Part shown: one piece after another, positions 1 to 64,000 of the stretch
How the letters are laid out: the number at the start of each line of letters is the position of its first letter
Position numbering within the stretch: position 1 is the first letter of the stretch
Assembly: GCA_028279185.1 (NCBI GenBank)
Contig: JANQSS010000043.1
Span: 62,001-126,000, forward strand
DNA: 64,000 nucleotides
Direction: 5' to 3'
Source of the DNA: Saprospiraceae bacterium
GTDB taxonomy: Bacteria > Bacteroidota > Bacteroidia > Chitinophagales > Saprospiraceae
The notes under the pieces: model-generated
Seen by the model: only the letters and a program-made list of their open reading frames with translations
Told to the model about the DNA's origin: nothing
Databases searched by the model: none
Translations under genes and position numbers: made by a program

Positions 1-389
1 CTTAAGCCATGTGCTCCTATCCAATCTCCACTTGCCATCCTTGGCAAGAATCTTTGTTTTTGATCCTCATTGCCAAATTCCGAAATTGTCATTTGGACTG
101 CCCAGAGGTGTGCATTAATGGCAATTCCTAACCCTACATCATTACACCCATAACCAAGGCCTTGCATACCAAAAACGGCGCGTAATACATCGATCTCCGA
201 ATGACTGCCTCCGTATTGCGGCTCACTTGCCAGACCCAACAATCCAAATTCACCACATTTCCGCCATAAGTCACGCGAAAACTCGCCCTGATAATCACGA
301 TCTATGATATTACTCTTAAGTTCAGTGGTGGCAAATGCTTCAACTTGGTTTCTATACACTACATATTCCTTTGGCACCGAAAAGTCCAT
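1..389 (-). CDS. Acyl-CoA dehydrogenase, N-terminal part (runs off the left edge)
   Basis: Reading the minus strand from the ATG at 389 gives an open frame of about 130 codons to the window edge, beginning MDFSVPKEYVVYRNQ. It matches the N-terminal helical domain of acyl-CoA dehydrogenases: an LWRKCGEFGLLGL stretch, then GGS, a GCNDVGLGIAINAHL stretch and the FGNEDQKQRFLPRMASGDW region just before the flavin-binding site. Such enzymes oxidise acyl thioesters with FAD, and the family has a branch that works on carrier-protein-bound chains in peptide and polyketide clusters. The gene is divergent from the HupE/NRPS operon, so it may belong to the same cluster, but only its first third is visible. 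An in-frame stop lies shortly upstream and no other in-frame ATG precedes this one. Confidence 0.85.
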   Translation of the reverse strand, partial: MDFSVPKEYVVYRNQVEAFATTELKSNIIDRDYQGEFSRDLWRKCGEFGLLGLASEPQYGGSHSEIDVLRAVFGMQGLGYGCNDVGLGIAINAHLWAVQMTISEFGNEDQKQRFLPRMASGDWIGAHGL

Positions 390-632
390 ATCTTCAATAT
401 TGGTTTTAGGTAGGCAAAGTACATAAAATATGGATTATCTTCACACCTAGAACACAGGGAGTTGTTGAATTAAACTCAACAATAATTGATATTTTTGTAA
501 ACAACTATCTCGTGAACAATTACTCAAATTTTTGCTGGAGATAATATAAAATTGCATGTAGTCAATTTTTTAATTTCCCTGCAGCTGCTTGTGAGAACAT
601 CTAGGTACTAAAACCAATTGAAACAACTAATT
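390..632. promoter_or_regulatory. Divergent intergenic region between acyl-CoA dehydrogenase and HupE-like gene
   Basis: About 240 bases of AT-rich sequence separate the two divergent starts, so promoters in both directions must lie here. I see no convincing TAnnTTTG box or operator palindrome. Confidence 0.4.
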
Positions 633-1889
633 ATGCATTTAAATCTACGTAAATACCTTTTATTTTTTTGTGTAGTACTAACTAGTCAATGTGTTCTTGC
701 ACATCAGCCAGGTCAGAGCTACCTCTACTTCAGGGTTTATGAAAACCGTATAGAAGGTACCGTCGAAATGACGGTGGACGACATAAATAATGCCCTCGGA
801 ATTGACTTGGATGCTTCGCCATACTATAAAGAGAAGAACCAGGAAATCGCTAAGGCTGAATACCCCGCTACGTGGTCGCAATTTATTCCTGATATACAAC
901 ATTACCTGAAGTCGAGAATCAAGTTGCGGAATGCCAACCAATCGCTAAATATTGAATTTACCGACATGGAAATTCTGCCCTTATCTCGTTCAGTTTATAT
1001 ACTATCAAATTTTCGATTAAATCCAATAACGAGCATTCCAGATAATATAGACATCGACTACTCCATTTTATTTGATAAAGATGAAAAACACCGGGGATTA
1101 ACCATCATTGGCCACAATTGGCAAGCCGGAATAATTAAAAACGAGTCGATCAGTTCACTCATTTTTTCACCAAGCAACACATCTCAGACGCTGTCGTTAA
1201 AAGAAAAATCACTCTGGAAAGGGTTTGTCGCTCTATTGAAACTCGGGATGTGGCACATTTATATTGGCATCGACCATATCTTTTTTCTCCTGGCTTTGAT
1301 TTTACCATCGGTGATTCGAAAACGGCGTATGGACGATCGGATGGATATAAAACCTGTTGAAAGCTTTAAGGCTGCATTTTGGTACATATTAAAAATTGTC
1401 ACGCTCTTCACAGTTGCACACAGCATTACATTAAGTTTGGCTGCCCTCGGTATAATAAATTTAGACAGCCGAATCGTAGAATCGCTCATTGCTCTTTCGA
1501 TTGGGCTCGCAGCATTACATAATATTTATCCGATATTTTCTAAAAGTGAATTATTGATCACTTTCCTATTTGGATTATTTCATGGAATGGGATTTGCAAG
1601 TGTACTAGGCGAAAAAGGAATTGAAGGGGAATTTTTAGCACTGTCTCTTTTTGGTTTTAACGTAGGGGTTGAAATTGGTCAGGCGCTAATCGTCTGTGTT
1701 TTGTTTCCAATACTCTTTTTTCTGCGAAAAAAGCCATTCTACAAACACATCCTCATTTATGGCTCAATATTTTTGATACTAGCTTCGCTTTATTGGTTTG
1801 TAGAACGATTTTTCGATGTGAACTACCTGCTCGATGACTATATCGGAAAAGCAATCAATAAAATTTACAAAATAATTGGTCTTAAGTAA
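633..1889 (+). CDS. HupE/UreJ-family membrane protein
   Basis: A secreted N-terminal domain of about 185 residues follows a signal peptide (cleavage likely near LAHQ) and is followed by about six to seven membrane segments. The membrane half carries the signatures of the HupE/UreJ_2 family: HIYIGIDHIFFLL, a later HSITLSLAALG, FHGMGFAS and GFNVGVEIGQ. Related HupE/UreJ proteins are nickel or cobalt permeases linked to hydrogenase and urease maturation; members with a long extracytoplasmic domain are mostly uncharacterised. I chose ATG 633 over the in-frame TTG at 618. The stop lies about 10 bases before the NRPS start, so the two are probably co-transcribed, which suggests that metal transport and the peptide are linked. 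Substrate unknown. Confidence 0.8.
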   Translation: MHLNLRKYLLFFCVVLTSQCVLAHQPGQSYLYFRVYENRIEGTVEMTVDDINNALGIDLDASPYYKEKNQEIAKAEYPATWSQFIPDIQHYLKSRIKLRNANQSLNIEFTDMEILPLSRSVYILSNFRLNPITSIPDNIDIDYSILFDKDEKHRGLTIIGHNWQAGIIKNESISSLIFSPSNTSQTLSLKEKSLWKGFVALLKLGMWHIYIGIDHIFFLLALILPSVIRKRRMDDRMDIKPVESFKAAFWYILKIVTLFTVAHSITLSLAALGIINLDSRIVESLIALSIGLAALHNIYPIFSKSELLITFLFGLFHGMGFASVLGEKGIEGEFLALSLFGFNVGVEIGQALIVCVLFPILFFLRKKPFYKHILIYGSIFLILASLYWFVERFFDVNYLLDDYIGKAINKIYKIIGLK

Positions 1890-1899
1890 TCGATAACAA

Positions 1900-4800
1900 G
1901 TGAGTTCGTCAAAGGATAATGAAAAGTCCATCTTGAGTCAATGGGCAGCACTTAAAAAAGCAACGCCCGAAAAAAAGGCTCCTATAGACACTGATCGAGT
2001 TGTGCATCGGGCATCCGAAGGACAGCAACGATTGTTTTTTCTCGACCAATTACATCCTGAACACCCTGTTTATAATCTGACCGAAATTTGGCACTTCCAA
2101 GGTGAATTGAATGTTGATCTTTTCCTAGAAGCCCTTGAACAAATTGGAAAGGGACAAGAAATTTTGCGAACTACCTTTCATCTCGAAGACAGCAATATCA
2201 TTTGTCGTATTCGCCCACATTTTAAATATGATCATGAAATCATAGACTTGAGTGGACATGACACAGATTCCTTAAATGATGAATTTAACCGCATCGCCCG
2301 TAAAAAATCGAATACGCATTTTAATTTATCCGACGGACCTCTACTCAATATAACGATTTGCAAAATCGACCAGACACTCCATCGTGCTATCGTCAACATG
2401 CATCATATTATTTCTGACAAGTGGTCAATGCGTATTCTTCGAAACTCCTTGTCCGCTCAGTATGCGTCCGCATTACAGCATAACTTTGAGCCATCGCCTG
2501 CGCGTGAAGTTCAATATGCCGACTATGTCATACACCAATTAAACCAAGAAACAAATGCCAAAGATGTCACGTATTGGCATAAAAAACTACAAGGATTCAC
2601 GGAACACTCCTCATTTCCATCTGATAAAGACATGCAAGCCGATGCCTCGTTAAACGGTAAATATATTACGCGGTCATTTCGGCCGGGCATGCATGCCTCT
2701 ATAAAAGCATTTTGTAAAACACATAAAGTAACATCGTTTGTTTTCTTTCTTTCTATTTATAAGCTACTACTCCATAAATACGCACAACAAAAAGATATTT
2801 TAGTCGGTACTCCAGTTTCTACGCGATCTAAAATCGAGTTCGAAAAAATAATAGGATTTTTTAATGACACTATTGTGTTGCGGTCTCAGATTGACAAAAA
2901 CATGACATTCCTTGACCATTTAACTCAAGTAAAAAAAACTGTTTTAGCCGCGTTTGAACATAAAAGCATTGGGTTTCAAAATCTGCTAAATGAAATCAAT
3001 CCAAATAGATCGTCAGACGAAAATCCATTATTTCAAACGATGTTCTTGTATCACAACGAGAATGAATCACCAATTTTTGGAGAAAACCTGTCTATCAATG
3101 TTCAAAACTATGACATGGGCGTCTCAAAATTTGATCTCACGTTATATGTAGCCGAATCCCCAACCAGTTTTGAACAGACGATCGAATTTGCAACTGACCT
3201 GTATACCGATCAATATGTGCATGCTTTACAAAACCACATCGAAGAGCTAGCCTGTCGAATCATTGAACATCCTTCCGTACAATTGGAGTCGTTGCATTAT
3301 CTACCATCAGACGAAGTCAACACGCTAATCTCAATAGGAAAAGGTAAGTCCCTGCAACTGGATCGAAACGAAAATATTATCGATGCCATTTTTGGTAATG
3401 TAAATCCGGATCACATCGCCTTACGCGATCAACACCAAACCATTACTTATGAAGAACTGAATAAACGGTCCAATCAAATTGCCAATGCGCTGAGTCATAA
3501 TACCACTGAAAATAATATCGTAGGCATATTACTTGAGCAGTCGACTGACTTTGTGTCTGCCATGATTGGCGCTTTAAAAGCGGGCCTTGCCTATGTTCCG
3601 TTGGATGTAACCTACCCGCTCAAACATATCCGGCATATTTTATTCAAAGCCGAAGTCCAACTCGTAATTAGTTCAGAAAAAATAAACACCCCTGAGTACG
3701 GAGAATTCAATGTAATAGAGATAGAGCAAATTCGAGAAGCCGAAACGTTTGATCACAAGGATAAAATTGCGCCAATATCGACGGCATATATCATGTTTAC
3801 TTCGGGCAGTACGGGAGATCCGAATGGTGTTGTTGTTTCACATGCTAATTTATTGAATTCGACAAGAGCTCGTTTTTCTTTTTACGATGACCATCCAACA
3901 TCATTTCTACTTTTGTCACCTTTTTCATTTGACAGCTCGGTAGCGGGAATTTATTGGACCTTATTTAATGGTGGCAAATTAGTGATTCCGGCAAAGCGGT
4001 CCATCCAGGACTTACAGGTAATTTCCGACCTTATCGAAGCAGAAGACATAAGTCACACACTGTTAATACCGAGCTTATATCGCGTTTTTCTTGAGCTTAT
4101 TGAGGTTCGTCGTCTGCAGAAGCTTAAGGTTGTCATTCTGGCAGGAGAAGAATTGCCTGTTTCGATTGCCAAAACTCACGTTGAAAATCTTTCCGGTGTT
4201 CGACTGTATAATGAATATGGGCCCACAGAGGCGACGGTTTGGGTTTGTGCATACGAAGTTAAAAATCCATCGAATCGCAATCGCATTCCAATAGGTAAAG
4301 CTATTACCAACACCACCTTGTTAGTTCTCGATGAGAACTTCCATCTCTGCCCAAAAGGCATTCCAGGTGAATTGTTTGTTCATGGAGCCTCGGTTAGCAC
4401 TGGTTACTTAAATACTGGAACAACTGAAGGTTCAAAATTTATCACCACGGAGGTAAACAATAGAAGTCTCAAACTATACCGAACAGGTGATTGGGTCAAA
4501 TGGGACGAAGAAAATAATTTGTTGTTTTTAGGAAGACGCGATCATCAGGTAAAGGTGCGCGGACATCGCATCGAATTGGGTCAAGTTGATGCGGCAATAC
4601 GAGCGCTCCATAAAGATCTGCAATCAATAACAATACACCTACAAGATAAACAAGAGCTGCGAACATTTCTCGTTTCGACAAGAAGTGTGAATACCGAAAA
4701 ATTACGCGCGCAAATTCGGGAACAACTTCCGACCCACTACCATCCGGATAAAATCATTCAACTGGAATCATTTCCATTAATGCCAAACGGAAAAATAGAT

Positions 4801-7800
4801 ACTAAAGCTCTCCAAAAATTCGAATTAAATGAGGAGAATACGATAAATCAGCCGACTAGAATTTCATCGACGGAAAGAATATTACTTAAAATATGGCAAG
4901 AAGTATTACAACTTCCGAACCTTGGCGTTCAAGACAATTTTTTTGAAGTAGGCGGTGATTCGATTCAGATAATTCGAATCGTGGCAAAATCAAAAAAAGC
5001 CGGAATTCAACTTTCACCTAAACACGTCTATAGACATCAAAATATCGCTACACTTTGTAAACACATCGTAGATGAGCCGAAAGTCGAAATAGCACCTTTA
5101 CTTTGGGATAGATTGCCACTTACACCGATCCAATCCTGGTATTTTGACACGCACATGGCCAATCCACACCATTGGCTACAGGGATACTCATTCACATTAA
5201 GGCAGCCTGTAACACTGGAGAATATAAGTCAGGCAATACGAACCCTGATCAGTCATTATGAAATATTTCATGTTGTTTTTGAGCAGGAGTATGGGTCGTG
5301 GTTTCACCGTAGGAAAAAGTTTATTGCCGAAGATTTCATAAAACCTGTAAAATCCGCCTCGAATGACGAGATAAATCTAAATATTCAAAATGGTCCGCTG
5401 GCTCATTTCATTCTGGAAGAAACATCTGGCGATGTGTATGGTGGCAAAATAATTATGCACCACCTTATTACTGATGTACTTTCATGGGATGTTGTATTTT
5501 CATTTATGGAAGAATTTTTGCAAAAAAATAATGATTGGATTCAATCAAAAAACTATGAATATTTCTTGTGGGTAAATCGGCTTCACCAACTTGCGTCTAC
5601 TAACAAATTTGATGTTGACATTCCATTCTGGAAAAACATGCTCGAACATAATTCGACGTTCTTTGCCAATGTAACTACTAGCATCGAACGTGATGTTATC
5701 ACCTTCTTTGACAGCATTGATTCCAACACCACAAAAACTATTCAACGACGAGCAAAAGAAGTTAGCGGGATTAAAATTAACGAAATAGTCATCGCCGCTT
5801 TTTTATCTGTTTTTAATAAACAAACCGATGAAAGAAGTTTGACATTAATGTTGGAACATCACGGACGCAATTCAACTTCGACCACTGTAGATTTGGCCAC
5901 ATCCATTGGATGGCATACCACGTATTTTCCGATCAACATATCTTTGTCAGATCCCGCATCATTTTTACAAATAATGCTTGATGTAAAAGATCAATTACGA
6001 TCCGTTCCGGATAATGGCCTATCATACGGAGTACTGAAGTACATATCTGGAAAGCTATCCGGAAACCCAAATGCCAACGTTGTTATCAACCATCTAGGTG
6101 ACAGTGATCGTCAAAGCAGTGCCGTTTTTGAAGAAGTACATTTTCTTCGAAAAAATATGCGATCAGATCAAAGTGAACGTGACTATTTGATAGAAATAAA
6201 TTCCTGGATCGAAGGAGGAGAATTTAAATTGGCGTTTTCATTCGACGAAAAACAACTGGACCCCAAGATGATGCAATCATTCTGTGATAACATCATCGTA
6301 ACGATTAGAAATTTACCATATGAGTTACAGGGTACGAGCTCAATTTTTACACGTTCAGATTTTCGCTTTATTTATAGTCAGGAAGACCTTTCAACCATAG
6401 AGTTGTCTTCTCGTGATCGAAATGTAGAAATAACAGACCTTATTGAGCTAAGTGCAAATCAGTCAGCTTTGCTATTTCACCACCTACAACCCCATGCACA
6501 AGATGAGGGCTTGATCGTTGCAACAGCGGACATTTCGGGCCAAATTGATGAAGAATTATTTCAAGAGGCCTGGCACACTGTCGTCAGTAGACATGACGCG
6601 CTTCGGTCATTTTTCTTATGGGAAAGTTTATCGAAACCTGTTCAAGTCATATGTAATTCGGTAGACTCTTCGGTTGAATTTGTTGTTATAGATGAAAAAA
6701 TAAACCGCTCGCTGGAAGACACTGTCACTTCCTGGGTCAAATTTCAAGACCAATCGAATTTAGACATTCAACAGCCACCAACTCATAAAATTGCTTGCTT
6801 CCATGGCAATGGTTTAAACGGTAAGCTGATTTTTGTTTGCCATCATATTTATATTGATGGATGGAGTACAAATAATTTATTTGAAGAATTTCAGCATATT
6901 TACGAAGCGCTCAACAAAAACCTGGATCACGCACTTCCATTAGTGCCGCGACTTAGTCAATGGAAGCAAAAATTTGATGTGCGCCGTACGGATCCAGCCA
7001 TATTGAAATTTTGGCAAAACTATTTGAACGAAAGTAAAGCGACCTATTTAAAAGCTCGTGCATCTTCAACATTGTATAAATTTAAATCCTACACCACTAC
7101 TCTTCAAGTAGATGAATCAAATCGAATTAGGTCTGGCATCAAGACTAGCCGTATTACGCTCAATACATTATTCGCGGGAGTCTGGTCCTGGCTCTTGTCC
7201 AATTACCTCAACGAACCCGAAGTATTTATTGGATTGACGCATTCCGGACGATCAATAGACCTAAGTCACATGGATGCACTCATTGGGATGTTTACGACTG
7301 TCTTGCCTTTGAAATTTATTAGAAAGGATAATAGTATTATTGACTTACGAGCTGTGCAGGATGACTTAAACGAAATTCTAACAATGGAAGACATGAGTTT
7401 GGAAGACATTTCATCAACCAGTCAGTATGGAAATCTTTTTGACACTGTTTTGATTGTTGAGAATTTTGTTCCAAAAAAATCATCTCCTTCTGCCTTAAAT
7501 TTTGTGAATTTTAAAAGTAGAATTAGTAGTACGATTCCATTGTGTCTTGTGGTTATTCCAGGCGATCGAATTAAACTCATCCTTCGTTACAACGTAAATG
7601 TCTATACGGCTGACGAAGTAGAAAAAATTGCCTTAGATTTCAGCTCGGTTCTCACCAAAATAAATATTTCATCAAATAAAGCGAGCATTGATTATCAGCC
7701 TGTCTATTCTCCACTTGCAGAAGGCAATGGCCCCACTGAAACCATGCAACAACTCCAAGTACCAGTCGATTCGCTAGATGATGGAAGTACCGAACAGAAC

Positions 7801-8757
7801 TTACTGCGTATATGGAGAGGGGTGTTGAATAACGCCAGTGTTAGCCTGGAAGACAATTTTTTCGAAATTGGGGGCACGTCCTTGCTTGCCGTTCAAATAT
7901 TTAATAAAATAAATGAAGAACTTGGGATTAATGCATCACCAATACTTCTGCTCAAATTTAATACGGTTCAGCTCTTAGCTGAAAATTTGGCTCAAGATAC
8001 GGTATCCGAAAGTTGGAAGTGTCTCTTTTCATTAAAGGAAGGTGGTAATAAAATCCCATTATTTTGTTTTCATGCCGGAGATGGACATATCATGTTTTAC
8101 AAACAACTAGCGGAATCTATAGAGTCCGGTAGACCGGTATATGGGATCCAACCTGTCGGATTGGATGGTAGTGACATACAGTTTGGAAGTATAGTCGAAA
8201 TGGCCAACTATTATATCGGAGAAATTAAAAAAGAATTTCCAACAGGTCCCTATCACTTGCTCGGCACTTGCTTCAGCAATGCGGTTACATTCGAGATAGC
8301 AAAACAACTAAAATCTGAAATCGGTCGGATTTTCATTGTGGATTCGCCACCACCCTATTTTAATGAATTATCAAAAATGAAAAAATGGTTAAACTGGGTC
8401 GTCACGTTTAACTTACCGAAACTATGGACTGCATTCAATAATTATTTTAAATACGTCAAACTGCGAGAGCCTTCAGACGAACATGAGCGAAACTTATTTC
8501 TCACCGGCAAGCATCTACACAAAATCATGAGCACCTATAAGTGGTCCCCTCAGCATTTAGAAATTGTCCTCATCCGATCAAGTCAAAATAATGAAGACAA
8601 ATATCATGACTACCATATTTTGAACTGGCAAATGCTTGCTAAAGGTGGTTTACAGACTAAAGCCATCGAAAGCGATCATCGTGGAATATTTAAAGATCAG
8701 GCGGCGGTCGAAATGGCTACCATCATCGATGATATTTTAAACGTGTATGACAATTAG
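1900..8757 (+). CDS. Non-ribosomal peptide synthetase, C-A-T-E-C-T-TE
   Basis: Domains in order (approximate residues): condensation 35-460 with HHIISDKW at 168-175; adenylation 480-945 with the A3 core TSGSTGDPNG at 634-643, FDSSVAG from 677, NEYGPTEATVW and an NGK A10 motif; carrier 960-1040 with FFEVGGDS and pantetheine Ser1021; epimerisation about 1065-1510 with HHLITDVLSW from 1187, EHHGRN, IGWHTTYFP and NHLG; condensation about 1540-1950 with HHIYIDGW from 1648; carrier with IGGTS and Ser1994; thioesterase from about 2030 with GTCFS (Cys2124), Asp2148 and His2260. It should activate one amino acid, turn it to the D form and condense it with whatever sits on the second carrier, which lacks its own adenylation domain. 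The N-terminal condensation domain may acylate the first residue. The start is GTG at 1900. Amino-acid specificity cannot be read safely. Confidence 0.95.
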   Translation: MSSSKDNEKSILSQWAALKKATPEKKAPIDTDRVVHRASEGQQRLFFLDQLHPEHPVYNLTEIWHFQGELNVDLFLEALEQIGKGQEILRTTFHLEDSNIICRIRPHFKYDHEIIDLSGHDTDSLNDEFNRIARKKSNTHFNLSDGPLLNITICKIDQTLHRAIVNMHHIISDKWSMRILRNSLSAQYASALQHNFEPSPAREVQYADYVIHQLNQETNAKDVTYWHKKLQGFTEHSSFPSDKDMQADASLNGKYITRSFRPGMHASIKAFCKTHKVTSFVFFLSIYKLLLHKYAQQKDILVGTPVSTRSKIEFEKIIGFFNDTIVLRSQIDKNMTFLDHLTQVKKTVLAAFEHKSIGFQNLLNEINPNRSSDENPLFQTMFLYHNENESPIFGENLSINVQNYDMGVSKFDLTLYVAESPTSFEQTIEFATDLYTDQYVHALQNHIEELACRIIEHPSVQLESLHYLPSDEVNTLISIGKGKSLQLDRNENIIDAIFGNVNPDHIALRDQHQTITYEELNKRSNQIANALSHNTTENNIVGILLEQSTDFVSAMIGALKAGLAYVPLDVTYPLKHIRHILFKAEVQLVISSEKINTPEYGEFNVIEIEQIREAETFDHKDKIAPISTAYIMFTSGSTGDPNGVVVSHANLLNSTRARFSFYDDHPTSFLLLSPFSFDSSVAGIYWTLFNGGKLVIPAKRSIQDLQVISDLIEAEDISHTLLIPSLYRVFLELIEVRRLQKLKVVILAGEELPVSIAKTHVENLSGVRLYNEYGPTEATVWVCAYEVKNPSNRNRIPIGKAITNTTLLVLDENFHLCPKGIPGELFVHGASVSTGYLNTGTTEGSKFITTEVNNRSLKLYRTGDWVKWDEENNLLFLGRRDHQVKVRGHRIELGQVDAAIRALHKDLQSITIHLQDKQELRTFLVSTRSVNTEKLRAQIREQLPTHYHPDKIIQLESFPLMPNGKIDTKALQKFELNEENTINQPTRISSTERILLKIWQEVLQLPNLGVQDNFFEVGGDSIQIIRIVAKSKKAGIQLSPKHVYRHQNIATLCKHIVDEPKVEIAPLLWDRLPLTPIQSWYFDTHMANPHHWLQGYSFTLRQPVTLENISQAIRTLISHYEIFHVVFEQEYGSWFHRRKKFIAEDFIKPVKSASNDEINLNIQNGPLAHFILEETSGDVYGGKIIMHHLITDVLSWDVVFSFMEEFLQKNNDWIQSKNYEYFLWVNRLHQLASTNKFDVDIPFWKNMLEHNSTFFANVTTSIERDVITFFDSIDSNTTKTIQRRAKEVSGIKINEIVIAAFLSVFNKQTDERSLTLMLEHHGRNSTSTTVDLATSIGWHTTYFPINISLSDPASFLQIMLDVKDQLRSVPDNGLSYGVLKYISGKLSGNPNANVVINHLGDSDRQSSAVFEEVHFLRKNMRSDQSERDYLIEINSWIEGGEFKLAFSFDEKQLDPKMMQSFCDNIIVTIRNLPYELQGTSSIFTRSDFRFIYSQEDLSTIELSSRDRNVEITDLIELSANQSALLFHHLQPHAQDEGLIVATADISGQIDEELFQEAWHTVVSRHDALRSFFLWESLSKPVQVICNSVDSSVEFVVIDEKINRSLEDTVTSWVKFQDQSNLDIQQPPTHKIACFHGNGLNGKLIFVCHHIYIDGWSTNNLFEEFQHIYEALNKNLDHALPLVPRLSQWKQKFDVRRTDPAILKFWQNYLNESKATYLKARASSTLYKFKSYTTTLQVDESNRIRSGIKTSRITLNTLFAGVWSWLLSNYLNEPEVFIGLTHSGRSIDLSHMDALIGMFTTVLPLKFIRKDNSIIDLRAVQDDLNEILTMEDMSLEDISSTSQYGNLFDTVLIVENFVPKKSSPSALNFVNFKSRISSTIPLCLVVIPGDRIKLILRYNVNVYTADEVEKIALDFSSVLTKINISSNKASIDYQPVYSPLAEGNGPTETMQQLQVPVDSLDDGSTEQNLLRIWRGVLNNASVSLEDNFFEIGGTSLLAVQIFNKINEELGINASPILLLKFNTVQLLAENLAQDTVSESWKCLFSLKEGGNKIPLFCFHAGDGHIMFYKQLAESIESGRPVYGIQPVGLDGSDIQFGSIVEMANYYIGEIKKEFPTGPYHLLGTCFSNAVTFEIAKQLKSEIGRIFIVDSPPPYFNELSKMKKWLNWVVTFNLPKLWTAFNNYFKYVKLREPSDEHERNLFLTGKHLHKIMSTYKWSPQHLEIVLIRSSQNNEDKYHDYHILNWQMLAKGGLQTKAIESDHRGIFKDQAAVEMATIIDDILNVYDN

Positions 8758-9508
8758 TCCCTGGAAAGAAACAACTGCAATAGTAAGGCCTGCATCGGAT
8801 GCCGTCGTTATTTATCAAGTGGATAAATCCACGATATCACCACAGGTCGATAAAACAAAGCTACTTGCACCTTTGTCGACGGATGAAATTGAGCGTTACA
8901 ACAAATTTCGTTTCGATAAAGACAAATTAACCTTTGGCATTGCTCGTTTCGCACTTCGTTACATCTGTGGACAAATGCTAACACAACCACCTGCCTCGAT
9001 ATCCTTTGATTACAATGAGTTTGGAAAGCCATATTTGCCTGGTGTCCCAAATTTTCATTTTAATTTATCCCACTCCGGTAGTTTGATTCTATTGGCTTTC
9101 TGCAATCACGCTGCTTTGGGTATAGACGTTGAAAAATATAAGCACCATGTCCGACATATGGATTTGGCCAAGTCTGTTTTTGCTGACAGTGAAATGGAAC
9201 AATTAAAATCATTGGAGACACGAGACATTATACACGGCTTTTACAACTGTTGGTCAAAAAAAGAGTCATTTATCAAGGCCAAAGGAAAAGGATTGCAGAT
9301 ACCATTAAGTCAGTTTGGAGTTCGGATTGTCGATGAAGGATATGCTAATTTATTGCACGTTAATTGGGAAACCTCAGAGATCTTCAAATGGCAGCTATTT
9401 AATCTAGCTACCAAGCAGGATTACGCGGCCGCTTGTACTTGCCACATTCATATTAATACGGTTGAACTTTTTGACATTAGTCAGTTTATATCCGGCAATG
9501 TTTTATAA
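8747..9508 (+). CDS. 4'-phosphopantetheinyl transferase, Sfp type
   Basis: This 253-residue protein converts apo carrier proteins to the holo form by moving phosphopantetheine from CoA to the carrier serine. The family signatures are present: FNLSHSG, then LGIDVEKYK (magnesium-binding Asp and Glu) and the CWSKKESFIKAKGKGL helix. The length is typical of the two-fold Sfp class rather than the short AcpS class. Its ATG overlaps the end of the NRPS by 11 bases in another frame, which implies translational coupling. Its job is almost certainly to activate the two carriers of that NRPS. No terminator-like hairpin is obvious downstream. Confidence 0.93.
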   Translation: MTISPWKETTAIVRPASDAVVIYQVDKSTISPQVDKTKLLAPLSTDEIERYNKFRFDKDKLTFGIARFALRYICGQMLTQPPASISFDYNEFGKPYLPGVPNFHFNLSHSGSLILLAFCNHAALGIDVEKYKHHVRHMDLAKSVFADSEMEQLKSLETRDIIHGFYNCWSKKESFIKAKGKGLQIPLSQFGVRIVDEGYANLLHVNWETSEIFKWQLFNLATKQDYAAACTCHIHINTVELFDISQFISGNVL

Positions 9509-9987
9509 TAGACCCAACGCATTTTATTCTGTCGTCTTTTCATTATTGAAATCGCAATAGCGACTGTGACGATTGTTCGTCGGTCCATTGTCTATTTCAG
9601 TGTAATTTTTCCAAGAAAGTGATCATGGCGGGATCATATATTGTTACACCCGTATAAGCATCACATCAGTCCGGCCCGGAAAGCCCCAGACCCTATTGGG
9701 AAATTCAATGGAATTAGAGGTTGCAGCCACGGGTAAATTAAGCAGTGTATTTTCTCATTTTAGTCTGAAAGATGTCCTTTTTATGCTGATCTTTTCCAAT
9801 TAATGCATTAGCTTCGCAGAGCAATGAATACGGCTCGGTTGTCGCATAAACAAGCCATTCTGTTGAACTTTGCTATAGAGTTAAATTTCAATTGCTCAAC
9901 ACCATATAGCAAGTGCTCATTATGCGAATAATTTGATTTATGCAGACTGGGTTATAGTGCGAAATCGCGATTTTTCATTAATAGTTT
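9509..9987. other. Noncoding gap of about 480 bases before the TonB-dependent receptor
   Basis: No credible ORF in either direction. The middle part (about 9630-9740) is GC-richer than its flanks and contains runs such as GGCCCGGAAAGCCCC, which could be a structured leader or the remains of a decayed gene. I checked by eye for cobalamin and TPP riboswitch signatures and did not find a convincing one. Confidence 0.3.
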
Positions 9988-9991
9988 ATGT

Positions 9992-12223
9992 ATGCGCAGA
10001 TTACTACTTTTCTATTGTTTTATTCTTTCAGCCACAATAGCAGTCGGACATGACATTCATGGCAAGGTTATGGATTCATCGGGCAATCCCATAGCCGATG
10101 TGAATGTTTACAATTCGACCAGCGAGAAACATAGTCACACTAACGAATTAGGACAATTTATACTTCGAAATGCACACCCCGGCGATAAATTAATGGTCAG
10201 TTATCTTGGATATAAAACAGTGCATTATGTGATCGAGCCAAAAGATGTTGAAAAAGGCCTTGAATTTATTCTTGAAGAAGATGTATTTGAATTAGATCAA
10301 GTTCAGGTTACGAACTCGTTCAAAACCGTAAATCGCATTGCCTCTATAGACCTACAGACGAATCCGGTCACCTCTTCTCAGGAAGTCTTGCGAAAAGTTC
10401 CGGGGCTTTTTATTGGTCAACATGCAGGAGGAGGGAAGGCAGAGCAAATTTTTTTAAGGGGCTTTGATATCGATCATGGAACGGATGTCACTTTGCGCGT
10501 TGACGGTATGCCTGTCAATATGGTCTCCCATGCTCACGGCCAAGGATATGCGGATTTGCACTTCCTTATCCCAGAAACAATTGAGAAAATAGATTTTGGC
10601 AAAGGACCTTATTACGCTGACCAGGGCAACTTTAATACGGCGGGGTATGTCGAATTTAAGACGCGCGACCGACTAGACAAAAGCATGGTTGGTGTCGAAG
10701 CAGGTTCATTCAATAGTCAACGTATTGTAGGCCTATTCGATCTATTAAATAAAAGTGAAAGTCGCAACTCTGCTTATATAGCAGCTGAGTATTTACTCAC
10801 TGATGGTCCATTCGATTCTCCTCAGAATTTCAATCGTTTAAATATCATGGGTAAGTACACAGTTGATTTTCAAAATAGCAATCGACTGACATTTTTGGCT
10901 TCAAGGTTTCAGAGCAAGTGGGACGCCTCGGGTCAAATCCCGCAACGACTTGTCGACAATGGAACGATAGGTAGATTTGGAGCAGTGGACGACACCGAAG
11001 GAGGCGGTACAAGTCGAACGAACATATCGATGACACATTCTAAAACTATTAATGATAATGCCTTTATAAAGACGCAGGCTTATTTCAGTCATTATGATTT
11101 TGAATTATTTTCAAATTTTACATTCTTTTTAGAAGACCCAATTAATGGTGATCAAATTCGTCAATATGAAGATCGCCGTATTTATGGTGTTCATTCGACC
11201 CTATTTCAAAACCTTACTATTGGCGAAAAAGATGTTTCATTGAGCGCCGGAATCGGCCTGCGATATGATGACGTCAATGATGTTGAATTAGCCCGTACGG
11301 CAAACCGCAAAACGACATTAGAGCGTTTAGCACTTGGTCAAGTCGACGAATCAAATCTATTCGGCTTCATCAATGCTGACATCGACTTGGGGAATTGGTT
11401 GATAAATCCCGGCTTGCGTATTGATTACTTCAACTTTGACTACATCGATCAGTTAGCGCCAAATTATACGAGCCTGTCGGAAGACAAATCATTTTTATCA
11501 CCTAAGTTCAACATCATTTACACACCCGACAATCAGTGGAATTTATTCTTGAAATCGGGCATGGGCTTTCATTCAAACGACACGCGCGTGGTTGTCGCGC
11601 AAGAAGGCAACCGTATTTTACCGGCCGCTTATGGATTGGATATCGGCGCAAATTGGAAGCCCGTGCCTCGCTTATTTATTAATGCCGCGGTCTGGTATTT
11701 ATTCTTAGAACAGGAATTTGTTTACGTGGGCGATGCGGGAATTGTTGAACCAAGTGGAAAGACAGAGCGAAAAGGTTTCGATCTTGGGTTTCGATATCAG
11801 TTAAATGACTATTTATTTTTTGATTGGGATTTTAATTACACAGATGCAGAAGCGACCGAGGAGCGTGATGACGAAAATTACATCCCACTTGCCCCCGAGC
11901 TCACGACTGCCGGAGGATTATCTTATAAAAATCCCAACGGACTGTCTGCTGGAATTCGAATGAGATATTTAAAAGACAGACCTGCAAACGAGTCAAACTC
12001 TATTGTTGCCGATGGTTATTTTATTACAGATGCAAATGTGTCCTATACATTTGGTAGTGTTGAAGTTGGCCTATCAATAGAAAACCTATTTGATAGTGAA
12101 TGGAATGAAACCCAATTTGCGACAGAGTCTCGTTTGCTAACAGAGGCGATACCTGTTGAAGAAATTCACTTCACACCCGGTACACCAATTAATATTCGAG
12201 GGAGTTTGAAATATAGGTTCTAG
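9992..12223 (+). CDS. TonB-dependent receptor with N-terminal carboxypeptidase-regulatory-like domain
   Basis: A 743-residue outer membrane receptor. A signal peptide (MRRLLLFYCFILSATIAVGH) is followed by a regulatory-like beta-sandwich (IHGKVMDSSGNPIADVNVY), then a plug domain with LRKVPGLFIGQ, FLRGFDIDHGTDV and VDGMPVN, and a 22-strand barrel ending in the aromatic LKYRF expected for barrel insertion. Receptors of this type import iron chelates, cobalamin, nickel chelates or glycans using TonB energy. The plug carries a histidine-rich stretch, VSHAHGQGYADLHF. There is no SusD partner, so a glycan importer of the SusCD type is unlikely. Lying just after the NRPS and phosphopantetheinyl transferase, it may import the NRPS product loaded with metal. 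ATG 9992 is preferred because it gives a clean signal peptide; an out-of-frame ATG lies at 9988. Confidence 0.92.
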   Translation: MRRLLLFYCFILSATIAVGHDIHGKVMDSSGNPIADVNVYNSTSEKHSHTNELGQFILRNAHPGDKLMVSYLGYKTVHYVIEPKDVEKGLEFILEEDVFELDQVQVTNSFKTVNRIASIDLQTNPVTSSQEVLRKVPGLFIGQHAGGGKAEQIFLRGFDIDHGTDVTLRVDGMPVNMVSHAHGQGYADLHFLIPETIEKIDFGKGPYYADQGNFNTAGYVEFKTRDRLDKSMVGVEAGSFNSQRIVGLFDLLNKSESRNSAYIAAEYLLTDGPFDSPQNFNRLNIMGKYTVDFQNSNRLTFLASRFQSKWDASGQIPQRLVDNGTIGRFGAVDDTEGGGTSRTNISMTHSKTINDNAFIKTQAYFSHYDFELFSNFTFFLEDPINGDQIRQYEDRRIYGVHSTLFQNLTIGEKDVSLSAGIGLRYDDVNDVELARTANRKTTLERLALGQVDESNLFGFINADIDLGNWLINPGLRIDYFNFDYIDQLAPNYTSLSEDKSFLSPKFNIIYTPDNQWNLFLKSGMGFHSNDTRVVVAQEGNRILPAAYGLDIGANWKPVPRLFINAAVWYLFLEQEFVYVGDAGIVEPSGKTERKGFDLGFRYQLNDYLFFDWDFNYTDAEATEERDDENYIPLAPELTTAGGLSYKNPNGLSAGIRMRYLKDRPANESNSIVADGYFITDANVSYTFGSVEVGLSIENLFDSEWNETQFATESRLLTEAIPVEEIHFTPGTPINIRGSLKYRF

Positions 12224-12382
12224 GATTATCGAGAATTCAATGTCTTGTTTAGTGTATCCTTGTAAAACTATTTCCAGACATTTTTCGATATGGATAGACG
12301 TTCGTTTTATTTCGAACTTGCTTGAGGAGTAGAACGATGGAAAATATCATTTTACCATCCTATCAAGCCGATTATACTTAGA

Positions 12383-12820
12383 TCACTTTTTAGGTATTAG
12401 GAACGTATCAAATCCGTCAATCGAATACGATACAATTTCTAATACGTCGCCATCACGTTCAATAAAATGTTGACTCTGAAATAAGATGTTGATAAAGGAG
12501 TTGTGCATGGGATCATCGTCCACAAACCTTACAAAATAAACATTTTCCATTCGATCATCTTCAATAATAAAGCCAGTTGCTATTATGGAATTGTCCCGTA
12601 TAAATTCGAATTTAAGTTCATCGTATATTTTAAGAAAATCGAATTTCGGCTCGTATCCTCCACCATGTACTCCTCCGGTTGTGCGTTCAATTTGCCATAT
12701 TCCTAAAATATCGGTCGATAAAGATCTGACTTGATTTGTAGGTGCGCTCGTATCATCATTGGAACAGGAATAAACCCCTGCCAACACCAAGAATAATATT
12801 ACATGCATTAGTGATTTCAT
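12383..12820 (-). CDS. Small lipoprotein, lipocalin-like size, function unknown
   Basis: A 145-residue protein with a lipoprotein signal peptide ending LAGVYSC, so Cys19 is the probable lipidated residue. The mature part begins with a low-complexity linker and then contains LGIWQIERTTGG, a pattern common at the start of lipocalin-like lipoproteins of Bacteroidota (LxGxWxL). The rest is short beta strands. I do not recognise a specific family. It is alone on the minus strand between the receptor and aspS and probably has its own promoter. Confidence 0.7.
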   Translation of the reverse strand: MKSLMHVILFLVLAGVYSCSNDDTSAPTNQVRSLSTDILGIWQIERTTGGVHGGGYEPKFDFLKIYDELKFEFIRDNSIIATGFIIEDDRMENVYFVRFVDDDPMHNSFINILFQSQHFIERDGDVLEIVSYSIDGFDTFLIPKK

Positions 12821-12939
12821 ACTTTATGTTTTTCACACTTGACTAAGGAAACATGGTTATATGATGTATACGTAATCAAACGGAAATAGGCTGCATATAG
12901 AATGGCAAAAAACTATGCTCTTCCTAAGCTCCTAATTCC

Positions 12940-12947
12940 TAATTTTG
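12940..12947 (+). promoter_or_regulatory. Bacteroidota -7 box upstream of aspS
   Basis: TAATTTTG fits the TAnnTTTG consensus and lies 21 bases before the ATG at 12969. It overlaps the alternative TTG start at 12945, which argues for the ATG. No TTG -33 element is seen at the ideal spacing. Confidence 0.5.
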
Positions 12948-12968
12948 GCCCTCAAAAATCATACAACT

Positions 12969-14726
12969 ATGTATAGATCACATAATTGCGGCGCATTGCG
13001 CATCGACGATATTGGTAAAGAAGTTACGTTAGCTGGCTGGATGGCCGTTTCGAGAGAGTTTGGCGGTTTGACATTCATAGACTTGAGAGACCGGTATGGC
13101 ATTACCCAACTAGTCTTTGATATGGAAGGCAGCCCCGACTTATGTAATCAGGCACGTGCGCTTGGACGTGAATTTGTTATACAAGTACACGGGATCGTTT
13201 CCGAACGATCAAACAAAAACCCTAATCGTGCAACTGGTGATATTGAAATACTTGTCACTGATCTTCGCATCTTAAATGAATCAGACGTTCCTCCATTTAC
13301 TATAGAAAACGAAACAGATGGAGGAGAAGAGCTTCGAATGAAGTACCGATACCTCGATTTGCGTCGTCAAAATGTACAAGAAAAATTATTCTTCCGCAGT
13401 AGGCTTGCTATCGAAACAAGAAAGTATTTAGCCGGTAACGATTTCATAGAAGTTGAGACGCCTTTTTTGATTAAAAGCACACCAGAAGGGGCACGTGATT
13501 TTGTCGTACCCAGTCGTGTTCACCATGGGCAATTCTATGCCCTTCCTCAAAGTCCACAGACTTTTAAACAATTACTAATGGTATCGGGGTTTGATAAATA
13601 TTTTCAGATAGTCAAATGTTTTCGCGATGAAGATTTTCGTGCCGATCGTCAACCGGAATTTACACAAGTCGACTGTGAAATGTCGTATGTGGAACAGGAA
13701 GATATACTAAATACGTTTGAGGGGTTGACAAAACATTTATTTAGAGAGTTAAAAGGGATCGACCTGCCTGCATTTCCGCGGATGACGTATGACGAAGCAA
13801 TAGCGCATTATGGTTCGGATAAGCCCGACATCCGGTTCGGTATGTTATTTTGTGAATTGAATTCTGTGGTTCAGGGGCATGGGTTTGGTGTATTTGATAA
13901 CGCGGAATTAGTTGTGGGCTTTTGTGCAAAGGGACAAGCCATTAATTATTCTAACAAAGACATAAAAAAACTGACCGAGTGGGTACAGCGTCCTCAGATA
14001 GGAGCTAAGGGCTTGGTTTATGTAAAATATACAGCCGATGGAATTAAATCTTCCGTTGGCAAATTTTATTCCGATGAACAGTTAAAGAAATGGGGTTCAC
14101 TCATGGGTGCTGCTGAAGGTGACATGCTATTAATTTTAAGCGGTGAGGCTGAAAAAACGAGAAAGCAACTCGGCGCCTTGCGACTCGAAATGGGCAATCG
14201 TATGGGGCTGATGGATCCAGAAGATTTCAAACCGCTGTGGGTATTAGATTTTCCGTTACTCGAATGGGACGAAGACTCCAATCGTTTCCATGCCATGCAT
14301 CACCCATTTACTTCACCCAAAAAGTCGGACATCGATCGTATGCTCAATGGCGACCATGAAACCATGAAGGCACTTCGGGCTGATGCATATGATCTTGTGC
14401 TCAATGGATCTGAAATAGGAGGTGGATCAATACGGATTCATGATCGTGAATTACAAGAAAAAAATTTTAAGCTTCTCGGTTTCACAGAGGATGAGGCCAA
14501 GGAACAATTTGGTTTTTTGTTAGATGCTTTTCGCTATGGTGCCCCACCTCATGGAGGAATTGCCTTCGGTTTTGATCGGTTATGCACGTTGATGCAAGGC
14601 AGTGATTCGATTCGGGAGGTCATTGCTTTTCCAAAAAATAATCAAGGGCGCGATGTGATGATTGATGCGCCAGCAGGGATTGATGGCGAGCAATTGGCAG
14701 AATTAGCCTTGAAGGTAGTAGAATAA
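12969..14726 (+). CDS. aspS: Aspartyl-tRNA synthetase
   Basis: Class II synthetase that charges tRNA-Asp. The 585-residue length and layout are those of the bacterial type: an N-terminal OB-fold anticodon-binding domain (about 1-105, [10 protein letters not shown]), the catalytic core with motif 2 around [16 protein letters not shown], the bacterial GAD insertion (about 280-400), and motif 3 GIAFGFDRL near residue 530. The [13 protein letters not shown] stretch and [10 protein letters not shown] are typical. I start at ATG 12969 ([10 protein letters not shown]) because the upstream in-frame TTG overlaps a -7 promoter box. Whether the enzyme is discriminating or also charges tRNA-Asn depends on gatCAB elsewhere in the genome. 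Confidence 0.97.
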
Positions 14727-15066
14727 TTATTTAGCAATGTCATGGGTTAGTGACCAAGTTTTATAATTAATTTTTCTCTGATATTCAGAAAGTCCGCAAT
14801 CTCATATTTTGATCCAATTTTTATACCTGACTCTCTTATCCTGAAAAATAAATAGTAACTACATGCTCTACTTGGTAACTTGGGGGTCGGTCCATTTTCT
14901 TGTTTGTTACTCAGAGTTTATGCTTACGTGTATCGCTATGCTGCTGTAAACAACCAACCTATCGATTAAAGGTTGCCTTTCGCTGCTTTTGTCATTTTTT
15001 AATATTTTTTTAGGGGCGATTGAAATTGTTACATGTATTGGAATATGTAAGTAAAATTCAACACCT
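14727..15066. other. Intergenic gap of about 340 bases
   Basis: AT-rich sequence between aspS and the next secreted protein. I see no ORF, tRNA or clear hairpin terminator. Confidence 0.3.
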
Positions 15067-15753
15067 GTGAAACGGTCTTGTTACATATTATTTTTCTTGA
15101 TTGCTCAGGTTTCTACTGCCAAAACATTTGTTCTAGACGGATTTGTTGAAGACGGTAATGACAAAACCACATTAATAGGTGCCAACATTGTCTTCTACAG
15201 CGGTGATGAATTGCCATCAGGGACTGCGACGGACGTTACCGGCTATTACCAAATCTCATTGCCACCTGGAGAATACAAAATAGTGATCAGCTATGTCGGA
15301 TATGCCGATGAGCTTATCGAATTATATGCGTTGAAGTCTAATTGTACAATGGACTTCATGTTAAAACCAAACATTTTGTTACCGAAAGTTGTCGTTAAGG
15401 AGCTTCGAAACACAACCATTAAAGATGGATGTATTCTTACAGGTATATTGACATCAGATCCGACTATGGCCCAATTAGCCGAAGAAAAAATAATACTTGA
15501 AGAGAACAACAAAGCCGGGAGGTCATTTACAGTTTTTCCAAACCCCAATACCGGTAAGTTTACAATTCGTAATGAAAACAACACGGACAACGCAACCTAT
15601 TTCATATTTAATTCGAATGGCCGGCAAGTATTGACCCCTAAAACTGTGCATGCTTTAACAACCATAAACTTGCATCTTACCTCTCCCGGAGTCTATTTTA
15701 TGCAGAACGAGGACACTCGAGATATTTGTAAAATAATTATTACACCCAAATAA
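15067..15753 (+). CDS. Secreted protein: carboxypeptidase-regulatory-like domain plus T9SS type A tail
   Basis: A 228-residue protein starting at GTG. A signal peptide (MKRSCYILFFLIAQVSTAK) leads into a regulatory-like beta-sandwich (DGFVEDGNDKTTLIGANI, then GYYQISLPPGEYKIVISYVGY), a short linker (about 105-155), and a C-terminal sorting domain beginning VFPNPNTGKFTI and ending IIITPK. That tail directs export across the outer membrane by the type IX system. The layout is a shortened version of the next gene, with LPKVVVKELRN corresponding to its plug-like stretch. The function of the mature part is unknown; regulatory-like domains alone usually mediate folding or binding. Confidence 0.8.
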   Translation: MKRSCYILFFLIAQVSTAKTFVLDGFVEDGNDKTTLIGANIVFYSGDELPSGTATDVTGYYQISLPPGEYKIVISYVGYADELIELYALKSNCTMDFMLKPNILLPKVVVKELRNTTIKDGCILTGILTSDPTMAQLAEEKIILEENNKAGRSFTVFPNPNTGKFTIRNENNTDNATYFIFNSNGRQVLTPKTVHALTTINLHLTSPGVYFMQNEDTRDICKIIITPK

Positions 15754-15851
15754 TCCTTATAAAATGATATTTCTATAAATAACTGGCCGAAACACAAATT
15801 GGCTTAAGACTTCCTACACCCTTAATTCTTTACCTTTTAATTTTTTTAGCT

Positions 15852-17870
15852 ATGAAACATGTCTTTTACTTCTCACTTTTTGCTTGCGTATTATTTTTGA
15901 CGGGCATAACATCGTCCTTCGACTGTCCAAATCCTGGTGTGCAGACGGCCATAAATGGTAAGGTCACCGATGACGAAACAGGCGAAGCAATCCTATTTGC
16001 TGATGTCGCACTTTACAAAAACGGAATTCTTGTGACAGGTGCACAAACCAACTTCGATGGTAATTATTCGATTAACAACATTGATGCGGGCATCTATGAC
16101 TTAGAAGCATCCTATGTTGGATATGAATCCAAACGAATCGCTGGTGTACGGATAAATGCGGGTGAAGTATCTCGTGTTGATTTTATTCTAGGCACGGGCA
16201 TCGATTTAGAATGTGTGACAATTATCGAATACAAAAGACCGCTTATAAGCACAGACAATACATCTAGTGGGGGCTCACTCACAGCTGACGAAATACGTAG
16301 CCTACCGACTAAGAATATCAACGATCTCGCTTCTACATCCGTAGGTTTACGTTCATCCAAAAATAAGTGTGTGGGCACTCGTGGAAGTCGGTCGAAGGGA
16401 ACCAGTTATGTAATTGATGGCATTAAAACTAGCGGCAGTTTAACCAAAAAAAATAAATCACCTCACAAACCTTCAGTGGCTGTAAATGCATCAAAAGCCA
16501 CAGATTTAAGCGGGAAGCTAACAGCCACTGAAGTTAATGATTTCGCCAATTGGACATTCTGGGAAACGATTCAAGAAACAGAATTTATTTCGACAAGCCT
16601 TAAATGGAAAATGAATCCACTGGAACGCTATTCGATTCACGTTCAAAATAACGAACAGGTTGCGCTTAGTGGTTTGTCTATTGAATTATTGAGTAAAGAT
16701 GATCATGTCCTTTGGTCTACAATTTCAGATAACCTGGGTCATGCCGAATTGTTTGGCTCATTTTTTGAAAATCAAGAGCAAAGTCCCGGTCACCGTATAC
16801 GTGTCTCGAAAAATAAAAAGGAGTTGGCAAATGTCCCTGCACACCAATTTAATACGGAAGCTCAAATTATTCAGGTCAATAGTTCTTGTCAAGCTATCGA
16901 GGCCATTGAATTGGCATTTTTAATGGATATTTCAGGAAGTATGCGCGATGAAATGGCTTACCTGCGTTCTGAAATTTCATCTATAGTCTCACGCATAAAA
17001 CATGAATTTTCAGGTCGTCTTTTGCGTGTCGGAGTCGTTTATTTTCAAGGGCACGGTGATCGAACGCCCATTACATCCATGGATTTAACGGATGACTTCG
17101 AGGCTTTGTTTTCCTTTATTCATGGTCAATACGGCGGCGGTGGCGCAGATGAAGCGATAGACCTGGCTCTACAAACAGCTGTCGAAGAAATGTCCTGGTA
17201 CGAAAATAGTTCTAAAATTATTTTTTTAATGGGAGACGAAGAATTGGACAATGTCGAAATGAATCGAGAACGGCAGCGATATTACACTAAACGTTGTGCG
17301 GAGGAAGGAATAAAAATAAATCCAATAGGGTGCAGCGGGATGCCAAAGTCATTGGAATATGTAATGCGGGCAATGGCTATTGGCACTGGTGGTACCTACA
17401 TCGCTTTGACTGATGATAGCGGAATAGGCAATACGCATATAAAACCCACTACCTCGAAAATTAATGTCCAGGCGTTGAACGATTTATTATTTGATGTCAT
17501 ATTGCGTTTTGTTTCAAAACGCGATTGCTCAGATCTCATCATTTCGGAAAGTGATCAAATAAAAAGTCCTGATGGTAGCTTGAACAGGCAGCTGGGAAAA
17601 GAAAAATCAGAAATTGAACTATCTCTTTTTCCAAATCCCACATCTGGTATATTCAAATTAACCCGAAAAGAAGTAAAAAGTATCGAGCATCTTTGGATTA
17701 CCGATATGGCCGGGCGTCTTGTCAGGCAACTTAATCCAGATCCATCCGATAGATATTTTGATGTTTCTGATTTGGCAAGCGGGCAATATTTTCTGATCTA
17801 TCAAGATAAAAAAGGACAATTTGGTTCATCATTTTTATTAAAAACAGGAACAACTATTGCCAGGCGTTAG
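15852..17870 (+). CDS. Secreted vWA protein with SusC-like N-terminus and T9SS type A tail
   Basis: A 672-residue chimera. After a signal peptide comes a regulatory-like domain (about 32-115, INGKVTDDETGEAI and GYESKRIAGVRIN), then a stretch like the plug of a SusC receptor (LTADEIRSLPTKNINDLAS, then GTSYVIDGIK, about 140-200) with no barrel after it. Residues about 350-560 form a von Willebrand A domain with the metal-ion-dependent adhesion motif DISGSM at 359-364. The C-terminus has LFPNPTSGIFKL and ends in a type A sorting domain. vWA domains bind proteins through a metal ion, so a surface adhesion or assembly role is plausible. It follows the related smaller gene by about 100 bases. Confidence 0.85.
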   Translation: MKHVFYFSLFACVLFLTGITSSFDCPNPGVQTAINGKVTDDETGEAILFADVALYKNGILVTGAQTNFDGNYSINNIDAGIYDLEASYVGYESKRIAGVRINAGEVSRVDFILGTGIDLECVTIIEYKRPLISTDNTSSGGSLTADEIRSLPTKNINDLASTSVGLRSSKNKCVGTRGSRSKGTSYVIDGIKTSGSLTKKNKSPHKPSVAVNASKATDLSGKLTATEVNDFANWTFWETIQETEFISTSLKWKMNPLERYSIHVQNNEQVALSGLSIELLSKDDHVLWSTISDNLGHAELFGSFFENQEQSPGHRIRVSKNKKELANVPAHQFNTEAQIIQVNSSCQAIEAIELAFLMDISGSMRDEMAYLRSEISSIVSRIKHEFSGRLLRVGVVYFQGHGDRTPITSMDLTDDFEALFSFIHGQYGGGGADEAIDLALQTAVEEMSWYENSSKIIFLMGDEELDNVEMNRERQRYYTKRCAEEGIKINPIGCSGMPKSLEYVMRAMAIGTGGTYIALTDDSGIGNTHIKPTTSKINVQALNDLLFDVILRFVSKRDCSDLIISESDQIKSPDGSLNRQLGKEKSEIELSLFPNPTSGIFKLTRKEVKSIEHLWITDMAGRLVRQLNPDPSDRYFDVSDLASGQYFLIYQDKKGQFGSSFLLKTGTTIARR

Positions 17871-17882
17871 CACATAACGCGT

Positions 17883-17920
17883 GATGCCGGAATTCGAAGT
17901 AATACGTGAACTCCGGCATC
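17883..17920. terminator. Hairpin between convergent genes, probable bidirectional terminator
   Basis: GATGCCGGAATTC at 17883 pairs with GAACTCCGGCATC ending at 17920, a 13-base stem with one mismatch. It lies 12 bases after the vWA gene stop and before the 3' end of the opposing hydrolase. There is no strong T-run, so termination strength is uncertain. Confidence 0.55.
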
Positions 17921-17965
17921 AATATTTAATTTACTGTTGCTTGATTTTATATTCAGAAAATTATA

Positions 17966-19660
17966 TTACTCGATTTTACTACCGGGCATTTCTTGTCCTC
18001 CCTGGAATAACGTCAGGCTTTCAACAACTCCTTCATCATTTGTGTAGAATTCAATTTGTGCCTCTACAACTTTGAGGTAAAAACGTGTTTCGGATTTTGG
18101 AAAAATAGGAAACTTCTGTTGTCCAGTAGCCTGAGCAAATAGCTGATCGTCTTCTTTTGATATTTCGATTAAAAACGTTGGCGCCAATTGATACGACCCA
18201 ACATACGAATTCAATATTTTATCATCAATGACAATTTCGTCCACATCCATCTCAACACCCATTTTTGCCAACATGTCAAAGCCATTTTGGTTCGCCGGAT
18301 TCAATTCAATTGACTTTTTATAATTTGCTATTGACTTTTCCATTAACGCCTCGGCATAACTATCATACGTATTGAATGCATCCGGATGTTGTTCGATATT
18401 TATTTCAAAAATCGCCAATGCTTCGTCATACTTAAATTGATTTAAGTAGTTATAGCCCAATCGATTAATTGTAGATTCATCGAAATTGTATTTATCGGGA
18501 CTCATTTTTTTAATCATCGCATATTTCTTCATCGCAGCCTCCAGTCCTTTCTGTTCGAGTTCGTCGCTGAAAAGGGTGGCAAATGACGGTTTTACATCGT
18601 CAATTTCATCACTTGCTCCCATTAAAAAGCGGCCGATATCATCCGCGTCATTTGTAGAGTTTGTCAGGACGACCACGCCCAGTTTTTTCTTTTTATTGAT
18701 AGCCGCGAATGCCCTGTAACCACCTGTAGCCCCTCCATGTGTTATATATTCCTGATCATTTTCATGGTCTATTCGAACATGCCAACCCAGTCCGACACTC
18801 GCATTTCCAGCCTTATCATGTCGTGCAACGTGAGTCATATTCATCGCTTCATTTAATGCTGATTTTTTTAATCCCAAATTAGCAGCAAGAAACTTCAGCA
18901 TATCATATGTCGAACTTCGAATGGCCCCAGCACCCGTTAAAGTGGCGATGTCCCAATTCGCTGTTTCCTGTCCTCCACTATGACCGATTGCCAAATTATT
19001 TTTCATGTGTTCGCTAAAGGCAACGCGTGTTTCATTCATTCCCAGCGGCTCCGTGATGACATCACGCAAAAGCTCTTCATAGGATTTACCTGTCTTCAAT
19101 TCCAAAATATGACCAAGTAAACCTTGGCCTAGATTTGAATATTCATATTCCGAACCTATTTCGCGTTCAAGTTTCAGTGAAGAAAGACACGCGTATAGTT
19201 GCTCCGGTGTATAATCGGCATATGGGTTGCTAGGGTCACTAGGTGTAAAATTATCAGGCATTCGGGGCAAGGAAGATGTATGGTCAGACAAATGCCCAAG
19301 TGTAATATGTTTTCCATTTCGCATGGGAACATCTACGTGATCCGGTAAGTACATGGCAATGGGGTCGTCAACTGACATATTCCCTTTTAGCACTTGATCC
19401 GCTAACAGTATAGCTGTAAATACTTTGGAAATTGAGCCGATTTCATATATACTGTGTTCGTCGGCGTTAACTCCATTTGCACTTCGCTTTCCAAATGTAT
19501 ACACACGTTCGCCGCTTTCATCGACAATACCGATTGCAATACTCGGATTTATTTGATATTCAATTCGTTTTTCAATATTCGCGGAGACGAATTCTGGAAG
19601 CCCCTGTCCAATTGACCATGAGGTAATAAAAACGAAAAGTAAGGTCTGTAAAATTTTCAT
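17966..19660 (-). CDS. Secreted serine hydrolase, class C beta-lactamase family, with TPR-like segment
   Basis: The 564-residue product begins MKILQTLLFVFITSWSIGQ, a signal peptide, at ATG 19660 (13 codons inside the longest frame). Residues about 20-345 match the beta-lactamase/penicillin-binding-protein-like fold (Pfam Beta-lactamase): SISK is the SxxK nucleophile motif, YSNLGQGLLGHILE supplies the Tyr of the YxN motif, and HGGATGGYRAF is the KTG-equivalent HxG motif. Residues about 380-470 look like tetratricopeptide helices (DEALAIFEINIEQHPDAFNTY), followed by a C-terminal beta region. Proteins of this kind act as D-aminopeptidases or esterases; true beta-lactamase activity is not implied. 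Position and orientation suggest a single-gene unit. Confidence 0.87.
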   Translation of the reverse strand: MKILQTLLFVFITSWSIGQGLPEFVSANIEKRIEYQINPSIAIGIVDESGERVYTFGKRSANGVNADEHSIYEIGSISKVFTAILLADQVLKGNMSVDDPIAMYLPDHVDVPMRNGKHITLGHLSDHTSSLPRMPDNFTPSDPSNPYADYTPEQLYACLSSLKLEREIGSEYEYSNLGQGLLGHILELKTGKSYEELLRDVITEPLGMNETRVAFSEHMKNNLAIGHSGGQETANWDIATLTGAGAIRSSTYDMLKFLAANLGLKKSALNEAMNMTHVARHDKAGNASVGLGWHVRIDHENDQEYITHGGATGGYRAFAAINKKKKLGVVVLTNSTNDADDIGRFLMGASDEIDDVKPSFATLFSDELEQKGLEAAMKKYAMIKKMSPDKYNFDESTINRLGYNYLNQFKYDEALAIFEINIEQHPDAFNTYDSYAEALMEKSIANYKKSIELNPANQNGFDMLAKMGVEMDVDEIVIDDKILNSYVGSYQLAPTFLIEISKEDDQLFAQATGQQKFPIFPKSETRFYLKVVEAQIEFYTNDEGVVESLTLFQGGQEMPGSKIE

Positions 19661-19782
19661 TATTGGTATTTTAAATCGAATATAATATACCAACCACAAA
19701 GGGAATTAATTAATCGACGAATTGCATCGTATGTTACGCAAACAGAGAAATTCAAGGGTCAGACTTATCTTGTTTTTATAAT

Positions 19783-19825
19783 AAAAAAGCCGACTCGATG
19801 CATTCGCTGTACTATCGAGCCGGCT
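19783..19825 (-). terminator. Rho-independent terminator for the M29-like peptidase gene
   Basis: On the minus strand a 13-base stem (AAGCCGGCTCGAT with ATCGAGTCGGCTT, one G-U pair) is followed by a run of six T. It lies about 28 bases past the stop codon. Confidence 0.85.
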
Positions 19826-19852
19826 TCTCTTCAGTCAGTACAATATTCATCG

Positions 19853-21022
19853 TCACAACTTACCTTGGGAAACGACATTTGTTCCGTTTACCATGACGGA
19901 TGTATTTTTCAATTGAAAGTCAAAATTAAAATCAGACTCGACATCTCCACCGGTCCAGGAATTGTTTCCTATTCCTAATGTGACAACGCCACCCATTTCA
20001 TACGATAAATAATCGCCTAGCGGACGGCTGTGCGGGTTTAGCCCAATATCGAAAATTGACAATACATCTTTCATCCCTGAACTGACGTCCAATGCTTTTT
20101 GCAATACTTCAACATTTTCGTCGGCCGCCATATTGACGATACGTCCTTTTTCGAATGTCATTTTAAGGTTTTTGATTTTGGTTCCTCTAAAATCTAATGA
20201 CGGTATGACGATGACTCCGTTGGCCGAAGTCGGTGCTACGCTGGAATAGGCCTCGCCGGCAGGAAGCCAGGTATTGGCTGGCCCTGATCGACTGACCGTT
20301 TCATCCGTTAGGCCGCAATTGATTCTGGCCCCGGTATTATCGAGCGCGAAGCTAATGTTAGTACCTTCGGGACTCGTCACTTTTACATGCGAGCCAGGAT
20401 CTAATTTTTTGACCAAATTCTGGGCTCGGCTTGACATAGATTCGTAATCAGCATTGACAGCATCCCAAAACATATCCAACATTTCATAGAGATCTGCTCC
20501 TACGGACTGGGAATATGAATACGTCGGAATTCCACCTACCTGACCTAAAGAAACAGAACGGTAATGCGCACTTTTATTTGCTTGATTGAGCGCTTGCGAT
20601 GCTTGTCGCACAGCTGCAAAACGCTCTTCTGGAACATCGTCATACAAATGGGCATCCGGTGTCGTATTTAAGTTGATAAAACAATCAACAGTTCGTGATT
20701 GCATCATCCGATACGAATTAGGTTTTTCAAGGTACTCGATGGGAGTTTCCATCATAACCCGTTTAGATGCTTCAGGAATATTCATCTCCATTATGGCCTT
20801 TCCTCCAACTTTGTGAACAGCCACGTAGAGTTCATGCATGAGGGTCAGCATTGATTCAGAACCATTGATGACAACCACTTCGCCAGGTTGCACTTTGAGT
20901 GCCGTATTGACGATGTTGTCGGCGATTGACATGTAGTCTGATTTGCTTTGACCACTTGTGTAGTGAAAAAAGAAGAGTGATATAAGCCCACTCAAAAGCC
21001 AATGTGTAATGTTTGTTTTCAT
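19853..21022 (-). CDS. Secreted M29-like aminopeptidase (AmpS/PepS-like)
   Basis: A 389-residue protein with a signal peptide (cleavage near YTSGQ). The rest resembles family M29 metallo-aminopeptidases: an N-terminal ALKVQPGEVVVINGSE segment, LPAGEAYSSVAPTSANG around the first metal-ligand glutamate, and a C-terminal GIGNNSWTGGDV segment. Family members remove N-terminal residues using two metal ions. They are normally cytoplasmic, so a signal peptide is unusual. In the last metal-binding stretch the usual HxD appears as NFD, so the histidine ligand may be lost; the protein may be inactive or bind metal differently. It has its own terminator and probably its own promoter. Confidence 0.75.
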   Translation of the reverse strand: MKTNITHWLLSGLISLFFFHYTSGQSKSDYMSIADNIVNTALKVQPGEVVVINGSESMLTLMHELYVAVHKVGGKAIMEMNIPEASKRVMMETPIEYLEKPNSYRMMQSRTVDCFINLNTTPDAHLYDDVPEERFAAVRQASQALNQANKSAHYRSVSLGQVGGIPTYSYSQSVGADLYEMLDMFWDAVNADYESMSSRAQNLVKKLDPGSHVKVTSPEGTNISFALDNTGARINCGLTDETVSRSGPANTWLPAGEAYSSVAPTSANGVIVIPSLDFRGTKIKNLKMTFEKGRIVNMAADENVEVLQKALDVSSGMKDVLSIFDIGLNPHSRPLGDYLSYEMGGVVTLGIGNNSWTGGDVESDFNFDFQLKNTSVMVNGTNVVSQGKL

Positions 21023-21368
21023 GTGTAGATTTTTGGTTTAGAAATAGAGCGAATGCGCTTATAAATTACGATTTTTTGATGAGAAGTGCAAGCCATGAAG
21101 GCATGAGGAATGCTCTTCAATTGGGTCAAAAGCTTGATTATGCTATGCTATTTAAGGCTTGTGGTGCGTATTGACTTGCCTTTCTTTCTTTGAATAGCGA
21201 ATTTTATCCTTTAAAAGGATGCTTGGAGTTATCCTCAACTGTTGAATACAACAACTGAATCTATCCTGAAATTAAGAAGATTGGGAATTGGGCGATGCCG
21301 CGTAATGGGCATAAAAAAACCGTGAAGAAACGATCGCTCCTCCACGGATGAGCTTTTAATTTGACGTA
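21023..21368. other. Intergenic gap of about 345 bases
   Basis: No credible ORF. It must hold the promoter for the peptidase gene near 21023-21100 (minus strand) and, near its right end, the terminator of the SnoaL-like gene. Confidence 0.3.
21313..21347 (-). terminator. Rho-independent terminator for the SnoaL-like gene
   Basis: On the minus strand CCGTGGAG pairs with CTTCACGG (one G-U pair), followed by seven T, about 20 bases past the stop codon. Confidence 0.85.
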
Positions 21369-21734
21369 CTATTGTCCAGGTACATTATAGTAAAATCGCT
21401 CGTGTACGATTTTACCCTCTTGCCATTTTTGAACGGCCACCTCTTCCATTTTCACTCGGTTTCCATCCTGAAATGTAGCATCAAACCATGATTCGATTGA
21501 TGTGACGCCGGCTTCTTCATTTGACATAGGCTGTCCATTCCCTATACCATGCATTTCCTTAATCATGCCCTGCCATTGTTCTAATGCCGCTCTTTGGGCT
21601 GCTTTTCCCTCACGAACTTCACCATTAGCTTCGACAACTTGAACATTTTCGGCATAATAATCTTCAAATGCTTCATTCATTTGTCCTTGGCTCATGCGAT
21701 CATAAAGGTCTTGTAGTCTTTCTAAATTAGTCAT
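21369..21734 (-). CDS. SnoaL-like / NTF2-fold protein
   Basis: A 121-residue cytoplasmic protein with the layout of the SnoaL-like NTF2 superfamily: an N-terminal helix pair (LQDLYDRMSQGQMNEAFEDYYAEN), a mid-protein REGKAAQRAALEQW helix and a C-terminal strand pair ending KIVHERFYYNVP. These alpha-beta barrels bind small hydrophobic ligands or act as cyclases, isomerases or dimerisation modules; no function can be assigned here. It is monocistronic with its own terminator. Confidence 0.75.
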   Translation of the reverse strand: MTNLERLQDLYDRMSQGQMNEAFEDYYAENVQVVEANGEVREGKAAQRAALEQWQGMIKEMHGIGNGQPMSNEEAGVTSIESWFDATFQDGNRVKMEEVAVQKWQEGKIVHERFYYNVPGQ

Positions 21735-21860
21735 AGTTAAAGAATTGTTTTGTTAGTAAATATGTGTTTATAACAACCAAATAACGCCTCCAATGATAAA
21801 AATGTTGGCTGCATGGGCTTCAATCACCGTTGGAGATTTTGAACATCCGTACACGATCAT

Positions 21861-22580
21861 CTATTCCTCCTGATTCAATACAGCTTTAAGTCGTTCATAC
21901 CGTCCTTTAGGTAACGTATTAATAACCTCACGAGCTCTACTCTTTTGACCGAGTAAATAATATGCCATGGCTTCAACATATTTGCTTCGTTCGTACTTCT
22001 GATTAGATATGTCAAATTCTGGAAGATAATTTAATACACTATCAGGTTCCTCATGTTGCAAGTGCATTTCGGCAAGCCAATAATTTGCTTCATCGCTTGT
22101 TGAAGAAATCGATAAGAGTTGATTTTTTGCAGCTTTAAATTTTCCATTTAAATATTTACTGCTTGCCTCACTTATTATATCAACGTCTGTTTTTCTTGAT
22201 ACTTCCCACAATGGTTCGATGTAAACCTCCGCAAATGCCATTGGTCCCGGCTCATCTCCTGGGCTTATAGGATTGAACAAATAATAAATAACAAATACGA
22301 TTGTGACTAACAGTGCAAGCCAATAAAAAATAGGATGTGTTTCCCCATTTCCGAATCGTGTATTTCGATTTTCACCGTAGGTCGACTGACCTGTAGCATT
22401 TTTAACTTCCTCAAGTAATTGTAATTCAAGAATTCCTTCAGACGCTGTTTTGAGCACATCGTAATTTTCAACTTGCCGAGCCAGTTGTTTGTCTGTTTCT
22501 AAAGCAACCTCAAATTTTCGAAGCTCTTTTCCCGAAAGTTTTCCGGCTTTGAAATCATCTATGTGATCATACGGATTCAT
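21861..22580 (-). CDS. Single-TM TPR-like protein, probable anti-sigma partner
   Basis: A 239-residue protein with three parts: a charged cytoplasmic N-terminal region (about 1-85, DDFKAGKLSGKELRKFEVAL), one membrane helix (about 86-106, FYWLALLVTIVFVIYYLF), and an extracytoplasmic region with helical repeats (SKYLNGKFKAAKNQLLSIS, EANYWLAEMHLQ, EAMAYYLLGQKSRAREVI). Its ATG overlaps the end of the upstream sigma-factor gene by 4 bases, so the two are co-translated. This is the usual arrangement of an ECF sigma factor and a membrane anti-sigma protein, though I see no classical zinc-type anti-sigma motif. The layout repeats in the protein at 29145-29870. Confidence 0.7.
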   Translation of the reverse strand: MNPYDHIDDFKAGKLSGKELRKFEVALETDKQLARQVENYDVLKTASEGILELQLLEEVKNATGQSTYGENRNTRFGNGETHPIFYWLALLVTIVFVIYYLFNPISPGDEPGPMAFAEVYIEPLWEVSRKTDVDIISEASSKYLNGKFKAAKNQLLSISSTSDEANYWLAEMHLQHEEPDSVLNYLPEFDISNQKYERSKYVEAMAYYLLGQKSRAREVINTLPKGRYERLKAVLNQEE

Positions 22581-23155
22581 GAGGCCAGCATCATTTTTAA
22601 ATGTGTATTTGCATCGAGATAAACCGAAAGTTCATTTAGACAATTCATTTTTTTCCGACGCACAACGACATCGCTACTGTAATTCAGTAATTTCGCAATT
22701 TCGGCCATTTTATATCCCGATGCCCAGTACATTAACACTTCGCGGCATTTTAAGCCCAAATTATCAAGAACCTTGCTTAATAAATCCCTTTTCTCTTCAT
22801 TAATTATCTTCAAATCGACGAACGCCGATTCATCCACACGAATGTCGTCTTCTAATTCTGCAGTCGCTGTTTTACGGGCCCTCTTTTTTTGTAAAAACAA
22901 GTTGCGCGCAATTCCAAAAATATAGCTATTTACATTTGTTTTAATTGTAAAACTGCCATCGCGTAAAACATTTTTTATTAACTGTACGAGAGCATAGTTG
23001 AATATCTCGTTAAATTCCTCCTCGTTTGCACCAAGTTTTCCAATAACCTTTCGAACACCATTTTTCAACTTCGCATCGTCATACAGGTGTCTAGCAACTT
23101 TTTCTCGCCCAGCTGTTCCGCTGCGAATTAAATCGAACATTTCATTTGCCTCCAT
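22577..23155 (-). CDS. ECF-like sigma-70 family RNA polymerase sigma factor
   Basis: A 192-residue protein with sigma region 2 (about 25-95; FNEIFNYALVQLIKN and a NSYIFGIARNLFLQKKR stretch, the -10-recognition helix) and region 4 (about 130-180; LGLKCREVLMYWASGYKMAEIAKLLNYSSDVVVRRK, a helix-turn-helix shown here in part). It should direct RNA polymerase to a stress or surface regulon. It is the first gene of a two-gene minus-strand operon with the TPR membrane protein. It differs from most ECF factors in its long region between sigma 2 and 4. It is similar in layout to the sigma factor at 28589 but clearly divergent in sequence. Confidence 0.82.
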   Translation of the reverse strand: MEANEMFDLIRSGTAGREKVARHLYDDAKLKNGVRKVIGKLGANEEEFNEIFNYALVQLIKNVLRDGSFTIKTNVNSYIFGIARNLFLQKKRARKTATAELEDDIRVDESAFVDLKIINEEKRDLLSKVLDNLGLKCREVLMYWASGYKMAEIAKLLNYSSDVVVRRKKMNCLNELSVYLDANTHLKMMLAS

Positions 23156-23252
23156 AAGTATCTACAAGAAAGATGTTGCATTTATGTAATAAACCGTGTG
23201 CAATGATCGTAATTTTTGACCACTACGAAGCGGATTTGGGGTATTAGAAATG

Positions 23253-23330
23253 GCTATCTAAGTGGTGGGTTAATGGGTTTAGTCGCCTGGCATCTATAGT
23301 CGCCTGGCGACTAAACCCGCTAACCACCTG
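23253..23330. repeat. Long imperfect palindrome with perfect 13-base core arms
   Basis: GGGTTTAGTCGCC at 23275-23287 is matched by its exact complement GGCGACTAAACCC at 23306-23318, and the pairing continues outward imperfectly (GGTGGGTTA against TAACCACC). A short direct repeat AGTCGCCTGG also occurs twice inside. There is no T-run, and it lies between the sigma-factor promoter region and the 3' end of the antiporter gene. Confidence 0.75.
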
Positions 23331-23458
23331 AGTATCCGACACTTATGTTCAAATTTTGATTTAATCTTCAGCGTCAGTCCTTTTGCTCAAACTTTCTTTA
23401 AACTTTATGTAACCTGAGGCCCCGATTTAGCTCAGCGTTGAAGTAGTTTCAACTATAC

Positions 23459-24946
23459 TCAGAAAAGAAAGCCACCGGCCAAATAAAAAAGAGCGGCCCC
23501 AACTCCAGCCACCAGTGCGTAAGGTAGTTGTGTACGGACGTGGTCAATATGATCAGTGGCAGAGGCCATCGAGCTCACTATCGTTGTGTCACTTATTGGT
23601 GAACAATGGTCACCAAAAACCCCTCCTCCCAATGCTGCAGCTATCGTCATAAGAATATTTGCATCCATTTGTCGTGCCATCGGAATCGCAATGGCCAACA
23701 TAATAGCGAACGTCCCCCAAGATGTACCTGTTGAAAAAGCTATAAAGCAGCTGACTAAAAAAACAACAAATGGAATCAAATTTGGACTCAACCATTGGCT
23801 TGCAACATCCGCCACGTAATTTCCTGTGTGTAATTCCTTACAGACCGCTGAAATGGCAAAGGCGAACATCATTAACAGTGCTAAGGGCATCAACCCTGCG
23901 ATGCCTTTCATCGTCAAATCCACTATTTCTTTGAGCTTGAATATTTTTTGAATGCGATAGTAAATAGCTGCAATGACTAAGGAAGAAATTACAGAAATAA
24001 GAACAGAGGTCGAACCAGATCCTTTTCCAATGGCATAAAATACCTTTGATAAAAACCCGTCATTCGCCCTATCTGATAAGGCGTCTTGCCAACCGGTGTA
24101 GGACAACATCACCGGCATCATCAGAATCATAACGAGCAAAGGAATGACCATGTTTTTTGCCTTTGGAACAATGCCAGGTTTCATCTTCAATTCAGTCAAC
24201 TCCTGGCTAACCATAGGTTTGGCACCTTCCGCGAGGTATTTTCCAGTATCTCGAACACGTTTTTCAGCCTTTTTCATAGGGCCAAAGTCCTTTCCTGAAA
24301 AGACGACGTATAAAGCCAACAAAAGAGCGAGAAAAGGGTAAAAATTATAGGGTATTGTTCTAAATAATGTTGCAAAAGGGTCACTAAATCCCTCGGCTAA
24401 AAGCAGCCCCATAATAAAAGCGCCCCATGCGTTAAATGGTATTAATATACAAGACGGTGCCGAGCTTGAATCGGCGAGATATGCTAGTTTTTCTCTGGAT
24501 ATTCTGTTCTTATCAAATAATGGGCGATACAACGATCCCACCGTTAAAACAGAAATTGACGATTCGACAAATATAAGTAGACCTGTCAACCAGGTAAAAA
24601 ACATAATTATTCGCCGATTTTTTTCTGGTGACGTATCTTTTACTTTTTCTAGTTTTCTCTGAACGTAGTTCACAAACCCTTTCACGCCACCGGAACGCTG
24701 AATGAATGTTATAAGCGCACCGACTAAAGCACCAAACATGATCGTTCTGGTATTTCCCGGATCTTTGAACACATCCACTAATGCCTGTATGGAGGCCATT
24801 GTCCCGTCAAGAATATTCCAATCACTTAATACCATCCATCCGAGCCAGATTCCGGCCATAAGTGATAAGTATACTTGTTTTGTCTTGATCGCAAGGATAA
24901 TGGCAAGGACAGGGGGAAGAATAGATAAAAAGCCGTAATCAGTCAT
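23459..24946 (-). CDS. Na+/H+ antiporter, NhaC family
   Basis: A 495-residue inner membrane protein with about 11-13 hydrophobic segments. It carries the features of the NhaC group: SSSAPSCILIPFNAWGAFI in the first half, FSTGTSWGTFAI and FGDHCSPISDTTIVSS in the second half. Members exchange sodium for protons and sometimes couple other substrates (malate/lactate, tyrosine/tyramine). A charged cytoplasmic loop (about 215-265) separates two halves. The gene stands alone on the minus strand with about 430 noncoding bases upstream. Substrate beyond Na+/H+ cannot be read from sequence. Confidence 0.85.
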   Translation of the reverse strand: MTDYGFLSILPPVLAIILAIKTKQVYLSLMAGIWLGWMVLSDWNILDGTMASIQALVDVFKDPGNTRTIMFGALVGALITFIQRSGGVKGFVNYVQRKLEKVKDTSPEKNRRIIMFFTWLTGLLIFVESSISVLTVGSLYRPLFDKNRISREKLAYLADSSSAPSCILIPFNAWGAFIMGLLLAEGFSDPFATLFRTIPYNFYPFLALLLALYVVFSGKDFGPMKKAEKRVRDTGKYLAEGAKPMVSQELTELKMKPGIVPKAKNMVIPLLVMILMMPVMLSYTGWQDALSDRANDGFLSKVFYAIGKGSGSTSVLISVISSLVIAAIYYRIQKIFKLKEIVDLTMKGIAGLMPLALLMMFAFAISAVCKELHTGNYVADVASQWLSPNLIPFVVFLVSCFIAFSTGTSWGTFAIMLAIAIPMARQMDANILMTIAAALGGGVFGDHCSPISDTTIVSSMASATDHIDHVRTQLPYALVAGVGAALFYLAGGFLF

Positions 24947-25375
24947 GCTCGAAAGCTACGGAAAAATTTGTCTTGGTGCCTTGAATGGCAATTGTAGAAG
25001 CGCGGTGTAAGGGATTCGAATACGCCCTTTTGCGAACAATTAAACGCACCCATCACACAGTCAGGATATCAAGATCTAAGCCTAGGGCTATTTTTAACCG
25101 TTCATTTATCAGCTAATACTACTTAGTTGTTGAAAAGACGGGCACCGTAAAACGTCACAGCTATCACGTCATCCCAAAGAAATTCAACTATTTTGAATTA
25201 TCTCAACGCACAGTGGAAACCATTAAAACCTCAAACAATTCATGAGTTAATTCCCACCCCGTTTCTCAAAATAGGCTATAAACGAGCGTGTAATCGACCA
25301 TTGGGTCATTGAAGGATATAAGAAAGCCCCACCTAAAATAAGCGATGAGGCATAGTGGTTTACGTTTCATCTACG
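24947..25375. other. Intergenic gap of about 430 bases
   Basis: Mixed-composition sequence without a credible ORF. It contains the promoter of the antiporter gene at its left end. I see no clear hairpin, tRNA or repeat. Confidence 0.3.
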
Positions 25376-25711
25376 TCAATACTTCCCTTCGAGGCCTAGT
25401 TCTTTTACCAGTAGGTAATAAAAAACGGCTCTATATTTATTTGCATTTCCCTTTCCAAAAAGGTGTATCACTTTATCAATTGCATTATCGAGATTGGCGC
25501 CATCAGCCTGTCCCATCTTGCCAATTAAAAAGTTGTTTTTAACGGTTTCTAATTCTGACTTGTCCGAACTGGAAACTTTCTCAGCGTCGGCATTGTATAT
25601 TGATGGTCCGCAACCTCTTGTTACCTTAGTCAATAAATCATCATTTACCTGCATGCCCATACCTTCTAACGTCGCTTTATAAAGTGCAACTTTTTCATCA
25701 AATTTTCCCAT
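25376..25711 (-). CDS. DUF2853 family protein
   Basis: A 111-residue soluble helical protein. It matches DUF2853 closely along its length: the MGKFDEKVALYKATL start, GCGPSIYNADAEKVSSSDKSEL in the middle and KYRAVFYYLLVKELG at the end. The family is common in Bacteroidota and Proteobacteria, and a structure is known, but no function has been assigned. It appears monocistronic. The opposite strand of the same region has weak open frames that are shadows. Confidence 0.9.
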   Translation of the reverse strand: MGKFDEKVALYKATLEGMGMQVNDDLLTKVTRGCGPSIYNADAEKVSSSDKSELETVKNNFLIGKMGQADGANLDNAIDKVIHLFGKGNANKYRAVFYYLLVKELGLEGKY

Positions 25712-25924
25712 AATTCAATATCTGGTTTTAATTAAGAATACAAATGAAATAACAAACCCCATTTTGATCAATGAATGTAAAGATGAGACGAGTAAATTTG
25801 AAAAAGTCATTTTTTATATCAACTGTATCTCGGATACGATACGAAGAAAAACAAAAAGAACCAATCAGTGCTAAGGGTGGTTTTTACTGTATAGCTGTAA
25901 TTACTATTTTTATATCACTGCAAT

Positions 25925-27424
25925 TTATAACATGACCGAAATGGTCAACACGATCATCGTAATAATTGTCAGCAAAGCAAGAAGGGGCATGATCCACTTC
26001 AGCCATTTGTCATAGCCAACTTTGACCATAGTAAGTGATGCAAGAATGAGCCCGGTAGGGGTTATAAAAGCCATCAAACCCATACCGTATTGATAAGCAT
26101 TAACTACATATTCCCGACCGATATGCACAACGTCGCCCAAGGGCGCCATGATTGGCATAGTCAATACAGCCATTCCAGACGATGAAGGAATAAAGAAGGA
26201 AAGCCCTCCATATAAAAATAACAGTGCATTTATAAAAATGCCTTTAGGCATGCCCTCAACGGAATTAGACATATAATAAAGTAACGTATCACTAATTAGA
26301 CCATCATCCATGAGTACTGTTATGCCTCTAGCCAACCCGATAATTAGTGCCACGCTTAATAAATCATTTGCCCCTTTGACAAATTGGTCGACAAATACAG
26401 TCTCCTTCATCCAAGCAAGTAATCCAACGAGAATGGCGCTCACAAAAAATATCGTCGTCATTTCCAAGAACCACCACTCCAATTTTGACACACCATAAAT
26501 CATTACGACAAAACTCATTAAAAAGACAAACAAGATTGCGCGTATTTGCCAGGTAAATGCAGGAATTCTATCTCCAGGCTTAACATGCAGGAACATTTTT
26601 TCGATTTGCTCCTTCTGGCTATAAATTATCGATTTTGACGGATCCTTTCGTACACGTTCAGCATATCGAATAATATACCAAAGGCATATAATGACACCAA
26701 TGATCAACATGATAATTCGACCTTGTAGCCCTGTTGTCCAGGTCAAACCGGCAGAGTCAGATGCAATAATAGCACTGAATGGGTTCACAGTTGAACACAT
26801 GGTTCCAATCGATGAGCCAACGTAAATAGCGCCCAGTGCAACCATTGCATCATATCCTGCAGCTAGGAAAACAGGCATGAGAATCGGGTAAAACGCAATC
26901 GTTTCTTCTGCCAATCCGAACGTCGTTCCACCAAGGGCTATTAATGTCGTGATAATAATTATGAGTAACGACTCCCTCCCTTTTAATTTATGTGATAGCC
27001 ACGAGACTCCAGCGTCAAAAGCGCCCGAATAATTAACCACACCGATAAAGCCTCCAATTATTAAAACAAAAAGAATCACGTCAATTGCCTCCATAATCCC
27101 CCGAAGAGGAGAACGAATAAAAGCACCTAGTCCTTGTGGGTTTGATTTCAATTCATGATACGTTCCGGGTACACCTACCGGCTTCCAAATATCCCCATTG
27201 GTAAATTTATCCACTGGAATATTTATACCTAACTGATCTAAGGTTGCCTGAGTCCCCGGATAAGATTTACTTTCCTGCTGTCCTTCGTATACAAATTCGT
27301 TTTTATCTCTGTCATATGCGAGTCGGTCAAATTTCCCGGATGGTATGACGAATGTTAAAAATGCCACAAAAGCTGCAATAATAAGAAGAACGGTATGTGC
27401 GGTAGGAAACTTAAACTTTTTCAT
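25925..27424 (-). CDS. YfcC-family membrane transporter
   Basis: A 499-residue inner membrane protein with about 12 hydrophobic segments that matches the YfcC/ArcD-like group (COG1288): the FPTAHTVLLIIAAF start, VIPSGKFDR, GTTFGLAEETIAFYPIL, GSSIGTMCSTVNPFS and FFIPSSSGMAVLTMPIM. The family is thought to exchange amino acids or C4-dicarboxylates, and its members are often poorly defined. An extracytoplasmic loop of about 70 residues follows the first helix. The gene is divergent from the MtfA-like peptidase and is not in an operon with catabolic genes, so the substrate cannot be inferred. Confidence 0.85.
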   Translation of the reverse strand: MKKFKFPTAHTVLLIIAAFVAFLTFVIPSGKFDRLAYDRDKNEFVYEGQQESKSYPGTQATLDQLGINIPVDKFTNGDIWKPVGVPGTYHELKSNPQGLGAFIRSPLRGIMEAIDVILFVLIIGGFIGVVNYSGAFDAGVSWLSHKLKGRESLLIIIITTLIALGGTTFGLAEETIAFYPILMPVFLAAGYDAMVALGAIYVGSSIGTMCSTVNPFSAIIASDSAGLTWTTGLQGRIIMLIIGVIICLWYIIRYAERVRKDPSKSIIYSQKEQIEKMFLHVKPGDRIPAFTWQIRAILFVFLMSFVVMIYGVSKLEWWFLEMTTIFFVSAILVGLLAWMKETVFVDQFVKGANDLLSVALIIGLARGITVLMDDGLISDTLLYYMSNSVEGMPKGIFINALLFLYGGLSFFIPSSSGMAVLTMPIMAPLGDVVHIGREYVVNAYQYGMGLMAFITPTGLILASLTMVKVGYDKWLKWIMPLLALLTIITMIVLTISVML

Positions 27425-27520
27425 AATACGGCTTCAGTCTAGTCTGACAAGGTATTGAATTCATATCATACGCGCGAATCCTTTCGAATTATTTATTGAC
27501 TTTACGTGCCCGTTTACCAA

Positions 27521-28480
27521 ATGATCCTTCGTTATCTATTGAGCATTAGACATCATTCTCTTCAATCACACTATCTTGCATTGGTGAATGTCTTCTTGCT
27601 ACACGACTTATTCATCTTTGTAATTGTTATAGGCGGATTCAGTATCGCCGTCTTCATTGTGCGCCGATTGTTCAATAAAAAATTATATAAAACCACATCG
27701 GAGACTATACCTGCCCGTTGGATTACCATTCTTCAACAGCAGGTTCCATTTTATGCTATGCTTTCGTCCGTCGAACAAGACCATTTTAATCAACGCGTGA
27801 TGGAGTTTTTACTAAACCATAAAATAACAGAAGCCGATACGAAAATTACAATAGAGGATAAACTATACGTAGCCGCTAGTGCTATAATTCCTATTTTCAA
27901 ATTTCCACACTGGCGCTACAGCAACCTCGATGAAATAATAATCTATCCGGGGTCTTTCAACCATCAGTTTGATACAAGGGGTAAAGGACGAAATATTCTT
28001 GGCATGGTCGGCAATGGTTATATGGAGGGGAAAATGATTTTGTCACAAAAAGCGCTTCGACTCGGATTTCAAAATACAACCGATAAAAAAAATACAGCCA
28101 TTCATGAGTTCATTCATTTAATTGATAAAATGGATGGTGTTATCGATGGTATTCCTAGGTTACTTATTGATCGACCTTACATCATACCGTGGTTAGATAT
28201 GATAAAACAAAAAGTTGAAAAAATTTACCTAAATGAATCTGACATTAATCCGTATGGCGGCAGCAGCCAAATAGAATTTTTTGCCGTTGCATGCGAATAT
28301 TTCTTCGAGCGGCCGAGGTTATTGGAAAAGAAACACCCTGAACTATACAACATGCTCGAAAACATGTTCGCTCACGATTTGGCTGACCGGCGTCCAGGAT
28401 TAAAACCTACGTCTATTGGCCGAAACGCTTCTTGCCCTTGTCAAAGTGGGCTCAAGTATAAGCATTGTTGTCTTGCCTGA
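27521..28480 (+). CDS. MtfA-like zinc peptidase with C-terminal SEC-C motif
   Basis: The protein has an N-terminal membrane helix (VFLLHDLFIFVIVIGGFS), then a domain typical of MtfA/DgsA anti-repressor peptidases: FKFPHWRYSNLDEIIIYPG, a gluzincin HEFIH motif near residue 195 and a downstream glutamate in EFFAVACEYFFERP. MtfA in E. coli binds the glucose repressor Mlc and has aminopeptidase activity. The extreme C-terminus (GRNASCPCQSGLKYKHCC) is a SEC-C zinc motif as found at the end of SecA, which is an unusual fusion for this family. I use ATG 27521; an in-frame GTG at 27506 would add five residues. Confidence 0.85.
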   Translation: MILRYLLSIRHHSLQSHYLALVNVFLLHDLFIFVIVIGGFSIAVFIVRRLFNKKLYKTTSETIPARWITILQQQVPFYAMLSSVEQDHFNQRVMEFLLNHKITEADTKITIEDKLYVAASAIIPIFKFPHWRYSNLDEIIIYPGSFNHQFDTRGKGRNILGMVGNGYMEGKMILSQKALRLGFQNTTDKKNTAIHEFIHLIDKMDGVIDGIPRLLIDRPYIIPWLDMIKQKVEKIYLNESDINPYGGSSQIEFFAVACEYFFERPRLLEKKHPELYNMLENMFAHDLADRRPGLKPTSIGRNASCPCQSGLKYKHCCLA

Positions 28481-28588
28481 AACCTGCTATATAAACGATT
28501 CACTAGCGGATAACGTAAAGCCTGAAATGAAAATATTACATTTAAGTTGTTAACCTTATTAGAAACTGCATGATTAAAGGTCAGAAAT

Positions 28589-29143
28589 ATGAATAGCCAA
28601 TCAAGGCTAGGAGAATTAGTTGAAGCATTTGAAGCTGACCGTAATTCAGTACTTAGATCATTGTACCTACTGTTTCGGGCAGACTTCATTGTGTTCAGTA
28701 AAAAAATGTGTTCAGACACAGAACTCTGCCTGGATAGCTTTCAAGAGGCCGTAATAAGTGTGTATGAAAATTTAACACAAAATAAAATCACCCGGGATGA
28801 CGCCTCAATAAAAACATACTTATTTGCCATTGGTAAAAATAAATTACTGACGGCAATGAAAAAACAACATACTGTAACATTTACGGATAAAGTCGCGCCG
28901 GGAGAGCAGCACGACAACAGTAATCCGGACACTGATTTAAAAGTTGCCTTGCAGCTTGCATTTGATCAATTGGGTGACACGTGTCAAGAAATATTAAAAA
29001 AGTTTTATTTCCACCGATATGCCATTGAGTCCATAATGATTGACATGCAATATAAAAATGAAAACACGGTAAAAGCACACAAATCCAGGTGTATTTCAAA
29101 ATTGAGAAAAGTTATGATGCAAAATTTGAAAAGTAGTAATTAA
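28589..29143 (+). CDS. ECF-like sigma-70 family RNA polymerase sigma factor (CHAT-locus)
   Basis: A 184-residue protein with sigma region 2 (about 20-90; DSFQEAVISVYENL and KTYLFAIGKNKLL) and region 4 (about 125-178; LGDTCQEILKKFYFHRY, then NENTVKAHKSRCISKL, a helix-turn-helix). It is followed after one base by a one-TM TPR protein and that gene is convergent with a TPR-CHAT protease. Sigma factors with this layout recruit RNA polymerase to promoters under control of a membrane inhibitor. Its overall plan repeats that of the sigma factor at 22577-23155, suggesting related but distinct systems. Target promoters are unknown. Confidence 0.82.
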   Translation: MNSQSRLGELVEAFEADRNSVLRSLYLLFRADFIVFSKKMCSDTELCLDSFQEAVISVYENLTQNKITRDDASIKTYLFAIGKNKLLTAMKKQHTVTFTDKVAPGEQHDNSNPDTDLKVALQLAFDQLGDTCQEILKKFYFHRYAIESIMIDMQYKNENTVKAHKSRCISKLRKVMMQNLKSSN

Positions 29144-29144
29144 T

Positions 29145-29870
29145 ATGGCCCTGTCCGAACATGATATAAATTTAATAGACCGTGCTTTATTTGATGAACT
29201 GTCCGGTGATGGTCTCCAAGAATTCGAGGCCAAAATGGCGGATCCGGAATTCCGGGAGGAGTGGAAAATGAGGCAGTCTATGCACGCCGTCATTGTCCAA
29301 AAATCGCGTGCTGAAATGAAAGCAGAGCTTCAATCAATAGAAAATCAGTATCCAACAACACCATCACCCAGAAAATTATTCATTTGGTTAACCATTTTAG
29401 GTGTAGCAATTGTTTCGACCGTGGTATATTTTTTATTTAGTACTGCAGCAACTCCTAAAACACCTGAGCAACTTTTCATTGCCTACTATGAGCCTTATCC
29501 AAATGAGGTCGATCCATTGACAAAGTCCTCTTCACAGCAACATATGTCCGCATTTCAATTGTATGAGTCCAAAGACTACAATTCCGCAATAGCGGAATTT
29601 GTACCCAATTTGACGGATGAAACGGCGCGGTGGTATTTTGGACAGTCAATGATGGCAACGGGTGATTATCAAACTGCAGAAGATGTTTTTAGGCAGTTTT
29701 CTCGATCCGGGGATTCTGAGTTCGCAATCCACGCCACATACTATTTAGCCCTTATTTACATAAAAGAAGGCAGAATAAACGAGGCAAAGGAATTTCTTGA
29801 AAAACTGGCCGTCAGCGAACACCCTGTTTACAAAAAAAGGTCGGATGAATTATTAGGTCAGCTCAATTAA
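29145..29870 (+). CDS. Single-TM TPR protein, probable anti-sigma factor
   Basis: A 241-residue protein that begins two bases after the sigma-factor stop. Residues 1-80 are cytoplasmic and charged (LIDRALFDELSGDGLQEFEAKM), residues about 83-104 form a membrane helix (LFIWLTILGVAIVSTVVYFLF), and the remainder is extracytoplasmic with TPR-like helices (SAFQLYESKDYNSAIAEF, WYFGQSMMATGDYQTAEDVF, HATYYLALIYIKEGRINEAKEF). This topology suits an anti-sigma protein that holds sigma at the membrane and senses something outside through TPRs. The 3' end overlaps that of the opposing CHAT gene by 4 bases. No zinc anti-sigma motif is seen. Confidence 0.72.
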   Translation: MALSEHDINLIDRALFDELSGDGLQEFEAKMADPEFREEWKMRQSMHAVIVQKSRAEMKAELQSIENQYPTTPSPRKLFIWLTILGVAIVSTVVYFLFSTAATPKTPEQLFIAYYEPYPNEVDPLTKSSSQQHMSAFQLYESKDYNSAIAEFVPNLTDETARWYFGQSMMATGDYQTAEDVFRQFSRSGDSEFAIHATYYLALIYIKEGRINEAKEFLEKLAVSEHPVYKKRSDELLGQLN

Positions 29871-32800
29871 CCACGACTTAAACGGTTGTTTATTATGTAC
29901 AGTAGAAGTAATACCAGCAATCCTATTACTATGTGATAAATCGGAAAGGATCGATTATCCAGTATTACCGGGTCGGCATTTCCAACTAATATAAAACCAG
30001 CCCAATAAAATGGATGCTTTGATTTTTCGGAAATTGCATTTGACAAATAATCTTGTTTTGCTTTTTGCAGCGCTTTGGCCTTTTCTTCCCCTTTGAATAA
30101 GTAAGTGTAAAATGATTTCATAATTTCAGATGTACTTTTGTCTGGCACCTGCCAAAGGGACATGAGCACAGAAGGCACGCCGGCATATTGAAATCCAGTC
30201 GACAAACTTCGCACACCTGATCCATTTTCAAATTTTCCAACTCCGGTTTCACATGCGCTAAGCACAGCCAAATGAGTCTTAACATCCAAATGGTAAAGTT
30301 CATGCAAGTATAATTGATCGCGACTATTGTCCGTTTTTGGGCTGAATAAAAATCGACTATTCATGGGTTGGTTGTCATCTAAAAGCGTATGCATCGAAAG
30401 ATGAACAATTGCACTATTATTTGTAGAAGTTAAAAAATGCTCCTTAAGGTTTTCCGTGAATACCTGGGTTCGACCGGCCGTGTTTTCGCGAATAAAATTT
30501 GCCTCTTCTTGCGAATAAGGCAAAGCGGTTAGTCCCTCTCGAGCGACTCCTACATCTCCATTTGATTGTGAATATATCGGTGCAAAAATGGAAACTACAT
30601 TTGGCATATCATCAATTGGGCTTTCTTGTTGTCTCGTCCAGACATCAAGTGAATTTGCATAGGAAATTGAATAGCGGTCGAGCCAACGATTATCGCCGGT
30701 CGATAATAATTCAAATGGCATAATCGCCAGTAAGTCATCGGGTGAGACAACAATCTTATTTACATGAGTTGACAATAATGACAATGGAGCTGTTAAAGCC
30801 ATTTCAAGTTCCTGCTCTAGTTCAAATATTGTCCCTTGGCTGGCAACACCCTTCAGCCATTGACGAATTGATTCTCGCGCTTGTCGCCAATTTAGTTCCG
30901 TTGTAATTGCCTGGACTTTTTCATTTGTTACAACTATGCACATTAAACTCGAATCCGATGTTACGTAATCCAAAAATGCCATTGAATCTGGTAAAGTTGA
31001 TTGTAGTAGTTCCAGGTTTATTCGTTTTGGCATTCTTTGCAAGTCGGCTGTCAAGGGATAGTCCTCCTCAATCAATTTCTCATTTTTCGAAAACGTTTCA
31101 TTCAAGTCGACTATTCGGGCAAGCAATGAATCATGTGCTCGACTATCAACATCCAATTGATGCAATGCTCTTTCGGCATGAGACAGTTCGCGGCGTAACT
31201 TACTGCTGCTCACACGTAATTTTTCCGGAACGTTCGCAAAATTATACTCAAATCGCCTTCGCAATGACTGTAGTAATCCGAGGCTTTTAATCTTATTTGA
31301 AAATATAGCAGCAAGCCGGACATTTTTTTCATCTCCACTGTTCTGAAAAGCTGCAACCAACGCGGAGATCAACATCTTGTAAAACGTCGTATAATTTGAA
31401 ACCAGATCGTTAATGTCGTCTGGGCTTTCTGCCCACTCAAACAATTGATTAAAAACTCGGTCACCATACTCACATAGCGAGATCACGGAATCAATCGGTG
31501 CTCCAAGATGGTACATCTTAGCGAAAACCTCTTTTTCAATAAAATCTAAATAAATAAATGGATCTGAACACGTATGAAATGATGACGAGCACGCTAAAGC
31601 CTCTTTACCGTTTTCAATATCCTGCATAGCTTTGTCAATTCGACCCATCCTCATGTACACACTAGCCCTGCGATTGTAGGCCCCGGCAATATGAACGTTG
31701 GTTTCACCATATGATTTTCGATAGGAGTTTATGGCCAGGTTCATATTTTCTATTGCCTTTTCAAATTGTTTAATATCCCGATAGAATATGCCGATATTTG
31801 TATAAGCGTTAGCAACATATGAATGATGGTCGCCAAACAGTTTTTTTCGAATATTCAGTGATCGATTATAGTATTCTTCAGTTTTCTGATATTCGTTTAA
31901 AAAATAATAGACACCGCCTAATTTCATTAATATGATTGCGGTATATGTATGATTTTCACCTAGCCTGCTCAAGCAAATTTCTAATGCTTGATCCAGGTAA
32001 TTTCGAGCGGTTTCAAAATCTTCAATTAATATCAATTGGCCGGATAAATTAGTATATCCTGCCATTTTTTGTATTGGCTCAGTAGATCCTTCTGCGAATC
32101 TTATTGATTTTAGATAGTATTCCCGCGCTTTGTTGTGCTTTCCAAGGTTACTGAAAATCGAAGCCTTGCGATTAAATACACGGGGAAGAAGTGTGTTTAG
32201 CATCGCGCTATCCACTTGAGCATATGCAGCCGCTGAATCTAAATAACGTAATCCTGCTATTAAATCAAATTGGTCAACGTAGCACTCTGCCATACTCAAT
32301 GCCACCTGGGCCAGGCCCTGATACTCTATAGGTTGTTTTCGTTCGAATATTTCCCAGGCTTGACTAAGATGAATGAGTGCACTGTCCAGTTGATTTTGAT
32401 TATAATAGCGTCGTCCTAAACTAAAATGACCCATCCCAATCGTTGGATGACAATCCGGCAAGTATTCTTGACAATAGTGCAAAGCCTGGAGAGAATAATT
32501 TTTAGCCTCTTTTAACTTTCCTGACTCCGCAAATGTCTTAGAAACAACTTGTAACGCAAAAGCCATTACACCTGCATAGCTTTGTGGATTTTTAATTGCC
32601 CTTATACTGGCTAAAATAATCGAATCGGTTTTCGCCTTACTGCTCGCTCTTAACTTGAAGGACGCATCGGTAAGGTTCCAAACATGAAAAACATCGTGAT
32701 CATTGCCAAGGTTAGTAATAATAAGCCGGCGAATGGAGTCAACATTAAAACTTCGCAGTTCAAAAGAGTATAAATTAACTAATGCCTTGTAGTAGTTCGG

Positions 32801-33049
32801 GTCTTGCTTCGAACTACTTTTAAGCACACGATTAAAATAGCCAATTGCCAGGGAGTCTTCTTCTGCCAGCTTAGCTGATGAACCCATATGTTGCAATGTT
32901 GCAATGTTCGTTGTGTGACTTTCAATATCCTGAGCTAAATAGGCTTTGGTCAGTTCTGAATAGTCACAATTGAACGTTTTGGTAGATAACAATTGTGCGT
33001 CTGCGCATATAGACAATAACCATAACACGACGACAAAGGGTATTCTCAC
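29867..33049 (-). CDS. TPR-CHAT protease (caspase-like), secreted and C-terminally membrane-anchored
   Basis: About 1060 residues from GTG 33049, which gives a clean signal peptide (MRIPFVVVLWLLSICADAQ); an in-frame TTG at 33151 would add 34 residues. Residues about 50-530 are many tetratricopeptide repeats (for example YVANAYTNIGIFYRDIKQFE), followed by a helical linker and a C-terminal CHAT domain (about 740-1020). The caspase-like dyad is visible: His887 in LSMHTLL and Cys933 in SACETG. A membrane helix (IVIGLLVLLLLYII) lies at the very end. CHAT domains are cysteine peptidases of clan CD, including separase relatives and the TPR-CHAT protease of type III-E CRISPR. Here the protease domain should sit outside the cytoplasm. 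It is convergent with the sigma/anti-sigma pair. Confidence 0.9.
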   Translation of the reverse strand: MRIPFVVVLWLLSICADAQLLSTKTFNCDYSELTKAYLAQDIESHTTNIATLQHMGSSAKLAEEDSLAIGYFNRVLKSSSKQDPNYYKALVNLYSFELRSFNVDSIRRLIITNLGNDHDVFHVWNLTDASFKLRASSKAKTDSIILASIRAIKNPQSYAGVMAFALQVVSKTFAESGKLKEAKNYSLQALHYCQEYLPDCHPTIGMGHFSLGRRYYNQNQLDSALIHLSQAWEIFERKQPIEYQGLAQVALSMAECYVDQFDLIAGLRYLDSAAAYAQVDSAMLNTLLPRVFNRKASIFSNLGKHNKAREYYLKSIRFAEGSTEPIQKMAGYTNLSGQLILIEDFETARNYLDQALEICLSRLGENHTYTAIILMKLGGVYYFLNEYQKTEEYYNRSLNIRKKLFGDHHSYVANAYTNIGIFYRDIKQFEKAIENMNLAINSYRKSYGETNVHIAGAYNRRASVYMRMGRIDKAMQDIENGKEALACSSSFHTCSDPFIYLDFIEKEVFAKMYHLGAPIDSVISLCEYGDRVFNQLFEWAESPDDINDLVSNYTTFYKMLISALVAAFQNSGDEKNVRLAAIFSNKIKSLGLLQSLRRRFEYNFANVPEKLRVSSSKLRRELSHAERALHQLDVDSRAHDSLLARIVDLNETFSKNEKLIEEDYPLTADLQRMPKRINLELLQSTLPDSMAFLDYVTSDSSLMCIVVTNEKVQAITTELNWRQARESIRQWLKGVASQGTIFELEQELEMALTAPLSLLSTHVNKIVVSPDDLLAIMPFELLSTGDNRWLDRYSISYANSLDVWTRQQESPIDDMPNVVSIFAPIYSQSNGDVGVAREGLTALPYSQEEANFIRENTAGRTQVFTENLKEHFLTSTNNSAIVHLSMHTLLDDNQPMNSRFLFSPKTDNSRDQLYLHELYHLDVKTHLAVLSACETGVGKFENGSGVRSLSTGFQYAGVPSVLMSLWQVPDKSTSEIMKSFYTYLFKGEEKAKALQKAKQDYLSNAISEKSKHPFYWAGFILVGNADPVILDNRSFPIYHIVIGLLVLLLLYIINNRLSRG

Positions 33050-33418
33050 ATTTCTGCATACTACACAAACATTGTATTTTTTTATTAACACTTGCAAGAC
33101 TTTTTGTCGAATCACTGTCTGGTAAGATAAGACTCTTTGAATACAGTCCAATTTTGATTCTACATTGTGGGTCTGAATGAAAAGATTTATTTTTTCGTAT
33201 AAATATTAACGTCTAATGATTACTTGACACTACCATATCTCTTCTGACGCTGTAAAGACTCATAATCGAAGTTACAGCTTCAGCGAGCTGCTGCAATTTT
33301 AATCAAACCAAAAGCTTCTCTTCATTTCGACATACGTACTATAAATCACAATGTGTAAAACTCAATAAGCTATGTGGAATCCCTATCTTTGAGTTTTTGC
33401 CATGAGTAGCTCAACCCT
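33050..33418. promoter_or_regulatory. Divergent promoter region between CHAT protease and T9SS type B protein
   Basis: About 370 bases with no ORF of its own. It serves both divergent genes. On the plus strand the box TATCTTTG at 33384 lies 27 bases before the ATG at 33419. I see no obvious minus-strand TAnnTTTG box. Confidence 0.45.
33384..33391 (+). promoter_or_regulatory. Bacteroidota -7 box upstream of the T9SS type B protein
   Basis: TATCTTTG fits TAnnTTTG, 27 bases before the ATG. A TTG -33 element is not seen at the ideal spacing. Confidence 0.5.
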
Positions 33419-36400
33419 ATGAAAAAAAATTTATCCCAGGATAACTTACACAAGTTCATGTACAGAATTTATGCAATTCCCGTTTTTATTCTTTTTGTTT
33501 TCATTTTCTGTTTGTCCGCCACCCAACCGGAATCCGATTCAATGTGCCCGGATCTGACTAGTTCAGCAAGAATTATCCAACCACAATTAATGGCACTCGA
33601 CTCATTATGTGAAACACCAACGTTTATCAAAACCTATGGGGTAAACGGTGTTGTGGAGCGCGGACATATCATCATACCGTCAAATGATGGCAACTTATAC
33701 ATAGGTGGTAATAGGGACAGTAGAACTTTATTAATTAAATCGGATACCAATGGTAATTTCATTTGGTCAAGGAGCTTTCAATTCTCCTCAAGCGATGACG
33801 TTATCACTGATTTAATTATTGATTCTGCAGGGTTCTTGTTGGGTTGTGGTTTCAGTCCGCCATTTAACTCTAATCTCACCGGATTTGCGTTTAAATATGA
33901 TGCAGCAGCAGATGTCGTCGTTTGGGTACAGCAGATCAATCAGCCTGGCCGTGCGGTCAACATTATTGAAACGAGCACTACTGACGATTACATCATCATT
34001 GGTGATCGCCGGAGTAGCCCATTTCCAGGAAACGGAGAAGATGGCGTGATGTACCGGCTCGACCGAAACACAGGGCAGCTCACCGGAGCACTGGAAAGAC
34101 ATTACCACCACGGATCCAGTGAGACCTTTGCGAGCTCCATTTTATTCAATAACGAAATCTACACTACTGGTCGATATACGAATGGTGGCGGGCCTGAGAA
34201 CATGCGCGTTGGGTTTACAAAGTTCGACTTAAATGGAAATGAAGTTTATACAAAACTCTCTCATGTTCCACTAAACAATACGGCCAGGCTCTATAGCAAT
34301 GATTTGGTAGCAGCGAATAATGAAATATTTGTTATCAGTTCTGGAGACGATGACGGGACCCTTATACCTGGCACTAATTTTTTTATTTCTAACTATTCCC
34401 TAAATGGTAATTTAAATTGGGTTAAAAAATACAATGCTCAAGGGCTTATTAATGAAGGTTCTAATGAACTTATTGCGCTTTCCGATGGATTATTGGCTTT
34501 TTGTGCCGATCGCCGGGGCGACGAAAATTATATCCTCGTCAAGACTGATTTTAACGGTACTGTTATCTGGGCCAAAAAATATGGCGGTATTGGATTCAAC
34601 AATGCATCAACTGTCACACAACATCAAATATTAGCCACTGAAAATAAACTATTCTTAGCAGGTTCTACATCTGCATTTGGATCAGGTGACACAGATATAT
34701 TATTGATGAAATTAAATATAGATGGCACACTAACAGAAAACTGTAACCTTGTTTCTGATATAATCATTGACGAATTACTCGTTTTAAATCCTGTAAATGT
34801 TGATGTATCTTTAACTAACTATCCCGCACCACTTGGATGGTCAACCGCTACCACGTCAGTGGATACCGCCATTCTACCAGGACATGACATTTGCATCATT
34901 GAGTGTGTTGAAATTTGTAATAACGGATTAGACGATGACGGTGATGGACTTGTTGATTGTGCTGATGACATCGATTGTCCTCTCATGGATTTGGCAATTA
35001 TCGACATCGAGTTGTCCTGTTCCGCAGGTCGTGTTATTTCTAGTTTAATGATTTGCAATCTGGGAAATGCTGAGGCCGGACCGGTGATTAATTTAGGTAT
35101 ATATGATGGTAATCCAACATTTGACACATCAGCCATAGCTCTCGAAACAATTTTGCTCGATACCCTTGTCGAACCTGATAGTTGCCTTTTAATCGAAGTA
35201 GAATTAAATACAGCTACTTCCAACTATACATTCATAATAAATGATGATACGTCTTTACTACCAATCTTTGATTTAGCAATCGATTTCCCTTCTACGGACT
35301 CCATAGAATGCAATTATTTAAATAATCTTTTTGAACGTGAGCTTCTTGTTTCTTCTCCACCTCTTGATTTAGGACCCGATACTTCCATTTGTTTAGAAAG
35401 CGAAATAATTTTGGAAGTTAATCTTGCCTGGGACTCTGTCTTATGGCAGGATGACAATACGAATTATTCCTATACAGTAAGTGCAGCCGGGATCTACCAT
35501 GTCCAGGTAGTGGATATTTGTGGTAGGTATTTTTTCGACACAATAGAGGTTTTCAATTTTCCAAAAACTCGTTTGGATCTAGGAGAAGATACCATAGTAT
35601 GTTCAGGTCAAAATGTGTTGATAAATGCGCAAGGACTCAACAATTATTTATGGCTTCCGCAAACAGCTGTCCCTTGTTCAACTTGTCCTGAAAACACCAT
35701 AACCGTCGACACACCACTATGCTTAGTTGTGGTGGCAGATGATGAAAATGGATGTATAACCGCCGATACAATCAAAATTGATGTAACAAATGACACTATA
35801 TTTAACTCATCCTACTATACAATATGTGCAGGAGATTCAATTGAAATTTTTGGTATATTTTATAATCAGGCCGACACGTTCAGCGTATTACGCGATTCAT
35901 TTTCCTGCACACGATTAGATAGTATATTTATCCAATCCCAGTCAACACAGTTGACGTACGACACCATATATTCTTGCTCAAACTCGACGGAAGTCATTTT
36001 TGGCGACACGATCTTCCTTCCGGGATCATATAGTAGGATATTTCCGTCGTCAAACGGTTGCGATTCGGTTCATACTATCACATGGATATGGTCGAATGAA
36101 ATTGATTTATCAATTACCCCCGAAGCGCGCGTATGTCTCGGTGATTCAATTATGATTGAAGCAATAACAGCCGATGACTTACTCACCTATTCATGGAATC
36201 CACCAGTTGGGTTATCCTGTGCTGATTGCTTACAACCCACCGCCTTTCCTACCGTTACGACGTTGTATGAATTGCGTGTTAGTGATACTGCAGGCTGCAC
36301 CGACAGTCATTTTACCACAGTTTATGTTGAATCGTTTAAATCGATATTTATTCCAAGTGCATTCAGTCCAAATAACGATGGTATAAATGATCGATTGGTT

Positions 36401-36631
36401 GTATATGGCTCTAAAGATGTTTTATTGGTTCGAGAATTTTCAATCTATAATAGATGGGGTGGAAAGGTATTCGAATCCGTCAACTTTCCACCAAACGATA
36501 AAACCTTTGGCTGGAATGGAACAAATAATGATCAGGTTCTTGATAATCAGATATTCGTTTATAATGTCATCGTAGAGTTTGTTGATGGAACACAGCGAAA
36601 CCTTCAAGGTAACATTATGTTAATACGTTAA
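33419..36631 (+). CDS. Large secreted protein with T9SS type B (gliding-motility-like) C-terminal domain
   Basis: A 1070-residue protein. An N-terminal hydrophobic segment (IPVFILFVFIFCLSA) serves as signal peptide. Residues about 70-440 are repeats of the kind GNLYIGGNRDSRTLLIKSDTNG, a probable beta-propeller. Next comes a cysteine-rich CNNGLDDDGDGLVDC motif (about 500-520) and a CARDB-like adhesion segment (about 525-640), then repeated beta-sandwich modules containing CSGDS- or CAGDS-like starts. The C-terminus (FIPSAFSPNNDGINDRL, IYNRWGGKVFES and a WNGTNN turn, ending NIMLIR) is the type B sorting domain used by the type IX system, which usually leaves cargo released or attached by a different route from type A. 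It is a probable surface or extracellular adhesin. Confidence 0.87.
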   Translation: MKKNLSQDNLHKFMYRIYAIPVFILFVFIFCLSATQPESDSMCPDLTSSARIIQPQLMALDSLCETPTFIKTYGVNGVVERGHIIIPSNDGNLYIGGNRDSRTLLIKSDTNGNFIWSRSFQFSSSDDVITDLIIDSAGFLLGCGFSPPFNSNLTGFAFKYDAAADVVVWVQQINQPGRAVNIIETSTTDDYIIIGDRRSSPFPGNGEDGVMYRLDRNTGQLTGALERHYHHGSSETFASSILFNNEIYTTGRYTNGGGPENMRVGFTKFDLNGNEVYTKLSHVPLNNTARLYSNDLVAANNEIFVISSGDDDGTLIPGTNFFISNYSLNGNLNWVKKYNAQGLINEGSNELIALSDGLLAFCADRRGDENYILVKTDFNGTVIWAKKYGGIGFNNASTVTQHQILATENKLFLAGSTSAFGSGDTDILLMKLNIDGTLTENCNLVSDIIIDELLVLNPVNVDVSLTNYPAPLGWSTATTSVDTAILPGHDICIIECVEICNNGLDDDGDGLVDCADDIDCPLMDLAIIDIELSCSAGRVISSLMICNLGNAEAGPVINLGIYDGNPTFDTSAIALETILLDTLVEPDSCLLIEVELNTATSNYTFIINDDTSLLPIFDLAIDFPSTDSIECNYLNNLFERELLVSSPPLDLGPDTSICLESEIILEVNLAWDSVLWQDDNTNYSYTVSAAGIYHVQVVDICGRYFFDTIEVFNFPKTRLDLGEDTIVCSGQNVLINAQGLNNYLWLPQTAVPCSTCPENTITVDTPLCLVVVADDENGCITADTIKIDVTNDTIFNSSYYTICAGDSIEIFGIFYNQADTFSVLRDSFSCTRLDSIFIQSQSTQLTYDTIYSCSNSTEVIFGDTIFLPGSYSRIFPSSNGCDSVHTITWIWSNEIDLSITPEARVCLGDSIMIEAITADDLLTYSWNPPVGLSCADCLQPTAFPTVTTLYELRVSDTAGCTDSHFTTVYVESFKSIFIPSAFSPNNDGINDRLVVYGSKDVLLVREFSIYNRWGGKVFESVNFPPNDKTFGWNGTNNDQVLDNQIFVYNVIVEFVDGTQRNLQGNIMLIR

Positions 36632-36699
36632 ATTATTTATTATTCAATAACTAATCAGCATTTAAAAAAACTGAAATCATATAACTCGATTTTTAACTG

Positions 36700-38805
36700 C
36701 TACGGGCATATACCAATTATTCCTTCGAATTCTGCGCCCAATGGAACTTCAAAATCCTGATTCAAAAAGAGTTCATTTGACTTCATCATTACATTTGCAT
36801 TAGCAGCTAATGATACTGAAGCTGTAATACTGATGTTTGCATCGTAATTACCCGTCGTGATTGGTAGACTATTAAAAACTAGATGATCATTTGGACAGTT
36901 TCCAAAATCGATATTAAAGCTTTCGTCAGATATATCGAATATTATATGTCCTACAGCTCGTACTTTAATGCGCGCTTGTGAAGAATTAATATTTGGAAGC
37001 GCTACATATTCATTTCCATCATTGGCCGTTCCGCTAAGTAAGGTATAGGAATACGTCTCCCCATCGTCATCTGACAACAATATATCAACCGCACTGACAT
37101 TAAATGGAGCCATATTTGTTCCTGAAGTATTCCAAGAAACGAAAACTGATGTTCCTGCAACAAAGCTTTCACTACCATTTGGAGATGTGATTGCGAACGG
37201 TTCGGCTTCCCCGAGCACGGTAACAATCATATCATCCTCTTCCGTACAACCATAGCCTTCGGCTAGATTATAGTCTCGCACTGTAAGCCTAAAGTCAAAC
37301 ATGCGATCGACTTCTGCTAATACTTCCCACGTATTAGGTTTGCCTTTATCGGGAAACTCGCGCGTCGAGGAGGACTTTGGGTTTACAGAACGAAAGTTCG
37401 GCCCTTGTGTATTATTACTTTGTGGAGGCTGAGTTGAAACGTCATTATTGTACTGTTCCCAGCAGAAAGTCAGTGGATTCCCATCACTATCTGTCGCTGT
37501 ACCTGTAAGCGCAAATGCTGTACTTCGCGGAACGCTGTAATCAGCACCAGCATTGGCCGTGGGCGCATTATTGATCGTGGAAAGTATAACGTCACATGAG
37601 CCTCCTGTACTCGTATTAGTCACAAATGCCGCCATTTCGCCCACGTTGATTGCATGAAAATAATCGTCGCTATTCGGTTGCACATTGGGGTTACAAATTC
37701 CCGCATATCCCATGATCGTGGAGGCGCTACCGGGTTCATAGGAAGCATAACTTCGATTGCAACTGTTGTTTTGCGTGTGATTTCCACCATATTGATGACC
37801 CATTTCATGGGCTACATAGTCAATGTCAAAGGGGTCTCCAACCGGTGTATTCCGACCCGTTACTCCACGTGCCTTCCTATTACTATTACATGGCGAGCGC
37901 AGTGAGGCTACCCCCCCACCTCCTGTAGAAAATACATGACCAATGTCATAGTTGGATGTTCCTATATAATCGTCACAGGTTGTTTGATTTTGGCCCAACA
38001 TGGTACCGCCACTGCCATTTGTATACGGATCTGTGGAACCATCCAGGAAGATGAGCGTATCGTTATTTTCAACCATTACCATTGTCAATCCTGCATCCCG
38101 TTCGAAAACACCATTGACACGATTCATCGATGTATTGAAGGCCGACATAACCTGACCTACTGTTCCTCCATGAAATTGAGCATACTCTCCCGTACAAGCC
38201 AAAGCCAAACGATACTCTCTAAATTGACAATCTCCCGCCGACCTTCCATCCATCGTGCTGAAAAACGGATCTTTATCATGTTCTGCATGGCATTCGAAAG
38301 GTTCCGTTGGCGCAGGATAGTCTGATTTATAATAGACCATATAAAGGTCTTCAGCTACATTATAAGGATCAATAAATATCGAACCATTATCTCCTCCACG
38401 AATCAATCCGTGAAATCCATTGCGGCCGAAGTCTATTTTGACTACCAGTTGTTCATGTTCAACTCCATGGCCTGTATAGGCTCTAATATCGTCGTACTTG
38501 CGTTGCAATTTCGGTGCCATAGTAGGGGACTGTTGAAATTCAAATGTGCGAAGTGTTCTGTCTGGCATGGGTAATTGAATCTGTACCGCGTGGTGTACGT
38601 CGTCAAACCGGCTTGAAGCCATCGCCAACTTGTCAAAGAGCTTGTCGTAATCTTTAAGCTGAAAAAGGGCAAAATGATGAGGAGTTTCCAGGGCCGTAGT
38701 TTTTTGATGGACATCTATATTTAATTGCAACTGCCAATCAGTTTGTGCTTGAATTGTGGTTGTGCAAAAGATAGTATAGATCATTAGCAGTATTGGACGC
38801 TTCAT
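36700..38805 (-). CDS. Secreted zinc metalloprotease, reprolysin-like (M12B-like)
   Basis: About 701 residues from ATG 38805, which gives the signal peptide MKRPILLMIYTIFCTTTIQAQ; the longer frame is rejected. After a propeptide region with GHGVEHEQLVVKIDF comes a metzincin catalytic domain (about 190-400) with HEMGHQYGGNHTQ starting at residue 333 and GYAGIC as the likely Met-turn region (IMGYAG). Then follow a cadherin/PKD-like domain (ANAGADYSVPRSTAFALTGTATD), a second beta domain and a C-terminal segment ending FEVPLGAEFEGIIGICP. The protein should degrade extracellular protein. The tail is unlike T9SS types A and B but resembles the end of the 44.3 kb protein. Confidence 0.9.
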   Translation of the reverse strand: MKRPILLMIYTIFCTTTIQAQTDWQLQLNIDVHQKTTALETPHHFALFQLKDYDKLFDKLAMASSRFDDVHHAVQIQLPMPDRTLRTFEFQQSPTMAPKLQRKYDDIRAYTGHGVEHEQLVVKIDFGRNGFHGLIRGGDNGSIFIDPYNVAEDLYMVYYKSDYPAPTEPFECHAEHDKDPFFSTMDGRSAGDCQFREYRLALACTGEYAQFHGGTVGQVMSAFNTSMNRVNGVFERDAGLTMVMVENNDTLIFLDGSTDPYTNGSGGTMLGQNQTTCDDYIGTSNYDIGHVFSTGGGGVASLRSPCNSNRKARGVTGRNTPVGDPFDIDYVAHEMGHQYGGNHTQNNSCNRSYASYEPGSASTIMGYAGICNPNVQPNSDDYFHAINVGEMAAFVTNTSTGGSCDVILSTINNAPTANAGADYSVPRSTAFALTGTATDSDGNPLTFCWEQYNNDVSTQPPQSNNTQGPNFRSVNPKSSSTREFPDKGKPNTWEVLAEVDRMFDFRLTVRDYNLAEGYGCTEEDDMIVTVLGEAEPFAITSPNGSESFVAGTSVFVSWNTSGTNMAPFNVSAVDILLSDDDGETYSYTLLSGTANDGNEYVALPNINSSQARIKVRAVGHIIFDISDESFNIDFGNCPNDHLVFNSLPITTGNYDANISITASVSLAANANVMMKSNELFLNQDFEVPLGAEFEGIIGICP

Positions 38806-39079
38806 GATTTTGGGCTTAAATTTTGAAATGATAAAAATAGTCGGAAGTTGTGAAGAAAAAGAAAATTCGTGGTTACAGATGTATAAAAATGGATTGTAAT
38901 TGGGTATACACTGCGAATCAGGAGTCAACATTTAAACGGTATTGCATAAAAAGCAATAACTCAAAAGGATACCGGATTGCCTTTCTCTGCACATTGTTAA
39001 TAAGATTTCAAACGAGTTTTGTCGCTTTTGGTCGTTTTGAATGTCTGTAATTTAAAAAATGAATCAATTCCATATTTCG
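38806..39079. other. Intergenic gap of about 270 bases
   Basis: Between two minus-strand genes. It should contain the metalloprotease promoter. On the minus strand I see TATTTTTA but not a full TAnnTTTG match. No hairpin with a T-run was seen. Confidence 0.25.
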
Positions 39080-40693
39080 CTATCTAACAACCAACACTTC
39101 ACCATTAAGCACTTTTTTTTCAAATTCATTTTTACATCCTTCAACGAACGCGGTTATGTGCCAAATAAAAACTCCCTCTGGAACTGGTAAATCAAATTGT
39201 ACACCTTCCCAACCGATTTCAAGTTCATTACTTTCAAATATGCGTTGCCCCCAACGATTATATATCTTTAGATCATATGAATGAATATTAATGTCAGGGT
39301 TAAAAAGTGGTCTAAAAACATCATTTATATTATCATTATTAGGTGAAAAAGCTGTCGGGATGTAAATAGACAAATTTTTCTGTTGGCATTCCGCTATCAA
39401 CCTGCAACAAAAATCCCAACGTATTGCCACCGTCTGAACCTCTGTCCCGTTTGTTAGTTGTATGGAACCCGATAGATCAAACCCGGTTCTTTCTAATTGG
39501 TTTAGATCATTAATCGTGATCAGGGTCTCAAAATCAAGTATATTACGGGCACTTGTATCAAAATTGATTATTTCTATATTCGCTTCGTTCATTGTCCAAC
39601 TCTGATAATTCGCATACCAATCATCACCGAAAATATTTGGATGTTTATGATCAGCTCGAAACACTAAATGATTATCAGAGTTTCCCACACAGATTATATC
39701 TGCACATTCTATAATGAATGTATCCAGGCCTAATGACTTAAACGTAAGGTCTACAACAATAACAGAATCACACCCGGCTCGTGTAGTCAATATTTCCGTT
39801 CCACTCGGATTAGCTTCATTGTATGCCGTACCATTAATAATAATTTCATACCCACTATTCTGTGTTGACGTAACATTAATTGTATCCTGGTAAATTGGGT
39901 GAAATGTAAGGTCTACAACAATAACAGAATTACAGTTATTCACGCCGGATAAAACCACCGATCCTTGCGGATTATTTTCATTAAATACGATAGTGTCCAC
40001 CAATACTTCATATCCTGAATTTACACATGTACTTTCAGTGATTTGAAAAGTGTCCGAAGAGTTGCTATCAATATGGTAAAATATTGTCAACTTAGGCCGT
40101 ATTGATTCGTCCATGTTATCGCTGGAAGCAAACTTCATGCTATTGTACAGTGACTTGTCGATTATATCTAACATAAAGCCAAAGTTTGAATCGGGATTAT
40201 TTATCCAATATTGCGTGTGATGTGTAACATCAATGTTCGGATAATCCTGATCCGATTGCGTACTTGTTGTCAATAAAATTCTTTCATCTTCGGTAACTGC
40301 AGGACTATTATTCCAGGTTACCAAATCTTCGTCCCACGGTTCAATTACCCTCTTTAAATAACACGTATTGTTGCCGGCTTGTCCAGCTGATCCTGTGTTG
40401 TTTGAATGAAAAAGAGAAAGCTTCGCAGAGTCGACTGAGATGCACTTCGGTAGGCCAGACAAATCAAATTCAATTAATGAAACTCCTGGTGATTCAATTC
40501 CACCAAATGTCCAATAATAAGACAAGAACTCAGGTGTTCCACCAAAATTATTGCTCGGCCGGTGCTCACTCAGCCGAGCGTCTTTTCCCTCCAATGGCCC
40601 AGGAAGTAGGCTAACTTCGTGTTGTGCATTGAGCGGGACCATCCTAAATAAATAAAGGAAAGATAGAATGTACTTCGTGATTGAGTTCTTCAT
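39080..40693 (-). CDS. Secreted DNRLRE-domain protein with T9SS type B sorting domain
   Basis: About 537 residues from ATG 40693 (MKNSITKYILSFLYLF, signal peptide ending near LNAQ). Residues about 25-220 match the DNRLRE domain: DARLSEHRPSNNFGGTPEF, LIEFDLSGLP, VIEPWDEDLVTWNN and HTQYWINNPDSNFGFML. Two beta modules of about 48 residues follow, each with GYE, a short NEANP-like turn and CDSVIVVDLTF, then a segment with SDNHLVFRADH. The C-terminus (IYIPTAFSPNNDNINDVF, IYNRWGQRIFES and a final VLVVR) is a type B sorting domain. DNRLRE domains are often found in secreted carbohydrate-active or surface proteins. The gene is divergent from the HYR protein. Confidence 0.87.
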   Translation of the reverse strand: MKNSITKYILSFLYLFRMVPLNAQHEVSLLPGPLEGKDARLSEHRPSNNFGGTPEFLSYYWTFGGIESPGVSLIEFDLSGLPKCISVDSAKLSLFHSNNTGSAGQAGNNTCYLKRVIEPWDEDLVTWNNSPAVTEDERILLTTSTQSDQDYPNIDVTHHTQYWINNPDSNFGFMLDIIDKSLYNSMKFASSDNMDESIRPKLTIFYHIDSNSSDTFQITESTCVNSGYEVLVDTIVFNENNPQGSVVLSGVNNCNSVIVVDLTFHPIYQDTINVTSTQNSGYEIIINGTAYNEANPSGTEILTTRAGCDSVIVVDLTFKSLGLDTFIIECADIICVGNSDNHLVFRADHKHPNIFGDDWYANYQSWTMNEANIEIINFDTSARNILDFETLITINDLNQLERTGFDLSGSIQLTNGTEVQTVAIRWDFCCRLIAECQQKNLSIYIPTAFSPNNDNINDVFRPLFNPDINIHSYDLKIYNRWGQRIFESNELEIGWEGVQFDLPVPEGVFIWHITAFVEGCKNEFEKKVLNGEVLVVR

Positions 40694-40726
40694 AGTAAAA
40701 AGGTATTGTGTGCTTAGTAGTTGAAG

Positions 40727-40734
40727 CAAAAATA
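40727..40734 (-). promoter_or_regulatory. Bacteroidota -7 box for the DNRLRE protein
   Basis: On the minus strand this reads TATTTTTG, fitting TAnnTTTG, 34 bases before the ATG at 40693. Confidence 0.45.
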
Positions 40735-40809
40735 AAAAACAACGAAATATCAATGAATGATCTTGATGAAAGGAATATTCGGTTCGACAATCAGGTAATT
40801 CGTATTACT

Positions 40810-40817
40810 TACATTTG
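40810..40817 (+). promoter_or_regulatory. Bacteroidota -7 box for the HYR/propeller protein
   Basis: TACATTTG fits TAnnTTTG and lies 23 bases before the ATG at 40840. It sits inside the longer frame that begins at 40708, which supports the later start. Confidence 0.5.
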
Positions 40818-40839
40818 TCATAACCCAATTAAACCTGAT

Positions 40840-43800
40840 ATGAAACTTTATCCTCTCCAAGTTCTGTTTATTTTTCTTCTAAGTGTAGCTCTGAAAGCAC
40901 AAGACTATGGTGGTCTGCGTATTCCAATGTGTGAATTAGCTGATCAACCTACAATTTCGGTTTCAGCGATGACTGTATGCCAGGGTGACAGCGTGACGCT
41001 ACAAATTGGCATGCTGGATTCGTTGCGCGACGAAGCAACGTGGAGTTTGTTCACCGACAGTTGTGGTGGTAGCGCAATTCAATCAAACACTGCCGGTCTT
41101 TTCCATATTGTCGCGTCAAAATCGACCACGTATTTTATAGGTGGAACCGGCGGCTGTCCAGCTATGAGTCCATGTGGCTCTATTGCCATCAATGTCTCTA
41201 ACCCAACATTCTCGGCATCAACGACAAACGAGTCTGGTAATGGGTCCGGTGATGGGCAAATTATTGTCGACGCCCCATCTGGAGGAACTCCTCCGTATAT
41301 GTTTTCTTACGACAATGGAGTGACATATCAATCTTCAAATACATTTTCGTCACTACCTGCTGACGATTATCCCATGCGAATCAAAGATAGTTTGGGGTGC
41401 GAATCAAAGTCTGCCGACCAATTTAACGTATACTATAGTCTAGAAAATCCTGCAGGGATTTCAAAAATTCGTTCAGATCTTTCCCAATCATCGTATTGTG
41501 TGTTCAACATTCGGAATCCAAATGCAATTGAGGTCGATGAAAAAAATGAGAAAATATACTGGGGAGAAGAATTTTATTCGGACAAAGTTTATGTCTCTAA
41601 TCTTGATGGATCCGACACCACAAAATTATATGATTTGAATGCTTCTGTTTACAGTCTCGCTATCGACACTGACAATAATCGACTATACGTTGGCACGTCC
41701 AACGAAGAAATCTGGGTCGGTAATTTGGATGGGTCGGATACATTGACTCTGCTTGTCCCCGAACGAGGAGGAGATATTGAAGACATGGTTTTAAGTAAAA
41801 AATACGAGACATTATTCTTTATTAGTGATAATGATGAAAAAATATGGCGTGTTGACACAGATGGATCTAATTTATTAGAAGTCGGAAGTCAATTATTTGA
41901 TACGGGCAATCCAAAGTCAATGACTCTAGATGAGAAAAACGGGTTATTATATATTGGAAATGGGAATGGTGATATAGTTCGGTTCGATATTTTCGGTAAT
42001 AATATTGAACAAATATATAACGGTGGTGGCTTCCAAATTGGTGAAATGGAATATGACCATAGAAATGACCAACTCTTTCTCGCAAGTACATTTAATAATA
42101 TCTTATTTACCTTGCATAAAGATTCCATGGATCTGGATACTTTTGTTGTATCAAGTGCAGTATCAAGAGGCCTTGCATTGGGCCGTGATGGTTATTACAA
42201 AATATGTGGCCCCGCACCAGATCTGCCAGGTCTATCTGTCAGTCCATCAGCTCAAATTTGTCCAGGCTCTCCTGTAACCATATCGGTATCACCCTCTTCC
42301 CAATTGAATTCAGCTATAGAATGGGTTCTATATAGTGAAGGATGCGGAATAAATAGAATCGATGCAAATCCTATGGGTGAATTCAATATTATCTCGAATA
42401 AAAGACAAAACTATTTTGTCAGGGGAGAAGGAGAGTGTCTTCCTCTTGGCGAATGTGCAATGATAACAGTAGGCGATTCTATCATTCCCGCTTTAACTTG
42501 CACAGATGACACCTTATATATAGATGAATCTTTACTCTTATCATTAACTGACTTAGTGCCTGCAGCTAATGTGGTAAATAATTTTAATTTAACTGATATT
42601 TTATCAAATTTCAACTCGGTATCTGATGTGCTATCAACAAATATTCCAAATCAATACATATTTGAACTGGACGATGGGAATGAAAACAGAATTCGTGATG
42701 GCGGAGATGACATGTATGATAGAGGGAATTATTTAAATACCAATTTCAAAACGGAATTTGATTATACGGATGGTGCAATTGTCAGTGATTCATCTTTTGG
42801 GATCAGCGGTCAGTATTTCACACAGTATTCCGACGGAATATTTTTTATGGCGGCTGATATGGATATGGTTGATTCATTCTATATTTCTGGCGGCTTAGGC
42901 GCAGATAGCGAGGGAAGCGTATCAGGGCTGGCACTCGAAATGTCTTGCAATGAAACGACCTATTATGGCTATGTCAAACGAGTTGATGATGGTTATCTAG
43001 GCGATGACGACCCGACCGTTAATCACATGTTTATCGTGCCCGATTATGCCCTTGCTCAACATTTTTATGCTACAGACACGGATGATGACTTTGATTTACT
43101 TTCGAATTTATCTGGTGCATCAAGGCTGTTTTATTTTTTGTATTCCTCAAGGGGCGGTAGCCATGTAATCACCGATGACGAGACTGAGATCATATTTCAA
43201 CAAGCCATTCAACATATTATATGCCGTTCAACAATACCAGATAACTGTGGTACGGCTTTACTGAGCTCAAGCGATTTAAACCTCACTTGTAATGATGTTG
43301 GCAGCAATACGCAAATTGAAATTATAGCAACTGATGAAGCTGGAAATCAAGCTTCCTGCCAATCAAATATAGTAGTATTAGACACCATAAAACCTACCAT
43401 TGTATGTCGATCGGATACAATTGTTCAAAATGACTCGAATCAATGCGGTGCGGTGGTGAACTATGATGTGCTCATTCCCTTTATAAATAAACGTTGGGCT
43501 GATTCTGTAATTGATTTCAGCAGTGAATACTCTGAAACATCCTGGAGCGCAAATCAAGTGTTAGGACCTCCGAATGTATTTCCAGCCTATGGTGATATAG
43601 GACAAGCATGGGCGGCTGAAACATCAGATGGCCAACGCGAGTTTCTGGAACTATATTACTCCCATGCTGTCGCCGTCGAACAAATAAATATCTATGAAAC
43701 ATACAATCCTGGTGCCGTTGACTCCATCTATTTGCGCGATGTAAGCTCAGGTAATTGGCATCTTGTTTGGTCAGATTCTGCCCAAGCCCCTGACCCACCT

Positions 43801-44346
43801 GATGTATCCCGAATATTCACGATTGACATCCCTCGTACGAATTATCTGGTTGATGCCATACGTATAGCTGTTAATTCACCCGCTATATCGAGCTGGAATG
43901 AAATCGATGCCGTGCAATTAGCCGCAACGGACACACTAATTCAAAATTATATTGTATCGGAAAATTGTTCGGCGATGCCTGTTACTCAAATTTCTGGTCT
44001 GACCAGTGGTGCCTTTTTTCCGTTAGGTACAACAACTAATACGTTTGTCGTTCACGATGGAAGCGGCAATAGTGACACGTGTAGTTTTGATGTAGTCGTA
44101 ACAAATGCTGACAGCACATGTTGTTCTCAGTTTTTAGAAATAAGCGATCGTCCAATGGCGCCAGGTCTTTACCTGACGGGTACATTTATTCGGTCCGATG
44201 GGCTTGTTGCACAACCTTCGGCAGTAGAGTTTCGGGCTCGAAATTTTATTGATTTAAATCCGGCTTTCGAAGTTGAGCTTGGTGCAGAATTTCTTGGAGT
44301 CATAGATGACTGCTTTAACAATCCGGAACCAGTGCCAAAAGAATAA
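40840..44346 (+). CDS. Large secreted protein: LDL-receptor-like propeller and two interrupted HYR-like modules
   Basis: About 1168 residues from ATG 40840 (MKLYPLQVLFIFLLSVALKAQ, signal peptide). After an N-terminal region with a SprB-like repeat (GSGDGQIIVDAPSGGTPPY) comes a YWTD-type propeller (about 230-440; KIYWGEEFYSDKVYVSNLDGS). Two HYR-like modules follow. The first starts near residue 554 (CTDDTLYIDE) and resumes at 801 (DNCGTALLSSSDLNLTC). The second starts near 868 (QCGAVVNYDVLIP) and resumes at 1041 (ENCSAMPVTQISGL). The second insert looks like an F5/8-type discoidin domain (WSANQVLGPPNVFP, QREFLELYY). The C-terminus ends FEVELGAEFLGVIDDC plus a short tail. Probably a large surface or released adhesin. 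Confidence 0.85.
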   Translation: MKLYPLQVLFIFLLSVALKAQDYGGLRIPMCELADQPTISVSAMTVCQGDSVTLQIGMLDSLRDEATWSLFTDSCGGSAIQSNTAGLFHIVASKSTTYFIGGTGGCPAMSPCGSIAINVSNPTFSASTTNESGNGSGDGQIIVDAPSGGTPPYMFSYDNGVTYQSSNTFSSLPADDYPMRIKDSLGCESKSADQFNVYYSLENPAGISKIRSDLSQSSYCVFNIRNPNAIEVDEKNEKIYWGEEFYSDKVYVSNLDGSDTTKLYDLNASVYSLAIDTDNNRLYVGTSNEEIWVGNLDGSDTLTLLVPERGGDIEDMVLSKKYETLFFISDNDEKIWRVDTDGSNLLEVGSQLFDTGNPKSMTLDEKNGLLYIGNGNGDIVRFDIFGNNIEQIYNGGGFQIGEMEYDHRNDQLFLASTFNNILFTLHKDSMDLDTFVVSSAVSRGLALGRDGYYKICGPAPDLPGLSVSPSAQICPGSPVTISVSPSSQLNSAIEWVLYSEGCGINRIDANPMGEFNIISNKRQNYFVRGEGECLPLGECAMITVGDSIIPALTCTDDTLYIDESLLLSLTDLVPAANVVNNFNLTDILSNFNSVSDVLSTNIPNQYIFELDDGNENRIRDGGDDMYDRGNYLNTNFKTEFDYTDGAIVSDSSFGISGQYFTQYSDGIFFMAADMDMVDSFYISGGLGADSEGSVSGLALEMSCNETTYYGYVKRVDDGYLGDDDPTVNHMFIVPDYALAQHFYATDTDDDFDLLSNLSGASRLFYFLYSSRGGSHVITDDETEIIFQQAIQHIICRSTIPDNCGTALLSSSDLNLTCNDVGSNTQIEIIATDEAGNQASCQSNIVVLDTIKPTIVCRSDTIVQNDSNQCGAVVNYDVLIPFINKRWADSVIDFSSEYSETSWSANQVLGPPNVFPAYGDIGQAWAAETSDGQREFLELYYSHAVAVEQINIYETYNPGAVDSIYLRDVSSGNWHLVWSDSAQAPDPPDVSRIFTIDIPRTNYLVDAIRIAVNSPAISSWNEIDAVQLAATDTLIQNYIVSENCSAMPVTQISGLTSGAFFPLGTTTNTFVVHDGSGNSDTCSFDVVVTNADSTCCSQFLEISDRPMAPGLYLTGTFIRSDGLVAQPSAVEFRARNFIDLNPAFEVELGAEFLGVIDDCFNNPEPVPKE

Positions 44347-44503
44347 TTGTCGATAGCATACAATTATTTGTATTTGACATTGCTATTCTAGAGGTTTTAA
44401 ACAATGTTTCGGAAAACTTGACAGTGATACTCTTAGAATGCAAATCATTACGGATAGAAAAAAACAAACCCCACTTGCCGTTATTTAAAATTTTAATTTC
44501 GTT

Positions 44504-45109
44504 ATGGATAATACCGAAGATACCGCGTCGTATTGGTCATTGCGCTACAAAGAAAACTTGACAGGATGGGACTTGGCCCAACCATCACCGCCAATTACGG
44601 CATATATGGATCAACTCAAAGACAAGGGTACCAAGATTTTAATTCCCGGCGCTGGAAATGCATACGAAGCCGAATATCTTTTCGCTAGTGGTTTTTTGAA
44701 TACATACATTCTGGACATCGCACATGAACCTCTTGAACAATTTGCCGAGCGAAACCCTGATTTTCCACCTGATCAAATAATATACGGTGATTTTTTTCAG
44801 CATCAAGGGAAATATGACTTGATCTTAGAGCAAACATTTTTTTGTTCTTTTCCTCCTTTAAGAGAAAGAAGAACAGCTTATGCCAAAAAAATGAGCGACT
44901 TACTTCATCCAAAAGGAAAATTAGTAGGACTTTGGTTTGACTTTCCATTGACGGGCGACATGGAAAAACGACCCTTTGGCGGAAGTAAGTCGGAATATCT
45001 CGAATATTTTACGCCCCATTTTTTTATTAAAACTTTTGAGCCTGCTTATAATTCGATTTCACCGAGAATGGGAAATGAATTGTTTGGTATATTTGAAAAA
45101 GCTGATTGA
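44504..45109 (+). CDS. TPMT-family SAM-dependent methyltransferase
   Basis: A 201-residue cytoplasmic protein of the thiopurine methyltransferase family (Pfam TPMT): YWSLRYKENLTGWDL at the N-terminus, SAM-binding LIPGAGNAYEAEYLF, then GDFFQHQGKYDLILEQTFFCSFPP and a C-terminal YFTPHFF. TPMT-like bacterial enzymes methylate sulfur, selenium, tellurium or halide substrates; those in Bacteroidota are mostly untested. The stop codon directly abuts that of the opposing TrpF-like gene, so the two genes meet tail to tail with no spacer. Confidence 0.87.
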   Translation: MDNTEDTASYWSLRYKENLTGWDLAQPSPPITAYMDQLKDKGTKILIPGAGNAYEAEYLFASGFLNTYILDIAHEPLEQFAERNPDFPPDQIIYGDFFQHQGKYDLILEQTFFCSFPPLRERRTAYAKKMSDLLHPKGKLVGLWFDFPLTGDMEKRPFGGSKSEYLEYFTPHFFIKTFEPAYNSISPRMGNELFGIFEKAD

Positions 45110-45655
45110 TTAATATTCAACCTCAATACGATCCAATAATTCATCAATGACTTCATACGATTTTAATCCAATTTTATCCTCCGCTCCCCCTTGAATAAAT
45201 ACACCAGATATAGGCTTCATTTTATCCAGCTTGTCGATGACACTCGAACTCAACTCAATAAATTGATCCGTATCGTCATCCACTTCAATTGAAGACATTT
45301 TATCCATATTTTCCATTTGAATAAATATTGCGCTTAAGTCGATCAACTCCGTTTCGTCCACATCGCATAAAAACTTAATCCATTTTGCTTTCGGAAATAA
45401 GGGAATGAGATCAGAGTTGATATTTGACACAAGAAATTTATTGATACCTGTCCGTTCTTGCCACTCCCAAATAAAATCGGCGTCAGCATTATCTGGGAGT
45501 TGAATGAAAAAGTCAGGTACGTCGACCCATGATTTTATTGCGTTCACTTCTTCGACTGTCGAAGAAATAGCTGAAAAGCCAATGAGATGGGCACCACGAG
45601 CAGCAAAATACCTGGCGTCAGTTAGATTAACAATGTCGTATGCAACAAGCTTCAT
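45110..45655 (-). CDS. TrpF-like (phosphoribosylanthranilate isomerase-like) protein
   Basis: About 181 residues from ATG 45655 (MKLVAYDIVNLTDARYF). The beta-alpha barrel pattern and the NLTDARYFAARGAHLIGF start, the GVFIQGGAEDKIGLKSY stretch and the DELLDRIEVEY end resemble phosphoribosylanthranilate isomerase, which acts in tryptophan synthesis. However, the catalytic cysteine of the KICG motif is replaced (VAYD), and no other trp gene is nearby. It is more likely a paralogue of unknown role than a working TrpF. Confidence 0.6.
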   Translation of the reverse strand: MKLVAYDIVNLTDARYFAARGAHLIGFSAISSTVEEVNAIKSWVDVPDFFIQLPDNADADFIWEWQERTGINKFLVSNINSDLIPLFPKAKWIKFLCDVDETELIDLSAIFIQMENMDKMSSIEVDDDTDQFIELSSSVIDKLDKMKPISGVFIQGGAEDKIGLKSYEVIDELLDRIEVEY

Positions 45656-45756
45656 CCAGACAAATATAAGGTATATACCCCGCTGCATAGCATTGCCCAT
45701 TAGTCGCTAATAAGTAGTTGCTTGTCGACTTTAGACTGGATACAGCGGGCTTTTTT

Positions 45757-45764
45757 TATATTTG
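45757..45764 (+). promoter_or_regulatory. Bacteroidota -7 box for the outer membrane barrel protein
   Basis: TATATTTG fits TAnnTTTG, about 80 bases before the ATG at 45844. Confidence 0.4.
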
Positions 45765-45843
45765 CTCCACCTTTTAATGAACATACAACGTTTCAAAATT
45801 TATGTTTCACACTACTTTTAAATATTTCCTAAAAAAAACAGTT

Positions 45844-46521
45844 ATGAAAAAATTCCTTTTTTTACTCTTATCCTGTGGACTTACCACGTTGTCGATTGCT
45901 CAGTCAGGTTTAGAAATTGGACTGGATATTATGCCCCAAACGCATTGGATATTAAACCAGAATGATTTCGATGAGGGCGGCTTGCTTGATCACAAACCTA
46001 CTTATGGTGTCGCCATTGGTGCCCATGCAGGATTGAATTTTTCCGACAAATTCGGAGCACAAATCGGCATTTTGTATTCTGCGCAAGGTCAGGATTACGA
46101 GCAAACAGTCAACGACATTGTCGTCAATGAGTATGCCAAAAAACTAACCTATATTAAAATACCTTTACTCTTTAAATTTAATGGTGATCCTGATGCCGGA
46201 GCTTATTTTCAAGGTGTTGTTGGCCCGCAACTCGGCCTTTTAACGAACGCCGAAGTGGAAGGAAATCCTCCTGGGACATTGCTAATTCCTAATTCAAAAG
46301 ATGCCTATAATAGCGTGGACCTTAGTGCGGTACTTGGACTTGGTGTGGGAATAAAGATGACGGATGCACTTCGACTCGGATTAATGTTTCGATTCGATGT
46401 TTCGTTAGGTGATATTGAAAACAAAGATGACTTTTGGACAGAGACTATTCATTTTTCTCGAGAAAGTTCTCAAAATGTTACCGGCGGGTTGATGATCAGT
46501 TTGAACTATGTTTTAAATTAA
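45844..46521 (+). CDS. Outer membrane beta-barrel protein, PorT-like
   Basis: About 225 residues from ATG 45844 (MKKFLFLLLSCGLTTLSIAQ, signal peptide). The mature part is built of alternating amphipathic strands (GLEIGLDIMPQTHWIL, YGVAIGAHAGLNFSDKFGAQIG, LTYIKIPLLFKF, GLGVGIKMTDALRLGLMF) and ends in LMISLNYVLN. This is the PorT/OMP_b-brl_2 layout common in Bacteroidota. Such barrels range from T9SS component PorT to general surface proteins; here no T9SS gene is adjacent, so the role is open. It is monocistronic with a strong terminator. Confidence 0.8.
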   Translation: MKKFLFLLLSCGLTTLSIAQSGLEIGLDIMPQTHWILNQNDFDEGGLLDHKPTYGVAIGAHAGLNFSDKFGAQIGILYSAQGQDYEQTVNDIVVNEYAKKLTYIKIPLLFKFNGDPDAGAYFQGVVGPQLGLLTNAEVEGNPPGTLLIPNSKDAYNSVDLSAVLGLGVGIKMTDALRLGLMFRFDVSLGDIENKDDFWTETIHFSRESSQNVTGGLMISLNYVLN

Positions 46522-46546
46522 ACCGACTGTTGCATAGACAGTTTTG

Positions 46547-46579
46547 AAGCCGCTGAAGCATTGCTTTTGCGGCTTTTTT
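46547..46579 (+). terminator. Rho-independent terminator after the outer membrane barrel gene
   Basis: AAGCCGC pairs with GCGGCTT across a 15-base loop, followed by a T-run, about 26 bases past the stop. Confidence 0.8.
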
Positions 46580-46645
46580 ATTTAATTTATTTCGTTTAAT
46601 CAAAACAGTGTTTAAAATCGTTTTATTTAATAAATAATAAACCTG

Positions 46646-47161
46646 ATGGACAAAACAGCCCTTCTAAACGGATTTGAATTAAATGCTGCCTATACACGAG
46701 AACTCGTGCGTGACGTCGATGAATTGGACATGACTGCACAGCCCAATGGCATTATTAATCATCCGGCATTTACTATTGGACACCTCATTTCTGCCATGGG
46801 ATTAAGTATAAAATTACTTGGCCAACCATATGAAATGCCGGAAGGATGGGATGAAATCTTCAGGCGAACAGGGCCAGGAGACCCTCAACGACCGACTGCA
46901 AATGCTGCTTTGTTTCCTAATAAAACAGCGCTTTTATTAGAGTTTGATAAAAAATACAATCAACTAGTCCAATTAATAGAGCGAGTAGATCAAGAAAAGT
47001 GGAACGAAACGCACCAATGGAAATTGGCATCATTCATGCCTACAACTGGTGAGCTGCTATATTTTCAATGTCTTATGCATCACAGTTGGCACATCGGTCA
47101 ACTCGCCGAATGGCGACGAGCTATGAACTTGGATTCTGCACTTGCCAAACTCGTTCCATAA
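46646..47161 (+). CDS. DinB-family protein
   Basis: A 171-residue four-helix bundle with the metal-binding histidines of the DinB superfamily: INHPAFTIGHLISA near the N-terminus and MHHSWHIGQLAEWR near the C-terminus. DinB-like proteins in other bacteria bind a metal and include thiol-dependent S-transferases, but most members have no assigned role. It precedes an alkyltransferase-like protein gene by about 20 bases and is probably co-transcribed with it, which links it loosely to DNA or thiol stress. A second DinB-like protein lies at 61901-62443. Confidence 0.85.
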   Translation: MDKTALLNGFELNAAYTRELVRDVDELDMTAQPNGIINHPAFTIGHLISAMGLSIKLLGQPYEMPEGWDEIFRRTGPGDPQRPTANAALFPNKTALLLEFDKKYNQLVQLIERVDQEKWNETHQWKLASFMPTTGELLYFQCLMHHSWHIGQLAEWRRAMNLDSALAKLVP

Positions 47162-47183
47162 TAATTCAACTATATTTATAATT

Positions 47184-47525
47184 GTGTCTAAAAAACTAAA
47201 TAAAACGCATTATTTCGACGATGTATACGATGTCGTGCGAGCAGTACCTCGTGGTCGTGTTACCACCTATGGCACGATTGCTAACTTCTTATGTCTCGGG
47301 TCCGCGCGCATGGCGGGTTGGGCCCTTAATAAATGTCAAGGCGCGCTTCCGCCTGTCCCGGCACATCGTGTTGTAAATCGAAAGGGGGAGTTAAGTGGAA
47401 GGCTTATGTTTGAACATCCAACTAAAATGCAAGAGCTGCTGGAAGCTGAGGGTGTTCAGATTGAAAATAATGCTGTAGTTGATTTTGACCAAAAATACTG
47501 GCACCCTGAGGAAAGCCTGAGTTAG
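47184..47525 (+). CDS. Alkyltransferase-like protein (MGMT family, Ala in place of Cys)
   Basis: About 114 residues from GTG 47184 (MSKKLNKTHYFDDVYDVV). The protein is the DNA-binding half of O6-methylguanine methyltransferase: VPRGRVTTYGTIANFL, ARMAGWALNKCQ and VPAHRVVNRKGELSG. In MGMT the last motif is PCHRV with the acceptor cysteine; here Cys is Ala, the hallmark of alkyltransferase-like proteins, which bind alkylated guanine and hand it to nucleotide excision repair. The GTG is chosen because the longer frame would overlap the DinB gene with a poor N-terminus. Confidence 0.9.
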   Translation: MSKKLNKTHYFDDVYDVVRAVPRGRVTTYGTIANFLCLGSARMAGWALNKCQGALPPVPAHRVVNRKGELSGRLMFEHPTKMQELLEAEGVQIENNAVVDFDQKYWHPEESLS

Positions 47526-47705
47526 TTATTTAAATAAAGTTGAAACACGATTATTTTTTATTTAGCCATATAGGAAAATACCTTTCTATAATTGTTACAA
47601 TCGCGTTACCAAGGCTGGCTGAAGAATCATTATATTTAGTGGTGAATTTCAACTGATCCGGATCAGCACATGTGAATTTGATTTTTGGCTCAAAAAAACT
47701 CCGTC

Positions 47706-49871
47706 ATGAAGACATTACAATTTTTACTCATCATTTTTATTACAACAAATTGCTGTTTCCTGTCTGCTCAAATTCATGTTAAACATGATGCCAACGGCGC
47801 AAACAACGGCACCTCCTGGAATGATGCCTATACGGATTTGCAAATGGCATTTGATAATTCCAAAAAGGGTGATCAGGTATGGATTGCGGCAGGTACTTAC
47901 AAACCAACTATTACGGGTGACACAGCTGATGCTTATTTTCGATTCCCACATGACCTGAAAGTATATGGTGGTTTCGATGGAACGGAAACTGCGCTTGAGC
48001 AACGGGATTGGTTGACTAACCAATCAATTTTATCAGGCGATCACCTGGGTGATGATATCGACGATGACTTCGACAACAACCGTGTCGATAACTCACGACA
48101 TGTGATGTGGCTCACTGACACTGTTACAAATGCCACAATAATAGATGGATTGACGTTCCGAAATGGGAATACGGAACCTCAATCAGGCTCCGGTAATGAT
48201 AGACGCGGCGGAGGATTACTTACCCTGGGCGCACCTATTATTCGAAATTGTTATTTCACTCAAAATTATGGTTACTTTGGAGGCGGCCTTTATCCTCGTG
48301 GGGCTGCGGCAACAGGAGTTCAAATTTTGGACTGTACATTTGAAAACAATGAAGGAGGCTCAGGTGCAGCCTTCTACATTAATTCGGATACGGCCACTGT
48401 CGGTCGTTGTCATTTCGCCAATAACCATGTATTAAATTCCGGTGGCGCTATCTACAATGGTGTCGATGATGATATGCATATATTCGATTGTACATTCTCG
48501 TCAAATTCAACGTCCGACTTTCGCGGAGGTGCCGTATACAATACGTTCTCGCCAACCTTGATAGAGCGATGTACGTTTGATCGTAATCGCGCTCCAAATT
48601 CATCAGGCGGAGCGGTACAAATCCGTAATTCAGATGACACTGATCCAATCAGAACAGTAGTTATTCGCGATTGTGAATTCACCAATAATGATGCGCGTTG
48701 GGGTGGGGCTGTTGGTACGTATGATAGACGATCGATTTCGATCATAGATAATTGTAGTTTTAGTGGAAATTTCGGATCGAGTTCGGGAGGTGCTGGTACA
48801 AACGCTTTCGGCGCAACGAGCAATTATGTGAATTGCACATTTGAATCCAACACGTCCCCAATTGGAGGAGCATTGTATAGTCAAAACGATAGCTCTGTAG
48901 TTAATGTAACAGCATGCATATTTTCTTCAAATATTGCTGACGAACGAGGCGGTGCTATTAACATATCTGGCGACGATGAACCTGCTGCCATGCTTCCGCT
49001 ACCTATTTTGACTATTGTCAACTCCGAGTTTCAAGGAAATTCTTCAAAAGAACAGGCGGGAGCCATAAATATTGGAAATGCAAATCTTCAATTAACTAGT
49101 TCTGTACTCACCTATAATTTTACCGAAAACCTTGACGGAGTAGGCGGCGCTCTTTCATTAAATTGCAATGATAGCCTAGATTGTGAATATCGCATATTAA
49201 ACTCAACATTATCGCTAAACACGGCTTTTGTGGGAGCGGGGATTTCAAGTTGGAAACAAACTGAAAACGGAACAGCAGTACTGTATTTACAAAATACAAT
49301 ATTAGAAAACCCCGACGGTGCTAATTATGAAATCGAGGATGGAACACCGACTGTCATGTCAGACGGTGGTAATTTATGCGGAGACATCAGCTTAGAAGAT
49401 GAGCTGTCGAATACAAATGATGTTTCCAATATTGCACCTGGCTTCGTTGACCCTGCCTTTAATTTTAGGTTGCGAGATGATAGTCCTGCTGTGAATACGG
49501 GGATAGATGACAATGCACCAGATACCGATTTTGAAGGAAACCCTCGTCTTGGAATTACGGATAAAGGTGCTTTTGAAAATCAAAATGTCTCTGCAATAAA
49601 AACCCCGCAACAAAATGCATTCGGTAGTATGGAGGTATTTCCTAATCCTGTGGTTGATTTTGCCCATGTATCAATTAATAATAATTATTATGGCAATGTA
49701 TTCATCCGCGTATTAAATATGAACGGTAGGTTAGTTCAACAATATCGAGTTCAAAAGGATAGTCCGCTCAATACCTTTACAATAAATATGTCAACTGTTT
49801 CTTCGGGGCAATATTTAATTGAATCAACAAATGGAATTTTCTCTTCAACTATTACTATTCAAATAAATTAA
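47706..49871 (+). CDS. Secreted right-handed beta-helix protein with T9SS type A tail
   Basis: About 721 residues from ATG 47706 (MKTLQFLLIIFITTNCCFLSAQ, signal peptide). Residues about 25-600 hold repeats of the polymorphic membrane protein kind: GGGLYPRG, GGAIYNGV, GGAVYNTF, each before a CTF or CHF strand such as CTFSSNS. They form a right-handed parallel beta-helix. The C-terminus has VFPNPVVDFAHV and ends ITIQIN, a type A sorting domain for the type IX system. Similar proteins are surface adhesins or polysaccharide lyases; no catalytic residues can be assigned here. It is separated from the next gene by only 14 bases. Confidence 0.9.
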   Translation: MKTLQFLLIIFITTNCCFLSAQIHVKHDANGANNGTSWNDAYTDLQMAFDNSKKGDQVWIAAGTYKPTITGDTADAYFRFPHDLKVYGGFDGTETALEQRDWLTNQSILSGDHLGDDIDDDFDNNRVDNSRHVMWLTDTVTNATIIDGLTFRNGNTEPQSGSGNDRRGGGLLTLGAPIIRNCYFTQNYGYFGGGLYPRGAAATGVQILDCTFENNEGGSGAAFYINSDTATVGRCHFANNHVLNSGGAIYNGVDDDMHIFDCTFSSNSTSDFRGGAVYNTFSPTLIERCTFDRNRAPNSSGGAVQIRNSDDTDPIRTVVIRDCEFTNNDARWGGAVGTYDRRSISIIDNCSFSGNFGSSSGGAGTNAFGATSNYVNCTFESNTSPIGGALYSQNDSSVVNVTACIFSSNIADERGGAINISGDDEPAAMLPLPILTIVNSEFQGNSSKEQAGAINIGNANLQLTSSVLTYNFTENLDGVGGALSLNCNDSLDCEYRILNSTLSLNTAFVGAGISSWKQTENGTAVLYLQNTILENPDGANYEIEDGTPTVMSDGGNLCGDISLEDELSNTNDVSNIAPGFVDPAFNFRLRDDSPAVNTGIDDNAPDTDFEGNPRLGITDKGAFENQNVSAIKTPQQNAFGSMEVFPNPVVDFAHVSINNNYYGNVFIRVLNMNGRLVQQYRVQKDSPLNTFTINMSTVSSGQYLIESTNGIFSSTITIQIN

Positions 49872-49885
49872 ACAAATTCAAAATT

Positions 49886-50332
49886 ATGTACGAAATAAAT
49901 ATCATTGCTTTGCTCGTTGCCGCACTAGTTCCTATGCTTACTGGTTTTATCTACTACAACCCAAAAACAATGGGTAGCGCCTGGATGCGTTCTCTCGGCA
50001 AAACAGAAGAGGAATTGCGAGATGGGTTTAATATGCCCGTTGCATTGATTGTCGGTTTTGTTCTTGCATTTTTGCTTGCCTTTATAGTCGACGGACTCAT
50101 AGAATTAACGCATAAGGAGGTGAATGATGCGGGAGAATTAGTTTTTGGGAGTTTTCATACGTTCAAGCACGGTGCCCTGCATGGCATGTTTTATGGCCTT
50201 TTAATTGTAGTGCCGGTTTTTATTACCAATGGTTTATATGAACGTAAGTCCTGGTCCAATATGCTTATAAACTGTGGTTACTGGGTACTAACCATAGCAA
50301 TTATGGGTGGCATACTTGACATGTGGGTCTAA
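49886..50332 (+). CDS. DUF1761 integral membrane protein
   Basis: A 148-residue protein with four membrane segments matching DUF1761: LVAALVPMLTGFIYYNPKTMG at the start, a charged WMRSLGKTEEEL loop, then FKHGALHGMFYG and a final NCGYWVLTIAIMGGILDMW. The family is widespread in Bacteroidota with no known function. It lies 14 bases after the beta-helix gene and may be read from the same transcript, though no functional link is obvious. Confidence 0.85.
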   Translation: MYEINIIALLVAALVPMLTGFIYYNPKTMGSAWMRSLGKTEEELRDGFNMPVALIVGFVLAFLLAFIVDGLIELTHKEVNDAGELVFGSFHTFKHGALHGMFYGLLIVVPVFITNGLYERKSWSNMLINCGYWVLTIAIMGGILDMWV

Positions 50333-50601
50333 GCGGATCGAAGATCTTAAGAATTCGTATCCGCGCATTCCATATAAGTAGGCCCTGAATCCATACACCC
50401 CTTAGCTATCAAGGATTTAGTGGTGGGGCTGTCGTTAATTTTATGTTAATGAATGACATCATAGTTCGAGATATAAAAATGTGCCATATATTCGGGAAAC
50501 GAAAGTTTATTAACTGAAACTGTATCAAATCAAACAATAATTCGCTTATAAAGTAAAACTTACTCGAAACAAGATTCTGTAACCATTTAATTTAAAGGGC
50601 T

Positions 50602-51183
50602 ATGAACTTTAACGAGTTAAGCGACAAGGACTTAATACAGGCTTATCTGGACGGCCAGGACAAGGCCTTCGAAATTCTCCTAAATAGGCACAAGGAAAAA
50701 ATATACACTTCGATCTATTTGTTCGTCAAAGATCAAAGTCGTGCCGAAGATATATTCCAAGAAGTATTCATTAAGATAATCAAGACTATCCGTAAAGGAA
50801 AGTACAATCATGAAGGCAAATTTGTCCAATGGGCTATGCGAATTTCGTACAACATGTGTGTCGACCACTTCAGGAAGGCCAAGCGTCGATCAATTATACA
50901 CCCTACCGACGAATTTGACATTTTCGATGTCATCGAAAATCCTGACCCAAATCGTGAGGATACATTGATCAAAGATCAGACACATGCAAAAGTGCGTAAA
51001 CTCATTGACAAGCTTCCTGCCGAACAGCGAGAAGTGGTCATGCTCCGTCATTACGCTGACATGTCCTTTAAAGAAATCGCTCAACTAACGCGTGTAAGCA
51101 TTAACACTGCTCTCGGTCGTATGCGATACGCACTTATCAATATTCGGAAAATGGTTGATGACGGGCACGTCATCCTACAGTAA
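50602..51183 (+). CDS. ECF sigma-70 family sigma factor (RpoE-like)
   Basis: A 193-residue protein with textbook ECF layout: region 2 (about 12-90; LLNRHKEKIYTSIYLFVKD, RAEDIFQEVFIKII and FVQWAMRISYNMCVDHFRK) and region 4 (about 130-185; LPAEQREVVMLRHYADMSFKEIAQL). It differs from the other two sigma factors in being a closer match to the RpoE consensus and in having no membrane partner next to it. It is monocistronic with a strong terminator. This type is one of the conserved ECF factors of Bacteroidota, often with a housekeeping or stress role; the regulon is unknown. Confidence 0.92.
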   Translation: MNFNELSDKDLIQAYLDGQDKAFEILLNRHKEKIYTSIYLFVKDQSRAEDIFQEVFIKIIKTIRKGKYNHEGKFVQWAMRISYNMCVDHFRKAKRRSIIHPTDEFDIFDVIENPDPNREDTLIKDQTHAKVRKLIDKLPAEQREVVMLRHYADMSFKEIAQLTRVSINTALGRMRYALINIRKMVDDGHVILQ

Positions 51184-51228
51184 TCGGTCATAACGATCCG
51201 TTTAATACGGATATCATCATAGCAAACC

Positions 51229-51259
51229 GGGTCGATGTCACGTGCATCGACCCTTTTTT
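51229..51259 (+). terminator. Rho-independent terminator after the sigma factor gene
   Basis: GGGTCGATG pairs perfectly with CATCGACCC and is followed by six T, about 45 bases past the stop and just before the next ATG. Confidence 0.9.
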
Positions 51260-51273
51260 ATTAGGTTTGATCC

Positions 51274-52152
51274 ATGGCAAGTGTGCTTATCAGGGCAATA
51301 AAGAGGACAAAACTAGACAGTCAGTCATACGACGCCTGTATACGCCGGTCCTCTCGGTCTCGGGTTTACGCTTTTTCATGGTACCTTGACAGTGTTTGCG
51401 ATCAATGGTACGCGTTAGTATTAGGCGACTACGATATGGTCATGCCAGTTCCGTATCGGCGTAAATTTGGATTATCATACGTCTACTTACCTCCTTTGGT
51501 GCAACAATTAGGCGTTTTTGGTGAAAACAGGGAATCATATGAAAGGCACTTTTATTCCACCTTACTTTCCCGGCATTTACATGTTGATTATGTGTTTCAT
51601 GCACTACATCCCCCAAAAGGCTCCGTGGTCCGGACCAATTTAATTCTCCCGGTCGACGAGCATGATGAATCTTCACTCTCATCAAACCGAAAACGTGATT
51701 TGAAAAAATCCACCAAGGCCAACTTGCAATTTGTCAACGACATATCATTGGCATCCTTTTTAGCTGCGTCAAAAAAATCATTGGGCCAACATGGCCTTAC
51801 AGTCGACATGATTACAGGCCTTCATGAATCAAGTAGGCAAGGGGCACAAATAAAATGTTGTGTTGTTCAAAGAGGGGAAATCGCACTTTTTTGTCTTTTA
51901 TATGCTATAGCAGATAATCGAATGTATTATTTGCTTCCGCTACAACTTTCTGAAGAGGCACGAAACTACGGCGCAGCAACATTTGCAGTAGTTGAATTAT
52001 TAAGATTGTACTCGAGTTCTATTGACATTTTCGATTTTGAAGGGTCAGCGATTGAAGGTGTTCGAAGATTTTATGAAAGCTTTGCCGCCCGAAATGAACC
52101 ATATCACCATTTACGTAAAACATTTTTTCATTTTATGAAACATATGCGTTAA
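51274..52152 (+). CDS. FemAB/GNAT-like acyltransferase
   Basis: A 292-residue protein with a two-lobed GNAT-like layout. The first lobe contains WYLDSVCDQWYALVLGDYDMVMPVPYRRKFGLSYVYLPP; the second contains FVNDISLASFLAAS, a long GEIALFCLLYAIADNRMYYLL strand pair and IDIFDFEGSAIEGVRRFYESF with the DFEGS motif typical of FemAB/CelD-like acyltransferases. Family members transfer acyl or aminoacyl groups to peptidoglycan or sugars. No cluster partner is present, so the substrate is unknown. It is isolated by a terminator upstream. Confidence 0.65.
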   Translation: MASVLIRAIKRTKLDSQSYDACIRRSSRSRVYAFSWYLDSVCDQWYALVLGDYDMVMPVPYRRKFGLSYVYLPPLVQQLGVFGENRESYERHFYSTLLSRHLHVDYVFHALHPPKGSVVRTNLILPVDEHDESSLSSNRKRDLKKSTKANLQFVNDISLASFLAASKKSLGQHGLTVDMITGLHESSRQGAQIKCCVVQRGEIALFCLLYAIADNRMYYLLPLQLSEEARNYGAATFAVVELLRLYSSSIDIFDFEGSAIEGVRRFYESFAARNEPYHHLRKTFFHFMKHMR

Positions 52153-52278
52153 TATCTGCTCCAACACACCTTATTGTGTTTTTTACAATAAGTTTGTTAA
52201 TCAACGGTTCAATAGTTTTTTAGATTTATACGGCTGAATTAAACTTGTAACTTAATGCTAAGAGCAGCCTATTTTCCT

Positions 52279-52286
52279 ACCTTTGC
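52279..52286 (+). promoter_or_regulatory. Bacteroidota -7 box for pckA
   Basis: TACCTTTG is an exact TAnnTTTG match, 20 bases before the ATG at 52306. It lies inside the longer frame that would begin at 52255 and so fixes the start. Confidence 0.65.
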
Positions 52287-52305
52287 ACCCTCAAAATTTG
52301 CATCA

Positions 52306-53913
52306 ATGAAAGAAGTAGGCATTCACAACCCATCAGCAGATCTAACCTCAATTGGTATTCACACAGTGGGAAATGTATACTGGAATTTGACCCCTGAAAG
52401 TTTAGTTGAACATACCATTCAAAAAGGAATGGGAGTATTATCAGATCTCGGTGCTATTTGTGTTCAGACCGGGGAGTTTACCGGGCGTTCACCCAAAGAT
52501 CGATTCATTGTACGTGACGCTATAACTGAAGATGCTGTTGACTGGAATGGCATTAATATTGGATTTGATTCAGATAAATTTGATGCACTCTATGATAAGG
52601 TGGCCAAATACCTCAACGAACATGATATTTATGTACGTGACGCATATGCATGCGCGGACGATAAGTATCGGTTAAATTTGCGTTTAATATCGGAATATCC
52701 TTGGAGCAATCAATTTGCAAATAATATGTTTTTGCGTCCAACTCGGGAAGAAATAATGACATTCAATCCCGAATGGCGAATTTTATGTGCTCCCGGATTT
52801 AAAGCAAACCCTGATATTGATGGTACGCGACAACACAATTTTGCCATTCTCAATTTTTCAAGAAAAGCGATAATTATTGGTGGAACAGCCTATACCGGTG
52901 AAATAAAAAAAGGAATATTTTCAGCATTGAATTTTATTCTACCCCACCTATACAATGTATTGAGTATGCACTGTTCGGCCAATGTAGGGCAAGCGGGAGA
53001 TGCCGCCGTATTTTTTGGTCTATCTGGAACGGGAAAAACAACACTTTCTGCCGATCCAAACCGAAAATTAATTGGTGACGATGAACACGGTTGGTCCGAA
53101 AGCGGAATATTTAATTTCGAAGGAGGTTGTTATGCAAAAACAATTGATTTAACACCTGAAAAAGAGCCCGATATTTATGCGGCTATAAAACATGGGGCTA
53201 TATTAGAGAATATTACATTCCATGAGGGAACAAGAAAAGTGAATTTTGAAGATGATTCGATCACGCAAAATACACGAGTATCTTACCCTATTTATCATAT
53301 AGAAAACATGATGCCCGGTTCTACGGGTGGGCACCCTGAAAATATCTTTTTCCTGACAGCAGACGCCTTTGGAGTATTACCTCCAATATCGCGGCTTACA
53401 CCTGGACAGGCCATGTATCATTTCATATCTGGATATACGGCTAAAGTTGCCGGAACGGAAGAAGGGGTCACCGAGCCTCAAACGACTTTCTCGGCCTGTT
53501 TTGGAGCTCCTTTTTTACCCTTGCACCCAACACAATACGCCGAGATGTTAGGGGAAAAAATGCAACAGCACAAAACACGTATTTGGTTAATTAATACGGG
53601 CTGGACAGGTGGTGTTTATGGCATTGGTTCACGGATTAAATTAAAATATACACGTGCTATGATTACCGCCGCTTTAAATGGTGAATTGGATGATGTGGCC
53701 TATGCAAAACATGAGATTTTTGGATTACAAATGCCTACATCTTGCCCCAACGTTCCATCGGATATTTTAGATCCAAAGAAAACCTGGACTGATAAAGCTG
53801 CCTACGATGAAAAGGCCAAACATTTGGCACAAGCATTCAATGCCAATTTCAAAGCATTTGAAGACAAAGCAAGTGAAGAAATATTACGTGCGGCCCCAAA
53901 CCAGGCTCCTTGA
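52306..53913 (+). CDS. pckA: Phosphoenolpyruvate carboxykinase (ATP)
   Basis: About 535 residues from ATG 52306 (MKEVGIHNPSADL). It converts oxaloacetate and ATP to phosphoenolpyruvate in gluconeogenesis. Signatures: TGEFTGRSPKDRFIV near the N-terminus, GLSGTGKTTLS at about 238 (kinase-1a loop), DDEHGWSESGIFNFEGGCYAK (metal and oxaloacetate site, shown in part) and NTGWTGGVYGIGSRI. The length and motifs identify the ATP-dependent rather than GTP-dependent enzyme. The upstream ATG at 52255 precedes a promoter box and is rejected. The gene stands alone and is convergent with rodA. Confidence 0.97.
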   Translation: MKEVGIHNPSADLTSIGIHTVGNVYWNLTPESLVEHTIQKGMGVLSDLGAICVQTGEFTGRSPKDRFIVRDAITEDAVDWNGINIGFDSDKFDALYDKVAKYLNEHDIYVRDAYACADDKYRLNLRLISEYPWSNQFANNMFLRPTREEIMTFNPEWRILCAPGFKANPDIDGTRQHNFAILNFSRKAIIIGGTAYTGEIKKGIFSALNFILPHLYNVLSMHCSANVGQAGDAAVFFGLSGTGKTTLSADPNRKLIGDDEHGWSESGIFNFEGGCYAKTIDLTPEKEPDIYAAIKHGAILENITFHEGTRKVNFEDDSITQNTRVSYPIYHIENMMPGSTGGHPENIFFLTADAFGVLPPISRLTPGQAMYHFISGYTAKVAGTEEGVTEPQTTFSACFGAPFLPLHPTQYAEMLGEKMQQHKTRIWLINTGWTGGVYGIGSRIKLKYTRAMITAALNGELDDVAYAKHEIFGLQMPTSCPNVPSDILDPKKTWTDKAAYDEKAKHLAQAFNANFKAFEDKASEEILRAAPNQAP

Positions 53914-53969
53914 ATGGCTAACGGTTGATCATCACCACAAGGAGGTAATTAAGGCTTAAGGCGCATGTA

Positions 53970-55373
53970 TTACCTATCATCCATCTGTAGGCGCAGGTAA
54001 ATCCCAACCATTAGTGAAAAGAAGATTAAACTACTCCCTCCGTAGCTTAAAAAAGGAAGTGGGATGCCAATAATTGGTACTAGACCCATTGTCATACCAA
54101 CATTGATAAAATAGTGAAAGAATAGTATACCGCCGAGTACAAATCCGTAATTACGTATGAACGGTTTTCGACTTTGATCAGATTGAATAAAAATTCGGCC
54201 AATAAAAATGGCATATAAAATGAGTAGCGTAAAAATCCCCAAAAAACCTTGTTCCTCTCCTACTGTGCAAAAAATAAAATCTGTACTCTGTTCCGGTACG
54301 TAGTTCAATTTCGTCATACTACCTTGCCCAAACCCCTTGCCCATCAACCCTCCGCTTCCAATCGCTACTTTGGATTGAATGACATTATACAGCGATCCAC
54401 GTGGATCGGCTTTGCCGGGCTGTAACCAGACATTTATTCTTTCTTGTTGATGAGACTCTAAAAAATTATTTACTAAAAAATCAGTCGAATACGAAAATAT
54501 TGTCCCCCCCATGATCAATGGAATAATGATACCGGCTAATTTGAATTTCTTCTGAAGAAATACGTAGAGTGCAAGGGTTAAAAATACACCAAGGTTAACG
54601 GCAAGCGCCCACCAAGCTTTTCCATAGAAATCGGATATGATGACACTCGATATTAGTGCCACAGTGAATATCACCAGATAAAGTATAGAAGAAAATTGAA
54701 GTTGATAAAACAAAAAAGAACTTCCTAGTAACAACAAAAGTGTTACAACTAGCAATGGCCCATATATAGTCGATAGAATAAATAGTCCTATCGCAGAAAA
54801 TAATAATATAAAAAACCCATGCCAGAGGCCTAAGCGATAAAAAAGAATAAAAAATGAAAAGAAAACAAGTGTTGATCCGGCATCTGGTTGTAATAGAATG
54901 AGTGCCGCCGGCAGTAAAAAAAGTGCAATACCTGTTAACAACGCTCTACGGTCAGACACTTTAAAATTTGTACTCGCGGTAAATGATGCTACGGCAAGAG
55001 CAGTAGCTAATTTGGCAAATTCAGCAGGTTGGAAAGTAAAGCTACCGACACTAAACCAGGACTGTGCTCCTTTAATCTCTTTTCCAAATATGAGTACTGC
55101 CACCAATAGTATGATGGCAATAAAATAAATAACGAATGAGAAGTTCCGCCAAAACACAAACGGTATCAACAAAGTAGAAGCCAATCCGACTAATGATATG
55201 ATTATCCACAACAACTGTTTGCCGTGAAGCTCGCGTAATGAAGGCACCCAGCTCGAATCCTGGCTTGCAGAAGCGGAGAAAATCATTAACCAGCCAATGA
55301 ATATCAACGCCAGATATATAGAGGTCGTTATCCAATCAAAACTTTTACTGCGTTTTGAAACGATAAGCGTCAT
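53970..55373 (-). CDS. rodA: Rod shape-determining protein RodA (SEDS glycosyltransferase)
   Basis: A 467-residue inner membrane protein with about 12 hydrophobic segments that polymerises peptidoglycan during cell elongation together with a class B penicillin-binding protein. Hallmarks: LIFIGWLMIFSAS in the first helix, PAEFAKLATALAVASF, LQPDAGSTLVFF, then QSKVAIGSGGLMGKGFGQG, LNYVPEQSTDFIF and the C-terminal GIPLPFLSYGGSS. It is longer than enterobacterial RodA because of an extra hydrophobic section in the middle (about 195-285), which is usual in Bacteroidota. It overlaps the upstream SPOR gene by 4 bases. mreBCD and the PBP2 gene are not in the window. Confidence 0.95.
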   Translation of the reverse strand: MTLIVSKRSKSFDWITTSIYLALIFIGWLMIFSASASQDSSWVPSLRELHGKQLLWIIISLVGLASTLLIPFVFWRNFSFVIYFIAIILLVAVLIFGKEIKGAQSWFSVGSFTFQPAEFAKLATALAVASFTASTNFKVSDRRALLTGIALFLLPAALILLQPDAGSTLVFFSFFILFYRLGLWHGFFILLFSAIGLFILSTIYGPLLVVTLLLLLGSSFLFYQLQFSSILYLVIFTVALISSVIISDFYGKAWWALAVNLGVFLTLALYVFLQKKFKLAGIIIPLIMGGTIFSYSTDFLVNNFLESHQQERINVWLQPGKADPRGSLYNVIQSKVAIGSGGLMGKGFGQGSMTKLNYVPEQSTDFIFCTVGEEQGFLGIFTLLILYAIFIGRIFIQSDQSRKPFIRNYGFVLGGILFFHYFINVGMTMGLVPIIGIPLPFLSYGGSSLIFFSLMVGIYLRLQMDDR

Positions 55374-55783
55374 AGTTGAATGCGCCGATGAAATTTGATA
55401 ATCTCGTCTCGTCGAAACGTATTTTTAACCTCGAACGCACCCGGATACTTTTTGCGGATTTTCTCAAGCAAGGGCAAGGCGTCCACGCGAGACTCAAATG
55501 CACCAATAATAATTTTATAATGCGGATTATCAAATTGCCATTCTAGATTTTCACTGTATTCAGGAAAACGATATCTAAAATCTCGTTTTAGCTCATCGAT
55601 TTTTCGACGATCGCGATTCAATGCGACTAATATTGACCAACCTTGTACCTCCTCTTCCAACGGAAATAATCGTGCATAGTCACTCAGTACGCGTTCTATG
55701 CCAACGGGCTCTTCCATTGTTACTTGCCCATTCCCTCTTCCTGACACAAAAGCAATAACACATATGACGAACAAAATTCTCAT
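55370..55783 (-). CDS. SPOR-domain-like periplasmic protein
   Basis: A 137-residue protein with a signal peptide (MRILFVICVIAFVSGRGNGQ) and a C-terminal SPOR-like domain (about 45-125; WSILVALNRDRRKIDELKRDF, YKIIIGAFESRVDALPLLEKI). SPOR domains bind denuded peptidoglycan glycans at sites of septal or lateral growth. The 4-base overlap with rodA indicates one translational unit and ties the protein to cell-wall synthesis. It lacks a membrane anchor or LytM domain. Confidence 0.78.
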   Translation of the reverse strand: MRILFVICVIAFVSGRGNGQVTMEEPVGIERVLSDYARLFPLEEEVQGWSILVALNRDRRKIDELKRDFRYRFPEYSENLEWQFDNPHYKIIIGAFESRVDALPLLEKIRKKYPGAFEVKNTFRRDEIIKFHRRIQL

Positions 55784-55854
55784 GCCGCTAAGGTAATAAC
55801 GTGAAACTGTAAGTTCCTATTGAATAGCAAACGATACTTCCATATTATGAGGAA

Positions 55855-56037
55855 TCAGAGTTGTTCGTAATTGATGCGAACACGAAGCTTTTGAAGCTGG
55901 AGATCGTTGCTTGCATAACCAGTATTAGCATACATTGTAGAGGGCTCGCCCTCAATTGATGTCAATTGGGGTTGTGGTTGTCGATTTTCTATGAATTGAT
56001 TTAACAGCTCAATGCTTGCAGTTTGACACAATTCCAT
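55855..56037 (-). CDS. Possible small protein of about 60 residues
   Basis: An ORF of about 60 codons from ATG 56037 (MELCQTASIELLNQFIENR), ending RVRINYEQL. It is hydrophilic, with a Gln/Pro-rich middle (QPQPQ), and has no family I recognise. The upstream part of the longer frame (to 56127) would overlap the plus-strand promoter of the next gene and is rejected. Coding status is uncertain. Confidence 0.35.
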   Translation of the reverse strand: MELCQTASIELLNQFIENRQPQPQLTSIEGEPSTMYANTGYASNDLQLQKLRVRINYEQL

Positions 56038-56045
56038 TACCTTTG
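56016..56045 (+). promoter_or_regulatory. Bacteroidota promoter for the PpiD-like gene (TTG-N19-TACCTTTG)
   Basis: TTG at 56016-56018 is followed after exactly 19 bases by TACCTTTG at 56038-56045, the full Bacteroidota sigma-A arrangement. The ATG at 56137 lies about 90 bases downstream, leaving a leader of about 80 bases. Confidence 0.7.
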
Positions 56046-56136
56046 CCACACTTTTGCACAACGCTTTATATATTAAAATAATATTATATATATTTTGTTT
56101 GTGTTCAACTAAATAAGAATAAGACAAAAGAATAAT

Positions 56137-58236
56137 ATGGCATTAATATCCAAGATTCGAAATAATTCATGGCTGTTGATCATTGTGATTGGCTTTGCAC
56201 TAGCGGCCTTCATCCTGATGGATATGGACGCCTCAGGTGGTAGACGTGCTGCTGGTGATTTCACAATGGGTACGGTTAATGGCGAGGCTATCGATTACAA
56301 AAAATTTCAGAATGCCGAGCAAGCGCTGTATTCAGGCGGTGGAAACACTTTCGCAAATCGAAACTATCTGTGGAACTACTTCGTCGAGAAGACACTCGTT
56401 GGCCAGTTTGCAGAAAAACTTGGTTTCGGGGTTAGCCGCGATGAGCTGATGGAATTGCAATTTGGCAACGATTTAAGCCCAATAATCACTCAGCGATTTT
56501 CAAATCAACAAACTGGACAAGTAGATCGAGCAACTTTGAACAACATGCGTCAACGTATCGAAGCCAATGACATAGATGCCAATCAACGCAACTATTGGGC
56601 CGTTCAAGAACAAGAAATTATCGCGAACCGAATCCAAAGCAAGATAAATGCCCTTGTTTCGAAAGGAATTTACACGCCGTCATGGATGGCAGAGATGAAG
56701 CATGGACATCAAAAGGCCACAGCGAATTTTGATTATGTAAAGATCCCATATTCTGTTGACAGTAGCTCAATAAATGTTACGGACGAAGACTTAGCTGCCT
56801 ATTTGCAGGAAAACATTAATACGTATCGACAGAAAGAAGAAACACGTGTGGCAGAGTATGTGACATTTGACATTAAACCAACGAAACAGGACTCTCTCGA
56901 TATATACGAACGTCTGGTTACGCTGAAAAATGGATTGAGCACTGCAGAAAACGATTCGTCATACGTGGTCAATAACAATGGCATATACAACTTGGCGTAC
57001 TTCAAGGAAAATCAACTTACACCAGCATTGAAAGATACACTCCTTGACCTATCTGTTGGAACGGTGTATGGTCCATTCATTGAGAATGGCCAATATCAAG
57101 TTATAAAAGTGCTTGACAATAAAATCATTCCGGATTCAGTGGAATCGCGACATATTCTCAGGCCGGTAAAAACGCAACAAGAGTTTATTGAGGCTAACGC
57201 ATTAATCGATTCGTTAAAGACGGAAATAGAGGCTGGGAATACGACTTTTGAAGCTGCTGCGGGTCGATTTGGAACAGACGGTACGCGCACAACTGGTGGT
57301 GACCTTGGATATAGTCCGGCGGGTAGAATGGTTCAGCAATTCAACGATTTAATATTTTACAAAGCGGAGGTCAACGAATTGCATAAAGTCGCCACTCAAT
57401 TTGGACTGCATTTAGTCGAAGTAACTGGTAAAAAATTCGAGACGAATGAGCGAGGTGTAAAATATGCCATGCTTTTTGAGAATATAATTCCAAGTCCAGA
57501 AACGCAAACTGCTGAAAATGATCGCATTTTTGATTTTATTAGTCAAAACCCTGGGTTAACGAGCTTGCGTGAGGCACTACCGTCTCTTGGAAAAGAACTA
57601 CAAGTATCTCCCGCACTCAAACAAAATGATTTTACATTTCCAGAAATTGGTCAAAGCGCCACTTCTCGTGAAATTATACGGTGGATGTTTTCTCCAGGCA
57701 TAAAAGTTGGCGAAACCTCGGCCGATGTCTATATTTATAAAGACCCTCAATTATTTTATAACTCAAAATTAATTCTAGTTGGGTTATCAGAAATTAATGA
57801 AGGAGACCTGCCAAGTGTTGCGTCCGTCAGACGTCAAATTGAACCCATCGTTCTAAATATGAAAAAAGGGGAACGTATCGTATCACAGCTTAGTGGTCAA
57901 GATATGAATGCCGCCGCCGCTCAGTATGGTGTCAATATACAGGAAGCGAATAACATTGGACTTTCCTCTTCTTTTGTACCGGGGATGGGTAATGAACCTG
58001 AAATATTAGGTAAAACATTTACGCTACAGCCCGGTGAAACGTTGGGACCAATAGCGGGTAAAGATGGAGTATTTTACATCAAGATGAATGAGCAAATCGA
58101 CGCCCCTGAAATAGCGGATATTTCTGCTTCAAGACGTATCTATTCTTCCTTGACGAAACAACAGGTTAACACCAAACTTTGGGAGGCTGTGCGTGAAGAT
58201 TTAGACATCGAAGACAATCGATTTACATATTATTAA
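56137..58236 (+). CDS. Peptidyl-prolyl isomerase / chaperone, PpiD/SurA type
   Basis: A 699-residue protein. An N-terminal signal anchor (SWLLIIVIGFALAAFILMD) is followed by a SurA N-like helical domain (about 45-215; GTVNGEAIDYKKFQNAEQAL), a beta-rich region, one clear parvulin (PPIC) domain (about 330-440; SRHILRPVKTQQEFI, TGGDLGYSPAGRMVQQFNDLIF) and a further C-terminal chaperone region. PpiD-like proteins sit in the inner membrane and help newly exported outer membrane proteins fold, which suits an organism with many T9SS and barrel cargoes. It has its own promoter and a strong terminator. Confidence 0.92.
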   Translation: MALISKIRNNSWLLIIVIGFALAAFILMDMDASGGRRAAGDFTMGTVNGEAIDYKKFQNAEQALYSGGGNTFANRNYLWNYFVEKTLVGQFAEKLGFGVSRDELMELQFGNDLSPIITQRFSNQQTGQVDRATLNNMRQRIEANDIDANQRNYWAVQEQEIIANRIQSKINALVSKGIYTPSWMAEMKHGHQKATANFDYVKIPYSVDSSSINVTDEDLAAYLQENINTYRQKEETRVAEYVTFDIKPTKQDSLDIYERLVTLKNGLSTAENDSSYVVNNNGIYNLAYFKENQLTPALKDTLLDLSVGTVYGPFIENGQYQVIKVLDNKIIPDSVESRHILRPVKTQQEFIEANALIDSLKTEIEAGNTTFEAAAGRFGTDGTRTTGGDLGYSPAGRMVQQFNDLIFYKAEVNELHKVATQFGLHLVEVTGKKFETNERGVKYAMLFENIIPSPETQTAENDRIFDFISQNPGLTSLREALPSLGKELQVSPALKQNDFTFPEIGQSATSREIIRWMFSPGIKVGETSADVYIYKDPQLFYNSKLILVGLSEINEGDLPSVASVRRQIEPIVLNMKKGERIVSQLSGQDMNAAAAQYGVNIQEANNIGLSSSFVPGMGNEPEILGKTFTLQPGETLGPIAGKDGVFYIKMNEQIDAPEIADISASRRIYSSLTKQQVNTKLWEAVREDLDIEDNRFTYY

Positions 58237-58260
58237 TCTAGTTGATAAAATTTTAAATTG

Positions 58261-58297
58261 AAAAGCCTCGATCAATTTACTAGATCGAGGCTTTTTT
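58261..58297. terminator. Bidirectional rho-independent terminator
   Basis: AAAGCCTCGATC pairs with GATCGAGGCTTT, with T-runs on both sides when read from either strand. It ends the PpiD-like gene (plus) and the GNAT operon (minus, stop at 58327). Confidence 0.9.
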
Positions 58298-58326
58298 ATT
58301 ATTCAGGAAGCACTGAAAATTGAAAC

Positions 58327-58806
58327 TCACTTCGGCTCAAAGTGCTTACAAAAAAATAGATCATCCAATTCGTTATGAACATAGTCCGCAGGCAGTGATT
58401 TGCACTCGATCTGCCTAAATCCTTTTTTTACATAGAATCGCTGCGCAGCCTGAAATTGATTCATCGTTCCCAAGTATAATGTATTAATTTTTTCCCTTCT
58501 GCACCACTCAAAGGCGCTATTAATCAAAGCACCAGAAACGTCCTTGTCCCGGCCTCTATATGCCTTATGTACAAACATCCTTTTTAAAATTGCCGCTTGA
58601 TTCTGTAGCCGAATAGTGGCAATTGTGCCAACCACTTCTTCATGCATCATAGCTATCCAGTATTTATCGAAAACAGCCCTTTGCCTCTTTCGCGACTTAG
58701 AAAAAATGGACATTGAAAATTCACTCGCAATTTTCTCTATTAATTTGTAAACTGCTTCTTCATATACCTCCCGATACGGAATGATCCGAATTTTGTCACC
58801 GGTCAT
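58327..58806 (-). CDS. GNAT-family N-acetyltransferase
   Basis: A 159-residue protein with the GNAT fold: an N-terminal strand (IRIIPYREVYEEAVYKLI), EVVGTIATIRLQN in the beta-sheet centre, and LKRMFVHKAYRGRDKDVSGALI, where RGRDKDV corresponds to the acetyl-CoA-binding Q/RxxGxG/A loop (somewhat degenerate), then LYLGTMNQFQAAQRFYVKKGF. The substrate is unknown. It is the last gene of a tight four-gene minus-strand unit, 3 bases after the methyltransferase. Confidence 0.85.
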   Translation of the reverse strand: MTGDKIRIIPYREVYEEAVYKLIEKIASEFSMSIFSKSRKRQRAVFDKYWIAMMHEEVVGTIATIRLQNQAAILKRMFVHKAYRGRDKDVSGALINSAFEWCRREKINTLYLGTMNQFQAAQRFYVKKGFRQIECKSLPADYVHNELDDLFFCKHFEPK

Positions 58807-58809
58807 ATT

Positions 58810-59571
58810 TTAATTGCTCTGCTTTTTTGCAACCCAAAACCTACAATTACTTGAAAATTTATGAACCATCGGTTCTTCCTTGAATTTTTCATCCCTATAA
58901 AATGTTTCAACAATTTCGAATTTATAATCGAATAACCACCTGCGAATTTCTTCTTGGCTTGGTATATGAATATACATATTTCCCGCTTCATTTTTAGACG
59001 CGGTAATCAAGTCTCCGAATTGATGCAGCGATGGGTTTTGCTCCCCATTCAACCATTTTAATTTCTCCTGCTTCCAAAAAGGTATAAACCGTCTTTCGCC
59101 ATCGCGATCGTACGTTGTAAAAACGAAAAGACCGTTACTTGTGAGTACTCTTCTAATTTCTAAAATTGCCTTATTTCTGTTTTCCTGACCTGGTATGGTC
59201 ATTAAACCATTGAATGAAAATAAAACCACATCAGCGGAACTATCTCCCCGCATTAGCTTTGTTGCATCGCCAACAGAAAATTTAATGTTCGACTTGTATT
59301 TCGTGTTTAATTTAATAGCTTCAGCAATCATCTTTGGAGCAATATCCACTCCTTCAATGTGTTTGTAACCATTGTTATAAAGTGAAAATGTTGTGCGACC
59401 TGTCCCACAACCCAGATCCAAAATTCGATCACCAGGCTCGACGTATGTGTTGAAAACATACTGTTCGGATTTCCAAAGGCCAATTGTTCTTGTCAGCCAA
59501 CTATAATTAGCGACGCTGCTTTCATATTGTTTGATGACAAACTCGGCAGTTATCTTTTCTTCGTCTTGCAT
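58810..59571 (-). CDS. Class I SAM-dependent methyltransferase
   Basis: A 253-residue cytoplasmic enzyme. Motif I ILDLGCGTGRTTFSLY binds SAM; GVDIAPKMIAEA (motif II), GDATKLMRGDSSADVVLFSFN and EIRRVLTSNGLFVFTTYDR follow in the order of the Methyltransf_11/25 group. The C-terminal HIPSQEEIRRWLFDYKFEIVETF is typical of small-molecule methyltransferases. The substrate is unknown. Its start overlaps the end of the DUF3500 gene by one base and it precedes the GNAT gene closely, so the four genes form one operon. Confidence 0.88.
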   Translation of the reverse strand: MQDEEKITAEFVIKQYESSVANYSWLTRTIGLWKSEQYVFNTYVEPGDRILDLGCGTGRTTFSLYNNGYKHIEGVDIAPKMIAEAIKLNTKYKSNIKFSVGDATKLMRGDSSADVVLFSFNGLMTIPGQENRNKAILEIRRVLTSNGLFVFTTYDRDGERRFIPFWKQEKLKWLNGEQNPSLHQFGDLITASKNEAGNMYIHIPSQEEIRRWLFDYKFEIVETFYRDEKFKEEPMVHKFSSNCRFWVAKKQSN

Positions 59572-60794
59572 TAATGATGTGCTTCCAAGTGCTGCCGGAG
59601 TAGGTCCTTTCCGTAGTCATTTCCATTTGGCGTTCGAACAACTGTATGAATATGATTTCGTGTAGGCTCTCGGTCGTGTCCCGGCCCGGCAATAATGCCT
59701 TGGTGGTCAAATTCGATTAAAATTACGGGACTTTGGATTCGATAATAAAAAACAGCATCGTCTGATGTTTTTCCTATCCATGTAAAATACGTCTCATCAA
59801 TATGACCTAATACCTCTTTCATTTTAATTTGTGCATGACCAGCTGACATGTTCGAAACATACTGTTCAATAAGATTGATTAAGGCTTTTCTGTTTTTAGC
59901 ATTAAGCTCAGCTGCATTTATCCCTGAGTAATCGATAGATTCATTATCCTTAAACGCCTCAGTTTGATTATGAACATCTTTCTTGACAGTTGATATAATT
60001 GCCTTATTCCTCTGGGCAGTAGGTAACCCTTGAATAAGTTTTAATCCAAGGTTCTGTTCATCTTGAAAAAGCGTATTGCCTTTATACTTTCCTGTCGTAG
60101 TAACGGTTGGTTCTGCGCCCATAAAAGTAGGCGTCATAACTACTTGGTCTCCAATAATAAAATAGTTAATAACTAGATGGTGACCATCAATTTGCCAACC
60201 CCAAGGTTCGGTGTACGATGGCTGGCCCATGACCGTGAAAAAATATAATTCTTCGTCATAAATAATGTTGCCCTTATTCAGCTCGTTAAGCGTTTGGTCC
60301 GTTTTCATAATATTCCTGGAAAGCGTCAATCCTTTTGCACTTAATGATTTTTCCATAAGCGCGAATGCTAATGCTTTCTGTTCCGAATTCATTTCTTTCA
60401 ACGAAATTCCTGCGCGTCGAAATATGCCATGATCAACATTTGACCATTTTTGCCATTCTTGGTCTTGGACGTTATGAAGTGTTTTCTTTTTTTGATCCGG
60501 GGTAAGGGCTTCAACAAATTTAATACCTGCTTCTACGATAGGTTTAGTAGTCACTCCTGTTGACCTGATTGTAAAAAGGCTATCCATTTTTCCTGCTGAA
60601 GTTACGATACCAACAAAAGGTTCTTGTAATGCTCTTTCTTGCATCCTCATCATAAAACTGTTGTCATCAACAACAGGAAATGCCATGTCAGAAGGCTCAA
60701 CGCTTTTTTGAAGTGTCTGTTTATTTTGACAAGAATAAAAGATAAATATTCCCAGATATAAAAAAAATACTATGCCTTTATTCATTTTCATCAT
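59571..60794 (-). CDS. DUF3500 lipoprotein
   Basis: A 407-residue protein with a lipoprotein signal peptide ending FIFYSC (the Cys is lipidated). The mature part matches DUF3500, with RAGISLKEMNSEQKALAFALM, GQPSYTEPWGWQIDGHHLVINYF and VVMTPTFMGAEPTVT (each shown in part) and a C-terminal FDHQGIIAGPGHDREPTRNHIHTVVRTPNG region with conserved histidines. No function has been established for the family. Its place between an S9-like hydrolase and a methyltransferase in one operon suggests processing of some imported or extracellular compound, which is inference. Confidence 0.9.
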   Translation of the reverse strand: MMKMNKGIVFFLYLGIFIFYSCQNKQTLQKSVEPSDMAFPVVDDNSFMMRMQERALQEPFVGIVTSAGKMDSLFTIRSTGVTTKPIVEAGIKFVEALTPDQKKKTLHNVQDQEWQKWSNVDHGIFRRAGISLKEMNSEQKALAFALMEKSLSAKGLTLSRNIMKTDQTLNELNKGNIIYDEELYFFTVMGQPSYTEPWGWQIDGHHLVINYFIIGDQVVMTPTFMGAEPTVTTTGKYKGNTLFQDEQNLGLKLIQGLPTAQRNKAIISTVKKDVHNQTEAFKDNESIDYSGINAAELNAKNRKALINLIEQYVSNMSAGHAQIKMKEVLGHIDETYFTWIGKTSDDAVFYYRIQSPVILIEFDHQGIIAGPGHDREPTRNHIHTVVRTPNGNDYGKDLLRQHLEAHH

Positions 60795-60796
60795 TA

Positions 60797-61774
60797 TTAT
60801 TGACCATGATATTTCATGTCAGGCAAAGATTCATTCTTTTTCAAATATTTATCAAACCAATTAACAATTTGTTGATCTACTTCTACACGGTGTTCAGAAA
60901 TACCGTGATCCCCTCCTTCGAACATGATCAGCCGGTAAGGAATTCGGAACTTTTCAAATTCCAATGCCAGATGCAGGCTTTGCTCTGGTTTAACCCGCCA
61001 ATCTGCATTTCCATGTAATAATAGTATAGGTACATTATTGGGAAATCTGTCGACCCACTTAATAGCAGATCGTTCATAGAGTGCTTGCTCTTTATTACTC
61101 GCATAATCTGGAACGATTTCAGCAATCACACCAGTTTCCATTTCTGGTCGATCAAGAATTGAAGCGTAATTATCACTCACGGCACCACCGACAACAACCG
61201 CTTTTATATTGTCCATTTTGGTTAAAGCAATGTACGTCATCATGCCGCCTCGACTCCATCCATACATGCCAATATTATCGGTGTCAGCTTCTGGAATTTC
61301 CCCAAGAACTTTTTCTAAAATCACAACATCATTTACATCACTTCCTCCGAATTCTTCAGCTCCTTCGCTACCTCCGTTACCTCGATACTGACTTGCAATG
61401 ACGACGTAGCCTTCGTTCGCAAGTCGCCCCATACGCATGACACCATGGGCTATTTTCAATGCGCCAAATTCTCGATTTCCTCCTCTATTATAAATAATAC
61501 ACGGATACTTACCCGGCTTCCTGGGCTTCGCAAGTAGTCCCCGGATTTTAAGTCCATCACTCATATATGTTATCCCATATAATTCAATGCTGTCAATATA
61601 TCTATACGAAGTTTTCCACACTACCTTCCCATCGACTTCTTCCGTCAACCTAGGATAAATTGGCGTGTGCGTAATATCATCGATTAACGTTTGGCGCACG
61701 AGCAGTCTACTATCTTGTGCGCAAGCCGAAGACAATATGAGGATACCTAGGATATATAAAATAAAATATTTCAT
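60797..61774 (-). CDS. Secreted S9-like alpha/beta hydrolase (prolyl oligopeptidase family)
   Basis: A 325-residue protein with a signal peptide whose cleavage region reads LILSSACAQ, possibly a lipoprotein. The alpha/beta-hydrolase core has the oxyanion loop YNRGGNREFG, nucleophile elbow GWSRGGMMTY, acid-region HGNADWRVKPEQS and catalytic His in EGGDHGIS. This is the layout of Peptidase_S9 domains; without the N-terminal propeller the protein may be an esterase or an acyl-peptidase. It is the first gene of the four-gene operon, with two bases between its stop and the DUF3500 start. Confidence 0.88.
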   Translation of the reverse strand: MKYFILYILGILILSSACAQDSRLLVRQTLIDDITHTPIYPRLTEEVDGKVVWKTSYRYIDSIELYGITYMSDGLKIRGLLAKPRKPGKYPCIIYNRGGNREFGALKIAHGVMRMGRLANEGYVVIASQYRGNGGSEGAEEFGGSDVNDVVILEKVLGEIPEADTDNIGMYGWSRGGMMTYIALTKMDNIKAVVVGGAVSDNYASILDRPEMETGVIAEIVPDYASNKEQALYERSAIKWVDRFPNNVPILLLHGNADWRVKPEQSLHLALEFEKFRIPYRLIMFEGGDHGISEHRVEVDQQIVNWFDKYLKKNESLPDMKYHGQ

Positions 61775-61900
61775 GGTGAGTGATAATCTAATTTTCCATG
61801 GTGAAAAGCGTAGAACGAAAGTACGGTTTAATTCATTGCGTTGAAGACACCTGCTCCTTTCCTTTTTACTACAGTTTATTTTTGGTGTCGTTGGACAGAA

Positions 61901-62443
61901 TTAACCTAAAGCCTTTTTGGCTTGCACCATGTGCCTTTCATTGTGGTAGATTACTATACGAAATGTATCTCCTAGTCGAAGTTTTACCATAGTTGAAATG
62001 CTGATCGATGTTTTTGTCTTAGTTAGACTGACGTAACGTGCCTGTCCTAATAATTTTAATACTTGGTGTTGTTGAGCGATGAACCGACCAATCGTCTCCT
62101 TGCTTAAATCACTCCCGATTGGATTTTTATCCTTGAAGGTATTCATCTTCTTCATTTTTTTACTTGGCAACATTGCTTTGGCGAAATAATTTCCAAGCCA
62201 CCCAGCTCTAAAGTTCAAATCTGAACTTTTCTTACTTGTCTTTATCCGTCGATCAATTTCAGGAATATAATAATCTCCGTATCGGTTTAAATGTTCTAAA
62301 CACTCCAATGCACTCCAGGCTCCTTTTGTTGGGCGATTGTTTAGTCGATTTTCGTGATACTCAAGTAGGCCCTGCGCCTGATTAATAACTTGTTTTGTGC
62401 GCTCAATTAAGTCTGCAATTAACACTTCTGATTCAATTTTCAT
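61901..62443 (-). CDS. DinB-superfamily protein
   Basis: About 180 residues from ATG 62443 (MKIESEVLIADLIERTKQV). The four-helix bundle matches the DinB_2 type: NRPTKGAWSALECLEHLNRYGDYYIPEI with the first His, and the C-terminal RIVIYHNERHMVQAKKALG with two more. The likely role is metal-dependent transfer or stress resistance, but no specific activity can be given. It is separated from the Crp/Fnr regulator by about 55 bases in the same direction, so the two may form one unit. The in-frame TTG at 62461 is rejected. Confidence 0.82.
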   Translation of the reverse strand: MKIESEVLIADLIERTKQVINQAQGLLEYHENRLNNRPTKGAWSALECLEHLNRYGDYYIPEIDRRIKTSKKSSDLNFRAGWLGNYFAKAMLPSKKMKKMNTFKDKNPIGSDLSKETIGRFIAQQHQVLKLLGQARYVSLTKTKTSISISTMVKLRLGDTFRIVIYHNERHMVQAKKALG

Positions 62444-62498
62444 ATTCAAGCTTTTCGTCAAAGGTGGTCAGAATAAAGCTCAAAAACATTGATTGAAA

Positions 62499-63044
62499 TT
62501 AAGATTTCTTAATCCGAGACAGGGTCTCGGGTGTCATGCGCAGATAGGAGGCGATGTATTTATCTGGTACTTCTTGAAAAAGCTGTGGACTGCGATTAAA
62601 TACGCGCCTATACCTATCTAATGGTGAAGATGTAAGAATATCCCTTTCTCTTTCCATTTGCTGATACACCATACTTTCGAGAACTTTGTACCATAGCTCA
62701 AATGCATCGTCATTGTTGTGTACAAACCCCATAAACCGATCTTTGGCTAACACTTTCAATTGGCTTTTTCTAAGCGCTTGCATATATAAATCCGAGGGTT
62801 GCTCTGAAATAAATGAATCCAAAGCCGCAATTAAATTATTTGCATAGCCAAATCGAATTGTATGTTCTTCATATTCGTCGATAACGAATATGCGAATACA
62901 CCCTTGCTCAACCATATACAGGTTGACATCCACGCTACCCTCTACTTTCAGAAATTCGTTTCGTTTTAATGTTAGGTGCCGAGTCCACAACTCTTGTTCA
63001 TTCAACAAGGAAATCATTTTTTCAATCGGATTCTTCGTGTTCAT
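62499..63044 (-). CDS. Crp/Fnr-family transcriptional regulator
   Basis: About 181 residues from ATG 63044 (MNTKNPIEKMISLL). Residues about 20-120 form a cyclic-nucleotide-binding-like domain (LKRNEFLKVEGSVDVNLYMVEQGCIRIF), and the end (about 145-181) forms a winged helix (VPDKYIASYLRMTPETLSRI), a layout very common among Crp/Fnr regulators of Bacteroidota. There is no cysteine cluster for an iron-sulfur centre. It may control the DinB gene downstream or the divergent secreted protein upstream. The in-frame TTG at 63059 is rejected. Confidence 0.9.
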   Translation of the reverse strand: MNTKNPIEKMISLLNEQELWTRHLTLKRNEFLKVEGSVDVNLYMVEQGCIRIFVIDEYEEHTIRFGYANNLIAALDSFISEQPSDLYMQALRKSQLKVLAKDRFMGFVHNNDDAFELWYKVLESMVYQQMERERDILTSSPLDRYRRVFNRSPQLFQEVPDKYIASYLRMTPETLSRIKKS

Positions 63045-63175
63045 CTGTAGGTTTATCAACTTATTCCATAAAATATTGACAAAAATAATCCAATTATCAA
63101 GTATTCTCGTATAAGATCAATGAAAGGCAATTTATCAAAATGAAATTTCTCATTTATTAATTCAAATTTTTAACT

Positions 63176-64000
63176 ATGAACTTTGTTATAAATATTAGTA
63201 CAAGGCTATGCTGGAAAATCGCAATGCTTGTCATTTTAAGCATTCAGGTTAGTCAAAGTCAGATCAACCTGGATGTCGAAGGTGTAGCGAAAATATCATC
63301 ATTGAGTAATTCGGAACAACGATTACTTTTCACCGACAGTCTTGGACATATTAACAATGTCGAAAACGGTCAGGAAGTCACTTATTATGATGCCAATGGA
63401 AATCCAAGAATTCGATTCAAGCCGGACTCCGCTATGATCGAATTTTTCGACAACAATGAAGTAATAACGACATTATATGTGCTGGACAGCTCATCCAATT
63501 CCGCCAATAGGGCGCAAAGCAGGGATGTAGCTGATCCTATATTTGATGCATTCGTCCAGCAAACAAAAGGTAGCGATGCGAATGTAATTCTACTAGACGA
63601 ATCTACACCAACTTGCAGGCGTATTCGATTTATTGATGTATTTACGAGTCAGACTCAGGCTGAATTTAAATTTTCAGAAGGAAGTGATGATATTCTGGAA
63701 GCCAATGTTAATTTTAATTTTCTAACTGATGGAAATCTCACAGGGTCGACCCGTTTTATTGAAGCTGGTCATATTATACTCAACCCCGATTCTCCGGCAT
63801 TTCAGCAATTCTCTGATATATTAAATACTATTGGCTCGTTCAATTCGCCAACCGATTTTACGATTGCCAATTATGACAAATCAGGAATCGAATTTATAGA
63901 TTTCGACGGATCAACATTCAACACCGCCGGAATTATTATGGATCCAAATACAGGTGATTTGGATGTTTCAGGCAACAATGTAAATGTTAATACAGGGCTG
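63176..64000 (+). CDS. Large secreted protein, N-terminal part (runs off the right edge)
   Basis: An open frame of 275 codons from ATG 63176 to the window end without a stop. It begins with a signal peptide (hydrophobic MLVILSIQVSQS, cleavage near QSQ) and continues INLDVEGVAKISSLS. The rest is rich in Asn, Asp, Ser and Thr with short beta strands (GHINNVENGQEVTYYDANG, FIDFDGSTFNTAG, DLDVSGNNVNVN), typical of surface proteins of this phylum, including phage-tail-fibre-like or collar proteins that begin with short DVxGxAKIS repeats. Domain identity cannot be settled from the visible part. It is divergent from the Crp/Fnr gene. Confidence 0.7.
   Translation, partial: MNFVINISTRLCWKIAMLVILSIQVSQSQINLDVEGVAKISSLSNSEQRLLFTDSLGHINNVENGQEVTYYDANGNPRIRFKPDSAMIEFFDNNEVITTLYVLDSSSNSANRAQSRDVADPIFDAFVQQTKGSDANVILLDESTPTCRRIRFIDVFTSQTQAEFKFSEGSDDILEANVNFNFLTDGNLTGSTRFIEAGHIILNPDSPAFQQFSDILNTIGSFNSPTDFTIANYDKSGIEFIDFDGSTFNTAGIIMDPNTGDLDVSGNNVNVNTGL

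Follow-up and report, generated by a model that had tools for sequence, protein, structure and literature searches.

A recurrent gene cluster built on a HupE permease and a nonribosomal peptide synthetase, probably for a histidine-containing metallophore that serves a metal other than iron

Introduction

Most described peptide metallophores serve iron, and the clusters for nonribosomal peptide siderophores (pyoverdine, pyochelin and others) comprise a nonribosomal peptide synthetase (NRPS), a 4'-phosphopantetheinyl transferase (PPTase), a TonB receptor and an ABC exporter. Copper is bound by the metal-binding half of bleomycin, in which an Asn-derived unit directly precedes a His unit. HupE/UreJ-2 permeases with an Ang-1 domain, the newly described 'anglerases', have been proposed to capture and import metal; the Ang-1 domain of one such protein is reported to bind Cu(II) (73.6 nM), then Ni(II) (220 nM) (PMC12537917). 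None of the words 'nonribosomal', 'siderophore' and 'metallophore' occurs in that accessible text, and no publication tying HupE to an NRPS metallophore was found among the open-access papers listed by the searches (for one search, 20 of 56). Here we analyse a gene set, built on HupE, which recurs in many unrelated bacterial groups and whose product is probably a small histidine-containing peptide for a metal other than iron.

Results

Organization of the locus

The window, a stretch of 64,000 nucleotides (G000:C246:62001-126000), cuts the gene cluster at its left edge. Only the right-hand part of the cluster falls within it (Table 1), and to the left the genes continue for about 12 kb; contrary to the preliminary description, the locus is not compact. 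The gene order proposed there otherwise stands: the HupE gene ends about 10 bases upstream of the GTG start of the NRPS, the NRPS and PPTase genes overlap by 11 bases, the TonB-dependent receptor has no SusD downstream, and the acyl-CoA dehydrogenase gene diverges on the other side. The receptor is followed by a minus-strand ORF of 145 aa and an AspRS-like ORF. A metallophore model leaves the sulfotransferase and the glycosyltransferase of this cluster without explanation.

Table 1. Features of the cluster, with positions in the window
Feature	Position	Strand	Basis
AnaB/PigA-like acyl-CoA-dehydrogenase-family enzyme, N-terminal 129 of 383 aa	3..389	-	Pfam, 4irn match
Divergent intergenic region dehydrogenase/HupE	390..632		
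HupE_UreJ_2 permease, 418 aa	633..1889	+	Pfam, alignment of 68, AlphaFold2 model, 9gce fold match
His24 codon of HupE	702..704	+	alignment of homologues
HupE signature region HIYIGIDH	1254..1277	+	alignment of 68
NRPS, 2285 aa, C - A - T - E-like C - C - T - TE, single A domain	1900..8757	+	Pfam, HHxxxD and carrier motifs
A domain of large NRPS, code DSALIAEVWK	3400..4830 (end approximate)	+	Pfam, specificity code
Thioesterase domain of NRPS	8056..8733	+	Pfam, motif search
4'-Phosphopantetheinyl transferase, 253 aa	8747..9508	+	Pfam ACPS
TonB-dependent receptor, 743 aa, N-terminal CarbopepD_reg_2, no SusD partner	9992..12223	+	Pfam Plug and TonB barrel, clade
Plug motif VSHAHGQGYADLHF of receptor	10523..10564	+	alignment
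Left half: AnaB-like prolyl-carrier-protein dehydrogenase, sulfotransferase, stand-alone A domain, PCP, C-A-T synthetase, glycosyltransferase, ornithine-cyclodeaminase-family protein	outside window		

Conservation across bacteria

The survey covered 80 loci with a long (about 400 aa) HupE (L048-L127); being the best 80 of 553, they are biased towards near relatives. An NRPS gene was visible in 75 of these best 80, and in all 49 with a 9.5 kb flank on each side; for 55 of the 75, the distance from HupE to the NRPS start was -60 to 300 bases. The record labels of the surveyed loci include Bacteroidota, Cyanobacteria, Gemmatimonadetes and Proteobacteria, and named carriers of the cluster include Zobellia russellii, Pricia antarctica and Algibacter luteus. 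NRPS, PPTase and TonB receptor share one conserved neighbourhood. Because it recurs in many genomes, the arrangement goes beyond chance. In an even draw of 247 genomes from within the phylum, four of the five HupE genes matched over most of their length sit in the cluster. Homologous NRPS genes also keep the permease, in line with the preliminary description: HupE was found in nine of ten genomes with an identical A-domain code, and the tenth contig begins inside the NRPS. An ABC exporter occurs in 19 of the 80 loci; none adjoins the window's cluster, and the homologues in its own genome are at most 29-33% identical and located elsewhere.

NRPS and predicted substrates

Pfam recognized three Condensation stretches, one AMP-binding, two PP-binding and one Thioesterase domain in the large NRPS. 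In the thioesterase motif GTCFS (residues 2122-2126), a Cys stands where Ser is usual. The code of the single A domain, DSALIAEVWK, is putatively His-like, and the His code with which it was compared was not found in print in the searched open-access literature. A His-like code was read in 54 of 57 NRPS-labelled A domains from the best 80 of 553 loci. In the same loci, DLTKIGEVGK, presumably an Asn code, was read in 39 of 54 C-A-T-labelled A domains. These putative specificities suggest a (dehydro)Pro-Asn/Asp-His peptide.

The proline-type end of this predicted peptide would draw on the starter enzymes. The dehydrogenase continues left of the window (full gene L002:11238-12389); its best solved match is the prolyl-ACP dehydrogenase 4irn (349 bits), and it scores under the equivalog cut-offs for PigA (NF053553, 349.6 of 500 bits) and RedW (NF045652, 337.1 of 650 bits). 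It is a related enzyme, with prolyl-PCP as putative substrate. The stand-alone A domain matches a proline ligase, and an ornithine-cyclodeaminase-family gene is present in 27 of the best 80 of 553 loci. We also considered, and rejected, that genomes lacking the dehydrogenase and cyclodeaminase at the locus carry them elsewhere. The genomes of 12 of the 23 full-flank loci that have no dehydrogenase were searched; they held no dehydrogenase above 34-39% identity and a cyclodeaminase in 0 of 12, and a repeat with controls recovered the cyclodeaminase in 3 of 3 known carriers and again in 0 of the 12. The same controlled search found no cyclodeaminase in three further genomes that have the dehydrogenase.

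Most relatives carry a WbuX-like amidotransferase as an insert within the Asn-type A domain. It was counted in 44 such domains, taking only A domains with a readable YGPxE motif and without deduplication, so that some contigs enter twice (for example G079/L079, G067/L071, G099/L056, G014/L052); TIGR03573 matched it over the model length with 126.3 bits, below the cut-off of 203.2. The searched open-access literature yielded no paper on an amidotransferase inside an adenylation domain. The C-A-T protein of the window's cluster carries no such insert, so that its product may differ from that of the relatives, and TIGR03573 has no match in the window's own genome. In 11 loci, a guanidinoacetate-methyltransferase-like gene splits the His A domain.

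TonB receptor

The plug motif VSHAHGQGYADLHF pointed out in the preliminary description is present exactly, and is invariant except at two positions in six aligned receptors, which are 47-59% identical across six clusters. In the tree, the receptor groups with other NRPS-linked receptors in one supported clade, and not with an unrelated substrate group. Related receptors outside this clade also adjoin a HupE (L131, L133, L136), and one HupE-receptor pair exists without an NRPS (L130). Since HupE and a related receptor thus occur without an NRPS, HupE need not serve the peptide. Of the 52 loci with a receptor gene among the best 80 of 553, 31 encode a His-rich protein next to it; one further ORF (L052), which is not His-rich, was left out of this count.

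HupE permease

The HupE gene starts at ATG 633, with an upstream TTG (618) also in the open frame, and its product scores 149.6 bits with HupE_UreJ_2, above the cut-off of 24.5. Its signal peptide is followed by an Ang-1-like domain at the N-terminal side (about residues 24-190), and about residues 194-415 make up the helical membrane domain. All 68 of the 68 aligned homologues keep His24, which is presumably the mature N-terminus. The printed HupE signature, HPxxGxDH in the first membrane helix (PMC7689651), has a partial counterpart here in HIYIGIDH: His, Gly, Asp and His are kept and invariant in the 68 sequences, and Pro is replaced by Ile. The fold of the N-domain is closest to the Cu-bound Ang-1 domain 9gce (Z 10.9, 142 residues, rmsd 3.8), followed by ZrgA and PA4063, both with zinc-bound structures.

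Regulatory sequences

Zur-, Nur- or Fur-type sites, which had been proposed for the regions upstream of 633 and 9992, did not rise above the shuffled level there, and known regulator boxes scored alike in real and shuffled upstream sequence. Rfam searches of the locus (L002) and seven relatives gave nothing at gathering thresholds and no riboswitch, cobalamin included. A palindrome search by EM in 74 upstream regions scored modestly above three shuffles each and returned an AT-rich, unusable consensus. Enriched 8-mers in Flavobacteriaceae were largely start-codon contexts; one other, ATCATCGAAAA, is without explanation.

Discussion

The earlier suggestion, a peptide metallophore whose metal is not iron or not iron alone, gains support from the HupE-NRPS linkage, the receptor clade and the fold match to a Cu-binding domain. 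With a probability of roughly 70%, the cluster makes and re-imports a nonribosomal peptide metallophore along a route that ends in the HupE anglerase, and the metal is a nitrogen-loving divalent one, Cu(II) and Ni(II) being the likeliest; cobalt and zinc are conceivable as the metal of the peptide. The negative searches for metal-regulator sites and riboswitches, and the lack of an adjoining exporter, count against this reading. Substrates, metal, direction and every transport step are what we infer from the gene content, conservation, folds and motifs given above. The stand-alone A domain would load a proline-type residue, perhaps supplied by the nearby ornithine-cyclodeaminase-family enzyme, onto the free PCP, where the AnaB-like dehydrogenase would oxidise it to a pyrroline or pyrrole. 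The C-A-T protein would contribute the Asn/Asp-type residue. The large NRPS would attach the His-type residue, which is probably epimerised here, and release the chain. His would thereby be the third residue, preceded by backbone amides and by a ring nitrogen at the N-terminus. Once out of the cell (an ABC exporter adjoins the cluster in some relatives and not here), the peptide would bind its metal and the complex would enter through the TonB receptor. In the periplasm, the N-terminal anglerase domain would take the metal from the peptide, and HupE would pass it across the inner membrane.

An iron siderophore system is quite unlikely: in this reading the peptide, with an imidazole, perhaps an oxidised Pro and an Asn that is acidic or modified, would have iron as its target, and HupE would feed another metal to a pathway enzyme or be a bystander. 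Among NCBIfam models the receptor scores best with that of TonB siderophore receptors, TIGR01783, although at 112.4 of 223.5 bits it stays under the cut-off, and FecA and CntO are among the distant solved matches. However, Pfam scans of the cluster proteins contain no catechol, hydroxamate or salicylate gene (nor a beta-hydroxy-Asp pathway), no Fur-like site exceeds the shuffled level, and the HupE-NRPS linkage is complete in the 49 full-flank loci of the best 80 of 553. Zinc or cobalt instead of copper or nickel is conceivable, if rather unlikely: ZrgA and PA4063 are next in fold, the His-rich proteins near the receptor suit zinc too, and cobalt uptake via HupE has been reported for Synechocystis (PMC7689651). 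Yet in fold the HupE N-domain lies closest to the Ang-1 domain from a HupE/UreJ-2 protein, for which Zn and Co are reported to be slightly destabilising (PMC12537917), and the upstream and Rfam searches found neither a Zur site nor a cobalamin riboswitch.

Very improbable, finally, is a signal or antibiotic with HupE and receptor as hitch-hikers that have a metal-uptake role of their own. Loci in which HupE and a related receptor occur without an NRPS (L130, L131, L133, L136) would fit it, as would the sulfate and sugar tailoring genes of the window's cluster; against it, of the 75 loci testable among the best 80 of 553, 55 have HupE immediately before the NRPS, and the link holds over many phyla by record labels. 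If the metallophore reading is true, the cluster family would represent a general, overlooked route to a non-iron metal across many phyla, with a Cu/Ni-type permease as the constant companion of an NRPS that adds His. The anglerases would gain a ligand source, and an amidotransferase would have been placed inside an adenylation domain.

The locus shares NRPS, PPTase and TonB receptor with nonribosomal siderophore clusters, and the ABC exporter in relatives only; it differs in having no known chelator pathway genes and in HupE replacing the ABC/MFS importer. Leptochelin-type systems were considered as the identical system and rejected, since HupE is absent from the accessible text of the lusichelin and fatuamide papers and the chemistry differs. 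With anatoxin, prodigiosin and pyoluteorin-type Pro-PCP oxidation the cluster has in common the three-part starter unit (A domain, PCP, prolyl-ACP dehydrogenase), but here the starter would feed a peptide with His and Asn/Asp, and often stands beside an ornithine-cyclodeaminase-family gene.

An Asn-type unit predicted to precede a His-type unit recalls the metal-binding half of bleomycin. One speculation, which we hold to be unlikely, is that the family makes bleomycin-like chelators minus the DNA-cutting part. In most members, the WbuX-type domain, which unlike the WbuX/PseA N-acetyl sugar amidotransferases (TIGR03573) lies within an A domain, would convert the Asn amide to an amidine, and ring closure on the preceding carbonyl would give a 4-aminopyrimidine directly before His. 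Ring nitrogen, aminopyrimidine and imidazole would form the copper site, the guanidinoacetate-methyltransferase-like gene would modify the same nitrogen region, and the HupE anglerases would be dedicated importers of this metal; the window's member would be a simplified one that lost the ring-forming domain.

The window's HupE resembles the Ang-1 permeases (PMC12537917; 9gce) in its presumed N-terminal His after the signal peptide and in a membrane domain of HupE/UreJ-2 type that carries a beta-sandwich domain. As described in the accessible text, the printed examples are mainly from Pseudomonadota, with DUF4198 and indigoidine-A-like neighbours (PMC12537917), whereas here the permease stands beside an NRPS cluster and a TonB receptor.

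Gene content of the cluster

The dehydrogenase, HupE, NRPS, PPTase and TonB-dependent receptor genes of the preliminary description were confirmed where it had placed them by the window's open reading frames and Pfam. The window (G000:C246:62001-126000) belongs to a 5.39-Mb draft genome, and its edge falls inside the cluster, with more cluster genes to the left of base 1 (see table). In the NRPS, a C-T unit without an A domain precedes the thioesterase, whose motif GTCFS (window 8260-8280 region, NRPS residues 2122-2126) has Cys in place of the usual Ser; several relatives are alike. At 15067-15753 and 15852-17870 of the window, two secreted-looking proteins show by eye a carboxypeptidase-regulatory-like start and a putative type IX secretion signal as C-terminal tail. 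In locus L003, an APH_6_hur-family kinase (aminoglycoside/hydroxyurea kinase family; 16989-17876, minus strand) is found immediately left of the cluster.

Cluster genes left of the window and additional elements in relatives
Feature	Location	Strand	Remark
Dehydrogenase, remainder	left of base 1	-	383 aa full length
Sulfotransferase	left of window, after dehydrogenase	-	
Stand-alone A domain, 514 aa	left of window, after sulfotransferase	-	
PCP, 81 aa	left of window, after stand-alone A domain	-	
C-A-T protein, 1025 aa	left of window, after PCP	-	
Glycosyltransferase	left of window, after C-A-T	-	
DUF354 protein	left of window, beyond glycosyltransferase	+	
Membrane protein	left of window, after DUF354 protein	-	
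Ornithine-cyclodeaminase-family protein	left of window, after membrane protein	+	
WbuX/PP-loop amidotransferase-like insert, SGGKDS motif	L038:9167-10135	+	43 further Asn-type A domains likewise
Guanidinoacetate-methyltransferase-like gene	L061:14165-14956		between two NRPS frames; L061 copy matches 3orh, E 6.8e-21

Linkage of HupE and the NRPS in relatives

A search of 148 related genomes for the NRPS led to the reading of 20 stretches, drawn from 11 of them. HupE adjoins the NRPS in nine of the ten genomes with the same kind of A-domain code, and in the tenth (G105) the contig starts within the NRPS. In nine relatives HupE shares 33-52% identity with the window's copy. The eleventh (G089) carries an unrelated NRPS with a different code.

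A scan of named-genome contigs by HupE alignment was then limited to the best 80 of at least 553 confirmed relatives, so that this sample is tilted to near relatives. The NRPS gene was seen in 75 of these 80 loci, and in 49/49 where both flanks reached at least 9.5 kb; the five others are short or end near HupE. Where the spacing could be tested (75 loci), the NRPS start falls -60 to 300 bases past HupE in 55. Contig ends truncate many loci; among the 80, a receptor was counted in 52, a PPTase in 50, a dehydrogenase in 42, a cyclodeaminase in 27 and an exporter in 19. Record titles with NRPS-linked HupE include Saprospiraceae, Flavobacteriaceae, Cyclobacteriaceae, Rhodohalobacter (Balneolota), Rhodothermia, Calditrichia, Gemmatimonadetes, Leptolyngbya, Adonisia, Crocosphaera, Accumulibacter, Phycisphaeraceae, Verrucomicrobiaceae, Thermodesulfovibrionia and Desulfofustis. 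A less biased draw of 247 genomes spread evenly over the phylum gave a HupE match in 21, covering most of the length in five only (window, G079, G343, G359, G362); four of these five genes sit in the cluster. That the cluster is a metallophore system is well supported by association.

Predicted peptide

The ten-letter specificity codes were taken from an alignment, the tenth letter K being assumed. Among the 80 loci (L048-L127), 54 of 57 NRPS A domains read DS[ATV]L[IMV]AEVWK; DSALIAEVWK shares 7/10 letters with what we take to be the bacitracin His code. The C-A-T domains read DLTKIGEVGK, presumably the Asn code, in 39 of 54 cases, and six read like Ser. The window's DLSRVGEVGK would accordingly predict Asn or Asp. 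The stand-alone A domains mostly resemble codes that we take to be pyrrole-type Pro codes; the window's domain has L-proline:PCP ligase 6o6e as its best single-domain solved match (210.6 bits), and the best solved match of the dehydrogenase is prolyl-ACP dehydrogenase 4irn. Where a locus has no visible dehydrogenase or cyclodeaminase, the stand-alone domain reads DPF... or DQFF... in 12 of 15 cases (exceptions L078, L080, L099), and a cyclodeaminase sought in twelve genomes of such loci was not found (positive controls 3/3). A DP code stands alongside the dehydrogenase in L068, L072 and L076.

A minimal form of the cluster, as in Zobellia russellii (L085), comprises a stand-alone A domain, PCP, C-A-T, HupE, a 1341-aa NRPS and PPTase, a content compatible with a three-residue peptide. 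Usual assembly logic would suggest the order starter-Asn-His.

The PP-loop insert lies between the core and the C-terminal subdomain in 44 Asn-type A domains; the one examined matches TIGR03573 along the model's length at 126.3 bits, under the cut-off of 203.2. Eight Asn-type domains have no insert: L062, L100 and L108, which locus ends cut, L066, L076, L082, L125 and the window. It was absent from all other classified domains (10 Ser-type, 65 His-type, 62 Pro-type, 2 other). In the even phylum sample its sole close match (67%) is in the G343 cluster; 11 other matches, 27-41% identical, lie in frames of 379-678 residues. In L066 (4047-9449, minus strand), an 1800-aa C-A-T protein combines Asn-like and Ser-like A domains in one chain, with no insert. 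The guanidinoacetate-methyltransferase-like gene occupies the same place in 11 loci (L061, L068, L072, L076, L082, L084, L088, L100, L113, L117, L119); in L068 the second NRPS frame starts with an A domain's C-terminal portion, and the gene apparently splits the His-type A domain.

Metal specificity

The preliminary description had proposed a metal other than, or besides, iron. We favour copper or nickel on the basis of the HupE domain and of His as third residue in the chain; zinc or cobalt is possible. In the predicted HupE model (mean pLDDT 91.5), the N-domain is best matched among solved structures by 9gce, an Ang-1 domain from a HupE/UreJ-2 protein with copper bound (Z 10.9, 142 residues, rmsd 3.8, 5% identity), followed by zinc-bound ZrgA (Z 8.5) and PA4063 (Z 7.9). 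According to the paper on Ang-1, Cu(II) is bound with a Kd of 73.6 nM and Ni(II) with one of 220 nM, whereas Zn, Co, Fe and Mn slightly destabilised the protein (PMC12537917). Synechocystis HupE is reported to take up cobalt, the nickel role elsewhere being assumed, in a review (PMC7689651). His24 is present in 68/68 aligned HupE sequences, preceded by Ala in 54, the pattern expected after signal-peptide cleavage, but the model has low confidence at residues 20-24. No riboswitch or metal-regulator site stood out in searches of the window cluster and its relatives.

Receptor and uptake pair

The receptors of five relatives share 47-59% identity with that of the window. A 55-receptor tree groups the window's receptor with that of G362 and 48 NRPS-linked receptors in a single clade (support 95/98). 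Those of G307, G292 and G214 fall outside, as does the distant L062 receptor on its long branch. In 31 of 52 receptor-bearing loci, the gene immediately upstream of the receptor encodes a protein of some 140-180 aa that is 5.8-13% His; the window has none there. These proteins (L070, L085, L061 and 28 more loci) are small and membrane-anchored, and the one scanned had no Pfam match.

In G362, the long HupE adjoins a 54%-identical receptor without NRPS, and short HupE genes adjoin 44-50%-identical receptors, NRPS absent, in G307, G292 and G214. HupE and receptor can thus occur as a pair apart from the NRPS, and G362 could exploit the chelator of another bacterium. Receptor and NRPS were both absent from eleven further short-HupE regions, of which the window's own genome contains two. 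Of the loci in which a short HupE lies by a related receptor with no NRPS (L131, L133, L136), L133 and L136 have neighbours that resemble DUF4331 proteins by eye.

Relation to known systems

The window's copy is a divergent family member, with no insert, no adjoining exporter and an additional sulfotransferase, a gene present in 3/80 named HupE loci. The family as a whole is a new variant of nonribosomal peptide metallophore systems, not a separate new category.

Follow-up and report, generated by a model that had tools for sequence, protein, structure and literature searches.

A gene for an ECF-type sigma factor, a gene for a TPR protein with one transmembrane (TM) helix and a gene for a TPR-CHAT protease lie together in a 64,000-nucleotide stretch (the window) of a 5.4 Mb Bacteroidota genome. 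Do these three genes form a switch in which the protease frees the sigma factor, as the original prediction proposed?

Layout of the locus and its three proteins

The triad is arranged as follows.

28589..29143, + strand: ECF-type sigma factor gene, 184 aa; its ECF subfamily is distinct and goes together with TPR anti-sigma genes (profile matches, tree split)
29145..29870, + strand: anti-sigma-like one-TM TPR protein gene, 241 aa (ORF, TPR profile, topology, structure model)
29867..33049, - strand: TPR-CHAT protease gene, 1060 aa (GTG start at 33049; the ORF is open to a TTG at 33151)

ORF coordinates and profile matches agree with the order first described, with exactly one base between the sigma stop and the start of the TPR ORF, and with convergent TPR and CHAT genes whose tails overlap by 4 bases when the GTG start at 33049 is used. 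The sigma factor has sigma2 and sigma4 regions only and matches ECF profiles, which identifies it as an ECF sigma; its match to TIGR02937 (9.2e-11, residues 23-175) scores 41.6 bits, just below the 42.9 cut-off. The profile of its subfamily matches structure chains of SigL, SigW, and RpoE.

The TPR protein is divided by its membrane helix into two parts.

29145..29345, + strand: cytoplasmic anti-sigma-like domain, aa 1-67, with helices at 5-15, 21-30, and 34-67 (pLDDT of 88-97 per block in the model; anti-sigma profile matches of family N-termini)
29379..29441, + strand: single transmembrane helix, aa 79-99, N-terminus cytoplasmic (topology and structure model)
29442..29534, + strand: conserved extracytoplasmic juxtamembrane segment LFIAYYEPYPN...K, aa 100-130 (homologue alignment)
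29535..29864, + strand: extracytoplasmic TPR hairpins, aa 131-240 (TPR profile, model, fold match)

The predicted topology, one TM helix at about residues 79-99 with a cytoplasmic N-terminus, is borne out by the family, since 78 of 79 TPR homologues have one TM and, in 72 of 78, positive-inside bias puts the N-terminus on the cytoplasmic side. The hairpin part folds like the YbgF TPR domain (TM-score 0.79 by target), and the modelled N-terminus has a helical layout fitting an anti-sigma domain. Queried alone against anti-sigma profiles, the window protein gave no match. Among 40 family N-termini, 20 match the NCBIfam anti-sigma factor NF052375, weakly (best 4.9e-5), eight match zf-HC2 and nine a putative anti-sigmaE model. 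The Hx3Cx2C zinc signature, in use for class I anti-sigma domains (PMC7406223), occurs in 3 of 99 family proteins, and in 7 of the 78 one-TM homologues the cytoplasmic N-terminus is short, missing the first two anti-sigma helices. A sigma gene lies upstream in 75 of 79 homologues, with a median gap of 6 bases. By homology, the TPR protein is probably a membrane-tethered captor of the sigma factor.

The CHAT protein shows the following features.

32993..33049, - strand: signal-peptide-like N-terminus MRIPFVVVLWLLSICADAQ (sequence; N-terminal hydrophobic segment of the family)
31598..32698, - strand: TPR superhelix, about aa 118-484, kinesin-light-chain-like (TPR profiles, fold)
29978..30814, - strand: CHAT domain, aa 746-1024 (PF12770 match; Csx29 and separase as best folds)
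30389..30391, - strand: catalytic His887 (67 of 68 aligned sequences, the remaining one having a gap)
30251..30253, - strand: catalytic Cys933 (68 of 68 aligned sequences)
29873..29944, - strand: C-terminal TM helix, aa 1036-1059 (CHAT-to-TM linker nearly constant in the family)

It matches PF12770 (3.4e-55) and TPR_12 (3e-34), and the CHAT fold together with the His-Cys dyad makes it a CHAT protease. The dyad, described as intact from the outset, is invariant at both positions in a 43-sequence alignment and essentially so across the CHAT proteins of 56 triads. The closest folds in the whole PDB are Csx29, taken from its complex with Csx30, and then separase, so that the initial analogy with Csx29 was apt. 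A hydrophobic N-terminal segment is found in 53 of the 56 triad CHAT proteins, the CHAT-to-TM linker measures 17-24 residues in the family, and a basic tail follows the C-terminal TM. As first proposed, the CHAT domain is predicted to be extracytoplasmic and membrane-anchored, about 20 residues from its C-terminal TM; the short linker and basic tail suggest that the active domain lies at the outer face of the membrane, beside the juxtamembrane segment of the anti-sigma.

Recurrence and coevolution of the triad

The original prediction had named conserved association of the three genes as one of three points on which it should stand or fall; the triad is kept in relatives and its partners coevolve. 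In this genome, with 62 ECF-like sigma and 24 CHAT matches, 15 of the 62 sigmas have a CHAT gene no more than about 2.5 kb away, where about 2 are expected by chance (binomial about 1e-9). In the sigma tree, a split with 100/98 support separates this subfamily, to which all 15 belong, from 36 further ECF sigmas of the genome; every one of the 15 has a one-TM TPR gene as its partner. A single-sequence search found nine TPR homologues genome-wide at E <= 1e-5, and all nine adjoin CHAT genes, far more than chance would give, as the CHAT-adjacent area covers about 3% of the genome.

The triad is also found in relatives across Bacteroidota. Among 84 TPR matches in relatives, at least 37 lie less than 8 kb from a listed CHAT gene, and 10 of 20 loci across the phylum, chosen by TPR similarity alone, include one. 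The CHAT gene occurs in every orientation (25 convergent, 21 divergent, 12 co-directional), suggesting that the linkage is not one frozen operon. The anti-sigma and the CHAT protein are two separate genes in all 56 triads.

With partners shuffled within genomes only, the sigma, TPR, and CHAT distance matrices correlate at 0.31-0.43 (p <= 0.0012); the TPR protein coevolves with its sigma (p 0.0012), and CHAT protein-level distances track both sigma and anti-sigma. Across genomes, CHAT and TPR copy numbers correlate at 0.81, falling to 0.46 after genome size is taken into account, which makes this correlation weak support. The observation of the triad is confirmed, and it is larger than first described.

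How the protease may act on the sigma factor

We think it reasonably probable that the triad is one signalling module, in which CHAT cuts its anti-sigma partner outside the cytoplasm, leading to sigma release. The cytoplasmic N-terminal helices of the TPR anti-sigma would, by homology, bind and silence the adjacent ECF sigma. The anti-sigma is predicted to span the inner membrane once, with its juxtamembrane segment and TPR hairpins outside the cytoplasm, and the secreted, C-terminally anchored TPR-CHAT cysteine protease would sit on the outer side of this membrane. The large TPR superhelix of the CHAT protein may sense an envelope or extracellular signal, upon which CHAT would most likely cut the juxtamembrane region of its own partner as a site-1 cleavage. 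An RseP-type protease could then cleave within the membrane, releasing the sigma. M50 proteases are near-universal, and an RseP-type member is encoded in this genome. The CHAT protein is most likely a dedicated site-1 protease, whose cutting of the tether probably turns genes on; the protease-triggered switch of the original prediction is in this sense partly supported.

The juxtamembrane segment, aa 100-130, is a candidate for cleavage or docking. Position 127 is Arg or Lys in 51 of 56 CHAT-linked homologues, and in 16 of 19 without CHAT nearby (p 0.41); being not significantly rarer in the latter, this residue is not a CHAT-specific mark. Counting Arg only (p 0.04) does not make such a cleavage mark convincing.

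This missing site-specific signature would also fit an unlikely alternative, in which the periplasmic CHAT protein is a co-sensor that uses its TPRs to bind the TPR part of the anti-sigma and changes the grip of the anti-sigma on the sigma, with CHAT catalysis used for self-activation or for another substrate. TPR surfaces lie outside the cytoplasm in both proteins, and the coevolution test shows only that the partners travel and change together. Against it stand the nearly invariant dyad, in a domain held at a fixed linker from the TM, and the two nearest folds, Csx29 and separase, which both act by cutting a partner.

Somewhat less likely still, another signal switches the sigma/anti-sigma pair, and CHAT is a neighbour that belongs to the sigma's regulon, acting as executioner or surface protease and made upon sigma release. 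Genes next to ECF sigmas are commonly under their control, and the sequences upstream of sigma and CHAT resemble each other slightly more within triads than between them (p 0.05, 23 convergent triads). This signal is nevertheless marginal, and a shared promoter motif was not retained; the CHAT gene is found in all orientations, and its distances track those of sigma and anti-sigma within genomes, as a mere regulon member need not do.

That the triad works on its own in defence or programmed death, as do the DdvA-DdvS antiphage-island switch or type III-E CRISPR, is improbable: known CHAT-sigma systems do regulate antiviral functions (PMC10028731; PMC12288465), but the sole PADLOC hit in the triad was weak and to a generic TPR model, defence-like genes among 94 neighbours are scattered singles without enrichment, CRISPR-like repeats are lacking nearby, and there are many triad copies per genome.

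Extending the cleavage reading to the phylum, we see an even chance that Bacteroidota evolved a CHAT-anti-sigma switch acting in trans, with separase-like anchored periplasmic proteases, each dedicated to one anti-sigma, that would make up a novel class of site-1 protease and provide up to about 15 parallel insulated sigma channels per cell.

Relatives, unpaired copies, and neighbouring genes

The closest parallel is DdvA-DdvS of Myxococcus xanthus (PDB 8rot, 8rw5), an ECF sigma with a transmembrane anti-sigma bearing CHAT. Searched against PDB sequences, the triad CHAT profile has its best match in the CHAT of DdvA (E 6.7e-11, dyad His and Cys aligned), and the DdvA structure is among the top fold matches. 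In the 2024 account by Bernal-Bernal, DdvA is said to have a periplasmic TPR-CHAT with an incomplete active site, and an RseP step is reportedly proposed. In contrast, the triad dyad is complete. DdvA also unites anti-sigma, TM, and TPR-CHAT in one 991-residue chain, whereas the triad has two genes, its anti-sigma carrying a short TPR domain of its own and its protease a signal peptide and C-terminal anchor, with about 15 copies in this genome. DdvA is an experimentally established anti-sigma (PMC4374960), and DdvS controls an antiphage island (PMC12288465, which cites Bernal-Bernal 2024 for the DdvA-DdvS work).

In type III-E CRISPR, a TPR-CHAT protease likewise stands beside an inhibitor and an ECF-like sigma (Csx29, Csx30, and CASP-sigma), but there the trigger is an RNA, and Csx29 acts intracellularly together with Cas7-11 (PMC10028731). 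As originally stated, CRISPR is absent from the locus: a direct-repeat search of positions 20000-42000 was empty, and no cas-like gene occurs among the neighbouring genes examined, so that we rejected a CRISPR link. Moreover, a one-TM TPR protein is the candidate inhibitor in the triad, whose protease, with a signal-peptide-like N-terminus and a TM with basic tail, is predicted to lie, like the target region, outside the cytoplasm.

The proposed route resembles regulated intramembrane proteolysis (DegS/RseP-RseA; RsiW) in its membrane-spanning anti-sigma, its presumed extracytoplasmic site-1 cleavage, and an available M50 protease. Known site-1 cleavage of the DegS type uses one shared serine protease, whereas here each anti-sigma has a candidate of its own, a separase-like cysteine protease encoded close by. 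Separase itself combines helical repeats with a caspase-like protease, but is a eukaryotic cohesin protease without a sigma factor.

Class I anti-sigma domains reportedly lie beside only 6% of Bacteroidota ECF sigmas (PMC7406223); for one ECF subfamily, the triad puts forward a family of anti-sigmas together with a protease that is a candidate activator. It also ties the Csx29/Csx30 and DdvA switches to a widespread system, which suggests that release of sigma factors under CHAT control is a general theme among bacteria.

The window holds a second pair of the same kind.

22577..23155, - strand: second sigma of the same subfamily, no CHAT gene adjoining (homologue search, sigma tree)
21861..22580, - strand: second TPR anti-sigma-like gene, paired with this sigma (homologue search)

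This pair, the paralogous triad family, and the already known cis-fused relative DdvA had been missed in the original prediction. In an alignment of 75 shorter TPR homologues, 19 belong to sigma-TPR pairs without CHAT, and 8-9 of the genome's CHAT genes stand apart from any sigma-TPR pair, suggesting that neither part strictly requires the other next door. No other protease recurs in place of CHAT beside the CHAT-less pairs, a single-protein scan of distant named relatives turned up nothing but an unpaired Cyclobacteriaceae CHAT, and no constant fourth gene was found among the neighbours. Proteins with T9SS tails make up 19 of the 94 neighbours, which by a rough estimate is close to expectation given at least 150 such tails genome-wide. 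One family of CHAT-less pairs has a polyphosphate-kinase neighbour. The roughly 15 paralogous triads in one genome make cognate and non-cognate pairs directly comparable.

Copies of the triad within the genome

The triad of the window, made up of genes for an ECF sigma factor, a one-TM TPR protein resembling an anti-sigma factor, and a TPR-CHAT protease, is a member of a multi-copy family and not a single locus. Its three ORFs are present as originally predicted, according to the ORF listing and to Pfam/NCBIfam matches, and the catalytic dyad, numbered His887/Cys933 in that prediction, is correctly numbered when counted from the GTG at 33049.

28589-29143, + strand, ECF sigma factor (Pfam/NCBIfam ECF sigma)
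29145-29870, + strand, TPR protein (Pfam/NCBIfam TPR)
29867-33049, - strand, TPR-CHAT protein (Pfam/NCBIfam CHAT); GTG start, frame open to a TTG at 33151

The genome (5.39 Mb, 324 contigs) contains 24 CHAT matches at E <= 1e-5. At the same threshold, the window TPR protein as sole query finds nine further matches, all nine adjoining CHAT genes; positions no more than 2 kb from such a gene make up about 3% of the genome. An independent ECF profile gives 62 sigma-like matches, 15 of which, by comparison of ECF and CHAT coordinates, have a CHAT gene no farther than about 2.5 kb away, vs about 2 expected (binomial about 1e-9, calculated with a genome fraction of 3.0%). In a sigma tree of 55 rows, whose bootstrap is not yet fully converged, a branch with 100/98 support separates these 15 sigmas, together with the second window sigma and one more TPR-paired sigma, from 36 other ECFs; two poorly assigned long-branch rows also on the triad side are to be disregarded. 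Gene maps place a sigma-TPR pair beside 14 CHAT genes, in convergent, co-directional, and divergent orders.

Eight CHAT loci of this genome have no such pair (L021, L024, the second copy at L026, L028, L029, L031, L034, and L040), and their TPR-CHAT proteins mostly share the signal peptide and the C-terminal anchor of the triad copies. Their targets may be anti-sigma factors encoded elsewhere, or of another kind. The window itself holds a second pair of the same subfamily (21861-23155, -), 5.4 kb from the first and without an adjacent CHAT gene, with a gene matching M29 metallopeptidases just downstream (20003-21022). Upstream of the triad sigma, 27506-28480 (+) encodes a 324-aa protein with a C-terminal Cys-rich SEC-C-like motif, MtfA-like by eye. 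On the other side, the triad adjoins a gene for a protein of 1070 aa that combines delta-60-like repeats with a T9SS type B sorting tail (33419-36631, +), followed by one whose 743-aa product looks like a secreted metalloprotease (36700-38931, -).

Predicted topology of the TPR and CHAT proteins

Exactly one TM helix is predicted in 78/79 TPR homologues, at median residue 84, with 4.0 K/R before it vs 1.2 after. By charge, 72/78 homologues are N-in, and the N-terminus is therefore predicted to be cytoplasmic. The AlphaFold model of the window protein (pLDDT 91) places three helices ahead of the TM helix, with a short helix and then TPR hairpins after it. When residues 1-73 of 40 homologues were compared with profiles, the commonest match was the NCBIfam anti-sigma factor (20/40), followed by an anti-sigmaE model (9/40) and zf-HC2 (8/40), all with weak E-values; the window N-terminus queried alone matched no anti-sigma profile. 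The Hx3Cx2C motif, a marker of zinc-type class I anti-sigma domains (PMC7406223), occurs in 3/99 homologues. Seven one-TM homologues (L038, L027, L039, the first pair of L036, L113, L118, and L126) lack helices 1-2, leaving a cytoplasmic part of 42-57 residues, and may use a different binding mode.

The dyad Cys is present in 68/68 CHAT sequences and the His in 67/68, the remaining one being a gap, in triad and non-triad copies alike. The acidic residue of the motif SLWxVxD is kept in 65/68; its counterpart in separase probably recognises Arg at P1. Triad CHAT proteins have a hydrophobic N-terminus (53/56) and a C-terminal TM helix (42/56), which begins 17-24 residues (median 20) after the conserved Trp that closes the CHAT domain and is followed by a basic tail (3.1 K/R vs 0.2 D/E). 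Because of this N-terminal segment, the short Trp-TM spacing, and the basic tail, the catalytic domain is predicted to lie on the outer side of the inner membrane.

At one locus from another class (L146:5949-9997), the CHAT gene is split, apparently by inversion. The catalytic half (250 aa) has a signal-peptide-like start of its own and a TM at its C-terminus, and lies directly after the TPR anti-sigma gene, whose product has the zinc motif; the TPR-rich remainder is convergent on the opposite strand. The split may reflect a rearrangement or a gene that is broken. Should it be functional, it would show that the catalytic half travels with the anti-sigma.

Coevolution and distribution

Pairwise distances in 56 triads are correlated between sigma and TPR (0.31), sigma and CHAT domain (0.38), and TPR and CHAT domain (0.43), values that are rough in size because plain identity distances were used. 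Shuffling partners within genomes only, which takes out species history, gives p values of 0.0012, 0.0002, and 0.0006, respectively; the 14 triads of this genome alone give 0.0006, 0.0004, and 0.02.

TPR-profile matches were found in all 41 genomes searched, a number inflated by generic TPRs, and CHAT in 28/41. Of the 84 best TPR matches in relatives, at least 37 have a listed CHAT less than 8 kb away. Counts over the 60 mapped loci are biased, since 40 were picked for a CHAT neighbour. A further 20 loci across the phylum were picked by TPR similarity alone; every one encodes a one-TM TPR protein, a sigma is recognised at 19, and CHAT lies no more than about 5 kb away at 10, other orders and classes included. 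In one family (f39; L147, L148, L149), the pair occupies a fixed locus, with CHAT absent from two of three; in L147 and L149, the copies that were typed, it is convergent with a polyphosphate kinase. These pairs are possibly an older CHAT-independent branch.

Known relatives and proposed mechanism

The triad CHAT-domain profile scores DdvA (8rot, 8rw5) above all other solved chains, with the dyad aligned, and Craspase TPR-CHAT proteins next. The model of the window CHAT protein (pLDDT 81) has Csx29 in the Cas7-11/Csx29/Csx30 complex as its top PDB fold match, then separase. DdvA reportedly (Bernal-Bernal 2024) has a periplasmic TPR-CHAT part with an incomplete active site, and autoproteolysis and then an RseP route were proposed for it. 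In Myxococcus, the sigma factor DdvS has DdvA as its cognate anti-sigma (PMC4374960) and controls an antiphage island (PMC12288465, citing Bernal-Bernal 2024). In type III-E CRISPR, Csx30 inhibits CASP-sigma and is cut by Csx29 (PMC10028731). Our literature search, which took in few subscription papers and not the main paper on ECF classification, found no account of a stand-alone CHAT gene paired with a TPR anti-sigma in Bacteroidota, and it is on this absence that we base the claim of novelty.

The most economical reading is that CHAT acts on the TPR anti-sigma by site-1 proteolysis in trans, in line with the protease-triggered sigma release originally proposed, because the two partners are predicted to share one face of one membrane, the protease has a tether of constant height and a strictly selected dyad, and its nearest relatives act by cutting a regulator. 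An attractive candidate target would be a conserved Arg about 28 residues outside the anti-sigma TM (Lys in the window copy); this site is a guess, since pairs lacking a CHAT neighbour do not have the Arg/Lys significantly less often. The second step would be carried out by an M50 protease, and the genome encodes one.

Neither a constant additional partner gene nor a defence association emerged from the neighbours of the triads, nor did comparison of upstream regions yield a clear promoter common to the triad genes. Two proteins encoded beside triads gave matches to the thiol-activated cytolysin family, the better at 3e-37.
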